64,000 nt of DNA from Ectothiorhodospiraceae bacterium (GTDB lineage Bacteria > Pseudomonadota > Gammaproteobacteria > Nitrococcales > Aquisalimonadaceae): assembly GCA_020831885.1 (NCBI GenBank), contig JAFIFU010000001.1:1-64000 (forward strand). The letters run 5' to 3'. How positions within the stretch are numbered: the first letter of the stretch is position 1; the number at the start of each line of letters is the position of its first letter. The position numbers and the translations under genes are program-made. The notes below the pieces were generated by a model, which saw only the letters and a program-made list of their open reading frames with translations, did no database searches and was not told the DNA's origin. This document shows, piece by piece, positions 1-64,000 of this stretch.

Positions 1-1
1 G

Positions 2-352
2 AAGGGTATCGTACAGCTCTGCGTAGAAGGCGCCTCGCAGCTCTTCAGGACGCTTAACAACAACGATCTGATCGTGGGCGCGGTGGGCGTGATGCAGTTC
101 GACGTGGTGGCCTACCGGTTGAAGGCGGAATACGGCGTGGACGCGATTTTCGAGCCGGTGAACGTGAAGACCGCACGCTGGGTGAGCTGCGATGACCCGA
201 AAATGCTTGCCGACTTCCAGCGAAAGGCGTCTGACAACCTGGCGGTGGATATCGGCGGCAACCTCACCTACCTGGCGCCCAACCGGGTCAACCTGGACCT
301 CACCCGGGAACGCTGGCCGGACGTGGCATTCCACGCGACGCGGGAGCACTGA
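2..352 (+). CDS. prfC: Peptide chain release factor 3, C-terminal part (5' end outside window)
   Basis: This is the last 116 residues of RF3, the GTPase that recycles RF1/RF2 from the ribosome after peptide release. The reading frame is open from base 2. It carries the typical RF3 C-terminal signatures: a stretch like [15 protein letters not shown], then [17 protein letters not shown], then [10 protein letters not shown], and it ends in ATREH, close to the usual RF3 terminus. The G domain lies upstream of the window. A convergent gene follows after about 85 bases that contain a hairpin. The assignment is secure because this C-terminal domain is highly conserved. Confidence 0.93.
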
Positions 353-393
353 ACCGGGATAGGTGGTTCGATCCGAGTCAGCATCGGTCTGGG

Positions 394-419
394 GGCTTCG
401 TGGCGGACGTACCGAAGCC
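394..419. terminator. Hairpin between convergent genes
   Basis: A 7-bp inverted repeat (GGCTTCG at 394-400, CGAAGCC at 413-419) sits between the end of prfC and the end of the leftward FAD oxidase gene. The position suits a bidirectional terminator, but no clear T-run follows on either strand. Confidence 0.4.
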
Positions 420-436
420 ACCCGAACGTGGCCGGC

Positions 437-2059
437 CTAAGGTGGATACCGCCCCGGCGCCAGGATGCCATCCGGGTCCAGCGCCTGGCGGATGCGGGCC
501 AGTGTGTGGTTCCAGCCCTCGTGGCTGCGAGCGCGGATGGTGTCCATGGACTGGATGCCAAGACGGTACGGGTAGTAGCCGGCGTCCATCAATCGCTCCA
601 GCAGTTCCTCGTAGCAGGCCATGGCGCGTGCATCCTCGCCCGGAATGTCGCGGTCATAATGGAGCGCGATCACGTTGTCCAGCGCCCGCTCCGAGATCAC
701 CGTCATGGACAGCATGGGCTCGTAGCCGTGCCGGGCGAACACCTCGTTGGTGATGGAAGCCATGGTGCGGGCATCGGCGCCCTTCAGCGGCGCCACCGGT
801 GCGCACCAGAACAACCCGCAGCCATCCCGATCCGGATCCGGGTCGGGTGGTGGCGGCTGACGCTTGCGCCAGTAGGTGCTGGGCAGCATGGCATCGGTGG
901 GTATACCCTGTTTGATGCCCAGCAGGGCACCCATGAAGTTCAGCATGCGATCCAGGGGAAGACCGGTGAGGCGGCCCAGCGGCCCCTTGAAGCGCTCCAG
1001 TGTCGCCAGCCGCTCCGGGTCCATGAACCGCATCTGGCAGATATCCAGTGAAGCCCGCAGCCGCTTGCGGATTGCCCGCTTCGCCACACGGATCTGTTCC
1101 CGGGAACCGTACAGTGCGCCGGAGAAGCTCCAGGCGCCGAGACCCAGCCTGTCCAGGTGTTTCTTCACGATTGCCGGATCCAACGGCGTTTTGCCCTCCA
1201 TCGCTTTCCAGGGGTAGGACTCCATGGCGCTGTAAACCTTGTAAGGATTCGCCACGTGGACCGCGCTGCGGATATGGCCCTGCATGCGAAGCGCCCGCAG
1301 CGCCTCGATCAGGGGTTCCAGCTCCGCATCACTGCGGACGCTGACCTGGAAGTACACAAAGGCCTCCGGCTTGGGCATCAGCCACAGGTTGGCCGCAGTG
1401 ACCACGCCGAGCCCGGACTGGGAGAACAGGCCGTCCAGATAAGGCCCGACCCCCCATTTGTACGCCATGGCGGCGCGGGCTTTTTCTAAACGCCCGAAGC
1501 CGGTGCGCAGCAGCGTGCCGTCTGCGGTGACCACCTCCAGGCCACTGACATGGGCGAAGTGGTCCGCATAAGGGGAGTGTCCGAATCCCCGCTCGATGCT
1601 GTTGCCCAGCACGCTGCAGTGGGGGCTGGATCCGGTCACATCGACCCAATGGTGGTCACCCTTTTCCCGCAGGAACCGGTGCAGTTGCTGTTGGGTGACG
1701 CCGGGTTCCACCGTGACCGTGCCCAGCTCCGGGTCGTAGTCCAGGATGCGGTTCATGCGGTCCAGCAGCAGGACGACGCCACCGTCTCCCGGCAATGCCA
1801 TGGATCCGTAACCCCAGTTGCGGCCGGTGCTGACCGGATAGACGGCGATACCGTGGCGGCGGGCGATGGCGAGACAGTCCCGGATCTGTCGAGAGTTTTC
1901 CGGTCGCAGGATGGCGCAGGTGCGCCTTGGCGCGGCGAACGTGGCGCGGCTCCGGGCGGCCAGGGTCTCCGGATCGCGGATCACGGCGTCCCGGCCCAGG
2001 GTGTCCTCCCACTCACGCATGGCCGTGTCAAGCCTGAGAACGGACAGCGGCGCGGCCAT
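437..2059 (-). CDS. FAD-binding oxidase/dehydrogenase of the VAO (4-cresol dehydrogenase / vanillyl-alcohol oxidase) family
   Basis: A 540-residue flavoprotein. Residues about 45-220 form an FAD_binding_4 (PCMH-type) domain with the diagnostic PVSTGRNWGYG turn and GSSPHCSVLGNSIERGFG. The C-terminal half matches the substrate-binding cap of 4-cresol dehydrogenase and vanillyl-alcohol oxidase, and the length fits (about 520-560). Such enzymes oxidise para-substituted phenols; the real substrate cannot be read from the sequence. There is no signal peptide, so it is probably cytoplasmic. The start ATG overlaps the stop of the upstream acyltransferase by one base (TGATG), so the two are probably translationally coupled and act in one pathway. 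Which residue, if any, binds FAD covalently was not identified. Confidence 0.82.
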   Translation of the reverse strand: MAAPLSVLRLDTAMREWEDTLGRDAVIRDPETLAARSRATFAAPRRTCAILRPENSRQIRDCLAIARRHGIAVYPVSTGRNWGYGSMALPGDGGVVLLLDRMNRILDYDPELGTVTVEPGVTQQQLHRFLREKGDHHWVDVTGSSPHCSVLGNSIERGFGHSPYADHFAHVSGLEVVTADGTLLRTGFGRLEKARAAMAYKWGVGPYLDGLFSQSGLGVVTAANLWLMPKPEAFVYFQVSVRSDAELEPLIEALRALRMQGHIRSAVHVANPYKVYSAMESYPWKAMEGKTPLDPAIVKKHLDRLGLGAWSFSGALYGSREQIRVAKRAIRKRLRASLDICQMRFMDPERLATLERFKGPLGRLTGLPLDRMLNFMGALLGIKQGIPTDAMLPSTYWRKRQPPPPDPDPDRDGCGLFWCAPVAPLKGADARTMASITNEVFARHGYEPMLSMTVISERALDNVIALHYDRDIPGEDARAMACYEELLERLMDAGYYPYRLGIQSMDTIRARSHEGWNHTLARIRQALDPDGILAPGRYPP

Positions 2060-2823
2060 CAGCGACGGCCTCCGCCGGCAGCGGCGGGCAGCCCGACCGG
2101 TGTCGCCAGATCCTGGCGGATTCCCAGGTAAAGGCGGCGCAGCGGCGGGATCATATTGCGCTCGGCGTCGCGGTGGTTGATGTAATAGGCCGCTCTTTTG
2201 CCGTGGTAGTCGATGAGCTCGCCGACCCGGGTGAAGCGCAGGCCGGAGCGGGCCAGCAAGCGCGCCAGCTTCGGTTCCATCATGGCGAACACGTGCTGCC
2301 TCCCGGTGAACCCGACCAGTGCGGTGGCGGCCAGAAACATGGCCATGCCGATCATCGGGTAGCAGCGGGGTTCCTCCTCGGAGCGGACCAGCCCTTCCTG
2401 CTTGCCGAAAGGGCTGAGCTGCTCGCCGGCACGCCGGCGGAATATCGCCGGTACGGCCAGTCGTGAGACCTCACAGACCATGTGTGAGGGGAGTCGTGAC
2501 GGATGAAGCAGAGGGTGGGTCAGACTGTGGCCGCAGAATTCCTCCAGCGGTAACAGGCCTTCCGTCTCATGGCCCCGCTCGATGACCCGGACGCAACCCG
2601 CCGCCTCACCGGTGCGGCGGTGTTGCAACAGGCAATGGTGGGCGGATGGGTCGTGCCGGTCCTGTTCCAGCCCGCCGGGGCAATCCTCCTCGCGCTCGAA
2701 GCCGAACTCCCGGCAATACACCCGATAGCGCAGATGCTGGATCTGACGTAAGCGATCAGGTTCATGGCCGGGAAGAAAGCGGAAATAGGAACGTAGGGCT
2801 TCGGGTTGGGGCTGAGACGTCAT
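2059..2823 (-). CDS. PEP-CTERM/exosortase system-associated acyltransferase (GNAT/LuxI-like fold)
   Basis: A 254-residue protein. The start chosen is the ATG at 2823, preceded by AAGGAG about 10 bases upstream; longer frames would run into the previous gene. The N-terminal half has the family pattern: LRYRVYCREFGFE, then a block with DRHDPSAHHCLL and AAGCVRVIERG, and later EVSRLAVPAIFRRR. These resemble autoinducer synthases and N-acyl amino acid synthases. The family (putative PEP-CTERM/exosortase acyltransferase) normally occurs in genomes with exosortase and exopolysaccharide loci. It probably transfers an acyl group from acyl-ACP or acyl-CoA to a small amine, which is inference. It lies between a c-di-GMP protein (44-base gap) and a coupled FAD oxidase. 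No exosortase, PEP-CTERM target or glycosyltransferase is visible in the window. Confidence 0.82.
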   Translation of the reverse strand: MTSQPQPEALRSYFRFLPGHEPDRLRQIQHLRYRVYCREFGFEREEDCPGGLEQDRHDPSAHHCLLQHRRTGEAAGCVRVIERGHETEGLLPLEEFCGHSLTHPLLHPSRLPSHMVCEVSRLAVPAIFRRRAGEQLSPFGKQEGLVRSEEEPRCYPMIGMAMFLAATALVGFTGRQHVFAMMEPKLARLLARSGLRFTRVGELIDYHGKRAAYYINHRDAERNMIPPLRRLYLGIRQDLATPVGLPAAAGGGRR

Positions 2824-2867
2824 CGTCGGTGTTCTCCTTCTTCTTTCAGCCCCGAAGTGGTCTGGTG

Positions 2868-4895
2868 TCAGTCCTCCGGAGCCGGTTGGGCATGATAGGT
2901 TGTGGCAGGGCGCGCTCCCTGTTGGGGGAAATAGCGCGCCAGGAACGCTTCCTCGGTCATCGGCCGGCCGTACAGGAACCCTTGACCATAGCGACATCCC
3001 TCCTGCAGCAGCAGCGCGCGCTGCTGCTCGGTTTCGATGCCTTCCGCCACCAGTTCCACGTTCATTGACCTGGCGAGCGTGATCACCGCCTTGACGATGG
3101 CGTGGTCTGTGGAACCGGGCTTCAGACCGCTGATAAAGGCCCGATCGATCTTCATCATCGTGATCGGGAAGTGTTTCAGGTATAGCAGGGAAGAATAACC
3201 GGTGCCGAAGTCATCAACCACCAGACCGACGCCCAGGTCCTTGATCTGCCGGAACGTCTGGCGGATTTCGTCATCGTCGGCGCGGGTGAAGACCCGCTCG
3301 GTGAGTTCCAGTTCCAGGCGTCCGGGAGCCAGACCACTGGCGTGGAGCGCCGAGCGGACGGAAGCCAGCAGATTGCTGCGTTCCAGTTGAACCGGTGAGA
3401 TGTTGACCTCCACCTTCACGTGATCTGTTGGCCAGGAAGCCGCTGCGCGGCAGGCCTCGCGCAACGCCCAGTCGCCGATCTCCGTGATGATGCCGGATTC
3501 CTCCGCCACCGGGATGAACTCGGACGGGTTCCGCAGGCCGTGCAGCGGATCGTCCCAGCGGATCAGCGCCTCGGCACCCACGAGCTCGCCGGTGGCCATG
3601 TCCAACTGGGGTTGGTAGTGCAGCACGAACTCCCGGTAGGCGAGCGCGCGGCGGAGACTGGTTCTCAGCTCCAGACGACGGTCGGCAGCCTCCAGCATCG
3701 CCGGCTGGAAGAGGCGCTGGGTATTGCCCCCGGCCTCCTTGGCGGCAAGCATGGCCAGGTCGGCCTGGCTCAGCAGATCGGCCACAGCCTGGGCCGGATC
3801 CTGGCGACGGCGCCCCAGTGGTGCCCGCCAGATGGCGGTGCCGATACTGGCGTTCAGGCGGAACTCCGCGCCGGTGGTATGCATGGGTTCGGCCACGATT
3901 TCCAGGATCCGGCGCCCCATCTCGGCGGCGGATCGCTCCACGTCGCGGCTTTGTTGGATGATGACGAACTCATCCGCGTTGGTCCGGGCGATATCATCCT
4001 GCTCGGATACCAGACGTCGCAGGCGTTCCCCCAGAACACGGAGCACGAAATCTCCCGCCCCGTGTCCATGGGAATCGTTAATGTCCTTGAAGCCGTCCAG
4101 GTCCACGTGATGCACCGCCAGGCCCGTGGTCTGATCCGCCCGGGTCAGGTGCCGGCGCATCTGGCTTTCCAGCAGGAGGCGGTTGGCCAGGCCGGTGAGG
4201 CTGTCGTGGTAGGCCAGGTGCTCGAGCTGCTCGTTATGCTCCTCCAGCAGGCGCGCGCGGGCCTGGGAGGCGGCGAAATGTTCCCGGAACGCGGCCACCG
4301 CGTAAAGCAGGGTGATGAATGTGGGCAACGCAATCAGGCTGATCACCACCGCGGCGGTCCAGCCGTCCGCCATGGACAGGCCGGATTCCACATAGGCGGA
4401 ACGCAACAGGATGACGGCGACACCGGCGTAGATCACCCAACACAGATGGATACCCAGGCGTCCGCGGAAGAGTGCCACGATGAAGGCGAACAGGACGGGA
4501 AACCAGGGCAGATAGATGAAGGCGGAATTCAGCTCCCTGCTCACGTACAGTGTGTTGGTCAGATTGCTGAGCAGGTGGAAGGAAAGGAAGGCGACGATGA
4601 AAACGGACGTGGGCGTCAGATACCGGTCACCGGTCTGCCAGAGCAACGCGGCGATGGCCAGGGAGACCACGCCCATCAGCGGGATCGTCAGCCATTCCCA
4701 GGTGCTGAACCCCACGTAGACACCGACGGCCACGCCATAGGCACTGCCCACGGCGCCAAGCAGACAGGCGATCATGACGGCGGTGTAGCCCAACCGATCG
4801 CTGAACTCCGCACGCGGACGGGGCATGCCGCCCCCGAGGCGCAGTCTGTCCAGGCCTCTTACCTGTGCCATTCGCCACCTGATTTCAATGTCCAC
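2868..4895 (-). CDS. Membrane GGDEF/EAL protein, probable c-di-GMP phosphodiesterase with degenerate GGDEF
   Basis: A 675-residue protein. About residues 35-215 hold roughly six hydrophobic helices (a membrane sensor), followed by a GGDEF-like domain (starts near HDSLTGLANR; active-site motif is NADEF at about 306-310 instead of GGDEF) and a C-terminal EAL domain (EALIRW near 442, and later VDDFGTGYSS). The inhibitory-site RxxD is also changed (SEQD). This suggests a catalytically dead cyclase domain, possibly a GTP-binding regulator, with an active phosphodiesterase that hydrolyses c-di-GMP; activity is inferred. The start is uncertain: a GTG at 4895 gives the longest form, with in-frame ATGs at 4871 and 4826. 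It is the first gene of the three-gene operon with the acyltransferase and FAD oxidase. Confidence 0.85.
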   Translation of the reverse strand: MDIEIRWRMAQVRGLDRLRLGGGMPRPRAEFSDRLGYTAVMIACLLGAVGSAYGVAVGVYVGFSTWEWLTIPLMGVVSLAIAALLWQTGDRYLTPTSVFIVAFLSFHLLSNLTNTLYVSRELNSAFIYLPWFPVLFAFIVALFRGRLGIHLCWVIYAGVAVILLRSAYVESGLSMADGWTAAVVISLIALPTFITLLYAVAAFREHFAASQARARLLEEHNEQLEHLAYHDSLTGLANRLLLESQMRRHLTRADQTTGLAVHHVDLDGFKDINDSHGHGAGDFVLRVLGERLRRLVSEQDDIARTNADEFVIIQQSRDVERSAAEMGRRILEIVAEPMHTTGAEFRLNASIGTAIWRAPLGRRRQDPAQAVADLLSQADLAMLAAKEAGGNTQRLFQPAMLEAADRRLELRTSLRRALAYREFVLHYQPQLDMATGELVGAEALIRWDDPLHGLRNPSEFIPVAEESGIITEIGDWALREACRAAASWPTDHVKVEVNISPVQLERSNLLASVRSALHASGLAPGRLELELTERVFTRADDDEIRQTFRQIKDLGVGLVVDDFGTGYSSLLYLKHFPITMMKIDRAFISGLKPGSTDHAIVKAVITLARSMNVELVAEGIETEQQRALLLQEGCRYGQGFLYGRPMTEEAFLARYFPQQGARPATTYHAQPAPED

Positions 4896-5034
4896 GCCCC
4901 GTTGCTGCTGATATCGCGCACAGAGGACGCTTCCATGTGCCCGATGCTGCGTGTACCGGCTACTTTAACCTTTCAACTGGACCGTATACCAGAGAAAACC
5001 TTCCCAACTGCCTTGTTTGTCGCGAAATTTTCCC

Positions 5035-5681
5035 TCAAACATTGCAAAAAAGTGCGACGTTGTTCACAGGAATCTCGAGCCGCCATTGGTGGCGGTGGGC
5101 GATCCAGGTCAGGGTTTTTCGGGAGTAGAGGCAGACATGGGTGGGGTCCCGCAGGTAGTGCCAGCCGGGAAAACGGTCCCGGGAAGGGCGGAAGCCGGTC
5201 ATGACAGCGAGCCAGCCCCCGGGGCGCAGCAGGCGCTTGAGACGGGCGAACTCCCGATCCGGTGTATGGAAGTGCTCCGCAGTCTCGGAGCAGGTGACAA
5301 AATCGTAGCGCCGGGGTCCAGTGTTGTGATGTCCGGTGCGAAGAACGGGTCGTAAACGGCGGTGGAGAAACCGCGTTCCTCCAGCATGACTGACAGGGTC
5401 GGTCCGGGGCCGCAGCCATAGTCCAGGCCGCGGGCTCCAGCCGGGAGCCGGACACAGAGTGGATCCGCCAGTCGGCTGAGGAACTTCCGGTAGCCGGGAT
5501 CGGACGGGTCGTTCTCATGGGTTCCGTAGTGCTTCAGTTCGGTGTCCCGATCGGGCCACAGGGATGGCAGCAACCAGACCAGATCACAGGTCCCGCACCG
5601 GAGATACGGGCGGCCGTTTACCTCGGCATGGCTGCGGGCGGCGCCGGAGCCGCAGAGGGGGCAGCGGTCCTCTGTGGTCAC
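5035..5681 (-). pseudogene. Class I SAM-dependent methyltransferase, frameshifted
   Basis: The 5' frame (GTG at 5681) encodes a zinc-ribbon start (CPLCGSG...CGTCDLVW) and the methyltransferase SAM-binding motif LDYGCGPGPT, then breaks after FAPDITTLDP. The continuation lies in another frame: RRYDFVTCSETAEHFHTP, then LRPGGWLAVMTGF and WHYLRDPTHVCLYS, ending at a TGA at 5035-5037. Adding one C to the C4 run (GGGG at 5313-5316 on the plus strand) restores a continuous protein of about 215 residues. The GTG overlaps the stop of the RND pump gene (GTGA), so it is the last gene of the efflux operon. It may be a true frameshift or a homopolymer error in the assembly. Substrate unknown. Confidence 0.85.
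5313..5316 (-). other. Frameshift point: C4 run in methyltransferase gene
   Basis: GGGG on the plus strand (CCCC in the coding strand). Reading it as five C joins the two halves of the methyltransferase without any other change. Confidence 0.8.
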
Positions 5682-8600
5682 GCATTCACCTTGTCGGCGG
5701 GATCGCTTCCGGTCAACCAGGTTTTCAGCCGTTCGGCATAGCGACTGACCACCAGGTACAAGCAGGGCACGATGAACAGCGTCAGCAGCATGGCCGCCGC
5801 CAGCCCGCCGACCACCGAGAGCGCCAGCGGGCGCATGATTTCCCCGCCCGCGCCGATACCGATGGCCAGAGGCAGCATACCCAGTATGGTGGTGGAGGTG
5901 GTCATCAGAATCGGGCGCAGGCGGACCGTACCGGCGGCGACAACCGCCCGCGCCAGGGACAGTCGCTGTCTGCGCCGGCCGATTTCGATGTACTCCACCA
6001 GCAGAATCGCATTGTTGACCACAACGCCGATCAGCAGAATGACGCCGATCAGTACCGGGGCGGAGACTGGCGTGGCGGTAGCCCAGAGCACGCCCACCAC
6101 GCCCAGCAGGGCCATGGGGGCCGCCGAAATGATCACCAGCGGGTTGCTAAGTCGTTCGTACTGCACCGCCAGGACCACGAACACCAGGAAACCGGCCAGC
6201 AGGATCACCATACCCAGTTCCCGGTTGGTCTCCTGAATCGTTTCCCACTGACCGCCGAAGACCAGGCTGACTTCGTCGGGCAGATCCATCGCTGCCAGCC
6301 GCTGTTCCACCTGGTTCATGATGGTGCCCACATCCGAGATCGCCGTATTGATGTCTCCGGTCACGCGCACCAGACGGCTCTGGTTCTCCCGCTCGATATG
6401 TGCCGGGCCCTCGCCCAGTTGGAAGCGGACCACGTCCCGCAACTGCACCGGGGTGCCGTTGTCGCGGAACAGGGTCAACCCCCCCAGGGCATCCGGATTC
6501 TGGACCGCGTCCCGGGGCAGGCGTACACGGATGTCGTACTCCCGGTTCGCCGTCATGTACTGGGTGGGTACGGCCCCATCCACCGCATCCCGGATCGCCC
6601 GCCCGATATCCGACACCCGAAGGCCCAGGTCAGCCGCCCGTTCCCGGTCCACGCGGATGCGCATCAACGGGCTTTGTGCTTCACGACTGATTTCCACGCC
6701 TTCCAGACCGGGGATGTTCTCCAGCGCGGGGGTGACCCGCCCGGCGATTTCGTGCAACCGGCGCAGGTCATCGCCGACAATCCCGATGGACAGATCGTCG
6801 CCGGTGGTGGTGAAGCGCAGGCCCTCGATGCGAGGGGGGCGTACCCGGATGCGCGCGCCCGGCAGGTCCAGGGCCCGGAGGCGTTCCTGCACTTCGGCAA
6901 CCCACTGGCCGATGGTGAGCTCGCCGCTGCGCTCCCGCTGGGGCAGCAGTTGCACCGAGGTGCGGACCGTGCCCGGGCGCTCGTTGATGACGCCACCCTG
7001 CAGGTGTCCGCCGACCAGCATGAACTGGTTTTCCACATCCGGCATGCCGGCGATCACGTCCTCCACCTGTCGACCCACCGCATCGGTTTCCCCTGGTGGG
7101 GTGCCCGGGGGCAGCCAGACATTGATCGCTATGTTGCCGTCGTCCACCACGGGCAGGAACTCGGTGCCCAGACGCTCAAAGGCCTGCAGCGCCCCGAACA
7201 GGGCCAGAAGCGCCAGGCCGAGTACGACCCAGCGCAGCCGCAGCACCCTGGGCAGCATGCGACGGTACCGGTTGCGCAACCAGCGGATCAGACGATTGAA
7301 CAGGCGCAGTGGAGCTGTGTTCTGCAACCCGCTCTGGAAGCGGATCCCGGTCAACAGGGCCGCCAGCATCGGGACCAGGGTCACGGCCGCCGCCAGCGTG
7401 GCGATGATGGCGAAGGAGATGGTCAGGATCAGGTCGCGGAACACCAGGGACGCGATTCCCGTGATCAGCAGGAAGGGCAGCACCGCCGCCAGGTTGGTGG
7501 CCGTGCCGGCCACGATCGCCGACGTCACCTCGCGCGCGCCCTCCCGGGCCGCCGCATCCGGGGATTTCCCCAATTGCGCCCGGTGCCGGTCGATGTTCTC
7601 CAGCATGACGATGGCGTTGTCCAGCAGCAGGCCAACGCCCAGCGCCAGGCCGCCCAGGCTGATGATGTTCAGGGTCAGGCCGCTCATGCCCATCATGGCG
7701 AAGGTGGCCAGGACAGCGATGGGGATCGACAGCCCGATGATCAGGCTTTTGCGCAGGCTGCCGAGGAACAGGAACACCATCAGCATGGCCAGCACGCCAC
7801 CCAGCAACGCGGCGCCGGCCACGGCGTTGATGGAGCCGCGAATGAAGAAGGCCGGATCGCTGACCGCCTGATACTGGATGTCCTCGGGTATGAAACCGGA
7901 GCGGCGCAGGCGTTGCATGGTGTGGTTCACGCTATCCACCACGTCCACCGTGTTGGCCTGGGGCAGCTTGAATACCGACACCTGCGAGGCCGGATGCCGG
8001 TTGAGGCGGGCGAACAGGCGTTGTTCCCGATACCCGTCGCGCACCTGGGCCACCTCGCCGAGCCGGATGCTGTGCCGCTCATTTCCCGGCGGGCCCAGCA
8101 GAACCTGCTCCACGTCCTCCACCGCCGTGAACAGCCCATCGGTCTTGGCCATCACGTCGAAGGTGCTGGATGTCATCCAGCCGCCGGCGATGTCCACGTT
8201 CTCATCGGCCAGGGCCTGAATCACATGGGAAACCGCCAGACCGTAGGAGCGCAGCCGCTCCTGGTCGATCACCACCTGAATCTCCCGGACCTGGCCACCG
8301 GCGGCTTCCACGCCGGAGACACCGTGGATGGCGATGAGTTGGGGTGTGAGCTGGTTCTCCACCCAGTCCCGCACTTCCGTTTCAGAGCGAATGGTTGAAC
8401 TGAAGCCGGCCTGCCAGATCGGATCCTGGGACGGATCGAACTTGTACAGCCGGGGTGGCTCGATATCCGGCGGCAACTGTGTCCGGGCCAACTCCAGGTA
8501 GCGCGCCGCATCCTGCAGGGCCAGATCCAGATTGGTGCCGTAGGCGAAGTGCAGGTTCACATTGGTGCGCCCTTCCGAGGCGCGGCTGTCAATGCTCACC

Positions 8601-8851
8601 AGGTTTTCCACTGCCGCCAGGTTGCGTTCCAGCACCCGGGTGATCTGTTGCTCCATCACTTCCGGTGCCGTGCCCGGATAGTTGACCGTGACGCGGATCT
8701 GCGGGTACTCGATCTGCGGCAGCAGATCCACCGGCAGGCGGTTGAAGAAGAACAGCCCGAGCACCACCACCACCGAGGCCAGCGCAAGGGTCCCGGTGGG
8801 GCGGCGGATGGCGAGGTTGGTTATGCCCCGGCCTTGCGGGTGATCGGACAC
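5678..8851 (-). CDS. RND-family efflux pump inner-membrane subunit (AcrB/HAE1-like)
   Basis: A 1057-residue protein, the usual RND length. It starts with an N-terminal helix followed by the hallmark RLPVDLLPQIEYPQIRVTVNYPG, has two periplasmic loops and about twelve membrane segments, and contains the RND motifs GGVLAMLMVFLFLGSLRKS and GLALGVGLLLDNAIVMLENI in the first half with the repeat GVILLIGVVVNNAILLVEYI in the second. It would use the proton gradient to expel substrates across the envelope with the adaptor encoded 4 bases upstream; no TolC-like outer membrane gene is present here. Substrate class cannot be told from sequence alone. Its stop overlaps the GTG of the methyltransferase gene. 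Confidence 0.93.
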   Translation of the reverse strand: MSDHPQGRGITNLAIRRPTGTLALASVVVVLGLFFFNRLPVDLLPQIEYPQIRVTVNYPGTAPEVMEQQITRVLERNLAAVENLVSIDSRASEGRTNVNLHFAYGTNLDLALQDAARYLELARTQLPPDIEPPRLYKFDPSQDPIWQAGFSSTIRSETEVRDWVENQLTPQLIAIHGVSGVEAAGGQVREIQVVIDQERLRSYGLAVSHVIQALADENVDIAGGWMTSSTFDVMAKTDGLFTAVEDVEQVLLGPPGNERHSIRLGEVAQVRDGYREQRLFARLNRHPASQVSVFKLPQANTVDVVDSVNHTMQRLRRSGFIPEDIQYQAVSDPAFFIRGSINAVAGAALLGGVLAMLMVFLFLGSLRKSLIIGLSIPIAVLATFAMMGMSGLTLNIISLGGLALGVGLLLDNAIVMLENIDRHRAQLGKSPDAAAREGAREVTSAIVAGTATNLAAVLPFLLITGIASLVFRDLILTISFAIIATLAAAVTLVPMLAALLTGIRFQSGLQNTAPLRLFNRLIRWLRNRYRRMLPRVLRLRWVVLGLALLALFGALQAFERLGTEFLPVVDDGNIAINVWLPPGTPPGETDAVGRQVEDVIAGMPDVENQFMLVGGHLQGGVINERPGTVRTSVQLLPQRERSGELTIGQWVAEVQERLRALDLPGARIRVRPPRIEGLRFTTTGDDLSIGIVGDDLRRLHEIAGRVTPALENIPGLEGVEISREAQSPLMRIRVDRERAADLGLRVSDIGRAIRDAVDGAVPTQYMTANREYDIRVRLPRDAVQNPDALGGLTLFRDNGTPVQLRDVVRFQLGEGPAHIERENQSRLVRVTGDINTAISDVGTIMNQVEQRLAAMDLPDEVSLVFGGQWETIQETNRELGMVILLAGFLVFVVLAVQYERLSNPLVIISAAPMALLGVVGVLWATATPVSAPVLIGVILLIGVVVNNAILLVEYIEIGRRRQRLSLARAVVAAGTVRLRPILMTTSTTILGMLPLAIGIGAGGEIMRPLALSVVGGLAAAMLLTLFIVPCLYLVVSRYAERLKTWLTGSDPADKVNA

Positions 8852-8855
8852 GGCG

Positions 8856-9932
8856 CTAACCCCTCCAGCCGACGATGCGTACCCGTTGCCCGTCCCGCAT
8901 GTCGATCGGGTTGGTGGCCAGGATCACGGCCCCCCGCTCCAGGCCCGAGAGTACCTCGGTCCAGTCTCCGCGGGTGACCCCCGGAACGATCATCCGTCGT
9001 TCCAGATGATCGAGCCGGACCACGTATACGTAGTGGCCTTCCGGGTGTTCTCCGATGGCCGCCGCGGGGACGGCAAGGGTGTCAGGGCGCCGGTCGACGG
9101 CCATCGCCACGCGGCCCAGGTAACCCGGTCGAACGCCGAGTTCGGCGGCATCCCCGGGCAGGGCGATCTCCACGGTCACCAGACGGCTGGCGCTGTCAGC
9201 CGCCGGGTGGATGCGCCGGATGCGGCCTTCCAGCGGATGCCCCGGCAGCGCGTCCAGGCTTACCGGCACGGGTTGTCCGGTCTCCAGATGGACCACGTCC
9301 AGCTCCGAAACCCCCAGGCGGATCATCAGGGTGTCCATGGCGGACAGCTCGAACACGGTCTCCTGGGCATGCACCGCTTCGCCAGGTTCGATGTGTCGGG
9401 CGGTGACCGTGGCGTCGCGGGGCGCAAGCACCCGGCCGAAGTTCACCCGGGTCTGCCACAAAGCCTGTTCGCTGTCCGCCACCTGTAGCTGGGCCAGCGC
9501 ACGCTGGTAATCGGCCGGACTGGTCACGCCGCGTTCCCGCAGTTCGGTTGCGCGCCGGTAGCTGATGCGTGCTTCCGTGGCCTGGGCACGGGCACGCTGC
9601 AGCTCCGCCTGTTCCTCGGAGACGTCCAGTTCGGCCAGGATGTCGCCGCGGTTGACCTGATCCCCCACGTCCACGTGGACCTGATCCACGGTGCCGCTGG
9701 TCCGGCTGGCCAGACGGATGCGTACACCCGCCTCCACCGTGCCGGAGGTGTTCAGGCTCCGGGACAGGTCCCGGGGCTGGACCTCCAGCGCCGCAATGGG
9801 CGTGGCGCCCGGCCCGTTCGTCGGGCCCGCCGCGTTGGCACCCTCCTGGTCCGCGCAGGCGGACAGGGACAGGGCGACACCCAGCGACAGGCTGCCGAGG
9901 GTGGAACGCCATATGGGAAGGGAACAGCGCAT
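8856..9932 (-). CDS. RND efflux periplasmic adaptor lipoprotein (membrane fusion protein)
   Basis: A 358-residue protein with a lipoprotein signal (LSLSAC, lipidated Cys26). A biotinyl-lipoyl-like hairpin follows: TSGTVDQVHVDVGDQVNRGDILAELD, a coiled-coil alpha-hairpin about residues 95-155, then the returning lipoyl half and beta-barrel domains. It links the inner-membrane RND pump (next gene) to an outer-membrane channel. No obvious Shine-Dalgarno precedes the ATG at 9932, so the start is set by the signal peptide. It is first in the leftward operon adaptor-pump-methyltransferase. Confidence 0.92.
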   Translation of the reverse strand: MRCSLPIWRSTLGSLSLGVALSLSACADQEGANAAGPTNGPGATPIAALEVQPRDLSRSLNTSGTVEAGVRIRLASRTSGTVDQVHVDVGDQVNRGDILAELDVSEEQAELQRARAQATEARISYRRATELRERGVTSPADYQRALAQLQVADSEQALWQTRVNFGRVLAPRDATVTARHIEPGEAVHAQETVFELSAMDTLMIRLGVSELDVVHLETGQPVPVSLDALPGHPLEGRIRRIHPAADSASRLVTVEIALPGDAAELGVRPGYLGRVAMAVDRRPDTLAVPAAAIGEHPEGHYVYVVRLDHLERRMIVPGVTRGDWTEVLSGLERGAVILATNPIDMRDGQRVRIVGWRG

Positions 9933-10014
9933 GCCACAAGCATATCAAGGGCGGCAGGCGGCGGATATCGCCAGCCCCGGCCAGGGGTTCGCCGCGCCTG
10001 CGGCGGTCCGGGGT

Positions 10015-11220
10015 TCAGGAGCCGATGAGGCGTTCGAAGATGCGGAACCCGGCGGCGTAGGTGCCGATGGCGGAGCCGATGGTGGCCAGCAGGAACACCA
10101 GCAGGGTCCGTGACACCCGGTTGCGCCACCAGCCGCGCAGCGTGGTGACGTCGGAGCGCAGATTCGCGAAGTGGCCCACGTTCGGACGGCGCATGGTCAT
10201 TTCCACCCCCGCGGCAACGAATCCGGCTCCGATGGTGGGGTTAAGCGAGGTGAACGGCGCGGCGATGAAGGTGGCGATGATGGTCACCGGATGGGCCAGC
10301 GCAATGGCGGCTCCAAGGGCGGAGAGGGCACCGTTGATCAGGAACCACTCGCCCACCAGTTGCATGCCCAGACCGGGGTTACGGCTGAAGCCGATGGCGA
10401 AACCGGTGAGTACCAGCGCGACGATCAGCCATGGAAAGTAGCGCAGCCACCGGCTTCTCGGTGGCAGATGCTCCAGGGCTTCCCGCTGCGGGCGCGGATC
10501 CCCGGGCTCTGCCCGCTGCAAATAATTGCTCAGACCCTTGAGATGGCCCGCACCGATCACCACCAGGACGTTGCGGTAGCCTTTGCCGGCGGTTTCCTCC
10601 CGCAGGCGCAGTGCCATGTACCGGTCCCGTTCGTCGATCAGCGGCCCGTACAATCTCTCCGAACGCTCGGCGAATTCGGTGAAGGTGGATTCAAGGACGT
10701 CGCCTTCCTTGAGGCGCTCGATCTCCTCCTGGCTCACCGTCTGGCGCGACAGCAGGCTGGCCAGCAGGCCGGAGACCAGGCCCATGCGTTGCCACCAGGG
10801 CACGTTGCGGTAGATGCGGCGCAGGGTGATGCCCACCTCCCGGTCCACCAGCATCACCGGCAGGTCCGCTTCTCTCGCCTCGCGAATGGCCGCCCGCATT
10901 TCCGCCCCCGGCTCGATGCCGGACTGCTCCGCCAGGCGTTGCTGGAACGCCCCCAGGGCCAGGCTGGCCGCCACCATGCCGGCCTTGCCACTGCGTACGA
11001 CCTCGAACAGGTCCATGCGGGCCATGGCATCCGGGTTGGTCATGGTCTGGTAACGGGTGGGGCAGAGCTCAATGGCGACCGCATCGAATTCACCGGAACG
11101 GATCAGCGCGCTGACCTCTTCCGCGCTCGCCCTGGAGACATGGGCGGTACCGAGCAGCGTGTAGCGGGTGCCGTCGATTTCGACGACCTGACGAGGGCCC
11201 TGGTTTGCCGGTTCGCTCAT
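10015..11220 (-). CDS. TraB/PrgY-family membrane protein (TraB domain)
   Basis: A 401-residue protein. The start is the ATG at 11220 with GGAGG seven bases upstream; a longer in-frame start at 11262 lacks such a site. The N-terminal TraB domain shows LLGTAHVSRASAEEV and AIELCPTRYQTM, and later VLVVIGAGHLKG with the conserved GxxH. The last 150 residues contain about four membrane helices. PrgY/TraB proteins in enterococci reduce pheromone activity, and the fold is related to GumN/Tiki peptidases; the role in proteobacteria is unknown. It is transcribed alone, divergent from mtfA, with 145 bases between them. Confidence 0.85.
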   Translation of the reverse strand: MSEPANQGPRQVVEIDGTRYTLLGTAHVSRASAEEVSALIRSGEFDAVAIELCPTRYQTMTNPDAMARMDLFEVVRSGKAGMVAASLALGAFQQRLAEQSGIEPGAEMRAAIREAREADLPVMLVDREVGITLRRIYRNVPWWQRMGLVSGLLASLLSRQTVSQEEIERLKEGDVLESTFTEFAERSERLYGPLIDERDRYMALRLREETAGKGYRNVLVVIGAGHLKGLSNYLQRAEPGDPRPQREALEHLPPRSRWLRYFPWLIVALVLTGFAIGFSRNPGLGMQLVGEWFLINGALSALGAAIALAHPVTIIATFIAAPFTSLNPTIGAGFVAAGVEMTMRRPNVGHFANLRSDVTTLRGWWRNRVSRTLLVFLLATIGSAIGTYAAGFRIFERLIGS

Positions 11221-11365
11221 GTGCCTCCGGGGGCTGGGTTCGGAAAAGGCCCGATTATCCACGAATGGGCAGGGCGGACCAAGGGAAGCGCATCGGGCTT
11301 GTGATGCGCTCAGTGGCAGAAGACACTTGTGATTCCCGATTGTTCGGTTTCAAGGGTGGGAACAC

Positions 11366-12145
11366 ATGCTCCGACGATTGCGGCAGTGGCGCCGGCGGCG
11401 TCTGCTGGAACGCCATGCCCTACCCGCGGCGGTGGTCGCCGAGATCTACGGGCAGTTGCCGGTGCTGGCCTCGCTGAACCCGTCGGAGCGGGAGCGCCTG
11501 GTGGAGCTTGCGACCCTGTTCCTGGCCGAGAAACGGGTGATCGGGGCCGGCGGCCTGGAGCCGGACCTGGGGATGGCGGTGACGGTGGCCCTGCAGGCCT
11601 GCCTGCCGGTGCTCAATCTGGGTCTGGACTGGTACCGGGGCTTCACCACCATCATCCTGTACCCGGGGGACTTCGTCGCCCGGCATCACTATCAGGATGA
11701 ACTGGGACTGGAGCACCTGGATGAGTTGCCCATGGTCGGCGAGGCCTGGGAAGGTGGTCCCGTGGTGCTGTCCTGGGCGGATGTGGCCGGGTCCGGCGAG
11801 TTGGACGGCTTTAACGTGGTGATCCACGAATTCGCCCATAAACTGGACATGTGCAACGGTGAGGCGAACGGTCATCCGCCCCTGCATGAGGGGATGAACC
11901 GGCAGGCCTGGACCCTGGCGTTGTCCGGGGCTTACGAGGCACTGTGCGAGACGCTGGATGCCGGCGAGGAGCCCGCCCTGGACCCGTACGCCGCCGAATC
12001 CCCCGCGGAGTTCTTTTCCGTGGTCAGTGAAGCCTTCTTCGAGCTCCCGGGGGGGCTGGCCGAGGTCTGCCCCGAGGTGTACCGCCAGTTGGTCCTGTTT
12101 TACCGCCAGGATCCGTGGCGGCGTCTGTCAGGCCGGCCCGTGTAG
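11366..12145 (+). CDS. mtfA: MtfA-type zinc-dependent peptidase (M90)
   Basis: A 259-residue cytoplasmic protein matching MtfA, the metallopeptidase that binds the Mlc (DgsA) repressor in E. coli and so influences the glucose phosphotransferase system. The zinc motif HEFAH is at about residues 154-158 (in VVIHEFAHKLDM), and the downstream glutamate lies in the block ESPAEFFSVVSEAFFE. N-terminal block LNPSERERLVELATLFLAEK is typical. Mlc itself is not visible here, so the regulatory target in this organism is unknown. Confidence 0.9.
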   Translation: MLRRLRQWRRRRLLERHALPAAVVAEIYGQLPVLASLNPSERERLVELATLFLAEKRVIGAGGLEPDLGMAVTVALQACLPVLNLGLDWYRGFTTIILYPGDFVARHHYQDELGLEHLDELPMVGEAWEGGPVVLSWADVAGSGELDGFNVVIHEFAHKLDMCNGEANGHPPLHEGMNRQAWTLALSGAYEALCETLDAGEEPALDPYAAESPAEFFSVVSEAFFELPGGLAEVCPEVYRQLVLFYRQDPWRRLSGRPV

Positions 12146-12172
12146 CAGGTTTCAGGTGGGTACGGCCCGGTT

Positions 12173-12775
12173 TCAGTCGCCGTTGTCCGGAGAGCCGCTT
12201 CCATTGCCACCGTTCCCCTGCTCCCCTTCGTCATCGTAGTCATCGGTCTCGTCCGGGCGGTCCGCGTCGTCCGCGATCGCCTCGGAACAGTCCGGGTCCA
12301 CGGTGAACTCCGCGCCGGAGTCCACCAGGATGCGGTCCTTCATATAACTGCGGCCGATCAGCATCTGGTATTGCAGGTTGCTGCGGTCGGCCAGGTTCAC
12401 ATCCACGCGGCGCAGGACGTTGCCGACGCAGAGCTCCATTTTGACCACCGGTCGACGGCTGGTGCCCGATGCGCTGCGAATGCGCACATTGCGTTCCACG
12501 GGCTTTTCAAAGGTATGCTTGTCACCGTCCCGGTTTTCCACAGTGAACCGGATCCATTCCTCGCCGTCGCGGTCGAAGCGCTCGTGGTCGGGTGCGTTCA
12601 GCGAGGAATTGTCGGCCCCGGTATCCAGTTTCGCCTGAATCGCCATTTCGGCGGAGGCCAGCTTGGCTTCCTCCAGCCAGCCCAGGATCTGGAGTTCCCG
12701 GTGGTCCGCCTTGAGAGCCGTTGCCAGGGGCAGCAGCAGGAACAGGATGGCGAGACGAGAGCACAGGTGCCGCAT
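12173..12775 (-). CDS. Secreted retropepsin-like protein (PF05618 'ATP-dependent zinc protease' family)
   Basis: A 200-residue protein with an N-terminal signal peptide (about residues 1-22, ending near ALKA) and the aspartic-protease-like motif LDTGADNSSL at about residue 49. A second conserved block, QYQMLIGRSYMKDRILVDSG, follows. The family is annotated as ATP-dependent zinc protease, but the fold is retropepsin-like, so the classic name is probably misleading. The last 35 residues are an Asp/Gly/Asn-rich acidic tail. It converges with mtfA (27-base gap) and diverges from the PrcB-like gene. Confidence 0.82.
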   Translation of the reverse strand: MRHLCSRLAILFLLLPLATALKADHRELQILGWLEEAKLASAEMAIQAKLDTGADNSSLNAPDHERFDRDGEEWIRFTVENRDGDKHTFEKPVERNVRIRSASGTSRRPVVKMELCVGNVLRRVDVNLADRSNLQYQMLIGRSYMKDRILVDSGAEFTVDPDCSEAIADDADRPDETDDYDDEGEQGNGGNGSGSPDNGD

Positions 12776-12791
12776 GCGGGGATTACTCCAG

Positions 12792-13259
12792 ATGACCTAT
12801 GACGTTGGGTATGGATGCGTAGCCAAGTCTAAGGGGACGTGGACGACGGTCAACAGTCGCCGCCTGGCGACGGTGATCGTGGCGATGGCACTTGCCGGTT
12901 GCGCCGCCGGTGAATCCGCACCGGTGGAGGTGGAACTACTGGAGCGGGGTGCGCACTGTGGTGCGGCGGAGCCCGGGTTGGCCTGGGAACGGGCTGATGG
13001 CGGCTGGCAGGTCCGACTGTCCATGGGCGAGCAACCCACCGGCGGTTTCGGGTTGGAGCTGGCCGACGCCCGGGCCGTCCAGCAGGACGGGGTCTGGGAG
13101 CTGCAGGTTCACTGGCGCGAGCCCGGGCCGGACGAGTTGGTCACGCAGGCGCTGACAAGGCCCTGCATGCTTCTGGCCGTTCCCTGGAGTGCTCCGGTGG
13201 CGCTGCGCGTGCTGGATCAGCGTGGTACGCAGCGATTGCCCCCGGCGGGGGGGCAATGA
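12792..13259 (+). CDS. PrcB-like lipoprotein (protease complex subunit PrcB family)
   Basis: About 155 residues. A lipobox LAGC gives Cys37 if the ATG at 12792 is used. The mature part resembles the PrcB C-terminal domain: QPTGGFGLELADARAVQQDG, then EPGPDELVTQALTRPCMLLAVP, the usual GG-tail and TQALT-P-C pattern. PrcB in spirochaetes is an accessory subunit of the dentilisin protease complex; here its partner is unknown. The chosen start has a poor Shine-Dalgarno and a long n-region, and leaves only 16 bases to the divergent gene, so the real start might be further in. It ends 28 bases before the convergent CHASE-PAS-GGDEF gene. Confidence 0.72.
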   Translation: MTYDVGYGCVAKSKGTWTTVNSRRLATVIVAMALAGCAAGESAPVEVELLERGAHCGAAEPGLAWERADGGWQVRLSMGEQPTGGFGLELADARAVQQDGVWELQVHWREPGPDELVTQALTRPCMLLAVPWSAPVALRVLDQRGTQRLPPAGGQ

Positions 13260-13287
13260 GCCTGTTCGCGGGTTCGCGGCCGGCGGG

Positions 13288-16167
13288 TCAGGCATGTTCG
13301 CCCTGGGCGCCCGGACCCGCTGCGTGGTGACTGCCGCCCGTGATCTTCGCCCGATACATGGCGGCGTCTGCTGCGGCGATGAGGGTTTCCGGTTCTCTGC
13401 CGTGATCCGGAAACAGACTGATCCCGATACTGGCCGTGACCTTGCATTCGTGCCCGCTTACGCGGACCGGCTGGGCTATCTGTTCCAGAATGGCGGTTGC
13501 CATGGTTTCCGCCGCCCGGGTGTCCACCGGCGATGTGAGCACAACCACGAACTCGTCGCCACCAAGACGGGCTACGGTGTCGGTTTCCCGGAGTCGGGCC
13601 GACAGGCGTTGGGCCAGTCGCCGCAGCACCCTATCGCCCACATGGTGGCCCAGGGAGTCGTTCACCGGCTTGAAATCGTCCAGGTCGATGAACAGGACAG
13701 CCAATTGGTGTGAGTCACGACGCGCCTGAGCGATGGCGACCGCCAGCCGGTCCATGAGCAGTGCCCGATTGGGAAGCCCCGTTAGCGGGTCGTGGGTGGC
13801 GTCGTGGCGCAGACGCGCTTCCTGTTGCTTACGACTGGAGATGTCGGCCAGCGTCAGCAGATAATGGCTCACCGCCCCGGCCTCGTCCCGAATGGTTGTC
13901 ACCGTCACCCAGGCCGGAAACCGGATGCCGTCGCGGCCGCGTGCCTGAAGTTCCCCCTGCCACCGGCCCCGACGGCCCAGGTGCTGCCAGGCCTCGTCAT
14001 CCAGGTGTTCCCAGGATTGTGTGCTGGTGAGCAGCGGGGCGGGGCGGCCGATCAGGTCTGAGGGTTGAAAGCCGGTCAGTTCGTAGTAAGCGGGATTGCA
14101 GCGGACCACGCGGCGGTAGGCATCGCTCACCAGCATGGCTTCCGAGGTGTGCTGGAATACGCTGGCGGCGAGGCGTTGCTGTTGTTCCGAGTGCTTTCGG
14201 TCGGTGATCTCCCGCTCCAGTACCAGGATGGTGGTCGTCCGGCCGGCTTCGCCGGGCTCCGGTATGGCCCGGCACTCGAAGAACAGCAGCCGGCCGTCCG
14301 GGGCCCGTTGACGGAAGTCGAACATGTGCATGCGTCCTTCCTGGAAAACCCGCCCGAGGCGCTGTTCCAGTTCCGCCGTCAGTGCCGGATCCTGGGTGAT
14401 GTCCGGTCGACGTCGGCCAAGCAGATCCGCCGCCCGCATGCCCGTGTACCGCTCCGCCACCGAGTTGGTGTACAGGATGCGCAGGTCCTGATCCAGCCGG
14501 GAGATCACGTCGGGCGAGTTCTCCACCAACGCTTCGTAGGCTGCTTCCCGTTCCCGCAGCGAGGCTTCGGTCTCCTTGCGTGCGGTAATGTTGAAAGCCA
14601 GCCACAGCACCGCCGGCCGCTCGCTGCCGAAGGCGTGCAATGGCACCACCCGGGCTTCGAACCATTGGGCATCCAGGGGTGGGGTGTCCGGCGTACCGCG
14701 GACCTCGTCCACGCGTAGCCGGTATTCGAACAGTTCCATGCTCCCGGACGTGAGGGTCGCATGGACCACCTGCATGAACTGATCCGCCAGGGGCGCGGGC
14801 AGGGTATCCCTCAGGTAACGCCCCACCAGGCCGTCGCTGTTGCTGTAGTGCTGGCTGTTACCGCCGATGACGTCCAGATAACGACCCTGATCATCAATGA
14901 TGAAGCCGATGTCCGGCATTGCCCGGATCAGCGCCTGGAGCCGGTCGCGGCTACGGCGAAGGGCTTGCTGCAAGGCCTTCTGCTCGGTCATGTCCGTGAC
15001 CGTGACCAGGGCTGCGGGACGGCCCTGCCAGTCCACCAGGTTCGCATTGATGCGGGCATGCAGTGGTGGTCCGCTGGGGCGGAGGATCTGAAGCTCGTAG
15101 GTGGCGCCGAAATTTTCCCCGCGCATCCTGGCCGCATGCCGCCTTTCCAGTTCCTCCCGGTATTCCGGTGCAATCAGTCCGCCAAAGGGTCGGCCGATCA
15201 GCCACGCCTCACTACGTTCGGTCATCTCGCATAAACGCGGGTTCACGTAGCGGAGCACGCCGTCCTGGGCGATGCAGACGCCGTCGTTGAGCTGCTCCAC
15301 CAGGGTCCGGTATTTTTCCTCGGAACGCCGTAGCGCCAGACCTTGCCCGGTGAGTCGCCATGCGCCCAGGCTGCCGGCAAGGGACAGGACCAGACCGAAA
15401 CCAAGCCAGTAGGGATGGCTGCTGGTGGATTGCCGGGGTCGGGCCGCCAGCTCCCAGGTGGCACCATGCAGGCGCACGTCCTGGCGCAGGGTGTCCTCCC
15501 GGAACAGCGCGCCATCGCCCAACAACACGGCATTGTCGTCAAGATTCCGCAGCGCCAGCTCCAGTCCGGAAGGGTTGTCCATCAACCCGGCGGCGGTGAA
15601 CAGGCTGTCCATGCGTACAATGGCCGTGACCAGTCCCCAATAGTGTTGTTCGCCGTTCCGTGTGATGAACACCGGTTCCCGGGTTGCGATTGCCGTGCCG
15701 CCCTGTACCAGTTCCACCGGTCCGGTGATGATCAGCCGGCGTTGCGCCATGGCGCGTTCCACCGCCGCCCGCTGACCCGGTTCACGGTTCAGATCCAGGC
15801 CGAGGGCCGCCTCGTTCCCCTCCAACGGATAGACGAAACGCACCACGTTGTCCGGCGCCACGGCGAAGTGGCGGGTGTGGGGGTTGTTCCGCAGCAGCGC
15901 CCGCGCCATGCGCAGCAAGCGCTCCTCCGGCAGTTCCGGATCACTGGCCACCAAGGCCGCAAGCCCGTGGGTGGCGTACATGGTGGTGTTCAGTTCGCTT
16001 TCCAGCTGGGCGCGGATCGTGGCCAGTTGCTGGATGTTCCGTGACTGCTGCTGATTGCGTTCCCAGGCGGTGACGACGTCGGTGACCGCCCAACTGGCAG
16101 CAATGCCCGCAAGCAGCGTAAAGCCTCCGGCCATCAGCGGCAGGTAGCGGGCGAGCGGGCTTGCCAT
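13288..16167 (-). CDS. CHASE-PAS-GGDEF diguanylate cyclase
   Basis: A 959-residue signalling protein. The start is the ATG at 16167 with AGGAGG upstream; it puts the first membrane helix at the N terminus. Order: transmembrane helix, periplasmic CHASE-type sensor (about residues 40-250, with DLNREPGQRAAVERA), second helix, four PAS/PAC blocks (about 285-800), and a GGDEF domain with intact GGDEF at about 869-873. The product-inhibition site RETD lies five residues before GGDEF, so synthesis of c-di-GMP with feedback control is expected. No EAL domain follows. Ligand of the CHASE domain unknown. Divergent from the large oxidoreductase gene. Confidence 0.92.
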   Translation of the reverse strand: MASPLARYLPLMAGGFTLLAGIAASWAVTDVVTAWERNQQQSRNIQQLATIRAQLESELNTTMYATHGLAALVASDPELPEERLLRMARALLRNNPHTRHFAVAPDNVVRFVYPLEGNEAALGLDLNREPGQRAAVERAMAQRRLIITGPVELVQGGTAIATREPVFITRNGEQHYWGLVTAIVRMDSLFTAAGLMDNPSGLELALRNLDDNAVLLGDGALFREDTLRQDVRLHGATWELAARPRQSTSSHPYWLGFGLVLSLAGSLGAWRLTGQGLALRRSEEKYRTLVEQLNDGVCIAQDGVLRYVNPRLCEMTERSEAWLIGRPFGGLIAPEYREELERRHAARMRGENFGATYELQILRPSGPPLHARINANLVDWQGRPAALVTVTDMTEQKALQQALRRSRDRLQALIRAMPDIGFIIDDQGRYLDVIGGNSQHYSNSDGLVGRYLRDTLPAPLADQFMQVVHATLTSGSMELFEYRLRVDEVRGTPDTPPLDAQWFEARVVPLHAFGSERPAVLWLAFNITARKETEASLREREAAYEALVENSPDVISRLDQDLRILYTNSVAERYTGMRAADLLGRRRPDITQDPALTAELEQRLGRVFQEGRMHMFDFRQRAPDGRLLFFECRAIPEPGEAGRTTTILVLEREITDRKHSEQQQRLAASVFQHTSEAMLVSDAYRRVVRCNPAYYELTGFQPSDLIGRPAPLLTSTQSWEHLDDEAWQHLGRRGRWQGELQARGRDGIRFPAWVTVTTIRDEAGAVSHYLLTLADISSRKQQEARLRHDATHDPLTGLPNRALLMDRLAVAIAQARRDSHQLAVLFIDLDDFKPVNDSLGHHVGDRVLRRLAQRLSARLRETDTVARLGGDEFVVVLTSPVDTRAAETMATAILEQIAQPVRVSGHECKVTASIGISLFPDHGREPETLIAAADAAMYRAKITGGSHHAAGPGAQGEHA

Positions 16168-16340
16168 GGGGGTTGAGCCTCCTGCTTCTATTCGGTGCTC
16201 CAGGTTCCGGAGCGCGGATATCAACCCTTCCGAGGGCTTGCTAAGCCTGGATGCGGTTACGCCCAGTCTACCCTCCAGATCATGGAGCTTTCTATCAGCG
16301 TGGGCGCGGGCCAGCGGCTGCGGCGGGAAGGAGAATGGCA

Positions 16341-19300
16341 ATGCCGGCCGAAACCCGAGTACTCTGTGGAGTCCATTCGAGAACAGGGTTTCGTTCAATC
16401 ATGCACCCGAGCACGCAACCCCCGTTGGCGGGTTTCCGCTTTGCAGAACTGTTCGATGCCGAGGGGCTCGCGCGCCTCGATCAGGCGTTCCTGGACTGGT
16501 TGCAGCGACAGGATGCCGAACTGACACAGCGCCTGCTGGACTACCGCCGCGCCTCAGTCCCGCCACCTCCCGGCGACACCAGCGCCCTGCTCCTGGCCCT
16601 GGCCCCGCAGTTGGAGGCGTGGACCGCCCGGCTGTTCGGCATCGAGGACGCGCTGCGTGTCGTTCACGAGGAAACCCTGGCGGACCAGGTTGTCTGGCAG
16701 TTCAAGCGTGAATGGGTGCAGAAGGCGGCCAAGAAACGACGCGATCCCGTGGGGGAGGACTGGGCGGCTCTGGATGACTGGTTACGTGAACAGCTTCAGG
16801 CCGAGGAACTGGATGCCCATGATCCCGAACGGGCGGTGGCGCTGTATGCATACCGCTTATCCCGCAGTGCGGAGGCCGGCGAAGCGGGGGATCGACTGAT
16901 GGATTGGTGCCGCCTGGCCTTGTCCCGGGAGGCCGGGCGAGCAGCGGTTGCGGGCTGGAGCAGTTTCCGCCTGCCGGAACGGATCGATCACGCCAATCTG
17001 GTCCCCATGGTGAAAGAGCCCGACGGAGCGGGCCGCCTGGTGGCGGAGCCGGGACTCCGGCGTCGGCGGGACGGTTTCGCGCTCACGGATGCCCGCATGA
17101 GCCGGCGTGAGGTTCAGGCCGAGGTGGATTACTGCGTTTACTGCCACGATCACGAAGGCGATTTCTGCTCCCGCGGGTTTCCGGAGAAGAAAAGGCAGCC
17201 GGAACTGGGGTTCAAGGTGGATCCACTGGGGGTGACGCTCACAGGCTGTCCGCTGGAGGAAAAGGTCTCCGAGATGCACCTGCTGAAGCGGGAGGGGCGC
17301 ATTATCGCCGCCCTGGCCATGATCATGGTGGACAACCCCATGGTGCCGGCCACCGGTCACCGCATCTGCAACGACTGCATGAAGGCCTGTATCTACCAGA
17401 AGCAGGATCCGGTCAACATCCCCCAGGTGGAGACCGCGGTGTTGTCCGAGGTGCTGGACCTGCCGTGGGGCGTGGAGATCTACGATCTGCTGACACGCTG
17501 GAACCCGCTGCGCCGGGAGCGCTACGTGATGCAGCCGTACAACGGCCGCAAAGTCCTGATCGCCGGCATGGGGCCGGCGGGTTTCACCATGGCCCACTAT
17601 CTGACGCTGGCCGGCTGTGCGGTGCTGGGCGTCGAAGGGCTCAAGGTGGAACCGCTGCCTGCGGGGCTTTTACGGGAGCCGATACGGGACTGGAGCAGCC
17701 TGGAAGAACCCCTGGACGAGCGGATTCTTCTGGGCTTCGGCGGGGTGGCGGAATACGGCATCACCGTCCGTTGGGACAAGAATTTCCTGAAACTGATCTA
17801 CCTGAGCCTTTTGCGCCGGCCCACGTTCCAGGTCAAGGGCGGCGTGCGCCTCGGCGGAACGGTGACCCTGGAGGATGCCTGGGAGCTGGGCTTCGACCAT
17901 GTCTGCATGGCCACCGGTGCCGGCTATCCGCGGGTTATTCCCATGGGCAACAGCCTGGCCCGGGGCATGCGGCAGGCCAACGATTTCCTGATGGCACTGC
18001 AGTTGACCGGCGCCGGCAAGGACACCTCCATCGCCAACCTTCAGGTCAGGCTGCCGGCGGTGGTCATCGGCGGCGGCCTGACCGGGGTGGATACCGCCAC
18101 CGAGGTGCAGGCCTATTACATTAAGCAGGTGGAGAAGACACTCCGGCGCTACGAGGTGCTCGCCGAGGGGCAGGGGGAGTCCGCCCTGCGCGCGGCGCTC
18201 TCGCCGGAGGATCTGGAAGTGCTGGACGAGTTCCTGGAGCACGGCCGCGCCGTCCGGGCGGAGCGTGAACGGGCGGAAGCCCGGGATGAGGCGCCCGACT
18301 TCATACCTCTGTTACACCGCTGGGGCGGGGTCACCATCGCCTACCGCAAGGGGATGAACGCGTCCCCGGCCTACACACGCAACCACGAGGAGTTGATCAA
18401 GGCCAGCGAGGAGGGGTTGTTCTACGCGGAGGGGCTGGATCCCATCCACGCGGTGCTGGATGCCGGCGGGCACGTGCGGGAACTCATATTCCGGCGCATG
18501 GAATGCCGGGAGGGGCGCTGGTTCGCCACCAGCCGGGAGGTGCGTCTGCCGGCGCGGGCGGTGTTCGTGGCTGCGGGCACGGTGCCGAACACCATCTACC
18601 AGCAGGAGCATCCCCAGGGGTTTGTCATGGATGGCAACCATTACCATCCCCACGTGGAGCACGATTACGGGCTGCAGCCGGTACGGGTGGCCGAGCATGT
18701 GAAGGCGCCGGAGTTCGGGCCGTTCACGTCTTACCAGCAGGCGGGCCGCCGGGTCACCTTCCTGGGTGATACCCATCCGGTGTTCAACGGCAGCGTGGTG
18801 AAGGCCATCGCGTCCAGCCGTCGCAGCTACCGGGAGATTCTCAAGGCCCTGCGTCATCTGCCCGAGCCGGATACGGATCCAGGCAGCTATCAGGCCTTCC
18901 GGGAGCGGATGGATTATCTGTTCGATGCGGTGGTGGAGGAGGTGAACCGGGATAACCCCGCCGTGGTGGAACTCTGGGTGCGGGCCCCGATGGCGGCCCG
19001 GAAATTCCGGCCGGGGCAGTTCTTCCGTTTCCAGACCTATGAAACCCTGTCGCCGGTGGTTGAGGGCACCCGGTTGCAGGTGCCGCTGATGACTGTCAGT
19101 GGCACCGGCCTGCGGGGAGACAGTATCCGCCTTATGGTGCTGCAGTGGGGGGCGGCCCCGCGGGTCGCGGGGCGGCTCCAGCCCGGTGATCCGCTGGTCC
19201 TGATGGGCCCAACCGGCGAACCCACACGGATTCCCGAAGGGGAGACGGTGCTCGTGGTGGCCGGCCGCTGGGGCGCGGCGGTCATGCACGACATCGGTAC

Positions 19301-19901
19301 GGCGCTGCGGGCCAAGGGCAATCGGGTGCTGTATCTGGCGGCCTTTGGGCGTGCCGCCGACGTGGATCACCAGGATGAGCTGGAGGCGGGTGCCGACCAG
19401 ATCATCTGGGCCACAGCGGACCGGGAATTGATCCCGGCCCGTCGACCGCAGGATGTCAGCGTGCAGGCCACCGATATGGTGGAGCTGCTTGCCCGTTATC
19501 ATCGGGGGGAGGTCGGCCCTGGGCAAGGGGGCATTCCGTTGGGGCAGGTGAAACGTATCATGGTCATGGGCGGCACCGGCCTGTTGCAGGGCTTCCAGCA
19601 GGCATTGGCCGGCGAACTGGGGCCGTGTTTCCCGCCGGACGTGCTGGCGCTGGGGACCGTGGGCAGTCCCATGCAGTGCATGCTCAAGGGTGTGTGTTCC
19701 CAGTGCCTGCAATGGCAGAAGGATCCGGAGACCGGTGAGCGCACACGGGCGGTGTTTTCCTGCGCGGAGCAGGATCAGCCCCTGGCCTGGATCGATCTCG
19801 ATAACCTGGCGGCCCGGCAGCAGCAGAACCGGTTGGCCGACGCGCTGACCGGTCGCTGGGTCGATCACGTGCTGAACAAGGCGGCACAGGCCGGTATCTG
19901 A
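16341..19901 (+). CDS. Large FAD/NAD(P) and Fe-S oxidoreductase, GltD-like core fused to a DHODB/PyrK-like module
   Basis: About 1186 residues. The start chosen is the ATG at 16341, seven bases after AAGGAG; an ATG at 16401 is an alternative. After a helical N-terminal region (to about 240) comes a cysteine-rich segment (CVYC near 264, FCSRGF, GCPLEE near 304, CNDCMKAC near 343-350) like the Fe-S region of glutamate synthase small subunit. Then a GltD-like core with two nucleotide-binding motifs: VLIAGMGPAGF near 406 and VVIGGGLTGVDTATE near 574. The last 300 residues resemble the ferredoxin-reductase-like PyrK/DHODB subunit: RKFRPGQFFRF, a nucleotide-binding part, and a [2Fe-2S] motif MQCMLKGVCSQC near 1113 with another Cys near 1140. 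It should pass electrons between NAD(P)H, flavins and Fe-S clusters; the acceptor is unknown. Confidence 0.85.
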   Translation: MPAETRVLCGVHSRTGFRSIMHPSTQPPLAGFRFAELFDAEGLARLDQAFLDWLQRQDAELTQRLLDYRRASVPPPPGDTSALLLALAPQLEAWTARLFGIEDALRVVHEETLADQVVWQFKREWVQKAAKKRRDPVGEDWAALDDWLREQLQAEELDAHDPERAVALYAYRLSRSAEAGEAGDRLMDWCRLALSREAGRAAVAGWSSFRLPERIDHANLVPMVKEPDGAGRLVAEPGLRRRRDGFALTDARMSRREVQAEVDYCVYCHDHEGDFCSRGFPEKKRQPELGFKVDPLGVTLTGCPLEEKVSEMHLLKREGRIIAALAMIMVDNPMVPATGHRICNDCMKACIYQKQDPVNIPQVETAVLSEVLDLPWGVEIYDLLTRWNPLRRERYVMQPYNGRKVLIAGMGPAGFTMAHYLTLAGCAVLGVEGLKVEPLPAGLLREPIRDWSSLEEPLDERILLGFGGVAEYGITVRWDKNFLKLIYLSLLRRPTFQVKGGVRLGGTVTLEDAWELGFDHVCMATGAGYPRVIPMGNSLARGMRQANDFLMALQLTGAGKDTSIANLQVRLPAVVIGGGLTGVDTATEVQAYYIKQVEKTLRRYEVLAEGQGESALRAALSPEDLEVLDEFLEHGRAVRAERERAEARDEAPDFIPLLHRWGGVTIAYRKGMNASPAYTRNHEELIKASEEGLFYAEGLDPIHAVLDAGGHVRELIFRRMECREGRWFATSREVRLPARAVFVAAGTVPNTIYQQEHPQGFVMDGNHYHPHVEHDYGLQPVRVAEHVKAPEFGPFTSYQQAGRRVTFLGDTHPVFNGSVVKAIASSRRSYREILKALRHLPEPDTDPGSYQAFRERMDYLFDAVVEEVNRDNPAVVELWVRAPMAARKFRPGQFFRFQTYETLSPVVEGTRLQVPLMTVSGTGLRGDSIRLMVLQWGAAPRVAGRLQPGDPLVLMGPTGEPTRIPEGETVLVVAGRWGAAVMHDIGTALRAKGNRVLYLAAFGRAADVDHQDELEAGADQIIWATADRELIPARRPQDVSVQATDMVELLARYHRGEVGPGQGGIPLGQVKRIMVMGGTGLLQGFQQALAGELGPCFPPDVLALGTVGSPMQCMLKGVCSQCLQWQKDPETGERTRAVFSCAEQDQPLAWIDLDNLAARQQQNRLADALTGRWVDHVLNKAAQAGI

Positions 19902-20025
19902 GCCGTTCCCGCCTCCGAAGTGAACCCGGGGGCGGCGTGCCGGTCTGATTCATCGGCGCCGCTTCGGCAGGGCGCAGCCGGGTGATGTGGTCGCCCGGCC
20001 CCGGACCTCGTGGAGGAGAATCACC

Positions 20026-20283
20026 ATGAAGAAGCAGATCCTTGTTGCGTTCATCGCACTGTTCTTTGCCGGATCCGCCTGGGCGCACAGTTGTCCCCGG
20101 TTGATGGCCGAGATCGATGCGGTACTGGAGGGCGAGCACGTGGAGTCGCATGTTGAGGCGGACGTGCTTGCGGAGGCCAAGACCTTGCGCGCGGACGGTG
20201 AGCGCTATCACCAGGAAGGGGATCATGACCGTTCCATGGCGGCCCTGGAGCGGGCCATGGAACTGCTGGCGATCGGCGACTGA
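20026..20283 (+). CDS. Small secreted protein of unknown function
   Basis: An 85-residue protein with a clear signal peptide (MKKQILVAFIALFFAGSAWA, cleaved before HSC). The ATG at 20026 follows a strong GGAGGAG site. The mature part is about 65 residues, acidic and helical, with heptad-like repeats of Glu, Ala and Leu (for example ALERAMELL near the end) and one cysteine. It should sit in the periplasm. I do not recognise a named family; homologues in halophilic gammaproteobacteria are plausible. Followed by a hairpin. Confidence 0.75.
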   Translation: MKKQILVAFIALFFAGSAWAHSCPRLMAEIDAVLEGEHVESHVEADVLAEAKTLRADGERYHQEGDHDRSMAALERAMELLAIGD

Positions 20284-20630
20284 CTTGTTCCGGCAGCGGC
20301 CGGCGGGAACGCGGGCCGCTGCCCCTGAATGGCTGCATTGACATCGGCAAACGTCAACGCCGTCAGTCATGGGACATGCGGCGTTGCGCGCGTGTTTCCG
20401 CATGCTTGCCGGAAGCCGTTGGGCTGTTCCTCTCATGCCGCTCATTCTGAGCCGGGTGCAATTCGATCCCGCCAGATCCAGTGTACCGTTGATCCCCTGT
20501 ATCGCCCGCATCGCCGGTATTCTGATCTATTTTTCCGTGGCGACCGCACGACTGACCTTGCCGCCGGCGTGAACCTGGCCGGGGTTGTCCGGTCACAATG
20601 GCCATGCATTGCCCGGAGGAGGCCCACCGC
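20284..20630. other. 347-base intergenic region
   Basis: Between the small secreted protein and the DUF4139 gene. It holds a strong inverted repeat near its left end (20293-20322) and the GGAGGAGG ribosome site of the next gene at its right end. I see no credible gene in the rest; the short frames have no start signals or recognisable content. Confidence 0.6.
20293..20322 (+). terminator. Hairpin after small secreted protein
   Basis: A perfect 9-bp inverted repeat, GCAGCGGCC (20293-20301) and GGCCGCTGC (20314-20322), starting ten bases after the stop codon. No T-run follows, so it may be a Rho-dependent or stabilising hairpin. Confidence 0.5.
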
Positions 20631-22073
20631 ATGCAAAGACTGCCGTTGCTATTGTCTGCCCTGACCCTGGCGCTGCCCGGTGCCGTGGTCTCCGCTGCGA
20701 CCCCCCAGGCTGTGGACCAGCGCCCGGAGGTCCGGGCCGTCGCTGGGGAACGGGCCGGCGCTCAGGCCTCCTCCGACGCGGAGGACCGGGAAAGCCTGAC
20801 CGTCACCGTGTACCAGCAGGGTCAGGCCTTGATTCGCGATCAACGTCACGTGGGGCTCACGGAGGGAAGGAGCGCCCTGTCGTTGCTGGATGTCAGCCCC
20901 GGGCTCCGGCCGGAGACCCTTATGCTGCGGGGCGAAACCGATCTCCGATTGCACGCCCAGCGGTGGGAGCAGGCGTTGTTGAACCGGCAGGCGTTGCTGG
21001 AGGCGCACCTGGGACGCGTGGTGGAGCTGCGGCGGGACGATGGGGCTGGTGGTGAGGCTGTGGCCCGGGGCGTGTTGCGCAGCGCCCTGAACGGCGAGGC
21101 CGTGGTCGAGCTGGAGGACGGTGTGGAAGTGGTGGCGCCCGGTTCCGCCTGGCGCATCCGTTTCCCGGCCTTGCCAACGGGGCTGCGGGCCGAGCCCGGC
21201 CTGGTGCTGGATCTGGAAAGCGCGTCTCCAGGACGCCAGCTCGTGGAACTGCTCTATCTGACAGACGGCTTGGGTTGGCGGGCGGATTACGTGCTGGATC
21301 TGCGGGACGCGTATCTGGAACTCACCGCCTGGGCCACCCTGGAGAACAGCACCGGCATGGACTTCGGACAGGCAACGGTGAGGCTGGTAGCCGGGGAGCC
21401 ATCCCGGCGGGGCGATGTGCCCATGGCCCGCGCACTCATGACCGAGGCCGATGGCCTGCGCGCCCGTCCGGAGGCGGATTACCGGCTCTATACCCTCCCG
21501 GAACCGGTGGAGATCAGTGCCGCCCAACGCAGCCAGTTTCCCCTGTTCCGGGCAAGCCGGGTACCGATAGAGCGGGAATACCGGGTGCACGGAGTTGCCT
21601 GGGGCCCGGCCCCAGGGGTTCAGAACCCGCCCGTGACTGTTCACCTACGCTTCCGCAACCAGGGAGAGGCGCTGGATCGGCCGCTGCCTGCGGGCACCGC
21701 GCGGGTGTACCAGCGGGATGCCGGAGGGGAGCCCCTGTTTCTTGGCGAGGACGGGCTGCCGGCAAGTGCCCCGGGGAGCGAGGTGGAACTCACCGTGGGC
21801 ACGGCCTTCGACGTCACAGCTCAACGGGCCCAGACCGCATACCGGCGCCTTGGCGAACGGGCAGAGGAACAGGCCTGGCAGGTCGTCCTGCGCAATACCC
21901 TGGAGCGTCCGGCGGTGGTCCGGGTCACGGAGCAGGTGCCCGGGGATTGGAGCCTTCTGAAAAGCAGCCATGATCCCCAGCAGCCGTCCGGGGCGCAAGG
22001 TTTGGAATGGCAACTGGAAGTGCCGGCGGGGGAGTCTGTGGAACTGACCTACCGTGTGGAGATCCGGCGTTGA
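20631..22073 (+). CDS. Periplasmic DUF4139 domain-containing protein
   Basis: A 480-residue protein. The ATG at 20631 follows GGAGGAGG and opens a signal peptide (MQRLPLLLSALTLALPGAVV). The middle shows the DUF4139 pattern: LTVTVYQQGQALIRDQR early, YLTDGLGWRADYVLDL near 215, and VRVTEQVPGDWSLLKSS near the end. The family is built of beta-rich domains and its function is unknown. It is followed after 16 bases by a secreted DUF3108 protein, so the two are probably co-transcribed. Confidence 0.85.
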   Translation: MQRLPLLLSALTLALPGAVVSAATPQAVDQRPEVRAVAGERAGAQASSDAEDRESLTVTVYQQGQALIRDQRHVGLTEGRSALSLLDVSPGLRPETLMLRGETDLRLHAQRWEQALLNRQALLEAHLGRVVELRRDDGAGGEAVARGVLRSALNGEAVVELEDGVEVVAPGSAWRIRFPALPTGLRAEPGLVLDLESASPGRQLVELLYLTDGLGWRADYVLDLRDAYLELTAWATLENSTGMDFGQATVRLVAGEPSRRGDVPMARALMTEADGLRARPEADYRLYTLPEPVEISAAQRSQFPLFRASRVPIEREYRVHGVAWGPAPGVQNPPVTVHLRFRNQGEALDRPLPAGTARVYQRDAGGEPLFLGEDGLPASAPGSEVELTVGTAFDVTAQRAQTAYRRLGERAEEQAWQVVLRNTLERPAVVRVTEQVPGDWSLLKSSHDPQQPSGAQGLEWQLEVPAGESVELTYRVEIRR

Positions 22074-22089
22074 CGCCTGGAGGGATCAG

Positions 22090-22848
22090 ATGATCAGGAT
22101 CGTGTCCCGGTGCATGCTCGCCGCCCTGCTGCTGGTGTCGGCATCTGCCGGAGGTGCTGACCGCTCCGCCGGCAACACCGTGGGGGTTCCGGCCCACGGG
22201 ACGCTGCCGGAGTTCTCCGCCGAATACGAGCTGCGGCGCGACGGTCTGCGTGCGGCGCAACTGACCCGCAGTCTGAGTTGCGAGGATGGCGACTGTCGCT
22301 TCCTGTCCGAGGGTCGCACTGTGGGCCTGGCCGATCTGCTGCTGCGGGGCCGTATCGAGGAGTGGACCCGCTTCCGACTGGAGGAGGGTCGGATCGTCCC
22401 GGCCGAATACTACTACCGGCAGCGGGCCCGGGGTGGGAACGACGCGTACGCGCGGCTGTTCTTCCGGCCGGACACCGGACGGGTGAGCAGTCGGGGCGAC
22501 GCGCGCTGGGAGACCCACGTGGACGGTGAAACCATGGACGAACTGCTCTCCCAGCTTCGCCTGATGCTGGCCGTCCGGGCGGGGGAGACCGAGATGGAGT
22601 TCTCGGTGGTGGAATCCGATGGCGACCTGGACAGTTACAGCTTCCAGGTGGTGGGACAGGAACTGGTGGAGACTCCGGCTGGTCGCTTCGAGGCGATCAA
22701 GGTGGAGCGGGTGGGCGGCTCATCCCGGCGCAGCACGCGTATGTGGTTCGCCGTGGAGTACGATTACATCCCCCTGGTGGTGGAACACGAACGTGTCGGC
22801 CGGGAGACGTATCGCGCGGCCCTGGTGGACCTGCACGAGGCGCCGTAG
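22090..22848 (+). CDS. Periplasmic DUF3108 domain-containing protein
   Basis: A 252-residue protein with a signal peptide (about residues 1-21). The ATG at 22090 has GGAGG six bases upstream. The DUF3108 features are the FSAEYELRRDGLRAA opening, a block with LRLMLAVRAGE, and the closing repeat MWFAVEYDYIPLVVEHER. The fold is a lipid-binding-like beta barrel in related proteins; function is unknown. Probably in an operon with the DUF4139 gene. The stop is followed directly by a GGGAAGCGCTGAC repeat. Confidence 0.85.
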   Translation: MIRIVSRCMLAALLLVSASAGGADRSAGNTVGVPAHGTLPEFSAEYELRRDGLRAAQLTRSLSCEDGDCRFLSEGRTVGLADLLLRGRIEEWTRFRLEEGRIVPAEYYYRQRARGGNDAYARLFFRPDTGRVSSRGDARWETHVDGETMDELLSQLRLMLAVRAGETEMEFSVVESDGDLDSYSFQVVGQELVETPAGRFEAIKVERVGGSSRRSTRMWFAVEYDYIPLVVEHERVGRETYRAALVDLHEAP

Positions 22849-22860
22849 GGAAGCGCTGAC
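22849..22860 (+). repeat. GGAAGCGCTGAC short repeat, copy 1
   Basis: Begins right after the DUF3108 stop and forms the left arm of the long inverted repeat there. Same 11-base core as the two other copies. Confidence 0.45.
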
Positions 22861-22896
22861 GGCGGTTCGGTCACGACCGATACCCGAGTCAGCGCT
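22852..22896. terminator. Long two-tier inverted repeat between convergent genes
   Basis: Outer arms AGCGCTGAC (22852-22860) and GTCAGCGCT (22888-22896) enclose an inner hairpin TCGGTCA/CGACCGA. The element lies just after the DUF3108 stop and overlaps the stop of the convergent PQQ-type gene. It can form the same structure on both strands, which suits a bidirectional terminator. Confidence 0.55.
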
Positions 22897-24238
22897 CGCC
22901 GATGACATCCGTGATCCGGCGCAACGGTGAGAAGCGACCGTCCTGCTGCGCTCCCTGCTGTCTCCGGTGAACAACGCGCCAGACCGTCCCTTGCCGGGCA
23001 TCGCTCAGGTAAAGGCTGCCGTCCTGGCCCAGGGCAAGCCCGAGAGGCCGGTGTCCGGCGTGCGTGGATGAGGTGGAACTGTGGTCTCCGGGGATTCCGG
23101 TGGCGAAGGTTTCCCAGGCGCCGTCGGCATTTGCCCGGCCGTCTCCATCGAATGGAACGAACACCACCGCGTGCTCGCTTCGGCTGTCTGAAGCGTCGTA
23201 TCCGGGGCGATGCAAGGCGATGAAAGCGCCGTGGCGGTAGTCTTCCGGAAACTGCTCGCCGGTGTAGAACAGCAGATCGCTCGGGATGAAGTCGCCCGGG
23301 AAGGCCAGCTCCGGTGATGGGTAGCGCTCGTTGCACTGGCCGGTGCTTCGACCGTCGCCGCCGAATCCGGGGCTCAGTACGCGCTTGTTCCGGTCCAGAT
23401 CGTGATAACAGTAGGGCGATCCGAAATCCACGCCTTCCGTGACCCTTAACAGTTCCGTCGATGGCGATCCGGCGGCCGGGCCGGTTTCCGGCGGCTCGCT
23501 CCGGGTTGCGCGACTGTCCGGCCCGGAACGCAGGGCGTACAACTGCCCGTCCACGGGGTTCCAGGCCATGGCTGCCACGTGGCCGGTACCGGCCGCGTAA
23601 CGCAGCGCCTCGTGCTGCTGCTGCCCCGTGGTCTCGCCCTCGAACTGCCGGATTTCTCCACCGGATGCCGGCGGCATGCAGAGGGCCTGATCCGGTGGGG
23701 TTGACGCGTCCTTCCCGCAGTGGTTGGCGGATGCCCCGCTGCTCACGTGCAGGCGGTCTTCCGGATCGAAGGCGAAGGGGATCACCCGGTAGGGTGGCGT
23801 CTCCGGAAAGCCGGCGGCAATCACCTCCACCTCACCGTTCGGGCCCAGGTGCTTCCCGTGCAGTGGAATGCGCAGGATGCGCCGGTCCTCGCCGAAGTAG
23901 AGGTGTCCGTCGCGGATCGCGATCCCGGTTCCCCCGCGCTCACCGAAGCGCATGATTTCATCCATGCGGCCGTCGCCGCTGGTGTCGCGCATGGCCACGA
24001 CACCACCCGGCTCTCCGTCCTGATCCCGGATCGCCACGTAGACGTCGCCGCTGTCCGCCACCGCCAGGTGATGGCTGGGGCCGATCCCGTCGGCAATCTT
24101 CAGGGCGCAGAAACCGTCCGGCAATGACAGTCCGGCGTTGTTCTCATCACAATCCGGAAGCGTCCCGGCCAGGCCGGGTATCGCTGCACCCAGGGCAAGC
24201 ATGCCGATGGTGGCAGCCAGCAGATTCCCTGCTTTCAT
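22889..24238 (-). CDS. Secreted PQQ-dependent sugar dehydrogenase-like (sorbosone dehydrogenase family) protein
   Basis: A 449-residue protein with a signal peptide (about residues 1-24). It shows the six-bladed beta-propeller pattern of soluble aldose dehydrogenases: HHLAVADSGDVYVAIRD near residue 55, GGTGIAIRDGHLYFGED, later VAAMAWNPVDGQLYAL, YRHGAFIALHRPG and RPLGLALGQDGSLYLSD. The protein would oxidise a sugar or alcohol in the periplasm with PQQ, but no pqq genes are in the window, so cofactor and substrate are inferred from the family. Converges with the DUF3108 gene and diverges from the phoH gene. Confidence 0.82.
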   Translation of the reverse strand: MKAGNLLAATIGMLALGAAIPGLAGTLPDCDENNAGLSLPDGFCALKIADGIGPSHHLAVADSGDVYVAIRDQDGEPGGVVAMRDTSGDGRMDEIMRFGERGGTGIAIRDGHLYFGEDRRILRIPLHGKHLGPNGEVEVIAAGFPETPPYRVIPFAFDPEDRLHVSSGASANHCGKDASTPPDQALCMPPASGGEIRQFEGETTGQQQHEALRYAAGTGHVAAMAWNPVDGQLYALRSGPDSRATRSEPPETGPAAGSPSTELLRVTEGVDFGSPYCYHDLDRNKRVLSPGFGGDGRSTGQCNERYPSPELAFPGDFIPSDLLFYTGEQFPEDYRHGAFIALHRPGYDASDSRSEHAVVFVPFDGDGRANADGAWETFATGIPGDHSSTSSTHAGHRPLGLALGQDGSLYLSDARQGTVWRVVHRRQQGAQQDGRFSPLRRITDVIGER

Positions 24239-24469
24239 GCATCCTCCAGGCTGGTGCCACGGGCCGTCGGGTGCCAGGCAGCCGTCCGTCAGGCAAGGTG
24301 TCGGCGCCCCGGGTACCGGCAGGCCCGTTCATCCCCTGGGATCGGGGTGCTGCGAAAAGGTTCCGTGGCGGCCCGGAAAACCGCGCATTCGGAAACGACT
24401 GGTGTCATCATGGAATCACGATTCCTGCGCAGGATGCAGGGGTTCCGATGCAGCGAAGCCGGAGGTGCC

Positions 24470-25870
24470 ATGGTCAGGATCGAGAAAAAGGCCCGTTGCG
24501 CGTATGTGCTTGATACCAACGTACTGATTCACGACCCCTCCTGTCTGTTCAAGTTCAAGGAACACAACGTGGTCATCCCCATGACCGTGCTGGAGGAACT
24601 GGATCAGCTTAAAAGGGGAACCCACGATACGGCCCGGAGCGCCCGTCAGGCGAGCCGTAATCTGGGGGGCTTGCTTGATCAGGTGGACATGGCCGATGTG
24701 GCTGCCGGTGTCACGCTGACGGGGCCCGACGGCAGTCAGCCCGGCGGACGTCTGTTCTTTCCCCTGCCACAGTCCGGCCGACCGGCACCCGGGCTGGATG
24801 CCAGCATCGCGGACAACCGGATCATCGCTGAAACCCGGATGGTGCAGCAGTCCCGACCGGAAGAGAGCGTCATTCTGGTCAGCAAGGATGTGAATCTGCG
24901 GGTGAAATGCGCCGCGCTCGGCATCCCGGTAGAGGATTACCGCAACGACCGGGTGCTGGACGATATTCAGGCCATGAGCAGCGGCATGATCGTGGCCGGG
25001 GAGGATTTCTGGTCCCGGAACGCGGGTGAAATCGAATCCTGGCAGGAGGCCGGGCGTGCCTACTACCGGCTGCGGGGCGACCTGGTACGGGACTGGTATC
25101 CGGGTTTGCTGATCTGCGAGGATGAGGATCCCCGGGGCGGTGCGTTCGAGGGGATAGTCCGGGAGTGCGATGGCCAGACCGCCGTCCTGGAGCTGTGCCG
25201 CGATTTCCGGGAGGAGCGGCATGCCGTCTGGGGGGTGCGGGCGCACAATCTGCTGCAGAATTTCGCCTTCAACCTGTTGCTGGACGACGATATCGACCTG
25301 GTCACCCTGGCCGGGGCTGCCGGGACCGGGAAGACCTACATGGCGCTGGCGGCCGGGTTGCATCAGCTCTATGAGGAGCGGCGCTACGAGCGCATCGTGA
25401 TCACCCGGGAAACCATCGCCATGGGCGAGGAGATCGGTTTCCTGCCCGGCACCGAGGAAGAGAAGATGGCGCCGTGGATGGGCGGTATACAGGACAACCT
25501 GGAGGCCCTGCTCCGCACCGATGATGGCTGGGCCGGCGCCGCCACCCGGGACATGCTCACCGGTCGGGTGCTGTTCCGCTCGCTGGGTTTCATGCGCGGG
25601 CGCACGTTCAATGACACCTTTCTGATCATCGACGAGGCGCAGAACCTCTCCCCGAAGCAGATCAAGAACCTGGTTACCCGGGCGGGGCGCAATACCAAGA
25701 TCGTCTGTCTGGGGAACGTCAATCAGATTGACAGTCCCTACCTGACCGAGACCACGTCCGGCATGACCTATCTGGTCCAGCGTTTCCGGAGCTGGGCCCA
25801 TGCCGGGCACGTCACCCTTCGCGAGGTGGAGCGTTCCCGTCTGGCACTAGCGGCAGAGGATCTGCTGTAG
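24470..25870 (+). CDS. PIN domain-PhoH family ATPase (PhoH2-type)
   Basis: A 466-residue protein. The N-terminal PIN domain starts with AYVLDTNVLIHDP and includes VVIPMTVLEELD and a second acidic block near DASIADNRIIAE; PIN domains are ribonucleases. The C-terminal PhoH domain has the Walker A GAAGTGKTYMALAAG at about 282 and Walker B FLIIDEAQNLSP. PhoH2 proteins are RNA helicase-ribonucleases. The start is the ATG at 24470, four bases after GGAGG; the family length (about 460-470) agrees, and longer in-frame ATGs upstream are less likely. Transcribed divergently from the PQQ-type dehydrogenase. Confidence 0.92.
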   Translation: MVRIEKKARCAYVLDTNVLIHDPSCLFKFKEHNVVIPMTVLEELDQLKRGTHDTARSARQASRNLGGLLDQVDMADVAAGVTLTGPDGSQPGGRLFFPLPQSGRPAPGLDASIADNRIIAETRMVQQSRPEESVILVSKDVNLRVKCAALGIPVEDYRNDRVLDDIQAMSSGMIVAGEDFWSRNAGEIESWQEAGRAYYRLRGDLVRDWYPGLLICEDEDPRGGAFEGIVRECDGQTAVLELCRDFREERHAVWGVRAHNLLQNFAFNLLLDDDIDLVTLAGAAGTGKTYMALAAGLHQLYEERRYERIVITRETIAMGEEIGFLPGTEEEKMAPWMGGIQDNLEALLRTDDGWAGAATRDMLTGRVLFRSLGFMRGRTFNDTFLIIDEAQNLSPKQIKNLVTRAGRNTKIVCLGNVNQIDSPYLTETTSGMTYLVQRFRSWAHAGHVTLREVERSRLALAAEDLL

Positions 25871-25883
25871 CCGGCCGGCCATC

Positions 25884-25899
25884 GATGGGCCCGCCCATC
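25884..25899. terminator. Short hairpin after phoH-type gene
   Basis: GATGGGC/GCCCATC with a two-base centre, 14 bases after the stop. No T-run follows; weak candidate. Confidence 0.3.
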
Positions 25900-26048
25900 C
25901 GGTGACGGGCGTGTCCGCCTGTCGCCCCGTGTTGCCGTCCGGCTGTCACCGATCCGCCCCGGAAAGTTCATCGCCATAACACGTACCTGCAATGTGCAGG
26001 GGCAATCATCTCCAGCGTTCCAATCACATTGCCTGGAGAGCACGCGCG

Positions 26049-28133
26049 ATGACCCTGAAAGTGACGTCCGACCTGCGTTTGATCGAGCGGGGTGATGAGC
26101 CCCTGTCCAATCCCTCCGACAACACGACGTTCGCAAGGGTTCTGGAGGCCCGTTTCGGGCGCCGTGATCTACTGAAAGGTGGCTTGGGTGCAGCCGTGGT
26201 GGGTCTGTTCGGCGGCGTTGGCCTGGCCGGCTGTAATTCGTCCGGCTCCGGTTCCGGCAAGGGCGCCGGCGATGGCAGCGCGGCCCCTGGCCAGCTACTC
26301 GGTTTCGAGCCGGTGCCCGTCAGTGAACTGGATGAAATTGTGGTGCCTGAGGGCTACAGCTTTCAGGTGATCGGTCGTTGGGGCGATCCCATCATCGGCG
26401 GCGCGCCGGCCTTCGCGCTGGATAATACCGGCGCCGATCAGGCGGGCCAGATCGGCTCCCACCACGACGGTATGCACTTCTTCCCCATCGAGGGGGAAGA
26501 TCCTGACGAAGGCAGTTCCGAGGACGGTCTGCTGGTGCTGAACCACGAGTACGTGGAATCGCGCTACATGCATGCCGCCGCCGTCGGGCAGGAGCTGAAC
26601 GCCTGGGCCGTGACCTTCAAGGAGGATTTGAGCCGGGATGCGGATGAGGTGCTGAAGGAGATGAACGCCCACGGCGTCAGCATCTATCGCATCAACAAGA
26701 GCGGCGACAACACCTGGTCGATTCAGTACGACAGCCGTAACCGTCGTATCACCGGGCTGACCCACATGGAGATCCAGGGCCCGGTGCGCGGCTCGGATCT
26801 GGTCAGGACCAGGTACAGCCCCCAGGGGCATGCCACACGGGGCACGCTGAACAACTGTGCCCACGGTGTGACGCCCTGGAACACCTATCTGGCGGCCGAG
26901 GAGAACTGGGCCGGCTACTTCTGCAACGCGGACGAAGTCTTGCCCAGAGAACACAGCCGTTACGGTGTGATTGGCGGGAGCTTTTCCCGGTACAACTGGC
27001 ACCGGGCGGACAGCGGCGCCGATGCCTACGTGCGCTTCGACGCCAGCAGCACCGGTGCCGACGCCACCGAGGACTACCGTAACGAACCCAACTGCTTCGG
27101 CTGGATGGTGGAGATCGACCCGTTCGATCCGGACAGTACCCCTCAGAAACGTACCGCCATGGGCCGTTTCGCCCACGAGGGTGTCGTGTTCCAGCCGGCC
27201 GAGGACGGCCGGCCGGTGGTTTGTTATTCCGGTGATGATGCACGCTTCGAGTACATCTACAAGTTCGTCAGCGCCCAGGCCTTCTTCCGCAACACCGCCG
27301 GCGGACATCTGCTGGATACGGGCACGCTGTACGTGGCGAGCTTCAACGAAGACGGAACCGGTGACTGGCTGCCGTTGGTCTACGGCCAGAACGGCCTGAC
27401 TGAGGCCAACGGTTTCAGCAGCCAGGCGGATGTTCTGGTGAACACCCGGTTGGCAGCGGATTTCGTGGGAGCCACGAAAATGGATCGCCCCGAATGGGGC
27501 GCCGTGGACCCCAACACCCGGCAGGTCTATTTCACGCTGACCAACAACACCCGCCGCGACGAGGACGACACGGATGCCGTGAACCCCCGCGGTCCCAATT
27601 ACCATGGGCACATCATACGTTGGCGCGAGCAGGGTGACGATCCGGCAGCTCTGGCCTTTACGTGGGATCTGTTTGCCATTGCCGGGGACAGCAGCGGTCC
27701 GGACACCCTGACCGGAGGACGTGATGGAGCCGGCAATGCCCTGACGGAGGACAACAAGTTCAGTTCACCGGACGGTCTGTGGATCGACAGGGACAGCCGC
27801 ATCTGGATCCAGATGGACATGAGCGAAAGCGTGATGAACGTCAACCCCGACTACGCCATGATGGGGAACAACAGCATGCTGGCTGCCGACCCGATCAGCG
27901 GCGAGATCCGCCGTTTCCTTACCGGCCCGCTGGGTCAGGAGATCACGGGCGTGATCACCACGCCGGACCAGCGCACCATGTTCATCAACGTCCAGCATCC
28001 CGGTGCCACCACCTCGGCGGAGGACTTCGCCGCAGGGCAACTCACCGGCACCTGGCCGGACCACAATGGCGGCTATGCACGCTCCGCCACGGTGGTGATC
28101 TGGAAGGATGACGGGGGCAAGGTGGGTACCTGA
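26049..28133 (+). CDS. PhoX-family phosphatase (DUF839), Tat-exported lipoprotein
   Basis: A 694-residue protein. The N-terminal region has a twin-arginine motif (GRRDLLKGG, Arg38-Arg39), a hydrophobic stretch and a lipobox LAGC with Cys62. The remainder is a PhoX/DUF839 propeller: NDKE-type loops are less clear, but SHHDGMHFFPIEG, LLVLNHEYVE, GTLNNCAHGVTPWNTYL, and near the end FSSPDGLWIDRDSRIWIQMD are family marks. Characterised PhoX enzymes are calcium- and iron-dependent alkaline phosphatases. The start ATG at 26049 has GGAGAG about 9 bases before. A CTGTCA half-site lies upstream at 25943 but a full Pho box is not evident. Confidence 0.9.
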   Translation: MTLKVTSDLRLIERGDEPLSNPSDNTTFARVLEARFGRRDLLKGGLGAAVVGLFGGVGLAGCNSSGSGSGKGAGDGSAAPGQLLGFEPVPVSELDEIVVPEGYSFQVIGRWGDPIIGGAPAFALDNTGADQAGQIGSHHDGMHFFPIEGEDPDEGSSEDGLLVLNHEYVESRYMHAAAVGQELNAWAVTFKEDLSRDADEVLKEMNAHGVSIYRINKSGDNTWSIQYDSRNRRITGLTHMEIQGPVRGSDLVRTRYSPQGHATRGTLNNCAHGVTPWNTYLAAEENWAGYFCNADEVLPREHSRYGVIGGSFSRYNWHRADSGADAYVRFDASSTGADATEDYRNEPNCFGWMVEIDPFDPDSTPQKRTAMGRFAHEGVVFQPAEDGRPVVCYSGDDARFEYIYKFVSAQAFFRNTAGGHLLDTGTLYVASFNEDGTGDWLPLVYGQNGLTEANGFSSQADVLVNTRLAADFVGATKMDRPEWGAVDPNTRQVYFTLTNNTRRDEDDTDAVNPRGPNYHGHIIRWREQGDDPAALAFTWDLFAIAGDSSGPDTLTGGRDGAGNALTEDNKFSSPDGLWIDRDSRIWIQMDMSESVMNVNPDYAMMGNNSMLAADPISGEIRRFLTGPLGQEITGVITTPDQRTMFINVQHPGATTSAEDFAAGQLTGTWPDHNGGYARSATVVIWKDDGGKVGT

Positions 28134-28147
28134 TACCCGCCCGGTAC

Positions 28148-28179
28148 GCGGCGGCCACGGCGGATTCCGGGGCCGCCGC
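28148..28179. terminator. Hairpin between phoX and tusA
   Basis: Perfect 9-bp arms, GCGGCGGCC (28148-28156) and GGCCGCCGC (28171-28179), in the spacer between convergent genes. It fits a bidirectional terminator; no T-run. Confidence 0.5.
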
Positions 28180-28197
28180 CTGATCCATGGAAGAAGC

Positions 28198-28434
28198 TCA
28201 GGCGCCTTTTTCCACCAGAAAGTAATAGACACCGTCCTCTTCCCAGTGGCGCACCATCCGGTGCGCGGTCTTCTCGGTGAAGGCAAGGAAGTCGATGACG
28301 GAATGGGGGTCGGTGGCGGCCACGCGCAGCACCTGGCCCACCTCCAGCCGCACCAGTTCCCGCTTTGTGCGCAGAATCGGCATGGGGCAGTTCAGTCCCG
28401 TCACATCAAGTTCCTGATCGAAATGGTCACTCAT
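28198..28434 (-). CDS. tusA: TusA-family sulfurtransferase
   Basis: A 78-residue protein with the family motif CPMP (in LDVTGLNCPMPILRT), whose cysteine carries sulfur. E. coli TusA passes sulfur to the tRNA 2-thiouridine pathway, while related proteins act in sulfur oxidation. The start is the ATG at 28434. No tusBCD, rhodanese or dsr genes are nearby, so the pathway cannot be told. A small divergent gene begins 71 bases away. Confidence 0.88.
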   Translation of the reverse strand: MSDHFDQELDVTGLNCPMPILRTKRELVRLEVGQVLRVAATDPHSVIDFLAFTEKTAHRMVRHWEEDGVYYFLVEKGA

Positions 28435-28505
28435 GCGCTGTCCGCAATGCCTTGGGCGTTGATACACTGGGACCCGGATAACGGGATTGCTCGGAGCACA
28501 CTGCC

Positions 28506-28673
28506 ATGAACCGGGACAGACCGCAGGATACCAGTTTCGACCCCCGTGCCGTCAGTGACAAGCGTGTGCTGGAGGAGCATACGCGGGAGGAGGTGGAGCG
28601 CTGGCGTGCGGAGGCGCATGAACAGCATCGGCGCTGGATGGAGGTCATGCGCAACCCCTACGGCAGAGACTGA
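28506..28673 (+). CDS. Small hypothetical protein, 55 residues
   Basis: ATG at 28506, stop at 28671-28673. The product is rich in Arg and Glu (EEHTREEVERWRAEAHEQ) with an amphipathic central helix, and ends in NPYGRD. It fills the gap between tusA and the convergent hydrolase, ending one base before that gene's stop codon. That tight fit and the charged helix favour a real gene, but the family was not recognised and the ribosome site is weak (CGGAG about ten bases upstream). Confidence 0.5.
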   Translation: MNRDRPQDTSFDPRAVSDKRVLEEHTREEVERWRAEAHEQHRRWMEVMRNPYGRD

Positions 28674-28674
28674 A

Positions 28675-29571
28675 TCAGGCCAGGAACGGTTCCAGCGCCT
28701 CTGCCACGGCCTGCGGCTGGTCATGCTGCAGCATGTGCCCGGCGTTCTCGATGGCCACGCCGCGCCAGTCCCGGAAACAGCGCACCCGCGCCTCCCAGCT
28801 TTCCTTGTCCTCGAACATCCGCAGCACCCGGGATTCCGTCCCCCAGATCCACAGGCTCGGCGCGGTGATGTTGCGCCAGCAGGCCTGGGCCTCTTCCAGC
28901 CGGTACAGTACCGGGTTCTTCTGCTTGTGCCGGGGGTCTCCCCGCAGGGTCAGGCTGCCGTCGGGATTCTCCCGGGCCCAGCAGCGGGCGACAAAGGCCG
29001 CGTGCTCTGGTGGCATATGCGGATGTTGCCGCATCAGCCGTTCCGCCAACCCGTCCCAGGAGGCAGGGGTGTGCATCTCCGGTGTGTCCTTCTGTTCTTC
29101 CAGCCATTGCCGATAGCGGTCCGGTGCCTCGGTGGCCGCCGGTGGCCGCATGCCGAAGCCTTCCAGCAGCCCTAGCCGCCGGATGCGCTCCGGGCGCACG
29201 CCGGCGTAAAGCCCGGCCACGTTTCCTCCCATGCTGTGCCCCACCAGGTCCACGGCCTGATCCGCGGCCTCGGCATCCAGCAAGGCGTCCAGATCGGCCA
29301 GGTAGTCAGGGAACCAGTAGCCGTTCGGACACCAGTCGCTGTCCCCGAAGCCGCGCCAGTCCGGGGCCAGGATGCGGCGTTCCCGATGCAGCGCGTCCAC
29401 CAGGAACTGCCAACTGGCACCGCAATCCATCCAGCCGTGCAACAGGATCAGCGGTGTTCCCTCGGTTGGTCCCCATTCGGTGAGCTGGTAACGCAGCCCA
29501 CGCAGGGTCACCTGCCGTCGGCGGGGCGGGCGTCCGGGCCGGTAAGGTTCGATGGCTATTGCTGCTTCCAC
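28675..29571 (-). CDS. Alpha/beta hydrolase
   Basis: A 298-residue hydrolase. The oxyanion block LILLHGWMDCGASWQ, the nucleophile elbow GHSMGG, and a late His in NAGHMLQHDQP are present, with the acid residue expected in the WIWGTES segment. The start is uncertain: a GTG at 29571 lies about 11 bases after GAGGAG, and a longer frame begins with ATG at 29604. Either start overlaps the upstream SDR gene, so the two are probably translationally coupled. Substrate unknown. Confidence 0.82.
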   Translation of the reverse strand: MEAAIAIEPYRPGRPPRRRQVTLRGLRYQLTEWGPTEGTPLILLHGWMDCGASWQFLVDALHRERRILAPDWRGFGDSDWCPNGYWFPDYLADLDALLDAEAADQAVDLVGHSMGGNVAGLYAGVRPERIRRLGLLEGFGMRPPAATEAPDRYRQWLEEQKDTPEMHTPASWDGLAERLMRQHPHMPPEHAAFVARCWARENPDGSLTLRGDPRHKQKNPVLYRLEEAQACWRNITAPSLWIWGTESRVLRMFEDKESWEARVRCFRDWRGVAIENAGHMLQHDQPQAVAEALEPFLA

Positions 29572-30305
29572 TGTTTTCGGTGCTCCTCGTCGGTGAAGGA
29601 CCATTCCCGGGCGCTGTACCGGTCGGCGGGGACGTCCAGCATCAGCCAGGCGGTGAAGGCCGCGACCTCGTCCGGATCTTCCAGCTGACCGCTATCGTGA
29701 AGCTGAATGAAGCGCTCCACCGCGGGGAAGCGGTCCGGTGTCTGTTCACGGATCAGCCCCTGCATCGGGGTGTCCACCACGCCCGGGCGCAGACTGCCCA
29801 CGGCGATGTTTCTGTCCCGCAGTTCTTCCCGCAGCACCTGGTAGAGCATATGCAGTGCTGCCTTGCTGACGCAGTAAGCGCCCCAGCCGGGATAGCCGTT
29901 ATGGGCCGCGCCGGAGGACATGTGCAATACGCGGCCACCCGGCAGCCGTGAGAGCAGGGCCTGGGTCAGGAACAACGGGCCGTGCACATTGACCGATAAG
30001 GCGTAGCTCCAATCCTGCTCGGTCACCCCGGCCAGCGGCCCGATGGGGGTGAGCACCCCGGCGTTATGGATCAGGCAGTGTACCGGGCGCTCGCCCACCG
30101 CGGCGACCACGGCGTCCCGGCCCTGAGGGCTGGAGACATCCGCCGCCACCGCCGTGATCTGCTGCGGCGCGGCCTCGCAGGTTTCCTGCAGCGGTGCCGC
30201 GCGGCGGCCCACCACCAGGACCTCCATACCGCGCGACGCCAGTTGCTGCGCCAGGGAGCGGCCAAGACCGGTTCCGCCTCCAGTTACTACAGCCAGATTC
30301 GTCAT
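29556..30305 (-). CDS. Short-chain dehydrogenase/reductase (SDR)
   Basis: A 249-residue cytoplasmic enzyme. The cofactor motif TGGGTGLGRSLA is at the N terminus, NAG and the serine of HMSSGAA follow, and the catalytic YCVSK is intact. The start is the ATG at 30305 with GAGGAG upstream; a longer frame from 30410 has no such site. NAD(P)-dependent oxidation or reduction of a carbonyl/alcohol; substrate unknown. Likely co-transcribed with the overlapping hydrolase gene. Confidence 0.86.
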   Translation of the reverse strand: MTNLAVVTGGGTGLGRSLAQQLASRGMEVLVVGRRAAPLQETCEAAPQQITAVAADVSSPQGRDAVVAAVGERPVHCLIHNAGVLTPIGPLAGVTEQDWSYALSVNVHGPLFLTQALLSRLPGGRVLHMSSGAAHNGYPGWGAYCVSKAALHMLYQVLREELRDRNIAVGSLRPGVVDTPMQGLIREQTPDRFPAVERFIQLHDSGQLEDPDEVAAFTAWLMLDVPADRYSAREWSFTDEEHRKQWKQQ

Positions 30306-30536
30306 TGTTTTCTCCTCGAAGATGCACCCCTCGGGAGCCCGGTCCGGCCTCCCGGCGGTCACGTGGCCGGCGTCATCCCGGTGCGGCACGATAGTGCAAA
30401 CGGGACACATCGGCTCCTAACATGCATACAATGAAGATTGCATCATGGACGCCGGCCGGCGTTCGAGCATACCAGAAGTCGCCGTGCGCCCTTCAAACCC
30501 GAAGAGGCAGGCGAACGTTCAATACAAGGAGGAGAG

Positions 30537-32462
30537 ATGAGCAGCTACCGGGAGATCTACCAGCGTTCCGTGGAACAGCCGGAAGCATTCTGGCGTGAAC
30601 AGGCCGAGGCGCTGGACTGGTTCGAGCCACCGAAGCAGATCCTGACCCAGGACACCCAGGGTCTGTACCGGTGGTTCCACGGCGGCCGGCTGAACCTGTC
30701 CCATCTGGCGCTGGATGTTCATGCGGATGGAGACCGCGGACAACAGACTGCGCTGATCTACGATTCGCCGGTGACCGACACCAAGCGCAGTTACACGTAT
30801 CGGGAGTTGCGCGATGGGGTTGCCCGGACTGCCGGCATGCTGCGGGAGTTGGGCGTGGCCAAGGGCGACCGGGTGGTCATCTACATGCCGATGATCCCCG
30901 AGGCCGTCATGGCCATGCTGGCCTGCGCCCGGCTGGGGGCGGTGCACTCCGTGGTCTTCGGCGGCTTTGCTCCCCACGAACTGGCAGTGCGCATCGACGA
31001 CGCGCAGCCCAAGGTGGTTCTCACCGCCAGCTGCGGAATCGAGTTCACCAAGGTGATTCCCTACAAGCCGCTGGTGGATGAGGCCATCCGGCAGGCCAGC
31101 CACAAGCCCGACCACACGGTGGTGTTCGCCCGCCCCCAGGCGGCTGCAGAGCTGCACCCCGGCCGTGATCATGATTGGGCCGGCCTGCTGGACAAGGCTT
31201 CAGCGGTGGATCCGGTGCCGGTGGACGCCACCGATCCGCTGTATGTGCTGTACACCTCGGGTACCACCGGCAAGCCCAAGGGCGTGGTCCGGGATAACGG
31301 CGGCTACGCGGTGGCGCTGAACTTCAGCATGGGCGCCCTGTACGATCTGCACCCCGGCGACGTGTTCTGGACCGCCTCCGACGTGGGATGGGTGGTGGGG
31401 CACTCCTACATCGTCTACGGGCCGCTGATCCGCGGCTGCACCACTGTGGTGTACGAGGGTAAGCCGGTGCGCACGCCGGACGCGGGCGCCTTCTGGCGGG
31501 TGATCAGCGAACACCGGGTGAAGACCTTTTTCACCGCGCCCACGGCCTTCCGGGCCGTGAAAAAGGAAGACCCGGAGGCGAAGCTGAAGCAGCGGTACGA
31601 CCTGGGTTGCCTGAAAAGCCTGTTCCTGGCCGGTGAACGGCTGGACCCACCCACCTACCAATGGCTCAAGCAGATCACGGATCTTCCGGTGATCGACCAC
31701 TGGTGGCAGACGGAGACCGGCTGGCCTATCGCGGGCAATCCGATGGGCATCGAGCCCCATCCGGAGAAGGCCGGGTCCGCCACATTTCCGCTGCCGGGCT
31801 ACCAGGTGGAAGTGCTGGACAGCGATGGAAAGCCGGTGGCCGCGGGTACGCAGGGCAATATCGCGATCCGGCTGCCGTTGCCCCCGGGTTGCCTGCCCAC
31901 ACTCTGGAATGACGATCAGCGGTATCGGGATTCCTATCTCAGTAGCTTCCAGGGCTACTACGACACCTCCGATGGCGGTTATATCGACGAGGATGGGTAC
32001 CTGTTCGTCATGGGCCGCATGGATGATGTGATCAATGTGGCGGGTCATCGGCTGTCCACCGGCGAGATGGAGGAGTTGATCGGCGCCCATCCGGCGGTGG
32101 CGGAATGTGCCGTGGTGGGCGTGGACGATGAGCTCAAGGGACAGATGCCGGTGGGCTTCGTGGTGCTCAAGGATGGTCAGGACATCGGCCATGATCAACT
32201 GGAGCAGGAACTGGTGCAGCGCATCCGCGGCGGGATCGGGGCCTTTGCGTGCCTGCAGACGGCGATGATCGTCGGCAAGCTGCCCAAGACGCGCTCCGGG
32301 AAGATTCTACGCAAGAGCATCCGCCAGCTGGCGGTTCAGGACGATGTGAAGATCCCGTCCACCATCGACGATCCCGCAAGCCTTGAGGAGATCCGGGAGG
32401 CCATGCAGCATGAAGGGGTGGGACGCTTCCGAGGCGCGGATGACCAACAGGGTTCCGGCTAG
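30537..32462 (+). CDS. prpE: Propionyl-CoA synthetase (acyl-CoA synthetase)
   Basis: A 641-residue AMP-forming enzyme that activates propionate (and some acetate) to the CoA ester. The start ATG at 30537 has GGAGGAG upstream. Key motifs: YTSGTTGKPKG at about 239, the WWQTETGWP substrate block, and the C-terminal GRMDDVINVAGHRLS plus KTRSGKILRKSI, whose Lys is the usual acetylation site. The length is closer to PrpE (about 630) than Acs (about 650) and the N terminus YREIYQRSVEQPEAFW is PrpE-like. No prpBCD genes are adjacent. The next gene encodes a Pat-type acetyltransferase. Confidence 0.9.
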   Translation: MSSYREIYQRSVEQPEAFWREQAEALDWFEPPKQILTQDTQGLYRWFHGGRLNLSHLALDVHADGDRGQQTALIYDSPVTDTKRSYTYRELRDGVARTAGMLRELGVAKGDRVVIYMPMIPEAVMAMLACARLGAVHSVVFGGFAPHELAVRIDDAQPKVVLTASCGIEFTKVIPYKPLVDEAIRQASHKPDHTVVFARPQAAAELHPGRDHDWAGLLDKASAVDPVPVDATDPLYVLYTSGTTGKPKGVVRDNGGYAVALNFSMGALYDLHPGDVFWTASDVGWVVGHSYIVYGPLIRGCTTVVYEGKPVRTPDAGAFWRVISEHRVKTFFTAPTAFRAVKKEDPEAKLKQRYDLGCLKSLFLAGERLDPPTYQWLKQITDLPVIDHWWQTETGWPIAGNPMGIEPHPEKAGSATFPLPGYQVEVLDSDGKPVAAGTQGNIAIRLPLPPGCLPTLWNDDQRYRDSYLSSFQGYYDTSDGGYIDEDGYLFVMGRMDDVINVAGHRLSTGEMEELIGAHPAVAECAVVGVDDELKGQMPVGFVVLKDGQDIGHDQLEQELVQRIRGGIGAFACLQTAMIVGKLPKTRSGKILRKSIRQLAVQDDVKIPSTIDDPASLEEIREAMQHEGVGRFRGADDQQGSG

Positions 32463-32566
32463 TCCCGCGAACATCACGGCGACGGTGGATTGCCTGGCGG
32501 GCAAGGCGATGTAAAGCGCGGAACGTCCGGTATTTCGCGGGATGACACACTGGGGTCCGACAGGGT

Positions 32567-35242
32567 ATGGGCAGCCATTATCTGGAGCGCTTTTTCAATC
32601 CCGACAGTGTGGCGCTGATCGGCGCCAGCGAACGCTCGGGCGGCGTCGGCCAGCAGGTGATGGACAACCTGCTGGAAGGCGGCTACACGGGGCGTATCCT
32701 CCCGGTGAATCCGCGTCACCGGGAGGTCCGGGGCCTGCCCTGCGTCGCCAGTGTCAGGGACCTGGAGGAAACGCCTGATCTTGCCGTCCTTGCAGTTCCC
32801 CCCAGGGCGATTGTCAGTGTGCTGGAGGACTGCGGCCGCCGGGGTGTCCGGGCAGCCCTGGTGCTGGCCGCCGGTCTCGGCGAGCCGCGCTCGGTGACCA
32901 AGCGCCTGGAGCGGACCGCCATGCGCACGGCGCGCCGCTACGGGATCCGTGTCATCGGCCCCGACTGGGTCGGCCTCATGCGTCCACCGCTGGGGCTGAA
33001 CGCGACCTACAGCCGGAGTACGGCAAAGACGGGCCATCTGGCCCTGGTGTCCCAGTCCGGTGCGCTGACCACGGCGGTGCTGGACTGGGCGCTGGCGCGC
33101 CAGATCGGTTTCTCGGCCGTGGTTTCACTGGGGGACACCACGGACGTGGATTTCGGCGATGTCCTGGATTTCCTCGCGCTGGACCACCACACCCGCAGCA
33201 TCCTGTTGTACGTGGAGACCATCGGCGATGCCCGCCGGTTCCTCAGCGGACTGCGGGCGGCGGCCCGGATCAAGCCGGTGATCGTCATGAAGGTCGGGCG
33301 TCATCGGGAAAGCTACCGGGCGGCCAGCACCCACACGGGTTCCCTGGTTGGGCAGGACGACGCCTTCGGCGCGGCGCTGGATCGGGCCGGGGCGGTGCGC
33401 GTGCCCACCATCGGGCAGTTGTTCGCGGCGGCGGAGTTGCTGGCCGCCGGACACCGCCTGAACGGGGATCGCATCGCTGTGGTCACCAACGGCGGTGGTC
33501 CCGGCATCATCGCCACCGACCTCCTGGTGGATCGGGGCCTGGAGATGGCCGCCCTGTCCGAGGACACGCGCCGTCATCTGGCGGAGGGGTTGCCCCGGCG
33601 CTGGTCCCGGGGCAACCCGGTGGACATCCTGGGGGATGCCGATGCGGAACGGTACCGCCTGGCACTGCAGGCCTGCCTGGACGATCCCGGCGTGGATGGC
33701 GCCGTGGTGGTGCTTACGCCACAGGGGCGCACCGACCCCACCGGAACTGCCGATGCCGTGCTGGAGGTCGGTGCGGGACGGCGTCGCAAGCCCGTGGTGG
33801 CCTGCTGGATGGGGGGGCGCCGCATACGTGCCGGCCGTGACCGGTTCACGCGCAAGGGCTTTCCCAACTACGCCACGCCCGAGAATGCGGTGGAAGCCTT
33901 GTCGGCCCTGTCCCGCTACCGGCATAGCCAGGAACTGCTGATGCAGGTGCCGGACGCCCGCGACCAGTGGGTGGAGCCGGATCTGGCCCGCGCCCGGGAG
34001 GTAATCCACGCGGCCCTGGAGGCGGGGCAGAATCGTCTGACACCCTACCAGTCCAAGCAGGTGCTGGACGCCTTCCGCATCCCGGTGATCCCCACCCGGG
34101 TGGCCCGCAGCGCAAGCGAGGCCCGCCAGGCCGCGGAGGCGCTGGGCCTTCCGGTGGCCGTCAAGATCAACAGTCCGGAGATCGTTCACAAGGCCGCCGC
34201 CGGCGGTGTCCGTCTGAACCTGGTGGCTCTGGATGCGGTGGAGCGGGCGTACCACTCCGTCATGGAATCGGTGAGCCGGAACCACCCGGACATCACCCCG
34301 GACGGCGTCTCCGTGGAACCCATGCACTCCCCCCTGCACGGCCGGGAGGTGATGCTGGGCGTCGTGCGGGACCCGGTGTTCGGACCGGTGATCTCCTTCG
34401 GCGCCGGGGGATCCATGGTGGAGATGATCCACGATCGGGCGGTCACCCTGCCGCCACTGAATGATTTTCTCGCGCGGGATGTGATGTCGCGAACCCGGGT
34501 GGGCCGGCATCTGGGGCTGGATCGGGATACCCCGCTGCGGCGGGCCCTGGAGCATGCCTTGCTGCGGCTTTCCGATCTGGTGACACTGCTGCCGGAAGTG
34601 CGGGATCTGGACATCAACCCGGTCATTGTGGATGCGGACAGCGCCCTGGCTGTGGACGCACGCCTGAATATCGCCACCGCTGCCGGTGTTGGGCGCGCCC
34701 ACGAGCACATGGCCATCATGCCCTATCCCGGGCATCTCCGCTGGCAGGAGCGGCTTGGCGACGGCACTCCCGTTCTCATACGCCCCATCCGTCCGGAGGA
34801 CGCGGCCATGGAACAGGCGTTCGTCCGCTCCCTGTCCGAGCGCTCCCGGTACTTTCGTTTCATGGAGCATATCCGCGAGCTCAGCACGTCGATGCTGATC
34901 CGCTTCACCCAGATCGATTACGACCGGGAGCTCGCCCTGGTGGCGTTGCGCGAGGATCAGGAAACCAGGGAGATGCTGGCCGTCGCCCGGTTTGTCACCA
35001 ACCCGGATCGGCAGAGCTGCGAGTTCGCCATTGCCGTGGCGGACAACTGGCAGGGGCGGGGGGTCGGCAGCCGGCTGATGGAACGCTTGCTGGAAGCGGC
35101 CCGGGAGCACGGTCTGCAACGCATGGAGGGGCAGGTGCTGGCGCAGAACCGCGGCATGCTCGCACTGATGGAGCGCCTGGGGTTCAGTCGCCGCCGCGAT
35201 CCGGATGACCCCGCTCTGGTCCGGGTGGAACGGCCCCTGTAG
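32567..35242 (+). CDS. Pat/PatZ-type protein lysine acetyltransferase (CoA-ligase-like plus GNAT domain)
   Basis: An 891-residue protein. Domains: CoA-binding (residues 1-130; LERFFNPDSVALIGASERSG), a succinyl-CoA ligase-like region (to about 460), an ATP-grasp domain (about 480-700; LTPYQSKQVLDAF), and a C-terminal GNAT domain (about 725-891; NWQGRGVGSRLMERLLEAA). The architecture matches Salmonella Pat, which acetylates the active-site Lys of Acs and PrpE and switches them off. It lies 104 bases downstream of prpE, its likely substrate. Substrate identity is inferred from this placement. Confidence 0.88.
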   Translation: MGSHYLERFFNPDSVALIGASERSGGVGQQVMDNLLEGGYTGRILPVNPRHREVRGLPCVASVRDLEETPDLAVLAVPPRAIVSVLEDCGRRGVRAALVLAAGLGEPRSVTKRLERTAMRTARRYGIRVIGPDWVGLMRPPLGLNATYSRSTAKTGHLALVSQSGALTTAVLDWALARQIGFSAVVSLGDTTDVDFGDVLDFLALDHHTRSILLYVETIGDARRFLSGLRAAARIKPVIVMKVGRHRESYRAASTHTGSLVGQDDAFGAALDRAGAVRVPTIGQLFAAAELLAAGHRLNGDRIAVVTNGGGPGIIATDLLVDRGLEMAALSEDTRRHLAEGLPRRWSRGNPVDILGDADAERYRLALQACLDDPGVDGAVVVLTPQGRTDPTGTADAVLEVGAGRRRKPVVACWMGGRRIRAGRDRFTRKGFPNYATPENAVEALSALSRYRHSQELLMQVPDARDQWVEPDLARAREVIHAALEAGQNRLTPYQSKQVLDAFRIPVIPTRVARSASEARQAAEALGLPVAVKINSPEIVHKAAAGGVRLNLVALDAVERAYHSVMESVSRNHPDITPDGVSVEPMHSPLHGREVMLGVVRDPVFGPVISFGAGGSMVEMIHDRAVTLPPLNDFLARDVMSRTRVGRHLGLDRDTPLRRALEHALLRLSDLVTLLPEVRDLDINPVIVDADSALAVDARLNIATAAGVGRAHEHMAIMPYPGHLRWQERLGDGTPVLIRPIRPEDAAMEQAFVRSLSERSRYFRFMEHIRELSTSMLIRFTQIDYDRELALVALREDQETREMLAVARFVTNPDRQSCEFAIAVADNWQGRGVGSRLMERLLEAAREHGLQRMEGQVLAQNRGMLALMERLGFSRRRDPDDPALVRVERPL

Positions 35243-35318
35243 CCGACCGACGTCGGGGCTTGAATCCCCGGTCTGCACGCCGCAGGCTATGCGCCTGACC
35301 GCTCAGAGGGTTTTCCCG

Positions 35319-35888
35319 ATGGAACCTGCTTATCTCATCGCTGGAGCCGTGGTGCTGGGGCTGCTCGCGTTGTTCCTGCTGGTGCGTCGTCGTCGCGGCG
35401 CCGGGGGGAGGCGCGGGCGGCTCCGTGTTCGTCTGCGTCCAGTGCTCGATCAGTCCGGGCTCTCCTGGTACCGCCTGCTGCAGCGGGCGTTGCCCGCATA
35501 CCTGGTCTTGCCCGGGGTGAGCTTCTCCGCCTTTCTCCAGCCCCCGGAAACGGCCTCCGGGCGGGACGCTGCGGGGGAAGAGGGTCTGCGTGCCCATACC
35601 GCGGACTTCCTGATCTGCGACCCGCAGGCGCGGCCGGTGGCCGTTGTCATGCTGGGGGACGACAGCAGTGCCGCGGTTGCGGACCTGTTGCGGGAGGCCG
35701 CCATCCCCCTGTTGCGTTATCGACGTGAAACGCTGGCCGGAGAACAGGAGATTCGGGATACCCTGCACGATCTGGAATCCCTCGGCCGACTGGCCAGCCA
35801 TCTCACCGGTGACGAGGTTGCGGTGGATCCGCCGGAAAGGCCCGGGCCGGTATCCGGTGGTCGGGAACGGAAGGAACCCAGGCTCTGA
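35319..35888 (+). CDS. Membrane-anchored DUF2726 protein
   Basis: A 189-residue protein. One N-terminal membrane helix (EPAYLIAGAVVLGLLALFLL) is followed by a basic stretch and a DUF2726 domain, a nuclease-like fold: LLQRALPAYLVLPGVSFSAFL and DFLICDPQARPVAVVML. The start ATG at 35319 has a GAGGG site upstream. The function is unknown; the active-site residues of the restriction-endonuclease-like fold (D and the following acidic residues) appear present. Overlapping longer frames extend into the previous gene and are not favoured. Confidence 0.78.
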   Translation: MEPAYLIAGAVVLGLLALFLLVRRRRGAGGRRGRLRVRLRPVLDQSGLSWYRLLQRALPAYLVLPGVSFSAFLQPPETASGRDAAGEEGLRAHTADFLICDPQARPVAVVMLGDDSSAAVADLLREAAIPLLRYRRETLAGEQEIRDTLHDLESLGRLASHLTGDEVAVDPPERPGPVSGGRERKEPRL

Positions 35889-35913
35889 CCGGAACGGCAT
35901 CCGTTCACACGAA

Positions 35914-35925
35914 GGAAGCGCTGAT
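35914..35925 (+). repeat. GGAAGCGCTGAT short repeat, copy 2
   Basis: One of three occurrences of GGAAGCGCTGA(C/T) that follow gene ends in this window (others at 22849 and 39578). Located 25 bases after the DUF2726 stop and just before the stop of the convergent dehydrogenase gene. Confidence 0.4.
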
Positions 35926-35932
35926 CGATTCC

Positions 35933-36883
35933 CTAACGAACCACGCGCACCGGTTGCCCGGCCCGCCAGGCGCGAATGTTCTCCGCCAGTTGCTGCAGGA
36001 TGCGTTGCCGTGCCTCGCGACTGCCCCAGGCAGAGTGCGGGGTCACGATCAGATTGGGAATATCCGGCTCCAGCAGCGGGTTTCCGTCTCTCGGCGGTTC
36101 CTCCGTGAGCACATCGAAGCCGGCGCCCCCCAGGTGCCCGGCGCGGAGCGAATCCGCGAGCGCGGATTCGTCCACCAGACCGCCACGGGCGGTGTTGATC
36201 AGCAGGGTGCCCGGTCGCATGCGCGCCAGTTCCTCGGTACCGATCAGGTTCCGGGTGTGCTCGGTGAGGGGGCAATGCAGGCTCAGCACGTCCACCCGGG
36301 GAAGCAGATCCGCCAGCGGGACCCGCTCCTGCTGGGGCTGTCCGCCGGGGCGCTGTGCCACCAGCACACGCATGCCGAAGGCCTTGCCCAGTTCCGCGGT
36401 CCGTTTGCCCAGGGTGCCGTAGCCGACGATTCCCAGCGTCTTTCCGTGCAGTTCCCGGATGGGGTAGTCCAGCAGGCAGAACTGCTGGCTGCGCCCCCAG
36501 TCGCCGGCCTGCACGGCCCTGTGATAGTCCAGAAGCCGGGTGCTGAGTGCGAGCATCAGCATAATGGCGTGCTGGGCCACGGAATTGGTGCCGTAGGCGC
36601 GACTGTTGACCACGGTGATGCCCAACTCCCGGCAGGCCGCCAGGTCAATGTTATTGACCCCCGTCGCCACCACGCAGATGAGCGTGGGACGGGTCGACTC
36701 CAGCGTGTTCCGGTCCAGGTGTACCTTGTTGACGATCACGATGGGAAAGCCGGCCATCCGCGCCGCCGCCTGCTCCGGGGTGGTGCGCTGATGGCAGACC
36801 AGGGTTTCCACCACCTGCTCCACTTCACCCAGGTCCAGGCCATCACCCATGGAGGCCAGATCCAGAAACACCGCCTTCGCCAT
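35933..36883 (-). CDS. D-2-hydroxyacid dehydrogenase, probable glycerate dehydrogenase/hydroxypyruvate reductase
   Basis: A 316-residue NAD(P)-dependent enzyme. Motifs: NAD-binding GIVGYGTLGKRTAELG, catalytic Arg in NTARGGLVDE, Glu in EEPPRDGNPLL, and His in TPHSAWGS. It fits the HprA (glycerate dehydrogenase) family, which reduces hydroxypyruvate to D-glycerate, but the substrate is not certain; D-lactate or 2-ketoacid reductases are close relatives. The start is the ATG at 36883 with GAGGA upstream. Divergent from dusB. Confidence 0.85.
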   Translation of the reverse strand: MAKAVFLDLASMGDGLDLGEVEQVVETLVCHQRTTPEQAAARMAGFPIVIVNKVHLDRNTLESTRPTLICVVATGVNNIDLAACRELGITVVNSRAYGTNSVAQHAIMLMLALSTRLLDYHRAVQAGDWGRSQQFCLLDYPIRELHGKTLGIVGYGTLGKRTAELGKAFGMRVLVAQRPGGQPQQERVPLADLLPRVDVLSLHCPLTEHTRNLIGTEELARMRPGTLLINTARGGLVDESALADSLRAGHLGGAGFDVLTEEPPRDGNPLLEPDIPNLIVTPHSAWGSREARQRILQQLAENIRAWRAGQPVRVVR

Positions 36884-37112
36884 GGTTGCTTGTCCTCGCT
36901 TTGTCGTGGTGCCGTGTGAAGTCACCGGGCCTTACGCAGTCCGACCGGATACCGGTAAGATGCCGGTTTCTCGGAGCCGGCGGGCCAGCGGTGTGGCGCG
37001 CACCTGCCGTGGAATAACCATAGCCGCCGCCGGGGCTTGCTGGTGAACCGCCCGACAGCGCCGGGCCATGGCAACACTGTCTGAAAGGTTAGTCGTCACG
37101 GGTTCTGCCGTC

Positions 37113-38120
37113 ATGCGTATCGCGAACCATGAACTCCCCAACAACCTGGCGCTGGCTCCCATGGCGGGCGTGACCGACCGGCCGTTCCGCATGCTGTGCA
37201 AAGCGCTGGGGGCGGGTATGGCCGCATCCGAGATGGTGACGTCCAATCCGGCGCTACGCAACAGCCGCAAGTCGCAGCTCAAGGCCGATCACCGTGGCGA
37301 ACCGGAGCCCCGTATCATCCAGATCGCCGGTGCGGATCCGGGCTGGATGGCTGATGCGGCCCGCCATAACGTCGGTCATGGTGCCCAGATCATCGATATC
37401 AATATGGGCTGTCCGGCGAAAAAGGTCTGTAACCGGGCCGCCGGCTCAGCCCTGCTGTCCGATGAGGGTCTGGTGCGGGAAATCCTTCAGGCGACGGTGG
37501 AGGCGGTGCCGGTGCCCGTCACGCTGAAGATCCGCACCGGGCCCTCGCCCGAGTGCCGCAATGGCGTCCGCATTGCCGAAATCGCGCAGGCCCAGGGTAT
37601 CCAGGCGCTGGCTGTGCACGGCCGCACCCGGGCCGATGCCTACCGGGGCCGGGCCGAGTACGACACCATCCGGGATATCTGCAGGGCCGTTACCATTCCG
37701 GTGCTGGCGAACGGGGATATCGGCTCGCCGGAACAGGCCGCCCGGGTGCTGGAGTACACCCGGGCCGACGGTGTGATGATCGGCCGGGCGGCCCAGGGCC
37801 GGCCCTGGCTGTTCCGCGAGATCGGCCATTACCTGGAGACCGGCTGCCGGCTGCCGTCTCCACCGCTGGCGGAGATCCGACGGATCATGCTGGGCCATCT
37901 GCGGGAATTGCACGCGTTCTACGGCGAGCATCAGGGTGTGCGGGTGGCGCGCAAGCACATCGGCTGGTACCTGTCGGCGCAGCCCGGGGGCGAGTCCATG
38001 CGGCGGAGGCTGGTCCGGGTTGACTCCGCCACGGAACAGCTTGCTCTTGTGGAAGCCTGTTTCACTACGCTGGAACGTGACGGCGCTGTAGCGACAGCCA
38101 GGCGTGCACTGTCAGCGTAA
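37113..38120 (+). CDS. dusB: tRNA-dihydrouridine synthase B
   Basis: A 335-residue FMN enzyme that reduces uridine at position 17 of tRNAs. The DusB marks are LAPMAGVTDRPFR, INMGCPAKKVCN (the active-site Cys), VHGRTRADAYRGRAEYD, and GRAAQGRPWLF. The start ATG at 37113 follows a weak site. In most gammaproteobacteria dusB is followed by fis and often purH; here it is followed on the other strand by an EamA transporter whose 3' end overlaps it by 56 bases. Confidence 0.92.
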   Translation: MRIANHELPNNLALAPMAGVTDRPFRMLCKALGAGMAASEMVTSNPALRNSRKSQLKADHRGEPEPRIIQIAGADPGWMADAARHNVGHGAQIIDINMGCPAKKVCNRAAGSALLSDEGLVREILQATVEAVPVPVTLKIRTGPSPECRNGVRIAEIAQAQGIQALAVHGRTRADAYRGRAEYDTIRDICRAVTIPVLANGDIGSPEQAARVLEYTRADGVMIGRAAQGRPWLFREIGHYLETGCRLPSPPLAEIRRIMLGHLRELHAFYGEHQGVRVARKHIGWYLSAQPGGESMRRRLVRVDSATEQLALVEACFTTLERDGAVATARRALSA

Positions 38121-38949
38121 GCAGGATCAGTCCGCCGCCCAGGAGCGTGGCCGGTGGTGGTTCCTCCCCCAGGAGCAACCAGACCCACCAGGTGCCCAGC
38201 ACCGTCTCCACCAGCAGGAACAGTGACACCTCGGCCGACGGCAGATAGCGGGTGGCCTCGCCCATCAGCGCCAGGGCCAGGGGCATCTGCACCAGCCCCA
38301 TCACGGCCAGCCAGAACAGGCTCATGCCGGGCACCTGCAGCGGAGCGGAAAACCCGGCCGCCACAAGGCAGGCGATGAGACCACCGCCGGCAACCACCGC
38401 GAGCCGGTCCACCCCCGCCGACCGGCGTAGCAGCGTCAGGTTGGCGCCCACGGTGAAAGCGGCCAGCAGGGCATAAAGATCCCCGAGCCAGCCACCGAAG
38501 CCCAAGGAGCCGGCAAAGACAATGAGAATGCCGCCGATGCAGACGGCCATGGCCAGCCAGGTGCGCACCGGAACCCATTCCCGTAGGAAAACGCCGGACA
38601 GCAGAGCGGCGAACAGGGGTGCGGCGGCCAGGATGACCACCACGTTGGCCACACGGGTATTGAGTACCGCAAGCACGAACAGCATCAGGGTCAGGGCAAA
38701 GCCTACGGCGCTGATGCCGGCGGGCCAGCCACCGCTTGTCAGTTCCTGCCAGGTCCAGCGGCGGCGGAGCAGGCGCAGCGCCAGGGTCAGCGACAGGGCC
38801 ATGAACAGGCCGCGCCAGAAGATCACGTCCCAGGGGCCGGCCACGGCCAGCCTCACCAGGAGTGCGTCGAAGCTGAGCACGGTGGTGCCCAGGGCGGCCA
38901 GCATGATACCGCGGCGGTGATCCGTGATCCTGTTCAGCGTGCTGGACAA
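38065..38949 (-). CDS. EamA/DMT-family transporter
   Basis: A 294-residue integral membrane protein with about ten predicted helices and two EamA repeats (N-terminal near residues 14-140 and C-terminal near 155-285). Members export amino acids or metabolites; substrate not predictable. It converges with dusB and the two coding regions overlap by 56 bases. Starts near MSSTLNRITDHRRG. The next gene is divergent. Confidence 0.85.
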   Translation of the reverse strand: MSSTLNRITDHRRGIMLAALGTTVLSFDALLVRLAVAGPWDVIFWRGLFMALSLTLALRLLRRRWTWQELTSGGWPAGISAVGFALTLMLFVLAVLNTRVANVVVILAAAPLFAALLSGVFLREWVPVRTWLAMAVCIGGILIVFAGSLGFGGWLGDLYALLAAFTVGANLTLLRRSAGVDRLAVVAGGGLIACLVAAGFSAPLQVPGMSLFWLAVMGLVQMPLALALMGEATRYLPSAEVSLFLLVETVLGTWWVWLLLGEEPPPATLLGGGLILLTLTVHAWLSLQRRHVPA

Positions 38950-39076
38950 GAGGGGGCTCCCTGCAAGCCGGTCCGGACCCCAGTTTAGGGGAGAGGCCGT
39001 TTCCCGTCAGGGCCTCCGTGCAGCGACGGCTTCGCCTTTCACCCGGCAGCGGATTGCCGGACAATAGGCTCCCCTG

Positions 39077-39577
39077 GTGGGCGGTCTGGTTGTTGGATTC
39101 GTGATTCAGCTTGTTGTCGCACTGGCCCTGGTCGGGCTGATCATCTACCTCCTGGGTGGGCACCGCCTCCCGTGGGTGCGCCGGCGCGGGCGCACCCTGC
39201 TGATCTGGTTGGCGGTGATCTTCCTGGTGATGATGCTGGTCACCGGCCGGCTGCACTGGATCAGCGGGCTGATCATGGGGGCCGTGCTGGGCATCGCCAA
39301 ACTGATACCCCTGCTTTCCTACGTTCCGCTCCTGCGTCGTCTGATGGGCAAGGAGCCGCCGGGCGATGGCCGTGGGGATCAGCGTATGCCGGAACGCCCG
39401 GGGCAGATGTCCCGGGAAGAGGCCTGCTCCGTACTGGGCGTTCCGCCGGACGCCGACCGGGAAACCATCATCGCCGCCCATCGCCGCTTGATCCAGAAGC
39501 TGCATCCGGACCGGGGTGGCTCGGACTTTCTGGCCAGTCGGGTTAACGAGGCCAAGCGACGCCTGCTGGAGCGGTAG
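39077..39577 (+). CDS. Membrane-anchored J-domain (DnaJ-like) protein
   Basis: A 166-residue protein with a GTG start at 39077. Two hydrophobic segments occupy about residues 5-25 and 40-60, followed by a C-terminal J domain (SREEACSVLGVPPDADRE and the essential HPD in KLHPDRGG). It would recruit DnaK to the inner membrane; similar proteins (DjlA/TIM14-like) exist, but the client is unknown. The stop codon is followed by a GGGAAGCGCTGAT repeat. lipA lies 72 bases downstream. Confidence 0.82.
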   Translation: MGGLVVGFVIQLVVALALVGLIIYLLGGHRLPWVRRRGRTLLIWLAVIFLVMMLVTGRLHWISGLIMGAVLGIAKLIPLLSYVPLLRRLMGKEPPGDGRGDQRMPERPGQMSREEACSVLGVPPDADRETIIAAHRRLIQKLHPDRGGSDFLASRVNEAKRRLLER

Positions 39578-39589
39578 GGAAGCGCTGAT
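39578..39589 (+). repeat. GGAAGCGCTGAT short repeat, copy 3
   Basis: Starts inside the J-domain gene's stop codon region; same core as the copies near 22849 and 35914. No inverted partner is seen here. Confidence 0.4.
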
Positions 39590-39649
39590 AATTTACTCGG
39601 AGGCGGTGCTCCGTCACACTGTCATTCCCCGGAACGAGGACGGTCACAC

Positions 39650-40651
39650 ATGCGCCGATTGCAGGATATTCCGGTTGTCGTGGAAAGCGGCACCAAGTTC
39701 AAGACCGAGCAGGGCTTCCGCGCCATCAAGAACGGGGTCAAGCGCAACCCGGATGCGCCGCCGGTGCCCCGGGGCGACAAGCCGCGTTGGCTGCGGGCGA
39801 AGATGCCAAGCGGGCCCGGTTACAACGCGGTGAAGCGCAATGTGAAGGAGCACCGTCTTTCCACGGTGTGCGAGGAATCCATGTGCCCCAATATCGGCGA
39901 GTGCTGGAATGCGGGCACGGCCACGATCATGCTGATGGGTTCGGTATGCACGCGTGCCTGTCGCTTCTGCGCCGTGGATACGGGCAATCCAAGAGGCTGG
40001 CTCGATCCGGAGGAGCCCAGGAACACGGCGGACGCGGTCCGGATCATGGGCCTGGGCTATGTGGTTCTGACTTCGGTGGACCGGGATGATCTGCCCGACG
40101 GCGGAGCCGGTCATTACGCGGACTGCATCCGCGCGGTGAAAGCGATGAACCCGGAGACCGCCGTGGAAGCCCTGACGCCGGATTTCCAGGGGCGGCTTGG
40201 CGACGTGGAGACGGTGGTGGACGCCGGGCTGGACGTGTTCGCGCAGAATGTGGAAACCGTCCGTCGCCTGACCCATGTGGTGCGGGATCCCCGCGCCACC
40301 TACGAGCAAACCCTGGCGGTGCTGGCCCACGCCAAGCGCCACCGCCCGGAGGTGCTGACCAAGACCAGCCTGATGCTGGGTCTGGGCGAGACCGATGCGG
40401 AGATCCGGGAGGTTTTGCAGGATCTGAAGGAGGCCCGGGTGGATATCGTCACCTTCGGCCAGTACTTGCGGCCGACGGTGAACCATCTGCCGGTGGAGCG
40501 TTTCGTCACGCCGGAACAGTTTGCGGAATACCGCCGCTGGGGGCTGGACATGGGCTTTGTGGAGGTGGTGTCCGGCCCGTTGGTGCGTTCCAGCTACCGG
40601 GCGGACCAGGTGCTGCAGAAGAACAACGTCGGTTTGGGCAGCACAGGGTAG
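39650..40651 (+). CDS. lipA: Lipoyl synthase (radical SAM)
   Basis: A 333-residue enzyme that inserts two sulfur atoms into octanoyl groups on lipoyl domains. Both clusters' cysteines are present: the auxiliary cluster C74/C79/C85 (in [12 protein letters not shown]) and the radical [11 protein letters not shown] with C100/C104/C107. The serine ligand motif RSSYRADQ near the C terminus is intact. A promoter was not identified in the 72-base gap. lipB, its usual neighbour, is not present in the window. Confidence 0.95.
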
Positions 40652-40705
40652 CGGCTTTCCCGGATTCCCGTTCTGTTCGTGGCTGTGGTACGGGGCCATG
40701 CCCGG

Positions 40706-40717
40706 GGCTCCGGAGCC
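40706..40717. terminator. Palindrome between lipA and sohB
   Basis: GGCTCCGGAGCC followed by GTTTGTT lies between the two convergent genes. The stem would be short (4-5 bp), so it is a weak terminator candidate. Confidence 0.3.
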
Positions 40718-40738
40718 GTTTGTTACCCTCAGTCTCCG

Positions 40739-41725
40739 TCAGAAACGGCTCAGCAGCCGTTCCAGACTGTTCTCCACCGCCAGCGTCAGCCGCTTGCTCA
40801 TGGGCTGTTTGCGCCGGTAGGTGATCTGGTAGAGGTCCGCCTCCTCCGCCAGCTCCATCAGTAAATCGTCGCTGGTTCGCAGGCTGTCCACCAGGTTCAG
40901 TTCCAGCGCCCGCTCTCCGAACCAGTGTTCCCCGGTCGCCACCCGGTCCAGGTCCAACTGAGGGCGGTAACGCTGCACATAGCCCTTGAACAGGGCGTGG
41001 GTGTCTTCCAGTTCCTGGCGGAACTTCTGTCGTCCCTCCTCGGTGTTTTCCCCGAACACGGTCAGTGTGCGTTTGTACTGCCCGGCCGTGTGCAGTTCCA
41101 TGTCCACGTCGTGCCTTTTCAGCAGTCGGTGCAGATTGGGAATCTGGGCCACCACACCGATGGAGCCCACCACGGCGAAGGGCGCCGCTTGGATGTGCTG
41201 GGCAACGGCTGCCATCAGGTAGCCCCCGCTGGCAGCCACTTTGTCCACCGCCACGGTCAACGGGATCTCGCGATCCCGGATGCGGGCCAGTTGCGAAGCC
41301 GCCAGGCCGTAGCCGTGGACCAGGCCACCGGCGCTCTCCAGCCGGACCACCACCCGGTCCCGTTTCGGGTCGGCGAGGGTGAGCAGGGCGGTGATCTCCT
41401 CCCGCAGATTGTCCACCCGCGTGGCACGGATATCGCCATGGAACTCCAGCACGAACACCCGGGGGCGTCCGTCGCGCCGCTGCTTCTCGGCCTTCTTCCG
41501 TTGCCGGTGCATACCGCGGAACTGTTTGCGCCCCATCAGGGAACGGCGCAGTGTCAGCTCCATGTCGCGGAAGCGCTGGTTGAGCTTCCGCACGATCAGC
41601 TGTTCCCGCTCCCGTTCGCGCCCGCGCCCGGCCAGCCCCATCAGAATGGCCGCGACCACAAGGATGGCCAACGCAATGGTCAGGGTCTTGGCCAGAAACA
41701 GGCCATAGTCCAACATCAGTTCCAT
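40739..41725 (-). CDS. sohB: Peptidase SohB (S49 family)
   Basis: A 328-residue inner-membrane serine peptidase. The N terminus has one membrane anchor (LAKTLTIALAILVVAAILM). The catalytic block VDKVAASGGYLMAAVA (Ser of ASGGY) and GSIGVVAQIPNL match SppA/SohB proteases that cleave signal peptides and other membrane fragments. The start is the ATG at 41725 with GGAGG five bases upstream. It converges with lipA and diverges from a small gene. Confidence 0.92.
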   Translation of the reverse strand: MELMLDYGLFLAKTLTIALAILVVAAILMGLAGRGREREREQLIVRKLNQRFRDMELTLRRSLMGRKQFRGMHRQRKKAEKQRRDGRPRVFVLEFHGDIRATRVDNLREEITALLTLADPKRDRVVVRLESAGGLVHGYGLAASQLARIRDREIPLTVAVDKVAASGGYLMAAVAQHIQAAPFAVVGSIGVVAQIPNLHRLLKRHDVDMELHTAGQYKRTLTVFGENTEEGRQKFRQELEDTHALFKGYVQRYRPQLDLDRVATGEHWFGERALELNLVDSLRTSDDLLMELAEEADLYQITYRRKQPMSKRLTLAVENSLERLLSRF

Positions 41726-41759
41726 GAAGCCTCCGGCACTATCGGACAGGGGTGACAGG

Positions 41760-42035
41760 GTGGAGTTTATCCAGTTCCAGGGCAAGAACACACTGAGCCT
41801 GCGTCAGCTCGACAGGCTGAACGGCGTGGTCAAGGGCACCACATTTCGCCGCTTTCGCGCCCTGGAAGCGGCACTGGTGGAAGGTCGTGACTATTTCCTG
41901 CTGGAGGCTCAGGAGCACGCCGACTTTCTGGACGACCTGCGCCAGCGTGGCCTGATCTACCCGTCCACGGTCAACTGCCTGCTCTTTACGGAAGCAGGGT
42001 ACCGGAAGCTGTTGGTGGGTTCTGACCGACCCTGA
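41760..42035 (+). CDS. Small ORF6N-like DNA-binding-type protein
   Basis: A 91-residue protein starting at GTG 41760, seven bases after AGGGG. The sequence VEFIQFQGKNTLSLRQLDRL, then GTTFRRFRALEAALVEG, DYFLLEA, and RGLIYPSTVNCLLFTEAGYR resembles the ORF6N/KilA-N-type N-terminal modules of phage antirepressors, which bind DNA. Whether it is a standalone cellular version or a phage remnant is unknown; no phage genes surround it. An ATG at 41724 in the same frame is less likely because it overlaps sohB. Confidence 0.62.
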   Translation: MEFIQFQGKNTLSLRQLDRLNGVVKGTTFRRFRALEAALVEGRDYFLLEAQEHADFLDDLRQRGLIYPSTVNCLLFTEAGYRKLLVGSDRP

Positions 42036-42089
42036 GCACGCTATGCCATAATAGCGGCCCATCGATGAGCCGTTGACTGATGGAGACGA

Positions 42090-43199
42090 ATGACACCCAG
42101 GGAACGCTATCAGGCCGATCTGGCCAGGCCCGACTTCGTTCATGACCCGGCCCAGGCGCAGGCGATCGAGGCGCTGCAGGCGTTGCACGACCGACTCTGT
42201 GCGCAGGTGTTTCAGGCACCGCGCCAGGCGGCGGGGATGGCGCGCCTGCTGAGCGTGTTCCGTCCGGCACCACAACCGGAGCCGTTGACCGGGCTTTACA
42301 TGTGGGGCGGTGTGGGCCGTGGCAAGACGTACCTCATGGATACGTTCTATGACTGCCTGCCGTTTCCGGAAAAGCGACGCATGCATTTCCACCGGTTCAT
42401 GCATCTGGTGCACGGGCAGTTGAAAGGTATCCGCGACCAGCAGGATCCGCTGAAGCTGGTTGCCCGTGATTTCGCGGCGGACACCCGGGTGCTGTGCTTC
42501 GACGAGTTCTTTGTCTCCGATATCACCGACGCCATGATACTGGCCGGTCTGCTGGAGGCCCTTTTTGACCTGGGCGTGACCCTGGTGGCCACCTCCAACA
42601 TTCCGCCGGAGGAGCTTTACAAGAACGGGTTGCAGCGGGAGCGGTTCCTGCCGGCCATCCGCCTCCTGCAGCAGCATACCCGGGTGCTGAACGTGGATGG
42701 CGGCACCGATTACCGCCTGCGTTACCTGGAGCAGGCCGAAATCTACCATGCGCCCCTGGACGCGGAGGCCGAGCGGGTGCTGGAGGAGGAATTCCGGCAG
42801 CTTGCACCGGAGGTGGGCAAGCGGGATTGCAGCATCACCATCGAGGGCCGCCGCATTCCGGTGCGGGCGCTGGCCGACGACCTGGTCTGGTTCGAGTTCC
42901 GGGACATCTGCGACGGCCCACGAAGCCAGACCGATTACATCGAGATCTCCCGGGAGTTCCACACGGTCTTCGTCGCGAATGTGCCGGTGCTGGATCAGAC
43001 CATGGAAAATCAGGCACGCCGCTTCATCAGCCTGGTGGACGAATTCTACGATCGCAACGTGAAACTGATCATCACAGCGGCCGCGGAGCCGGAGGAACTG
43101 TACCAGGGCTCGCGTTTGCGTTTCGAGTTCCAGCGCACCGTGAGCCGGCTCCGGGAAATGCAGTCCCGCGACTACCTGGCGCGTCCGCACCGCGCCTGA
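42090..43199 (+). CDS. zapE: Cell division ATPase ZapE (AFG1-like)
   Basis: A 369-residue P-loop ATPase. Walker A is WGGVGRGKTYLMD at about residues 71-83, with FFVSDITDAMI and VATSNIPPEELYKNGLQRERFLP as the AFG1-family signatures. E. coli ZapE binds FtsZ and is needed for division under stress. The ATG at 42090 lies after a GGAG site. A possible -10 (CATAAT) lies at 42046 but the -35 is unclear. Confidence 0.93.
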   Translation: MTPRERYQADLARPDFVHDPAQAQAIEALQALHDRLCAQVFQAPRQAAGMARLLSVFRPAPQPEPLTGLYMWGGVGRGKTYLMDTFYDCLPFPEKRRMHFHRFMHLVHGQLKGIRDQQDPLKLVARDFAADTRVLCFDEFFVSDITDAMILAGLLEALFDLGVTLVATSNIPPEELYKNGLQRERFLPAIRLLQQHTRVLNVDGGTDYRLRYLEQAEIYHAPLDAEAERVLEEEFRQLAPEVGKRDCSITIEGRRIPVRALADDLVWFEFRDICDGPRSQTDYIEISREFHTVFVANVPVLDQTMENQARRFISLVDEFYDRNVKLIITAAAEPEELYQGSRLRFEFQRTVSRLREMQSRDYLARPHRA

Positions 43200-43285
43200 A
43201 GGCGTGCTGGCCCATCAGGCGGCCCGGCGGCTAAAGTTGCATCAAGGACCGGCGGTCCGGCCATGTGACCGCGAGGAGGGATGCT

Positions 43286-44029
43286 GTGACTGAACTCAGG
43301 AAACGGATCATCGAAGCCCACGGCGGCGAGGCCCGCTGGCGTGCCGTTCAGCAGGTGATGGCCTGCGTGTCCATGGGGGGAATGGAGTTCACCTCCCGGT
43401 TTCAGGTTAACCCCCTCCGCAGCGTGGAACTGAGCATCCGGACGGCCAGCCCCGACGTGGCCTTCGCCGATTACCCCGCCTCCAGACAGGTTGCCCGCTT
43501 CCAGCCCAGCCGGGTCTGGGTCGAGGATGCGGGAGGCGGCGTTCTCATGGAGCGCACCGCCCCCGGAGCCGTGTTCCGCTCCCTGCGCCACTGGTTCCTC
43601 TGGGATACGCTGGATGTGGTCTACTATTGCGGAATGACGCTGTGGCAGGCGCTCTGTCTGCCGTTCAGCCTGTTGCGGTCCGGCTGTGAGCTGGAGGAGC
43701 TGGAGCCGGTGGACCTGGGGGATGAGCACCTGCAGCGGCTGCGTGTCGTATTGCCGGCCGACATCCCCAGCTTCGCCCCGGAACAGATCTTTCATGTTGA
43801 CGGGACGGGGCTTGTGCGGCGGGTGGATTATGCGCCGAACCTGTATGGTTCGTGGATGCGGGTGGCCCAACTCATGGATGGTTTCGAAACCGTGGATGGT
43901 CTCGTGCTGGCCACCCGAAGACGCATTCATGTGGCGTTACCCAATGGTGGGATCATGCCCGGAATCCCTTTGGGATGGATGGATCTCGACGATGTTGGGT
44001 TCGTGCAACAGCCGCCAGTGGATTCTTGA
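43286..44029 (+). CDS. Hypothetical protein, 247 residues
   Basis: GTG at 43286, seven bases after GAGGAGGG; a GTG at 43265 in the same frame is possible. The opening LRKRIIEAHGGEARWRAVQQV and the later beta-rich repeats (MEFTSRFQVNPLRSVELSI, DVAFADYPASRQVARFQPS) resemble uncharacterised lipid-binding-like proteins such as those with LolA/LolB-type barrels, but I cannot name the family. No signal peptide is evident. It converges with a histone deacetylase-type gene across the DnaA-box spacer. Confidence 0.72.
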   Translation: MTELRKRIIEAHGGEARWRAVQQVMACVSMGGMEFTSRFQVNPLRSVELSIRTASPDVAFADYPASRQVARFQPSRVWVEDAGGGVLMERTAPGAVFRSLRHWFLWDTLDVVYYCGMTLWQALCLPFSLLRSGCELEELEPVDLGDEHLQRLRVVLPADIPSFAPEQIFHVDGTGLVRRVDYAPNLYGSWMRVAQLMDGFETVDGLVLATRRRIHVALPNGGIMPGIPLGWMDLDDVGFVQQPPVDS

Positions 44030-44336
44030 TTTCGCCTCTAAATGCTTGCCCTGTCTCCCGAACCCGGGTTTTTCCACATAAGCTGTGGATAACTTTGTGG
44101 ATGAACCGTAGAAACCGCGCTCAACCCCCCACCGACAGTCCTTTTTGTTGGATCGGGCAATTTTTCGCCATATTATAAAAAGCCTTGTAAAACAGAGTTA
44201 TGGAGGCTTTCTGGCGATTGGTTCCGTGGGCCCGGGACCCATCGGGTGCCACCGGCCACCGGATGTGCATAACTGGGTTCATGGAACGTCTGCCGGCGAT
44301 TCTGTCAAGCCCTTAAGCGGCCTGTTCCGAGGGGGC
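44030..44336. other. Convergent AT-rich spacer with clustered DnaA-box motifs (candidate oriC or DnaA-titration site)
   Basis: A 307-base spacer between two convergent genes, so no promoter for either gene is needed here. It contains TTWTNCACA-type boxes: TTTTCCACA at 44070-44078 (+), TTATCCACA at 44084-44092 (-), a one-mismatch TCATCCACA at 44096-44104 (-) and TTATGCACA at 44264-44272 (-). Between them 44141-44200 is about 67% A+T, with 44161-44200 over 70%, in an otherwise GC-rich window. A promoter-like TTGGAT-17-TATTAT (44148-44176) is also present. These traits suit a DnaA-bound unwinding region. dnaA, dnaN and gyrB are not nearby and gene orientations do not diverge from here, so its role is unproven. 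Confidence 0.55.
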
Positions 44337-45269
44337 TCAGGCCAGGTTGTCGGACAGGGTGCGGATGTGCGCCGCTCCCGCTTCGGCCACCGCATGGAGG
44401 TCATAGCCGCCCTCAAGAAACGAGATGATGCCGCCGTTGCAGAAACGGTTGGCCACATAGGTCAGTTGCTCCGTCGCCCAGGCGTAGTCGTTGGTGGTCA
44501 GGGACAGGTTGGCCAGGGGATCCAGCTCGTGGGCGTCGAAACCTGCTGAGATCAGCAGCAACTGCGGCCCGAATTGCTCCAGTTGCGGAATGATGAATTC
44601 CCGGAAGGCTTCGCGGAAATCCGACGAACCGCTGAACCGGTTCAGCGGCACGTTGACCACGTTGTCCACTCCGGGGACGGGTCCATGGCCGGTGCCCGGG
44701 AACAGTGGATGCTCGTGGGTGGACAGGTACATGAATCCGCGTTTTCCGGCCAACATGCTCTGCGTGCCGTTGCCGTGGTGTACGTCGAAGTCCACCACCG
44801 CGACCCGGTCCACATGATACTCGGCGCGGGCATGGGCGGCCGCCACGGCCACATTGTTGAACAGGCAGAAACCCATGGCCGTCTCCGGCTCCGCATGATG
44901 CCCCGGCGGGCGTATCGCGCAGAAGGCGCGCTGGGTCTGACCGGACATGACCGCGTCCACCGCCGCCACGCCGGCTCCGGCGGCACGCAAGGCCGCGGCC
45001 CCGGAAGCGGGGGAAATGAAGGTATCGCCATCGATGGCGCTCAGACCCTCCTTTGGAATGCGTGCCAGCATGTCGTTCACGTAGCCGGCATCGTGGACCC
45101 GGGCAAGCTGCTCCTTCGTTGCCTCCGGCGCCTCGTGCCAGTCCAGGTCCGCAAAATCCGGTTTCCTGAGCCGTGTGAGCAGGGCCCGCAGGCGGTCGGA
45201 CGATTCCGGGTGGCCCGGGCCTGTGTCGTGCTGCAGGCAGAGATCGTGGGTATAAATCCAGGTGGTCAT
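44337..45269 (-). CDS. Histone deacetylase family protein (acetylpolyamine/acetoin-type deacetylase)
   Basis: A 310-residue metal-dependent amidohydrolase. The signature residues are RPPGHHAEP, VVDFDVHHGNGTQ (Asp-His zinc ligands) and LISAGFDAHELDPLANLSL. Bacterial relatives deacetylate acetylpolyamines or act in acetoin use; substrate not assigned. Length and order agree with the family. Converges with the hypothetical gene across the DnaA-box region and diverges from hspQ. Confidence 0.9.
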   Translation of the reverse strand: MTTWIYTHDLCLQHDTGPGHPESSDRLRALLTRLRKPDFADLDWHEAPEATKEQLARVHDAGYVNDMLARIPKEGLSAIDGDTFISPASGAAALRAAGAGVAAVDAVMSGQTQRAFCAIRPPGHHAEPETAMGFCLFNNVAVAAAHARAEYHVDRVAVVDFDVHHGNGTQSMLAGKRGFMYLSTHEHPLFPGTGHGPVPGVDNVVNVPLNRFSGSSDFREAFREFIIPQLEQFGPQLLLISAGFDAHELDPLANLSLTTNDYAWATEQLTYVANRFCNGGIISFLEGGYDLHAVAEAGAAHIRTLSDNLA

Positions 45270-45387
45270 GGTGGCGGCTCAGTCCTTGGTTTGGCGCGTT
45301 GGCGACCCAATATCGACAGCAGTCACACGGAGCGGATCGCGGTTGGGTGATCCGCCTCTTCTGTCAGTTTCTCAGGAGTGGAGGCGA

Positions 45388-45711
45388 ATGCAAATGATGA
45401 CAGCCAGGTTCCACCCCGGGCAGCTGGTTTATCACCGTCTGTTCGGGTATCGCGGCGTGGTGGTTGACGTGGACCCCAGCTTCTCCGGGACCGATGCCTG
45501 GTATGAACTCATGGCGGGGTCGCGACCGGACCGGAATCAGCCCTGGTACCAGCTACTGGTGGATGGCTCGGAGCTGGCCACCTACGTTCCCGAGGAGCAT
45601 CTGCTGGGGGATGTCAGCAAGCAGCCGGTCCATCATCCGCTGCTGGCGAACCTGTTCTCCGCCTTCCGTCCGGATCAGGGTACCTACGTCAGCCGGCAAC
45701 CGCGGAACTAG
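45388..45711 (+). CDS. hspQ: Heat shock protein HspQ
   Basis: A 107-residue protein of the YccV/HspQ family, which binds hemimethylated DNA in E. coli and modulates Lon-dependent proteolysis. Motifs: FHPGQLVYHRLFGYRGVVVDVDP, then RNQPWYQLLVDGSELATYVPEE near the middle. The start ATG at 45388 has AGGAG nine bases upstream. Ends 21 bases before the convergent DUF4426 gene. Confidence 0.9.
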   Translation: MQMMTARFHPGQLVYHRLFGYRGVVVDVDPSFSGTDAWYELMAGSRPDRNQPWYQLLVDGSELATYVPEEHLLGDVSKQPVHHPLLANLFSAFRPDQGTYVSRQPRN

Positions 45712-45732
45712 TGCTGTCCCCGGGGTAGCGCG

Positions 45733-46164
45733 CTATCGCATGAAAAACGTCTCCCGGAACCGGACCGGGTAGCCCCGCTGTCCGGTTTCCGGAATCACCT
45801 CCAGCTGGAAGTGCAGGCTTTCCAGGTGGTCCACCGAAAACGTTCCCATCTGGTTGACGGTGCCGGCAACCTCCACCCGGCGGAAGCGGATGTCCCGCTG
45901 TTCACCCGCGTCGGTGAAGGCCGCGCCGTGGACCCGGGCAGCCACCGGCTCCCCGTCCCTCCGTACGCTGACGATGATCATGGCCAGTGTGCGGCTGCGG
46001 GTGATGCCGTAGTTCTGCGCCAGCTCCGGTTGCAGCTCGGCCGTCGGCCGCGTCGCGTAATGGATGCTGTACTCCCCATAGCTCGCGGTGCCGGTGGCCT
46101 GGGCTGCCAGGGGCGCCAGCGCAAGCAGGGCGGCGGCGGACCCCAGGATGTGTCGGAGCCTCAT
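45733..46164 (-). CDS. DUF4426 domain-containing secreted protein
   Basis: A 143-residue protein with a signal peptide ([20 protein letters not shown], cut near AQA). The mature domain carries EYSIHYATRPTAELQPELAQ, ITRSRTLAMIIVSV and the closing YPVRFRETFFM, typical of DUF4426. The gene overlaps metW by the ATGA motif and is a common last partner of metXW. Function unknown. Confidence 0.85.
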   Translation of the reverse strand: MRLRHILGSAAALLALAPLAAQATGTASYGEYSIHYATRPTAELQPELAQNYGITRSRTLAMIIVSVRRDGEPVAARVHGAAFTDAGEQRDIRFRRVEVAGTVNQMGTFSVDHLESLHFQLEVIPETGQRGYPVRFRETFFMR

Positions 46165-46790
46165 GCGGCCTGTCTCCCCCGTTCATGACGGCGTTCAAAG
46201 CGGTAGATCGCGATGGCGCCAAGCAGATTCGGCCATAAGCGCGCGGCCCAGCGGTTGCGGTGGCGGTCATCCGCCAGGTTGCGCTCCAGGATGCGGATGC
46301 CGCGATCCCGGCACAGTTGCTCGAAGTCGTTGATGGTGCACAGGTGGATATTCGGGGTGTCGTACCAGCTATGGGGAAGCGCCCGGCTCATGGGCATGCG
46401 TCCGCGCAGGGCCAGATGGTAGCGCAGGCGCCAATGCCCGAAGTTGGGGAAGGTGACGATGCCCTGTCGGCCAACCCGGAGCATCTCCTCAAGCAGTCGA
46501 TCCGGGAAGTGCATGGCTTGCAGCGTCTGGGTCATCACCACGTAATCGAAGGAATCCCCGTCAAAATCCTGCAAACCCTGGTCCAGGTCGGTCTGGATCA
46601 CGTTGATGCGGTTCTTCACACACTGGAGGATATTGGCCGGGTCGATCTCCAGACCGTAGCCCGTCACGCCCCGGGTTTCCCGCAGGTGGCGCAGCAGGGT
46701 GCCATCGCCGCAGCCCAGGTCCAGAACGCGGCTCCCGGGGGCGATCCAGTCACTGATGACGCTGAATTCGGGGCGGAGTGTGTGGTTCAT
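46161..46790 (-). CDS. metW: Methionine biosynthesis protein MetW
   Basis: A 209-residue SAM-methyltransferase-like protein with [15 protein letters not shown] and the MetW-specific tail. It partners MetX in methionine synthesis; its catalytic role is not settled. ATGA overlaps at both ends, with metX upstream and the DUF4426 gene downstream, show a single operon. Confidence 0.93.
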
Positions 46791-47932
46791 GCTCCCACCT
46801 CCCGGGCGACGCCGTCCATGTAGGCGGCAAAGAGCTGCAGATACTCCGGTATCGGCATCAGGAACGCGTCGTGGCCATGATGCGCCTCGATCTCCGAGTA
46901 GACCACGTCCTTGTCGCCGTCCAGCAGCGCCCGGACGATCTCCCGCGAGCGGCTGGACGGAAACCGCCAGTCACTGGTGAAGGACAGCACCAGGAACGAG
47001 GCCTGCACCTCCGCCAGGGCCGCCGACAGGTCGTTATCGTGTTCCGCCGCCGGATCGAAATAGTCCAGCGCCTTGGTCATCAGCAGGTAGGTGTTCGCAT
47101 CGAACCGGTCGACAAAGGACTGACCCTGGTGGCGCAGATAGCTCTCCACCTGGAACTCCACCTCATAGTTGAAACTGAAGCGCCCCTCCCGCAACTCGCG
47201 GCCGAATTTGGCGCCCATGGCGTCGTCGGACAGATAGGTGATGTGTCCGAGCATGCGTGCCAGCGCCAGACCGCGCCGCGGGATCACGCCATGATCCATG
47301 TAGCGGCCGTCGTGGAACTCCGGATCGGTGATGATCGCCTGTCGCGCCACTTCGTTAAAGGCGATGTTCTGGGCGGAAAGCTTGGGGGCAGCGGCGATGA
47401 CCACGGCATGGCGCAGCCGTTCCGGATACATCAGCGACCACTGCAGCGCCTGCATCCCCCCCAGGCTGCCGCCCACCACCGCCGCCCAGGTGCGGATACC
47501 CAGTGCGTCGGCCAGCCGCGCCTGGCTACGCACCCAGTCGCGGACGGTGACGATGGGGAACCCGGAGCCATAGATTCGACCGGTGTCCGGGTTGGTGCTT
47601 TGCGGACCGGTGGAACCGTGGCAACCACCCAGGTTGTTGCTGCAGACAACGAAGAAGCGGTCCGTGTCGATGGGTTTGCCCGGTCCGATACACGCTTCCC
47701 ACCAGCCCGGCTTGCTGTCGCCTTCGTGGTAGCCTGCCGCATGATGGTGGCCGGACAGGGCATGCTCGATCAGCACCGCATTGGATCGGTCGGCGTTCAG
47801 TGTGCCGTAGGTCTCGTAGGCCAGCTCGAAACAGGGCAGTACCTGGCCACTGTCCAGTTCCAGGGGTTGTTCCAGCCGCAGGCTGCGGGGACTGACCAGG
47901 CCAACGGAATCGGCCGGGAATTCCTTTGACAT
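46787..47932 (-). CDS. metX: Homoserine O-acyltransferase MetX
   Basis: A 381-residue alpha/beta-hydrolase-fold enzyme that acylates homoserine for methionine synthesis. The nucleophile elbow [12 protein letters not shown] is at about 154. [20 protein letters not shown] and [19 protein letters not shown] are MetX signatures. Whether it uses succinyl- or acetyl-CoA cannot be decided by name alone; MetX with adjacent MetW in gammaproteobacteria is often a succinyltransferase. Part of the yggS-proC-yggT-metX-metW-DUF4426 block. Confidence 0.93.
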
Positions 47933-48028
47933 CAGTGGTTTCGGCTCCGTTATGACGGAAGGGGTGCAAGTCTACTGGGGTCGCGTCCGGCGGGCAACGG
48001 CGGCCAGGGTTTCTCCGGTGCCGTTCCC

Positions 48029-48604
48029 CTATCCGACCATGCGTGCCAGATCCATGAACATGGGGCGTAACAGCATCTTCAGGAACCAGATGCCGATCAG
48101 GACGATCATCGGCGAGAAGTCCAGACCGCCGGCGCTGGGCAGCAGCCGCTGCACAGGTGCCATGACCGGCCGCGTGATGCCGTCGATAAGTTCCAGGGCC
48201 GGATGGTAGCTGGCGGGATTGATCCAGCTGATGATGACGCGGATGATGATGGCGAACAGGTAGACGTTCAGCAGCAGATTCACCAGCTCCCAGATGGATA
48301 CCACGATCAGCGGCCCCGCCGGTACGCCCTGACCCTGGATCCGGAAGGCCAGCCACAGGGCGAAGAACTGCAGTACCAGCATGACCACCACGGATGCCGT
48401 GTCGTACCGGCCCATGCTGGGAACCACCCGGCGGACCGGCTTCAGCACCGGATGGGTGATCTTCACCAGCACCTGGGACAGAGGGTTGTAGAAGTTGGCC
48501 CGGGCTGCCTGCAGCAGGAAGCGCAGCATGATGGCCAGGATGTACAGCCCGATCAGGGTATTGACCAGAAAGGCCATGGGGTCGCTGAAGTAGTTTCCGG
48601 ACAT
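48029..48604 (-). CDS. YggT-family membrane protein
   Basis: A 191-residue protein with four to five hydrophobic helices in two YGGT repeats (near YILAIMLRFLLQAARANFYNP and NVYLFAIIIRVIISWINP). Role in osmotic tolerance or envelope function has been suggested for the family. Starts three bases after the proC stop, in the same operon. Confidence 0.9.
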   Translation of the reverse strand: MSGNYFSDPMAFLVNTLIGLYILAIMLRFLLQAARANFYNPLSQVLVKITHPVLKPVRRVVPSMGRYDTASVVVMLVLQFFALWLAFRIQGQGVPAGPLIVVSIWELVNLLLNVYLFAIIIRVIISWINPASYHPALELIDGITRPVMAPVQRLLPSAGGLDFSPMIVLIGIWFLKMLLRPMFMDLARMVG

Positions 48605-48607
48605 GCG

Positions 48608-49435
48608 CTACTGTGCTCCCAGTTGGTCGCCCAGCTCCTGGGCGCGTTTTGCTGCGGCCTGAATGGCGCGCTCCATCAGGTCGCGGATGTCGCCATCCTC
48701 CAGCGTCCGGATGGCCTGTTCCGTGGTGCCGCCGGGGGAGGTGACCTTGCGCCGCAGGGTCTGGGGGTCGTCGTCGCTCTCCAGCGCCATGCGGGCGGCG
48801 CCGAGCGCGGTTTCCAGGGTCAGCAGGCGCGCCGTGTCCCGGGGGAGGCCGAGTTTCGCGCCGGCATCCTCGATCAACTCCATCAGCAGGAAAAAGTAAG
48901 CGGGTCCGCTGCCGGACACCGCGGTCACCGCGTCCATGAGGCGCTCATCGTCCAGCCATTGTACCAGGCCCACCGCGCGCATCAGCGCCTCCGCCAGCTC
49001 CCGTTGCTCCGGGCTGGTGTGCGCGTTTGCGTACAGGGCGGTTGCGCCGCTGCCCACCAACGCGGGGGTATTGGGCATGGTCCGGACCACGGCCACGCCT
49101 CCTCCCAACCAGCGGCTCAGGTCCGACTCCCGGATGCCGGCGGCGATGGAGATGGTCACCGCGTGGTTGTCCCGGACAGTGGCGCCCAGGTTCTCGGCGA
49201 CCTGTCGCACCACCTGGGGTTTGACCGCCAGTACGACGCCGCTGGCGCCATGCGCTGCCTCGCGATTGTCGCCGGTGACCTGTATACCGAAGTGCTGCCG
49301 GAGCGCCTCGCGCTGTTCCGGGCTGGGGTCGGCCACCCGGATACGGTCCATCGGATAACCATCGGCGATGAGGCCACCGATCAGGCTGCTGGCCATATTG
49401 CCACCGCCGATGAAGGCGATCATTGGCTGTGTCAT
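48608..49435 (-). CDS. proC: Pyrroline-5-carboxylate reductase
   Basis: A 275-residue enzyme for the last step of proline synthesis. Nucleotide-binding motif IAFIGGGNMASSLIGGL at the N terminus, VLAVKPQVV, RTMPNTPALVGSGATAL and the C-terminal VTSPGGTTEQAI are conserved. The start is the ATG at 49435 with GGGAG upstream; longer frames read into yggS territory without a site. Confidence 0.95.
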   Translation of the reverse strand: MTQPMIAFIGGGNMASSLIGGLIADGYPMDRIRVADPSPEQREALRQHFGIQVTGDNREAAHGASGVVLAVKPQVVRQVAENLGATVRDNHAVTISIAAGIRESDLSRWLGGGVAVVRTMPNTPALVGSGATALYANAHTSPEQRELAEALMRAVGLVQWLDDERLMDAVTAVSGSGPAYFFLLMELIEDAGAKLGLPRDTARLLTLETALGAARMALESDDDPQTLRRKVTSPGGTTEQAIRTLEDGDIRDLMERAIQAAAKRAQELGDQLGAQ

Positions 49436-49515
49436 CCCGTTGTCTCCCTGATGCTGGTTAGGGCGCCTCGTGCGATGCACCTTTGACGGCCTGGAAACCT
49501 GCGCGGCGGTCGGCG

Positions 49516-50199
49516 TCAGCCCCGGGGGCCGAAAATGTCGGTACCGACCCGGACCAGGGTGCTGCCTTCGGCCACCGCCGCCTCCAGATCCGCGGACATG
49601 CCCATGGACAGGGTATCCACTGACACGCCGTTGGCAAGCAGCGCTTCGTGCAGCTCGCGCAGGCGGCGGAACGGACGCCGCTGTTCCTCCGGATCCCGGG
49701 TCGGTGCCGGAATGCACATCAGGCCCCGCAGCCGCAGTCTGGGGAAGCCCAGCACCGCCGCCGCCAGGCGTTCCACCGCCTCGGGTGCCACGCCCGCCTT
49801 GCTGGTCTCGCCGCTGAGGTTCACTTGCAGGCAGACGTTGAGGGGAGGCAACTCCCCGGGGCGCTGCTCGTGCAGCCGGCGGGCGATCTTCTCACGGTCC
49901 AGACTGTGAACCCAGTCAAAGCGGGCGGCGATGGCTTTTGTTTTATTGGACTGTATCGGACCGATGAAATGCCACTCGATGGGGTGGCCCGCCAGCGCGT
50001 CCTGCTTGGCCAGCGCGTCCTGCACATAGTTCTCGCCGAAGGCGTGCTGGCCGGCCGCCAGGGCTTCGAGTATGGCGGACACCGGCTTGGTCTTGCTGAC
50101 CGCAAGCAGCGCGACACTGCCCGCGGGGCGCCCGCAGGCGTGTTCCGCCCGGGCGATGCGTTCGCGAACGCGGGAGAGCCGTTCAGCAAGGGTGCTCAT
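49516..50199 (-). CDS. yggS: PLP homeostasis protein YggS (PLPBP family)
   Basis: A 227-residue pyridoxal-phosphate binding protein. Markers: LLAVSKTKPV with the PLP lysine, FGENYVQDAL, WHFIGPIQSNK, and LSMGMSADLEAAVAEGSTLVRVG. It balances PLP and amino acid pools rather than catalysing a reaction. Start ATG at 50199. Divergent from pilT, with proC 80 bases downstream. Confidence 0.93.
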   Translation of the reverse strand: MSTLAERLSRVRERIARAEHACGRPAGSVALLAVSKTKPVSAILEALAAGQHAFGENYVQDALAKQDALAGHPIEWHFIGPIQSNKTKAIAARFDWVHSLDREKIARRLHEQRPGELPPLNVCLQVNLSGETSKAGVAPEAVERLAAAVLGFPRLRLRGLMCIPAPTRDPEEQRRPFRRLRELHEALLANGVSVDTLSMGMSADLEAAVAEGSTLVRVGTDIFGPRG

Positions 50200-50318
50200 A
50201 TTGCCTGGGTACCTTGAATCACTTACCGTAGCCGGGGCCGTTTCCGCCCGGTGCGGAGCGGGCGTCATGGCGGTGCGTCGGGCCCGGAGCCAACGAACAG
50301 GATAACGCAGGGACTCAC

Positions 50319-51356
50319 ATGGATATCGCTGATCTGCTCGCTTTCTCGGTGAAGAACAATGCCTCGGATCTTCACCTCTCGGCGGGGCTGCCCCCGATGA
50401 TACGTGTGGACGGTGACGTCCGTCGAATCAACCTGCCGGCGATGGAGCATAAACAGGTTCACAGCCTGATTTATGACATCATGAACGACAAGCAACGCAG
50501 GGATTTCGAGGAGTTCTTCGAGACGGATTTTTCCTTCGAGATTCCCAATCTGGCCCGATTCCGGGTCAACGCCTTCAATCAGAATCGTGGGGCCGGTGCG
50601 GTGTTCCGGACGATTCCGTCCAACGTCCTGACCCTGGAGGAACTGGGTGCCCCGGAGGTGTTCAAGGAGATCTCCGACAATCCGCGCGGGCTGGTGCTGG
50701 TCACCGGGCCCACCGGCTCCGGCAAGTCCACCACCCTGGCGGGGATGGTGAATTACAAGAACGAGAAGTACCACGAGCACATCCTCACCATCGAGGACCC
50801 CATCGAGTTCGTGCATGAATCCAAGAAGTGCCTGGTGAACCAGCGGGAAGTGCACCGGGACACCCTGGGGTTTGCCGAGGCCCTGCGCTCCGCCCTGCGC
50901 GAGGATCCGGATGTGATCCTGGTGGGGGAGATGCGGGATCTGGAAACCATTCGGCTGGCACTGACCGCCGCCGAGACCGGTCACCTGGTTTTCGGCACCC
51001 TGCACACCAGCTCCGCCGCCAAGACCATCGACCGGATCATCGACGTGTTCCCGGCGGCGGAGAAGTCCATGGTCCGTTCCATGCTTTCCGAATCGCTGCG
51101 CGCGGTCATCTCCCAGACCCTGCTCAAGAAGATCGGCGGTGGGCGGGTGGCGGCCCACGAGATCATGATCGGCACGCCGGCGATCCGTAACCTGATCCGC
51201 GAGGACAAGGTGGCGCAGATGTATTCCGCGATCCAGACTGGTCAGAACATGGGTATGCAGACCCTGGATCAGTGTCTGCAGGGGTTGGTTCGGAAGGGGC
51301 TGGTGAGCAAGCAGGACGCGCGCATGAAGGCGCTGAACAAGGATCTGTTTACCTGA
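50319..51356 (+). CDS. pilT: Twitching motility ATPase PilT
   Basis: A 345-residue retraction motor of type IV pili. Walker A GPTGSGKSTT near 130, the His box HTSSAAKTIDR, VILVGEMRD (Walker B), and the AIRNLIRE motif near 287 are diagnostic. ATG at 50319. Followed 40 bases later by pilU; divergent from yggS as in many gammaproteobacteria. Confidence 0.97.
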   Translation: MDIADLLAFSVKNNASDLHLSAGLPPMIRVDGDVRRINLPAMEHKQVHSLIYDIMNDKQRRDFEEFFETDFSFEIPNLARFRVNAFNQNRGAGAVFRTIPSNVLTLEELGAPEVFKEISDNPRGLVLVTGPTGSGKSTTLAGMVNYKNEKYHEHILTIEDPIEFVHESKKCLVNQREVHRDTLGFAEALRSALREDPDVILVGEMRDLETIRLALTAAETGHLVFGTLHTSSAAKTIDRIIDVFPAAEKSMVRSMLSESLRAVISQTLLKKIGGGRVAAHEIMIGTPAIRNLIREDKVAQMYSAIQTGQNMGMQTLDQCLQGLVRKGLVSKQDARMKALNKDLFT

Positions 51357-51396
51357 GGCGGCCTGCCGCCCCGCGAATGTCGGTGGAGGGACCACA

Positions 51397-52530
51397 ATGG
51401 ACTTCAATGCCCTGCTGGAATTCATGGTGACCCGCAAAGGGTCCGATCTGTTCATCACGGCGGGTATGCCGCCCAGCATGAAGATCGCCGGCCGGGTCAC
51501 GCCGGTGACCAAGACCAAGCTCACGCCGGAGCAGGCGAAGCAGGTTGTGCTCTCCATCATGACCCCGGCCCAGCGGGAGGAGTTCGAGCGCACACACGAA
51601 TGCAACTTCGCCATCAGCGCCAGCGGTCTGGGGCGGTTCCGGGTCAGTGCCTTCTACCAGCGCAACCACTGCGGCATGGTCCTGCGCCGTATCGAGACCG
51701 TGATCCCGGAGATCGAGGATCTGGGGCTGCCCCCGGTGCTGAAGGATCTGGCGATGGTCAAGCGCGGTCTGGTGATCTTCGTGGGCGCCACCGGCACCGG
51801 TAAGTCCACCTCGCTGGCCTCAATCATCGGTTATCGCAATCAGAACAGCACCGGCCACATCATCACGATCGAGGATCCCATCGAGTTCATCCACCAGCAC
51901 CGGGGTTGCATCATCACCCAGCGGGAGGTGGGCATCGACACGGAGTCCTTCGAGACGGCGTTGAAGAACACCTTGCGGCAGGCGCCGGACGTGATCCTGA
52001 TCGGGGAGATCCGGACGCGCGAGACCATGGATTACGCCGTCGCCTTCGCCGAAACCGGGCACCTGTGCCTGGCGACGCTGCACGCCAATAACGCCAACCA
52101 GGCCATGGACCGGATCATCAACTTCTTCCCGCCGGAACGGCATAACCAGTTGTTCATGGACCTGTCCCTCAACCTCAAGGGGGTGGTGGCCCAGCAGCTT
52201 GTTCCAACCCCGGATGGCAAGGGGCGCGTGGCCGCGGTGGAGATCCTGCTGGGCACCCCCCTGGTCCAGGACAAGATCCGCGCCGGGGAGGTTCATGAAC
52301 TCAAGGAGATCATGAAGCGTTCCCGCGAGCAGGGGATGCAGACCTTTGATCAGCATCTGTTCGAGCTGTACCGGGGCGGGATGATCACCTACGACGACGC
52401 GATCCGCTATGCGGATTCCGCCAACGAGGTGCGCCTGCAGGCGAAACTGGGCGCCGAGGACCAGGAAGACCGCTTCCAGACCGTGACCGAGGAGATCTCC
52501 CTGCAGGTGGAGGATGACGGCCGCCGCTGA
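51397..52530 (+). CDS. pilU: PilT-dependent ATPase PilU
   Basis: A 377-residue ATPase related to PilT that assists pilus retraction under load. Walker A GATGTGKSTS near 130, VILIGEIRTRETMDYA, and LHANNANQAMDRIINFFP are conserved. The ATG at 51397 follows GGAGG. The acidic C-terminal tail (about 20 residues) is longer than in PilT. Confidence 0.95.
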   Translation: MDFNALLEFMVTRKGSDLFITAGMPPSMKIAGRVTPVTKTKLTPEQAKQVVLSIMTPAQREEFERTHECNFAISASGLGRFRVSAFYQRNHCGMVLRRIETVIPEIEDLGLPPVLKDLAMVKRGLVIFVGATGTGKSTSLASIIGYRNQNSTGHIITIEDPIEFIHQHRGCIITQREVGIDTESFETALKNTLRQAPDVILIGEIRTRETMDYAVAFAETGHLCLATLHANNANQAMDRIINFFPPERHNQLFMDLSLNLKGVVAQQLVPTPDGKGRVAAVEILLGTPLVQDKIRAGEVHELKEIMKRSREQGMQTFDQHLFELYRGGMITYDDAIRYADSANEVRLQAKLGAEDQEDRFQTVTEEISLQVEDDGRR

Positions 52531-52552
52531 CGGACGGGGCCGCTCCGGATGC

Positions 52553-52734
52553 TTACCCGGCGCGCCGTATGCCGTGGGCGGCGCAGAACGCGTGCAGGGC
52601 TTCCGGCCCGGTGTCGGGGGCGAGCAGCCGCAGGCGGGGACCTGTTCCCCGTCGTCCACTTCGAGCAGGAGAGCACGGTGATCCCGGTTTCGTGCTCCTT
52701 GGCGGGTACCCGCATCCGGTTCGTCCCCTGTCAC
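52553..52734 (-). pseudogene. Small ORF downstream of truC, apparently frameshifted
   Basis: A GTG at 52734 overlaps the truC stop (GTGA), suggesting translational coupling. The frame reads a plausible acidic protein up to RALLLEVDDGEQVP, then degrades. Adding one C to the C4 run (GGGG at 52636-52639) continues it as RLRLLAPDTGPEALHAFCAA to a TAA at 52553-52555, about 61 residues in total. The family is not recognised, so this could be a small conserved protein or chance. An alternative ATG at 52715 in a third frame would need a second correction. Confidence 0.4.
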
Positions 52735-53483
52735 CCGTCCTCGGTCATCCCCTGTCTGCGGGCCGGGTCACACCCTTGTTCCCGGGCAATGTGCGGCTGC
52801 CAGCCCAAGGCCCGGAACAACTCCTTCCAGCGCTCCGGCAGCGGGGCGTGGATGCACACATCCGCTTCCCGAAAAGGATGGGGAAACGCCAGTCTGTCCG
52901 CCCGCAAGAGCAGGTGATGGCACTGGAAATACTGCCGGAACAGCCGGTTGTGGCGACCCTCGCCATGCGTGGTGTCGCCGATGAGCGGGTGACGGATGTG
53001 GGCGAAATGGCGCCGGATCTGATGCATGCGACCGGTCTCCGGCCAGACGTCCACCAGTGAGTAGCGGGCGGCGGGGTAGGGGCCCACCGGAATCGGAAGC
53101 TCCACCGTATCCCGCCGTCGATACCGGGTGCGGGCTGCTTGCCGGTGATCACCGGTGCCGATGGGATGGTCGATCAGCCCGGTTTCCTCTGTCCAGCCGC
53201 GGCAGACCGCCAGGTAATGTTTCTCCACCCTGCGTGATTCGAACAACTGCGCCAGGGCGCGGGCGGCATCCGGGTTCAGGGCGAAAACCAGCACACCGGA
53301 CGTGGGCCGGTCCAGGCGGTGAATCGGGTACACCCGCCGGCCGAGCTGATTGCGCAGACGTTGCAGCGCCGCATCCCGGCTGCCGGAGAGGTGCGTGCGA
53401 TGGACCAGCAGGCCGTGGGGCTTGTCCACGGCCACGTAGTCCGTGTCCTGATACACTATCGGCAGCGCCAGTTCGGAATCCAT
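52731..53483 (-). CDS. truC: tRNA pseudouridine(65) synthase TruC
   Basis: A 250-residue pseudouridine synthase of the RluA family. The catalytic motif HRLDRPTSGVLVFAL, the start with VYQDTDYVAVDKPHGLLVHR, and the downstream TGRMHQIRRHFAHIRHPLIGD are those of TruC, which modifies U65 in some tRNAs. Start ATG at 53483. Its stop is shared with a GTG of a small downstream frame. Confidence 0.9.
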   Translation of the reverse strand: MDSELALPIVYQDTDYVAVDKPHGLLVHRTHLSGSRDAALQRLRNQLGRRVYPIHRLDRPTSGVLVFALNPDAARALAQLFESRRVEKHYLAVCRGWTEETGLIDHPIGTGDHRQAARTRYRRRDTVELPIPVGPYPAARYSLVDVWPETGRMHQIRRHFAHIRHPLIGDTTHGEGRHNRLFRQYFQCHHLLLRADRLAFPHPFREADVCIHAPLPERWKELFRALGWQPHIAREQGCDPARRQGMTEDG

Positions 53484-53568
53484 GGCGTGAGTCTACTGAT
53501 CTTTCGGAGAGGTTAGTATCGCAGGCGGTGGCAGCCGCGCATGTCGGCGGTGAATGGAGGGGTAGTCG

Positions 53569-53913
53569 GTGGCCCATGCGGGGGAGGTTCTGTGGCGGCT
53601 GTGCCGGCCGGTGGTGGGTCTCGCGATTCTGGCGGCGGTGAGTCTGACGCTGGCCATGGTTCTCATGGGGCAGGCGTCGGGCCTCGGTCAGCTCATGCTG
53701 ACGGTGGCCAGTCTGCTGGCCGGGCTTGCGCTGCTGGCGGCAGTGATGGCAGGGGCGGAGTTCCTGTTCGCCCTGTTGGCATGGAACAAATGGCTCCGCG
53801 GCGAGGGCAAACGATGCCCCCACTGTGACTGGCCTTGGTCGCCGTCGATCCTGTTGCCGGACCGCTGCATCAGCGGCCGGCACGCAGACCACCCGGATGC
53901 CGATACGGACTGA
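53569..53913 (+). CDS. Small membrane protein with zinc-ribbon-like C terminus
   Basis: A 114-residue protein (GTG at 53569 with GGAGGGG upstream). Two hydrophobic helices (about residues 14-36 and 40-70) are followed by a basic stretch and CPHC (residues 83-86) with a further Cys near 99 and His residues beyond, suggesting a metal-binding tail. No family recognised. Converges with the next small gene with a 17-base gap. Confidence 0.65.
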   Translation: MAHAGEVLWRLCRPVVGLAILAAVSLTLAMVLMGQASGLGQLMLTVASLLAGLALLAAVMAGAEFLFALLAWNKWLRGEGKRCPHCDWPWSPSILLPDRCISGRHADHPDADTD

Positions 53914-53930
53914 GAGCCGGGAACGCCCGC

Positions 53931-54134
53931 TCAGTCCTCCACGGCCTCGCAGACGATCCGGACCTTGGGCAGGGCGGTATTGCTGGCGGCAGCTTCCAGT
54001 TCCAGCTCCCGGATGGCGGCATTCACCGCATCGTCTTCAGTCTCCGCCTGAACGACGATTTCCTCTGCATCCTCTTCGCGCTCGGGGCCGTTCCCGTTGC
54101 CGTTCCCGTGCACGAAGCAACGCCAGGTGGGCAT
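53931..54134 (-). CDS. Small acidic hypothetical protein
   Basis: A 67-residue protein. The ATG at 54134 has GGAGG about nine bases upstream. It opens MPTWRCFVHGNGNGNG and continues as a Glu-rich helix (EEDAEEIVVQAETEDDAVNA) and ends near VRIVCEAVED. It resembles small acidic adaptors only in composition. Probably real given the ribosome site, but unassigned. Confidence 0.6.
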   Translation of the reverse strand: MPTWRCFVHGNGNGNGPEREEDAEEIVVQAETEDDAVNAAIRELELEAAASNTALPKVRIVCEAVED

Positions 54135-54340
54135 TTCCCGTGTCCTCCAGCACTGTTTGCCTGGTTGGTGCCGGCCCGGCGGTGTCTCGCCATGACCGAC
54201 ACTGCAAGCATACTAAATCTTTTCGCAGGTTTCGCCAGGGTTTGATGCCATTTGGCGACATCGTGCCTGCGGTCCTGCCCGTCATCGCCGCTTTCCTCCG
54301 GGGCGTCAGGGCCCGGGGAGGCGCTCTGGGGCGTGGGTCA

Positions 54341-55045
54341 TCAGCCCCGTGTGGGCGGCAGGGTATGCAGGGTATACGCGCCCAGCTGGCCACGCAGAAC
54401 GGGCGCCAGGCGCTGGATGAAGTCCGGGAGCCCGATAGCGGCCATGGCGGTCCGCCATCGTTGTTCGGCGCTGTGTGCGGTCAACCAGGCTTGCAGCAGC
54501 GTTTCCATCCGCCCCTCTGCGCAGCCTGGCAGCATCATGGGGTGACAGATGCGGCTGGGGATGCCGGCTTCTTCCAGCGGTTTCAGGCCGGCGATGGCGC
54601 CGGGGGGTGCGTAGGGCTCGAGAAAGCGGGAAGGGCAATGGCGGATCGGCGGTACCGGCGCGTGGAGTTCAACAAGCACGAGCGCGGGGGACGGTTTCCG
54701 GCAGGCGGCACAGAACAGCGCCGCAGACACGCCGCTTTCGTCGGCAATCAGGATCAGCCGGCGGCCTTCCGGAGCGGAGCGCAGGGCATCTCCGTGGGGG
54801 CCGTCCAACGTGCAGTGGGTGCCGTAGGGAAGGGGGGGGAGAGATTCCGCTTCGGCAGGAGGGGCCTGGAAGGCGATCCAGCCTTCCCTGGGTGAGGCAT
54901 CCAGTGCCGGCAGCCGGAGACGGACGTCCTGCACGCTCAGCGTGAACCAGTGGCCTGGCCGTGCCTCCGCGGCCGCGTCGGTGTCGCCGACCTGGAGTAA
55001 TCGGAATCCGCCGGGCAACGCCCGACTGCTGATCAGCCGGGTCAC
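54341..55045 (-). CDS. Ferredoxin-reductase-like flavoprotein encoded at the end of the pyr operon
   Basis: A 234-residue protein beginning at a GTG whose bases overlap the stop of the preceding gene (GTGA at 55042-55045), so it is translationally coupled. The N-terminal part (RPGHWFTLSV, a flavin-binding barrel) and the nucleotide-binding part (RLILIADESGVSAALFCAA) resemble PyrK/siderophore-interacting or ferredoxin reductase proteins. Unlike true PyrK I see no C-terminal [2Fe-2S] cysteine cluster. It may supply electrons to a dihydroorotate-related step, or be unrelated; function inferred only from position. Confidence 0.55.
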   Translation of the reverse strand: MTRLISSRALPGGFRLLQVGDTDAAAEARPGHWFTLSVQDVRLRLPALDASPREGWIAFQAPPAEAESLPPLPYGTHCTLDGPHGDALRSAPEGRRLILIADESGVSAALFCAACRKPSPALVLVELHAPVPPIRHCPSRFLEPYAPPGAIAGLKPLEEAGIPSRICHPMMLPGCAEGRMETLLQAWLTAHSAEQRWRTAMAAIGLPDFIQRLAPVLRGQLGAYTLHTLPPTRG

Positions 55046-56343
55046 GGAACGGTCTCCAGGGCCTCCCGGGGTTGGTGGATCAAACGTCCTTGCAGGAGGG
55101 TCATGCGCACGCGGCCAGTGAACTCCCAGCCCAGAAAGGGTGTGTTCTTGCCGCGACTTCGCATGCTGCTCTCGTCCAGCCGCCATACCCGGTCGGGTTC
55201 GATCAGGCACAGATCCGCCGATGCGCCGACCTGCAGCCGGCCGCAGGGCAGGCCGAGAATTTCCGCCGGACGGGTGCTCAGGCTTCGAAGCAGGCCGGGG
55301 AGATCCAGCAGACCCTCCTCCACCAGCCGCAGGCCCAGGGGCAGCAGGGTGTCCAGGCCGGAGATGCCCGCCGCGGCGCTGATGAAGGGCACTTCCTTGG
55401 CATCGGGTTCGTGGGGTTGATGGTCGGAGCAGATGGCCTGCAGACTGCCGTCGGCAACCGCCGCCCGCAGCGCCTCACGATCGGCATGGCTGCGCAGCGG
55501 GGGGAACACCTTGCACAGGCTGTTGTAGCCGCTGACGTCCATTTCCGTGAGGAAGAGCTGATGCATGGCCACATCGGCAGTCACCGGAAGACCGCGCTGG
55601 CGGGCCTCCCGTACCATGGCGGCGCCCCGGCCGGAGGAAATGCGGTTGAAATGGATCCGGGCCCCAGTCTCCTCCGCCAGCGCCAGATATCGGGCCAGGG
55701 CTGCCGTCTCCGCGGCCACCGGTATCCCGGGGATGCCGAGCCGGGTCGCCACCCAGCCCTCGTGCATGTGAAATTCATCGGTCAGGTACGGATCCGCGGG
55801 GGTGAGCATGATGGTCAGATCCTGAGTGGCCGCGTATTCCATGGCCCGTCGCAGAACCAGGGTGTTGACCACCGGCCGACCGCCGTCGCTGACCGCCCGG
55901 CATCCGGCGGCCTTCATGGCCGCCATCTCAGTGAGCTGTTCGCCCCCCAGGCCCCGGGTCAGCGCTGCCAACGGCATCACATGGGCCCGTTGGGTCTGAC
56001 GCGCCCGTCGCGTGACCAGTTCCACCACGGCGGTGGTGTCCATGGTCGGTGTGGTGGCCGGAGATGCACACAGACTGGTGATTCCGCCGGCGGCTGCCGC
56101 GGCCGCTTCGCTGGCGATGGTGGCCTTGTGCTCCTCGCCCGGCTCGCGCAGGCTGGCCGCCAGGTCCACCAGTCCCGGCGTCACGATCAGGCCGGTGGCG
56201 TCGATATGCTGGCTGGCGGCGAACCCGTCAGGCGCCGCACCGATGGCCACAATACGACCTTCCGCGATGTGCAGGTCGTCCACCCCGTCCCGGGCCCCTT
56301 CCGGGCAGACAAGGCGTCCGCCGGCGATGGTGAGCTGGGTCAT
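55042..56343 (-). CDS. pyrX: Dihydroorotase-like ATCase partner (PyrC', probably non-catalytic)
   Basis: A 433-residue dihydroorotase homologue. The usual metal motif HxH before LREPG is replaced by [11 protein letters not shown], so the two metal-binding histidines are missing, although [10 protein letters not shown] with its Asp remains. This matches the pseudo-dihydroorotase found next to pyrB in Pseudomonas, which is needed for assembly of the aspartate transcarbamoylase complex. Start ATG at 56343 overlaps the pyrB stop (ATGA). A true dihydroorotase must be encoded elsewhere if this one is inactive. Confidence 0.85.
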
Positions 56344-57314
56344 GTGAGTTCCTCCGCCGCTGTGCCGCGCCCCTCGAGGCACATGGACATCACCGCCATG
56401 CGCACGGCAATGCCGTTGGTCACCTGGTTCAGGATCACGGACTGGGGGCCGTCGGCCACGGCCGACTCGATTTCCACGCCCCGGTTGATGGGGCCGGGAT
56501 GCATGACGATGGCGTCGGGGCGGGCCAGAGCCAGACGCTCCTGGCTGATGCCGTAGAGCTGGTAGTACTCGTGTTCGCTGGGTAGCAGTGCCCCCTGCAT
56601 GCGTTCCTTCTGGAGACGGAGGGTGATGACCACGTCCACGTCCCTCAGCCCTTGGCGGATATCGTGGTAGACGTGCGCCCCCAGGCTGCCCACGTCACGC
56701 GGAAGCAGGGTGCGTGGCGCCACCACGCGCACCTCCCCGGCGCCCAGCGTATTCAGCGCATGGATCTGCGAGCGCGCGACCCGGGAGTGGAGAATGTCGC
56801 CGACAATGGCGATCCGCAGGGGCTCGAAATCCCCCTTGTGCCGACGGATGGTGTACATGTCCAGCATGGCCTGGGTCGGGTGAGCGTGGCGGCCGTCTCC
56901 GGCGTTGACCACGCCGACATGGGGTGCCACGTGCTGGGCGATGAAATGGGCCGCGCCGCTGTCCCCGTGGCGCACCACGAACATGTCACACTGCATTGCC
57001 TGCAGGTTCCGGAGCATGTCCAGGAGGCTTTCCCCTTTTGTGGTGGCGGAGGTGGCGACGTTGATGTTGAGCACGTCCGCGGACAGACGTTTGGCTGCCA
57101 GCTCGAAGGTGGTGCGCGTCCGGGTGCTGGGCTCGAAGAACAGGTTGATGATCGTGCGGCCCCGCAGCAGGGGGACTTTTTTCACCGATTTCTCGATAAC
57201 CCCGGAAAAGGACTCCGCCGTGTCCAGGATCCGTTCCAGCAGCTCCCGGGGCAGTCCCTCCACGGTGAGGAAATGTCGGAGGCGGCCGGCATCGTCCAGT
57301 TGGATGTTCTTCAT
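56340..57314 (-). CDS. pyrB: Aspartate carbamoyltransferase catalytic subunit
   Basis: A 324-residue enzyme, the committed step of pyrimidine synthesis. Motifs: [19 protein letters not shown] (carbamoyl phosphate loop), HPTQAMLDM and [14 protein letters not shown] (aspartate domain). It overlaps pyrR upstream by ATGA and the dihydroorotase-like gene downstream, so they form one operon. Confidence 0.97.
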
Positions 57315-57817
57315 GCGCTGTCCCTGATGATCAGTTCAAGCGGGTCCGGGCCCTGGAGCTTGATCTGACGGCCCGGACCCGGATCGGCGCTGATGCCGGT
57401 GACGTCCGGGCCGATGGGCAGCTCGCGCCCACCGCGGTCCACCAGCACCGCAAGCAGGACGGCGTCGGGCCGCCCGTAATCGAAGATTTCGTTCAGGGCG
57501 GCCCGTACGGTACGACCGCTGTGGATCACGTCGTCCACCAGGATGACGGTGCGTGCATCCACGGTGAACGGCAGCCGGGAGGGGCGTACCTGGGGCTGGA
57601 CCCCGCGGGTGCTCACATCATCCCGGTAGAAGGAGATATCCAGCGTGCCAAGGGGTTCCCGGAGTTCCAGGGCCTGGTGTAGCCGTTCCGCCACCCAGGC
57701 GCCTCCGGTGTGAACGCCAACCATGACCGGGTCCCGGGTGCCGCGGGCATGAAGCAAACGCTTCATGGATCCGGCCATTTGGGCCAGCAGTGTTTCGACA
57801 GGGGCGAGCTCCGTCAT
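57311..57817 (-). CDS. pyrR: PyrR bifunctional uracil phosphoribosyltransferase/regulator
   Basis: A 168-residue phosphoribosyltransferase with the PRPP loop [18 protein letters not shown]. In Bacillus PyrR attenuates pyr transcription by binding mRNA; in Gram-negatives its regulation is less clear, though the uracil phosphoribosyltransferase activity is kept. Overlaps ruvX and pyrB at both ends (ATGA). Confidence 0.95.
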
Positions 57818-58245
57818 CGGCCGTTTTCCCGTAGCCAGGTTTCGAGGATGATGCTGGCGGCGATCATATCAATCGCCCCCTTGTCCCGGCGAGCCCTGGC
57901 CGGCAGGGTGTCCAGGCGCTCCCGTGCCTCGCGGGAACTGAGCCGCTCCTCCACCAGGTGGACCGGCAGGCCGTGGCGACCCCGCAGTCGACGGGCAAAT
58001 CGCTGCGCGGCGCGTGCCATGTCACCCTCGCCGCCATCGTCCAACAGGGGCAGGCCCACGATCAGGGCCTGTGGTTGCCATCGGGCCACCAGGCTCCCGA
58101 TGGCCTCCCAGTCCGGTTGCCCGGGGTGGGGGCAGTCCAGGGTGACAAGGGCCCGCGCCGTGCCCGTGACCGTCTCGCCGACGGCAACGCCGATGCGCCT
58201 CAGGCCGTAGTCGAAACCCAGTACACGCTGTACCCCGGGGGTCAT
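57814..58245 (-). CDS. ruvX: Holliday junction resolvase-like protein RuvX (YqgF)
   Basis: A 143-residue protein with the RNase H-like fold: VLGFDYGLRRIGVAVGE (catalytic Asp), IVGLPLLDDG and LVEERLSSREA. YqgF/RuvX matures the 5' end of 16S rRNA in several bacteria. It overlaps yqgE upstream and pyrR downstream. Confidence 0.94.
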   Translation of the reverse strand: MTPGVQRVLGFDYGLRRIGVAVGETVTGTARALVTLDCPHPGQPDWEAIGSLVARWQPQALIVGLPLLDDGGEGDMARAAQRFARRLRGRHGLPVHLVEERLSSREARERLDTLPARARRDKGAIDMIAASIILETWLRENGR

Positions 58246-58805
58246 GCGTGGCCGGTGTCCGAGGACAGCAGGTTGATATCCACCCCCAGCAGGGCGGCGG
58301 CGGCGTGCCAGCGTTGCTCGTTACCATGATGGAAGATGATATCCGGGTCAGCCGGACCGTTCAGCCAGGCGTTGGCGGCCATCTCCTGTTCCAGTTGGCC
58401 GGCGCCCCAGCCGGCATAGCCCAGCGCGACGAGAAACCGTTCCGGCCCCTCACCCCGTGCGATGGCGGCGAGTATGTCCCGGGACGTGGTCACGGCAATG
58501 CGTTCCGAAATCACCAGGGAAGAGTCCCAGGCGCCGCCGGGGGGGTGCAGCACAAAGCCGCGTTCCCGCTGCACCGGCCCGCCCATGTAGACAGTCCGGG
58601 CCGCGATATCGGGGTGCTCCGCCGGGGTATCCAGATGATCCAGCAGTTCCCCCAGGGTGATGTCCGTGGGGCGGTTGATCACGATACCCAGGGCACCCTC
58701 GCTGTTGTGTTCGCATAAAAAGGTGACCGTGCGCTGGAAATTCGGATCGTCCAGTGACGGCATGGCGATCAGGAAATGGTTGCTGAGGCTGCTGCTCTCG
58801 GACAT
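58242..58805 (-). CDS. yqgE: YqgE/AlgH family protein
   Basis: A 187-residue protein of the UPF0301 family. Markers: LSNHFLIAMPSLDDPNF, LCEHNSEGALGIVINRP, VYMGGPVQRERGFVLH and ALGYAGWGAGQLEQE. The start ATG at 58805 follows a GGGAAG site; upstream in-frame starts at 58883 are less likely. Function is not defined. First of the tightly overlapping yqgE-ruvX-pyrRBX run. Confidence 0.92.
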   Translation of the reverse strand: MSESSSLSNHFLIAMPSLDDPNFQRTVTFLCEHNSEGALGIVINRPTDITLGELLDHLDTPAEHPDIAARTVYMGGPVQRERGFVLHPPGGAWDSSLVISERIAVTTSRDILAAIARGEGPERFLVALGYAGWGAGQLEQEMAANAWLNGPADPDIIFHHGNEQRWHAAAALLGVDINLLSSDTGHA

Positions 58806-58894
58806 GGCATGCTTCCCGGCACCACGAACAGATGCCCTTGTTGTCATCGGCTCTATTGTGACCGGTTTTGGCCGATGATTCATGGGGGGATGGT

Positions 58895-59764
58895 CTATTG
58901 GGCGCGAAGCCGCTCACCGCGCACGAACTCCCAGGTGCGGGTGATCACCAGGCGGTCCTTGCCCTGTAGTACCTCGTCCGGCACCGGTGGGAAGGGGGAG
59001 GCGATTTCCACGATACGCATGGCCGACTGATCCAGCACGGCATGGCGGGACGGCTCGAGGACGCGGATGTCCTCCACGTTGCCGTCCGGAAACAGGGTGA
59101 CTTCCACGATCAGGGTGCCGGAGAGCCCGCGACGGCGCGCCTCCTCGGGGTAGTTCAGATTGCCGATCTGCTCGACGCGCTGGATCCAGGCGTGCATGTA
59201 GGCCGCCGCCGCATGGGAACGGGTGCGGGCGTTGATGCGCTGCTTGGTGGGCCAGCGGGCGTTCCAGTCGATGGTGCGCGTGGTGTCGGCGATGTCGCGG
59301 GCCACCTGTTGTCGGGTCTCGGCCAGGGACAGGGGTCGCTCTTCCACCGGTTCGGGAGTCTCTTCCGCGAGCCGGTCCGGCTCCGGCGTCAGGTCTTCCG
59401 AGCGCTCCGCCGTCACCGCCGGCGGCGTCTCCGGCGTGCTCTCGGGTTCCGGGGCGATTTCCGGTTCCGCCTGGGTCAGGTCTTCCATATCCCGCGGGTC
59501 GGGCACCACGGCGCTGGGCTCGCTGGGCCGGACGATCTCTTCCTGGGTACCGCCGCCGTCCTGGTCCTCCGGCGCCAGGAAGTCGTAGTCCTCCGGTGTC
59601 TCGTCCGTGGGGGACTGGGTCAGCGTGATCTCGATCAGCGGGGGCAGTGCCCGGTCGGGCAGCACGGTGCTGAAACCCACGCCAAGAATGATCAGGGCAT
59701 GTACCACCGCCGCCATGAACAGCGTCATGCCCAACCGGTCGTTCGGGGTGATCTTCGCGCTCAT
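58895..59764 (-). CDS. tonB: TonB-like energy transducer
   Basis: A 289-residue protein. One N-terminal helix (LGMTLFMAAVVHALIILGVG) anchors it in the inner membrane; a long Pro/Glu-rich linker follows; the C-terminal domain has LNYPEEARRRGLSGTLIVEV and FPDGNVEDIRVLEPS. It would couple the proton gradient to outer-membrane receptors, although the exbBD pair is not here. Confidence 0.88.
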   Translation of the reverse strand: MSAKITPNDRLGMTLFMAAVVHALIILGVGFSTVLPDRALPPLIEITLTQSPTDETPEDYDFLAPEDQDGGGTQEEIVRPSEPSAVVPDPRDMEDLTQAEPEIAPEPESTPETPPAVTAERSEDLTPEPDRLAEETPEPVEERPLSLAETRQQVARDIADTTRTIDWNARWPTKQRINARTRSHAAAAYMHAWIQRVEQIGNLNYPEEARRRGLSGTLIVEVTLFPDGNVEDIRVLEPSRHAVLDQSAMRIVEIASPFPPVPDEVLQGKDRLVITRTWEFVRGERLRAQ

Positions 59765-59821
59765 CGTATTCCGTGTCGGTCACGCCGGTCCGTGGGGCGA
59801 CAATCCCGTCGCCGCTGGGGG

Positions 59822-60772
59822 TCAGCCCCCGCGTTGCTGCTCGAGAAAGCTCATGAGTCGGGAGGCGATGTCGATCCCGTAAATCTTGTCCAGTTCGCGG
59901 ACGCAGGTAGGACTGGTCACGTTGATTTCCGTGAGGTAATCGCCAATGACATCCAGACCGACAAACCATAACCCGCGTTCCCGCAATGTGGGTGCGACCT
60001 GGTCCACAATCCAGCGATCACGCCCGCTGAGCGGGACGCCCTCGCCGCGCCCTCCGGCGGCAAGGTTGCCGCGTGTCTCGCCCGCCTGGGGGATGCGGGC
60101 CAGGGCATACTCAACCGGCTCGCCGTCAATCAGCAGAATGCGCTTGTCGCCGCTGCTGATCTCCGGGAGGTAGCGTTGTGCCATGATGTAACGGCCACCG
60201 TCGCCGGTCAGCGTATCGATCACCACCGAGGTGTTCGGGTCGCCATGTTCCAGCACGAAGATGGATCGCCCGCCCATGCCGTCCAGGGGTTTGAGCACGG
60301 CTTTGCCCTGCTCCCGGATAAAGGCTCTGAGCCGGTCCCGGTCGGCATCGACCACGGTTGGCGCGCAGCACTGGGCGAAATGGGCGGTATAGAGCTTTTC
60401 GTTGGCGTCGCGCAGCGCCCGGGGGCGGTTCACCACCAGCGCACCGTCGGCTTCCGCCCGCTCCAGCAGGTAGGTGGCATACAGGAACTGGCTGTCCACC
60501 GGTGGATCCTTGCGCATCAGGATGATATCCAGGTCCGCCAGGGGGGTCAGGTGCTCCTCCCCCAGGCTGAACCAGTCGCTGTTGTCGTCCCGCACCGTCA
60601 GCGAGCGCTGGTGGCCCCAGGCCTGGCCCCCGCGAAGGTGGAGATCGCCCAGCTCCATGTAGCGGAGTTCCCAGTTCCGCTTCTGCGCGGCCAGGAGCAT
60701 CGCAAGGGTTGTGTCCTTGTACGGGGTGATACCGGAAATGGGGTCCATGACGACCCCGACACGTAACGACAT
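59822..60772 (-). CDS. gshB: Glutathione synthetase
   Basis: A 316-residue ATP-grasp enzyme for the final step of glutathione synthesis. The start is the ATG at 60772 (MSLRVGVVMDPISGI) with GGGAG upstream; longer frames are disregarded. Motifs: LKPLDGMGGRSIFVLE, RYLPEISSGDKRILLIDG and LTEINVTSPTCVRELD. Divergent from pilG. Confidence 0.96.
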   Translation of the reverse strand: MSLRVGVVMDPISGITPYKDTTLAMLLAAQKRNWELRYMELGDLHLRGGQAWGHQRSLTVRDDNSDWFSLGEEHLTPLADLDIILMRKDPPVDSQFLYATYLLERAEADGALVVNRPRALRDANEKLYTAHFAQCCAPTVVDADRDRLRAFIREQGKAVLKPLDGMGGRSIFVLEHGDPNTSVVIDTLTGDGGRYIMAQRYLPEISSGDKRILLIDGEPVEYALARIPQAGETRGNLAAGGRGEGVPLSGRDRWIVDQVAPTLRERGLWFVGLDVIGDYLTEINVTSPTCVRELDKIYGIDIASRLMSFLEQQRGG

Positions 60773-60840
60773 GAAACGGACTCCCGTTTGTGTGGACCAT
60801 GCCACAGACCGCTGGGTGTTCGGTGGATTATGGTGGACGT

Positions 60841-60853
60841 CTATGTTACATAG
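60841..60853. promoter_or_regulatory. Palindrome CTATGTTACATAG in gshB-pilG spacer
   Basis: A perfect 13-base palindrome (CTATGT-T-ACATAG) in the 189-base divergent spacer, about 110 bases upstream of pilG. Position and symmetry suit an operator, but no regulator was assigned and a chance palindrome is possible. Confidence 0.35.
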
Positions 60854-60961
60854 GTGCGAGCCATTGCGGAAACGGACGGCTTCGCCATTGGTGTGCACTG
60901 TTCACGCCAGTTTCGCAGCGGCTGCGACGGTGCGTCAGCGCAAGGACCTCGGGGGAGTTCG

Positions 60962-61366
60962 GTGGATAAGGAAAGCGATCGGAACGGACTGGCGGGCTTG
61001 AAGGTGATGGTCATCGATGACAGCAAGACCATCCGGCGCACCGCTGAAACGCTGCTCAGAAAAGAAGGCTGCGACGTCATCACTGCGACCGACGGCTTCG
61101 AGGCCTTGTCGAAAATCGCCGATCTCAAGCCGGAAATCATTTTCATCGATATCATGATGCCGCGGCTCGACGGCTACCAGACCTGCGCTCTGATCAAACA
61201 TAACCAGATGTTCAAAAAAACGCCGGTGATCATGCTCTCCAGCAAGGACGGGCTGTTCGACCGGGCGCGGGGGCGGATCGTGGGTTCCGAGCAGTACCTC
61301 ACCAAACCGTTCACGCGGGAAGAGCTGCTGGGCGCCATCAAACGGCATCTGAACCAGGCAGCGTGA
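60962..61366 (+). CDS. pilG: Twitching motility response regulator PilG
   Basis: A 134-residue single-domain response regulator. The start is the GTG at 60962 (SD GGGGGAG). The CheY fold shows VMVIDDSKTIRR, phospho-acceptor Asp in IIFIDIMMPRLDGYQ, and the Lys in YLTKPFTREELL. In Pseudomonas it controls pilus extension and cAMP with PilH and PilJ. Forms a cluster with pilH, pilI and pilJ. Confidence 0.95.
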   Translation: MDKESDRNGLAGLKVMVIDDSKTIRRTAETLLRKEGCDVITATDGFEALSKIADLKPEIIFIDIMMPRLDGYQTCALIKHNQMFKKTPVIMLSSKDGLFDRARGRIVGSEQYLTKPFTREELLGAIKRHLNQAA

Positions 61367-61503
61367 CGCATTACACGGTTTCCCGGAGCCGGTGGTAGCA
61401 AGATGGGATCTCTGCGCCGGCCGGGCGTATGGCAGGAGACCCATGCGACGCCTGCCTGCAGTCTCACTATCTCGAACGCTTCATCGATCTAGAGGAATTT
61501 GGA

Positions 61504-61869
61504 ATGGCTCGGGTACTCATCGTTGACGATTCCCCAACGGAAACCCATGTGCTTCGGGGGATGCTGGAAAAGCACGGCTACGACGTGACCGTGGCCGAAA
61601 CCGGCGAGGACGGGATCAAGCTGGCGCATTCCCTGACGCCGGATCTGATTCTCATGGACATCGTCATGCCGGGGGTCAACGGCTTCCAGGCAACCCGCAA
61701 ACTGAGCAAGGACCCGGCGACCGCCAGCATCCCCATCGTGATCATCAGCACCAAGGATCAGGATACCGACCGCATCTGGGGGATGCGGCAGGGGGCGCGG
61801 GACTACATCACCAAGCCGGTGACCGAGCCCGAATTGATCGCCAAGGTCAAGGACGCGCTGGGCGGCTGA
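61504..61869 (+). CDS. pilH: Twitching motility response regulator PilH
   Basis: A 121-residue CheY-like regulator: VLIVDDSPTETHVLR, Asp in LILMDIVMPGVNGFQ, Lys in YITKPVTEPEL. The ATG at 61504 has GAGGAA upstream. Expected to oppose or balance PilG output. Lies 137 bases after pilG; pilI follows after 16 bases. Confidence 0.95.
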   Translation: MARVLIVDDSPTETHVLRGMLEKHGYDVTVAETGEDGIKLAHSLTPDLILMDIVMPGVNGFQATRKLSKDPATASIPIVIISTKDQDTDRIWGMRQGARDYITKPVTEPELIAKVKDALGG

Positions 61870-61885
61870 GGATCCAGGAGGGCCG

Positions 61886-62437
61886 ATGGATGCGAGGCTA
61901 GAACAGCATTCTCCGTTTCGCATACTCCTGGAGCTGGAGCGACTGGGCCGTGCCCATGCCGCCGAGTTGCCTGCGCAGGAGGAGCATCGGGCCCTGTGGG
62001 AGGGCGTTGCCTTCCGGCTTGGCACCCGGCATTTCGTCGCACCCATGCGCCAGGTGGCCGAGATGCTCAAGTACCCTGAACTTTCACCGGTGCCGCGCAC
62101 GCGCTCGTGGGTGCGCGGCCTCGCCAACGTGCGCGGCAACCTGCTGCCGGTGATGGACCTCAGTGCCTACCTGGGGGATCTGCCCGCCGGCGTCACCCGC
62201 AGCAGTCGTGTGCTGGTTATCGATATTGACGGGGTGTTTGCCGGTCTGCTCGTCGATGAGGTCTTCGGCATGCGGCATTTCCAGGATGATCAGCAGAGCG
62301 GGGTTCCCGCTGATCTGCCTTCCACCCTGGAGCCCTATGTCACGGACAGCTTCCGCGACGAGCGGGGGACGACCTGGCTGCTGTTCAGCATGGAGGCGCT
62401 GGCCCATCACCCGCAATTTCTGAAGGTGGCCGGATGA
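61886..62437 (+). CDS. pilI: Twitching motility CheW-like adaptor PilI
   Basis: A 183-residue CheW-domain protein. Markers: VAFRLGTRHFVAPMRQV, then SWVRGLANVRGNLLPVMDLSAYL and FAGLLVDEVFGMRHF. Couples the PilJ receptor to a histidine kinase (PilL/ChpA, outside the window). ATG at 61886 with AGGAGG upstream. Confidence 0.95.
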   Translation: MDARLEQHSPFRILLELERLGRAHAAELPAQEEHRALWEGVAFRLGTRHFVAPMRQVAEMLKYPELSPVPRTRSWVRGLANVRGNLLPVMDLSAYLGDLPAGVTRSSRVLVIDIDGVFAGLLVDEVFGMRHFQDDQQSGVPADLPSTLEPYVTDSFRDERGTTWLLFSMEALAHHPQFLKVAG

Positions 62438-62513
62438 ACACCCGGGATGGCCGGGTGGGTCAGGACCGAACGCTCCCGCGGCGGGGCGGACATTCTCTGG
62501 AGGAACGACAACC

Positions 62514-64000
62514 ATGAAGGGTGCGGATTTCAAGGGGCAGCTCGACCGCCTGCGTCTGGCCACCAACGTGGTCGGCGGCCTGGCGTTGCTGGCCGTTCTG
62601 CTCACGGTAGGCAGCTTCGCCTACGTGGTGTACTACGGGAACTTCGACGAAGAGTACATCGCGCGCACCGAAGCCGTGCGTGTGGCAACACAGTCCGTGG
62701 CCAGGAACACGCTGGAGGCGGCCGCCGGTGACAGTAATGCTTTCGGGCGGCTGGCCAGCGCGCGCCGTGAACTGGAGAACAATATCTCCATACTCCAGGA
62801 AGGGAATCCCGAGACCGGGTTGCCGCCGGCCGCCGAGTACAGTGACAGCACGGCGGCCAACCTGCAGCGTGCCAGCGGGCTTTGGGATGTGTCCCGTCAC
62901 TACGTTGACGTGCTCCTGCAACGCCAGGACGAGATAGTCGGGGTGACCCGCCTTACGGAACAGCTCATCCGGTTCGAGGTGCCGCAGCTGGAGCGGGAGA
63001 TGGAAGCCGCTGCCACGCGCCTTGCGGCAATCGGTGCGGACCCCCGGCAGCTTCTTCTGGTGAGCCAGGGGCTGCTGGCCATTCAGGGGATCGGACGGGA
63101 TATGGACGCCATGTCCCGCGGGATTCTGGGGCGGACGACGGTTAACAGGAACCTGCGGGAGAACCTGGAGAAGCTGAGCGACTCCATCGACTCGCTGCTG
63201 GGCATCGGTCCCCTCAACGTTCCGGCGGTCACCGACACGGAAGCCCAGGCCGCGTTGACCCAGGCCCAGCGGACGGCGGAGACGGTGCGGGCCGAAGTGG
63301 TCCCGGTCATCGATGCATCCGTTGAGATATACCAGGTGCACGATGCAGCCGTGTGGATCTCCATGCTGTCCGGGAACCTGGAGGCGGACACCCAGGCCCT
63401 GTTATCCGTGCTGCGCGGTCTGCCGGCGGAACGGCCCATCAAATGGTGGTTCGGGTTCGTGCTGGGCGGATTGTTTGCGGTTCTGCTGGTGCTGCGTATC
63501 GTGCTGGACCGTATCATCGCCGGGCGGGAACTGGCGGCGCAGAAGGCCGAGAAGCAGAAGGCCGACGAAGCCGCCAAGAAGAACCAGCAGGCCATCCTGG
63601 ACCTGTTGGACGAAATCCAGGGGCTCTCCGAAGGGGATCTGACTGTGCAGGCCTCTGTGGGTGAGGAGTTCACCGGGGCCATCGGTGATGCCTTCAACGA
63701 CGCCATCGAAGCCCTGCGCAGCCTGGTGACCACCATCAACGAGACCTCGGTGCAGGTCTCCTCCGCGGCGCAGCAGACCCAGGCCACCGCCATGCACCTG
63801 GCGGAAGCCTCGGACCACCAGGCGCACCAGATAACCGCCGCGTCGGCCGCCATCAACGAGATGGCGGTGTCCATCGACGAGGTGTCCCGGAACTCGGAGG
63901 AATCCGCCGACGTGGCGCGCCGTTCAGTGGATCTCGCGCACAAGGGCGCCGACACGGTGCGTCGCACCATCGAGGGCATGGATGCCATCCGCGAACAGAT
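62514..64000 (+). CDS. pilJ: Twitching motility methyl-accepting chemotaxis protein PilJ (5' part; continues past window)
   Basis: The first 495 residues of the receptor. ATG at 62514 (SD TGGAGG). It has an N-terminal helix (VVGGLALLAVLLTVGSFAYVV), a long periplasmic part with PilJ-type helical repeats (RLASARRELENNISILQEG, later RNLRENLEKLSDSIDSLLGIG), a second helix (GFVLGGLFAVLLVLRIVL) and the start of the HAMP and signalling domain (INETSVQVSSAAQQTQATA). PilJ senses surface or pilin-linked cues. The 3' end, including the interaction tip, is beyond 64000. Confidence 0.93.
   Translation, partial: MKGADFKGQLDRLRLATNVVGGLALLAVLLTVGSFAYVVYYGNFDEEYIARTEAVRVATQSVARNTLEAAAGDSNAFGRLASARRELENNISILQEGNPETGLPPAAEYSDSTAANLQRASGLWDVSRHYVDVLLQRQDEIVGVTRLTEQLIRFEVPQLEREMEAAATRLAAIGADPRQLLLVSQGLLAIQGIGRDMDAMSRGILGRTTVNRNLRENLEKLSDSIDSLLGIGPLNVPAVTDTEAQAALTQAQRTAETVRAEVVPVIDASVEIYQVHDAAVWISMLSGNLEADTQALLSVLRGLPAERPIKWWFGFVLGGLFAVLLVLRIVLDRIIAGRELAAQKAEKQKADEAAKKNQQAILDLLDEIQGLSEGDLTVQASVGEEFTGAIGDAFNDAIEALRSLVTTINETSVQVSSAAQQTQATAMHLAEASDHQAHQITAASAAINEMAVSIDEVSRNSEESADVARRSVDLAHKGADTVRRTIEGMDAIREQ

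Follow-up and report, generated by a model that had tools for sequence, protein, structure and literature searches.

What does a cluster of DnaA boxes do when it lies beside an AT-rich segment in a spacer between two convergent genes? The question is raised by a locus at 44 kb in the window, by which we mean the whole 64,000-nucleotide stretch of DNA analysed here, located on a 314,811-bp contig (C107) in the 129-contig draft assembly of an Ectothiorhodospiraceae bacterium (GCA_020831885.1). The initial annotation of this locus suggested either a relocated oriC or a regulatory DnaA locus, the latter of the datA or of the DnaA-reactivating (DARS) kind. DARS were reportedly described by Fujimitsu in 2009. 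Judging from its sequence and by analogy with E. coli, we consider it probable that the element is a DARS of the DARS1 type, with a presumed function in DnaA reactivation. This identification was made possible by the spacing and orientation of boxes I to III, which the initial annotation had not taken into account. PMC10380432 states, after earlier work, that many proteobacteria have conserved DARS-like sequences (here and below, PMC numbers stand for excerpts of the papers), so that a DARS in another proteobacterium is to be expected.

DnaA boxes in a convergent spacer

The three exact matches to TTWTNCACA and the one-mismatch copy that had been noticed in the spacer are all present (Table 1), and the flanking genes do converge. 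The window contains five exact boxes in total, compared with 0.99 expected, and a count of five was reached in none of 100 shuffles; the other two are the single matches near 7029 and 12534, which were also recorded initially and are exact. Across the 384 kb scanned (contigs C107, C60 and C106), three boxes with up to one mismatch occur inside 60 bp at two places only, namely the window's spacer and the dnaA-dnaN spacer, the cluster in the latter being made of one-mismatch boxes only. The 60 bases described as about 67% A+T (44141-44200) are indeed 66.7% A+T, and the 60-mer starting at 44142, which is the spacer's best (68.3% A+T), exceeds every other one of the window's 63,940 60-mers in A+T content. 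A simple consensus scan of the spacer gave no site resembling a promoter or a terminator, and Rfam gave no structured RNA at the gathering score.

Sequences related to the 254-aa left neighbour can be found beside the deacetylase gene within the family, with about 45-71% identity over long matches. Elsewhere in the window, a single 1-kb bin (38001-39000) has a strong AT skew (0.307) that differs from those of its neighbours.

Table 1. Features of the candidate DARS and of its neighbourhood, in window positions. Offsets preceded by + are relative to the start of the core.
Feature	Position	Strand	Basis or remark
zapE (cell division ATPase), synteny marker	42090..43199	+	NF040713, 456.8 bits, cut-off 140
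Left neighbour, conserved 254-aa protein	43265..44029	+	no Pfam/NCBIfam match at E 0.001
Entire DARS-like element (boxes I to IV)	44070..44272	+	core geometry, flank profile, synteny; convergent intergenic
DnaA box I, TTTTCCACA	44070..44078	+	exact match
DnaA box II, TTATCCACA	44084..44092	-	exact match; head-to-head with box I across 5 bp
DnaA box III, TCATCCACA	44096..44104	-	one mismatch; 3 bp past box II, orientation as box II
GAAAC	44111..44115	+	weak conservation at +41..+45 (fixed register)
Fis-like 15-mer, GGGCAATTTTTCGCC	44155..44169	+	predicted site; 1 mismatch to GNNYANNNNNTRNNC; within AT-rich segment
Degenerate IHF-like site, TAAAACAGAGTTA	44188..44200	+	3 mismatches; near relatives' consensus-like site at +120/+121
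DnaA box IV, TTATGCACA	44264..44272	-	exact match; at +194
Right neighbour, histone-deacetylase-family protein	44337..45269	-	PF00850, 296.2 bits; convergent

A core with the geometry of the E. coli DARS

Boxes I to III form a core (44070-44104) with the arrangement 9-5-9-3-9, which is identical in box lengths, gaps and orientations to both DARS1 (L003 608-642) and DARS2 (L004 2452-2486) of E. coli K-12, and which favours the DARS option among those raised initially. DARS1 and DARS2 are known to share this spacing, with box I opposed to boxes II and III (PMC5742627). The pattern TTWTCC-N8-TGTGGATAA-N4-GTG has two matches in the 4.13-Mb host genome, where 2.7e-5 exact cores would be expected by chance from composition (assuming 65.5% GC), and the second match is found at position 22793 of contig C106. 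Allowing up to three mismatches to a longer core consensus recovered the same two sites only, and none for the reversed pattern. Exact single boxes number 60 in the whole host genome versus 50 for the reversed pattern, which indicates no strong general excess of boxes.

Of 95 relatives, 36 (host included) have the core pattern and none has its reversed form; the absence of the strict pattern from the other 59 counts against the DARS reading. Among 150 genomes drawn from the phylum, the core was present in 14 of the 37 that belong to the host's class (host included), and also, which again counts against this reading, in 11 of the 113 from other classes. We also searched the 95 relatives for inverted box pairs in which TTATCCACA and TGTGGAWAA are separated by no more than 30 bp. 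By hand count, such pairs were found at 67 distinct places in 37 genomes, and the gap was exactly 5 bp in 59 of the 67; the remaining eight gaps were 17 (three), 24, 28, 29, 30 and 30 bp, with 17 corresponding to the distance from box I to box III. The reversed pair was present in one of the 95 genomes (G091, one match per strand). We take these counts to mean that the box-pair spacing is under selection.

Conservation of the element in relatives

An unbiased set of spacers was assembled through the neighbouring deacetylase gene, using no information on the core, from 14 genomes of the family. The orthologous neighbourhood was present in 13, and in G012 the search recovered only a 43%-identical paralogue. 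Conservation of the motifs in close relatives had been named as a check on the locus, and 10 of the 13 spacers keep the three-box core with zero mismatches (host, G001, G002, G004 and G007), one (G009 and G011) or two (G003, G006 and G013). The spacers of G005 and G010 have kept boxes II and III and lost box I, and that of G008 has no core within eight mismatches; these three spacers count against the DARS reading. The gene order zapE, core, deacetylase, metW, metX is also seen in G022 and G026, which belong to other families of the order and were chosen because they carry the core, so that the same spacer holds a core in genomes from three families of the order. This spacer is convergent in the syntenic relatives as well.

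The second host core, on C106, is flanked by genes for a D-amino-acid dehydrogenase and an oligopeptidase-B-like protein (the latter assignment scoring under the cut-off of its model) in the six relatives compared at this site, which were picked by a core or box-pair match and therefore give no unbiased count. The same spacer in the host (L005) also contains a half core, with boxes II and III and without box I (7503-7523), located 305 bp upstream of the full core (7794-7828) and in the same register. In G002, this spacer has two full cores separated by the same 305 bp, which suggests that one of the host copies is decaying.

We examined whether the elements keep a fixed distance from oriC, and rejected this: the distance to dnaA differs among them, which counts against the DARS reading. 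G026 is a single contig of 1.90 Mb with its dnaA at 16, and it carries the window-type site at 0.319 Mb and a further core at 0.870 Mb; for G003 (a single contig of about 4.0 Mb, dnaA likewise at 16), simple arithmetic places the window-type site near 0.533 Mb.

A conserved arm on the box-III side

Flank statistics were obtained from 120 sites in named genomes with 150 bases before the core start and 285 from it onwards, of which 84 were left once sites with flank identities of 45% or more had been discarded; all sites together number 159, of which 102 are dissimilar. The underlying scan of named genomes yielded at least 118 stretches, 80 of them with titles, and is not a census. In the 102 dissimilar sites, in-register conservation is found mainly from about +36 to +135, on the side of box III. 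G at +86 together with C at +100 occurs in 40 of the 84 dissimilar named sites listed (control mean 5.2, maximum 13), and the sequence that these two bases enclose is AT-rich in the manner of a Fis site. An IHF-like motif (WAWCARNNNNTTR) starts between +117 and +122 in 23 of the 84 named sites listed (control mean 0.125, maximum 1).

A profile built from the 84 dissimilar named sites gives the window's flank 27.9 bits, a score reached at none of the 89,890 positions of C107 that were scanned (every seventh base, both strands) and in none of 2000 shuffles. The flank of the C106 copy scores 23.3 bits (none of 1000 shuffles) and that of E. coli DARS1 scores 16.4 bits (none of 1000 shuffles); since the profile may contain sites close to E. 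coli DARS1, the score with similar sites left out is the fairer one for this locus, at 15.0 bits (none of 200 shuffles). The flank of E. coli DARS2 reaches 4.1 bits, which 153 of 1000 shuffles also reached and which we count against the DARS reading. With left-out scores, 116 of all 159 sites, and 79 of the 120 named sites listed, were reached by at most one of 200 shuffles; the other 41 of these 120 were reached by at least two and are thus not clearly above chance, another point against the DARS reading.

Under a loose rule, an IHF-like site at +120 to +122 is present in the C106 copy of the host and in G002, G003, G006, G009, G013, G022 and G026, and is found neither in the window nor in G001, G004, G007 and G011. 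Consensus-like IHF sites are thus seen in seven of the 11 relatives examined and in the C106 copy. The window itself has the Fis-like and the more degenerate IHF-like site listed in Table 1, both on the opposite side of the core from the probable sites of DARS2. The AT-rich segment is held in a fixed register with the Fis-like and IHF-like motifs, and is for that reason better regarded as part of the arm than as evidence for an unwinding element; on this conservation, we consider that it belongs to the element.

A fourth box also belongs to the arm. Exact minus-strand boxes can be found at the syntenic site in nine of the 11 relatives examined, at +193 to +195 in G001, G002, G022 and G026 and at +203 to +205 in G003, G006, G009, G011 and G013. 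For G004, G007 and the C106 copy, no exact box IV was recorded, which counts against the DARS reading. Between +190 and +209, the 102 dissimilar sites have a total of 29 exact minus-strand boxes (at 28 loci), compared with five elsewhere beyond +40, and TTATGCACA, the sequence of the window's own box IV, accounts for 16 of the 29. Seven of them lie at +190 to +194 and 22 at +201 to +207, and none of the 102 sites has an exact box at +195 to +200; with one mismatch allowed, four boxes appear at +195 to +199, and the boxes of G001 and G002 are exact at +195. These two groups, which were defined after the data were seen, are one helical turn apart. The phase concentration at 10.5 bp over +185 to +215 was 0.66, a value reached in none of 5000 random draws. 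The majority of the 102 dissimilar sites have no box IV, which counts against the DARS reading. Where the box is present, its position and phasing indicate that the far box is conserved.

Alternative explanations

The boxes could instead hold DnaA, or inactivate ATP-DnaA with the help of IHF in the manner of datA, with no reactivation of ADP-DnaA. The four boxes, with an IHF-like site between the core and box IV, resemble the box-IHF-box order of datA (L214), and a table of DnaA-bound regions in E. coli includes the DARS loci (PMC11317965). The geometry speaks against a datA-like site: the head-to-head pair with its 5-bp gap, so strictly held in the relatives, is missing from the E. coli datA region, where the best core match within 10 kb has seven mismatches, and the datA option of the initial annotation was dropped on this ground. 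The number of exact boxes in the host genome (60 versus 50), which shows no strong general excess, likewise speaks against this alternative. We regard titration or datA-like inactivation as a minor possibility.

DnaA regulates promoters in E. coli (PMC11317965), and the boxes might likewise control the transcription of the neighbouring genes or form a structure at their transcription ends. As the spacer is convergent in the host and its syntenic relatives, and the consensus scan gave neither a promoter-like nor a terminator-like site, we judged such a role quite unlikely.

For a relocated or second origin, in which the AT-rich segment would serve as the unwinding element, the argument is that the box cluster adjoins the most AT-rich 60-mer of the window. 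As had been noted, neither dnaA nor dnaN is nearby; both are on contig C60, where the dnaA gene was recognized with 606 bits and the dnaA-dnaN spacer holds two exact boxes and an AT-rich tract. The sequence preceding this dnaA-dnaN stretch is presumably rpmH. Of the 32 10-kb bins of C107, 30 have a positive GC skew; the two negative ones are at 200-220 kb, and there is no switch at 44 kb. The skew on C60 is noisy and proves little. In addition, dnaA and dnaN are absent from all 149 listed core loci (a few kb each; in the control locus L006, the queries found themselves), and the AT-rich segment is kept in register with the Fis-like and IHF-like motifs. The relocated oriC proposed initially was accordingly abandoned on skew, gene context and the conserved arm, and an origin at 44 kb is very unlikely.

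A chance cluster, which the single exact boxes at 7029 and 12534 might suggest, has a practically negligible probability given the expected number of cores per genome, the recurrence of the core in one spacer across three families and in 10 of 13 spacers chosen without it, its presence in 36 of 95 relatives against none for the reversed form, and the flank profile.

A possible mechanism and its significance

As a DARS would, the window element lies in an intergenic region away from dnaA and the probable oriC. Core geometry, copy number, synteny, conservation of the arm and phasing are directly supported by our analyses, and from these we infer the binding of DnaA, Fis and IHF and the reactivation of DnaA at the element. 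If the mechanism can be transferred from E. coli (PMC5742627; PMC8682772), ADP-DnaA would occupy boxes I and II in a head-to-head arrangement in which box III takes part, and this interaction would loosen the ADP; apo-DnaA would then leave and take up ATP, so that more ATP-DnaA is available when the true oriC next initiates. The 3' arm, with its Fis-like 15-mer, IHF-like site and box IV, would shape this complex, and a bend near +120 would draw DnaA bound at box IV towards the core. Looping of this kind is consistent with the constant helical face on which box IV lies, and the conserved architecture suggests an IHF-bent loop. As the IHF-like site of the window is degenerate, the bend may be weaker here or made by another protein.

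The host genome encodes DnaA, Hda (256.6 bits), DiaA (55% identical), IHF alpha (168.3 bits) and a Fis homologue (58% identical over 73 aa), and its gene content and kinship point to a gammaproteobacterium. With these partner genes present, and reasoning from E. coli, ADP-DnaA should come from RIDA and need recharging.

We tentatively propose, as a possibility about which we have considerable doubt, that one common kind of DARS in gamma- and betaproteobacteria may be a four-box form coupled to IHF and Fis. This form would comprise the core and, on the box-III side, a Fis-like site at +86, an IHF site near +120 and, in many cases, a box IV of the TTATGCACA type at +190 to +195 or +201 to +207, placed on a fixed helical face. 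If this is true, E. coli DARS1 would represent a stripped-down remnant of this form, DARS2 would have been rebuilt so that its control region lies on the opposite side, and DnaA recharging would ordinarily proceed via an IHF-bent loop between the core and box IV.

In the literature searched (PMC4585315, PMC4245941, PMC8682772, PMC11317965, PMC10380432, PMC5742627 and PMC12371093, in the excerpts covered), neither a phased fourth box nor a Fis-like and IHF-like arm on the box-III side is described for DARS1-type sites, although such a description may be in print elsewhere. To that extent, the four-box form with its Fis-like, IHF-like and box-IV arm, which E. coli DARS1 has in part, may be new. 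The shared, phased arm also offers a simple pattern by which candidate DnaA-recharging sites could be found where none are annotated.

Comparison with known DnaA-regulatory loci

The 80 titled matches listed are mostly from gammaproteobacteria, with some from beta- and a few from alphaproteobacteria. Two odd labels among the titles listed (Armatimonadetes and Planktophila MAGs) may be mis-binned or due to chance. In 11 of the 113 named loci listed, uvrB is nearby, which is the position of DARS1, and in seven mutH is nearby, which is the position of DARS2. An Alcaligenaceae MAG (L098) carries four tandem DARS-like cores at 2482, 2785, 3080 and 3375, in steps of about 300 bp, and pairs of cores about 520 bp apart occur in Pseudomonas peli (L099) and in L139. 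Three sites from another class of the phylum (G137:C13, G165:C29 and G189:C98) have a third box-like GTG on both sides of the head-to-head pair, and the resulting core, which is nearly palindromic, may represent either an oriC or a DARS of symmetric form.

The host's probable oriC, in the dnaA-dnaN spacer, resembles the window element in having DnaA boxes near AT-rich DNA, but it adjoins dnaA and dnaN, and the 19 kb surrounding this dnaA contain no DARS core (best match seven mismatches). The best core match in 7 kb around the E. coli oriC has nine mismatches. E. coli datA shares DnaA boxes and an IHF site with the window element and differs from it in lacking the 5-bp head-to-head pair.

Of DARS1 it is known that the flank adjoining the core matters for activity, and IHF and Fis sites are known as a trait of DARS2 only. 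E. coli DARS1, in the bioD-uvrB spacer, has the same 9-5-9-3-9 core and orientations as the window element, a 3' flank that fits the window-type profile, G and C at +86 and +100, and a two-mismatch IHF-like site at +121. Its neighbour is uvrB, whereas the window element is accompanied by zapE and the deacetylase gene, and from its sequence it has no box IV at +190 to +207, where the window has one. DARS1 is described as active in vitro with no added factors (PMC5742627), and the arm predicts control by IHF and Fis for DARS1-type sites that have been described as helper-free.

E. coli DARS2, upstream of mutH, shares the core geometry and has extra boxes as well (PMC4245941), but its 3' flank, unlike that of the window, does not fit the profile. 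It has a one-mismatch IHF match at +119, which we considered as the published IHF-binding site and dropped, because the box-I side has two one-mismatch matches 3 bp apart, at -223 and -207; this pair is probably the published IBS1-2. The DARS literature, in the excerpts covered, rests on these two E. coli loci, whose control regions seem unrelated, and a phased arm shared among proteobacterial sites would provide a common form with which the two can be compared.
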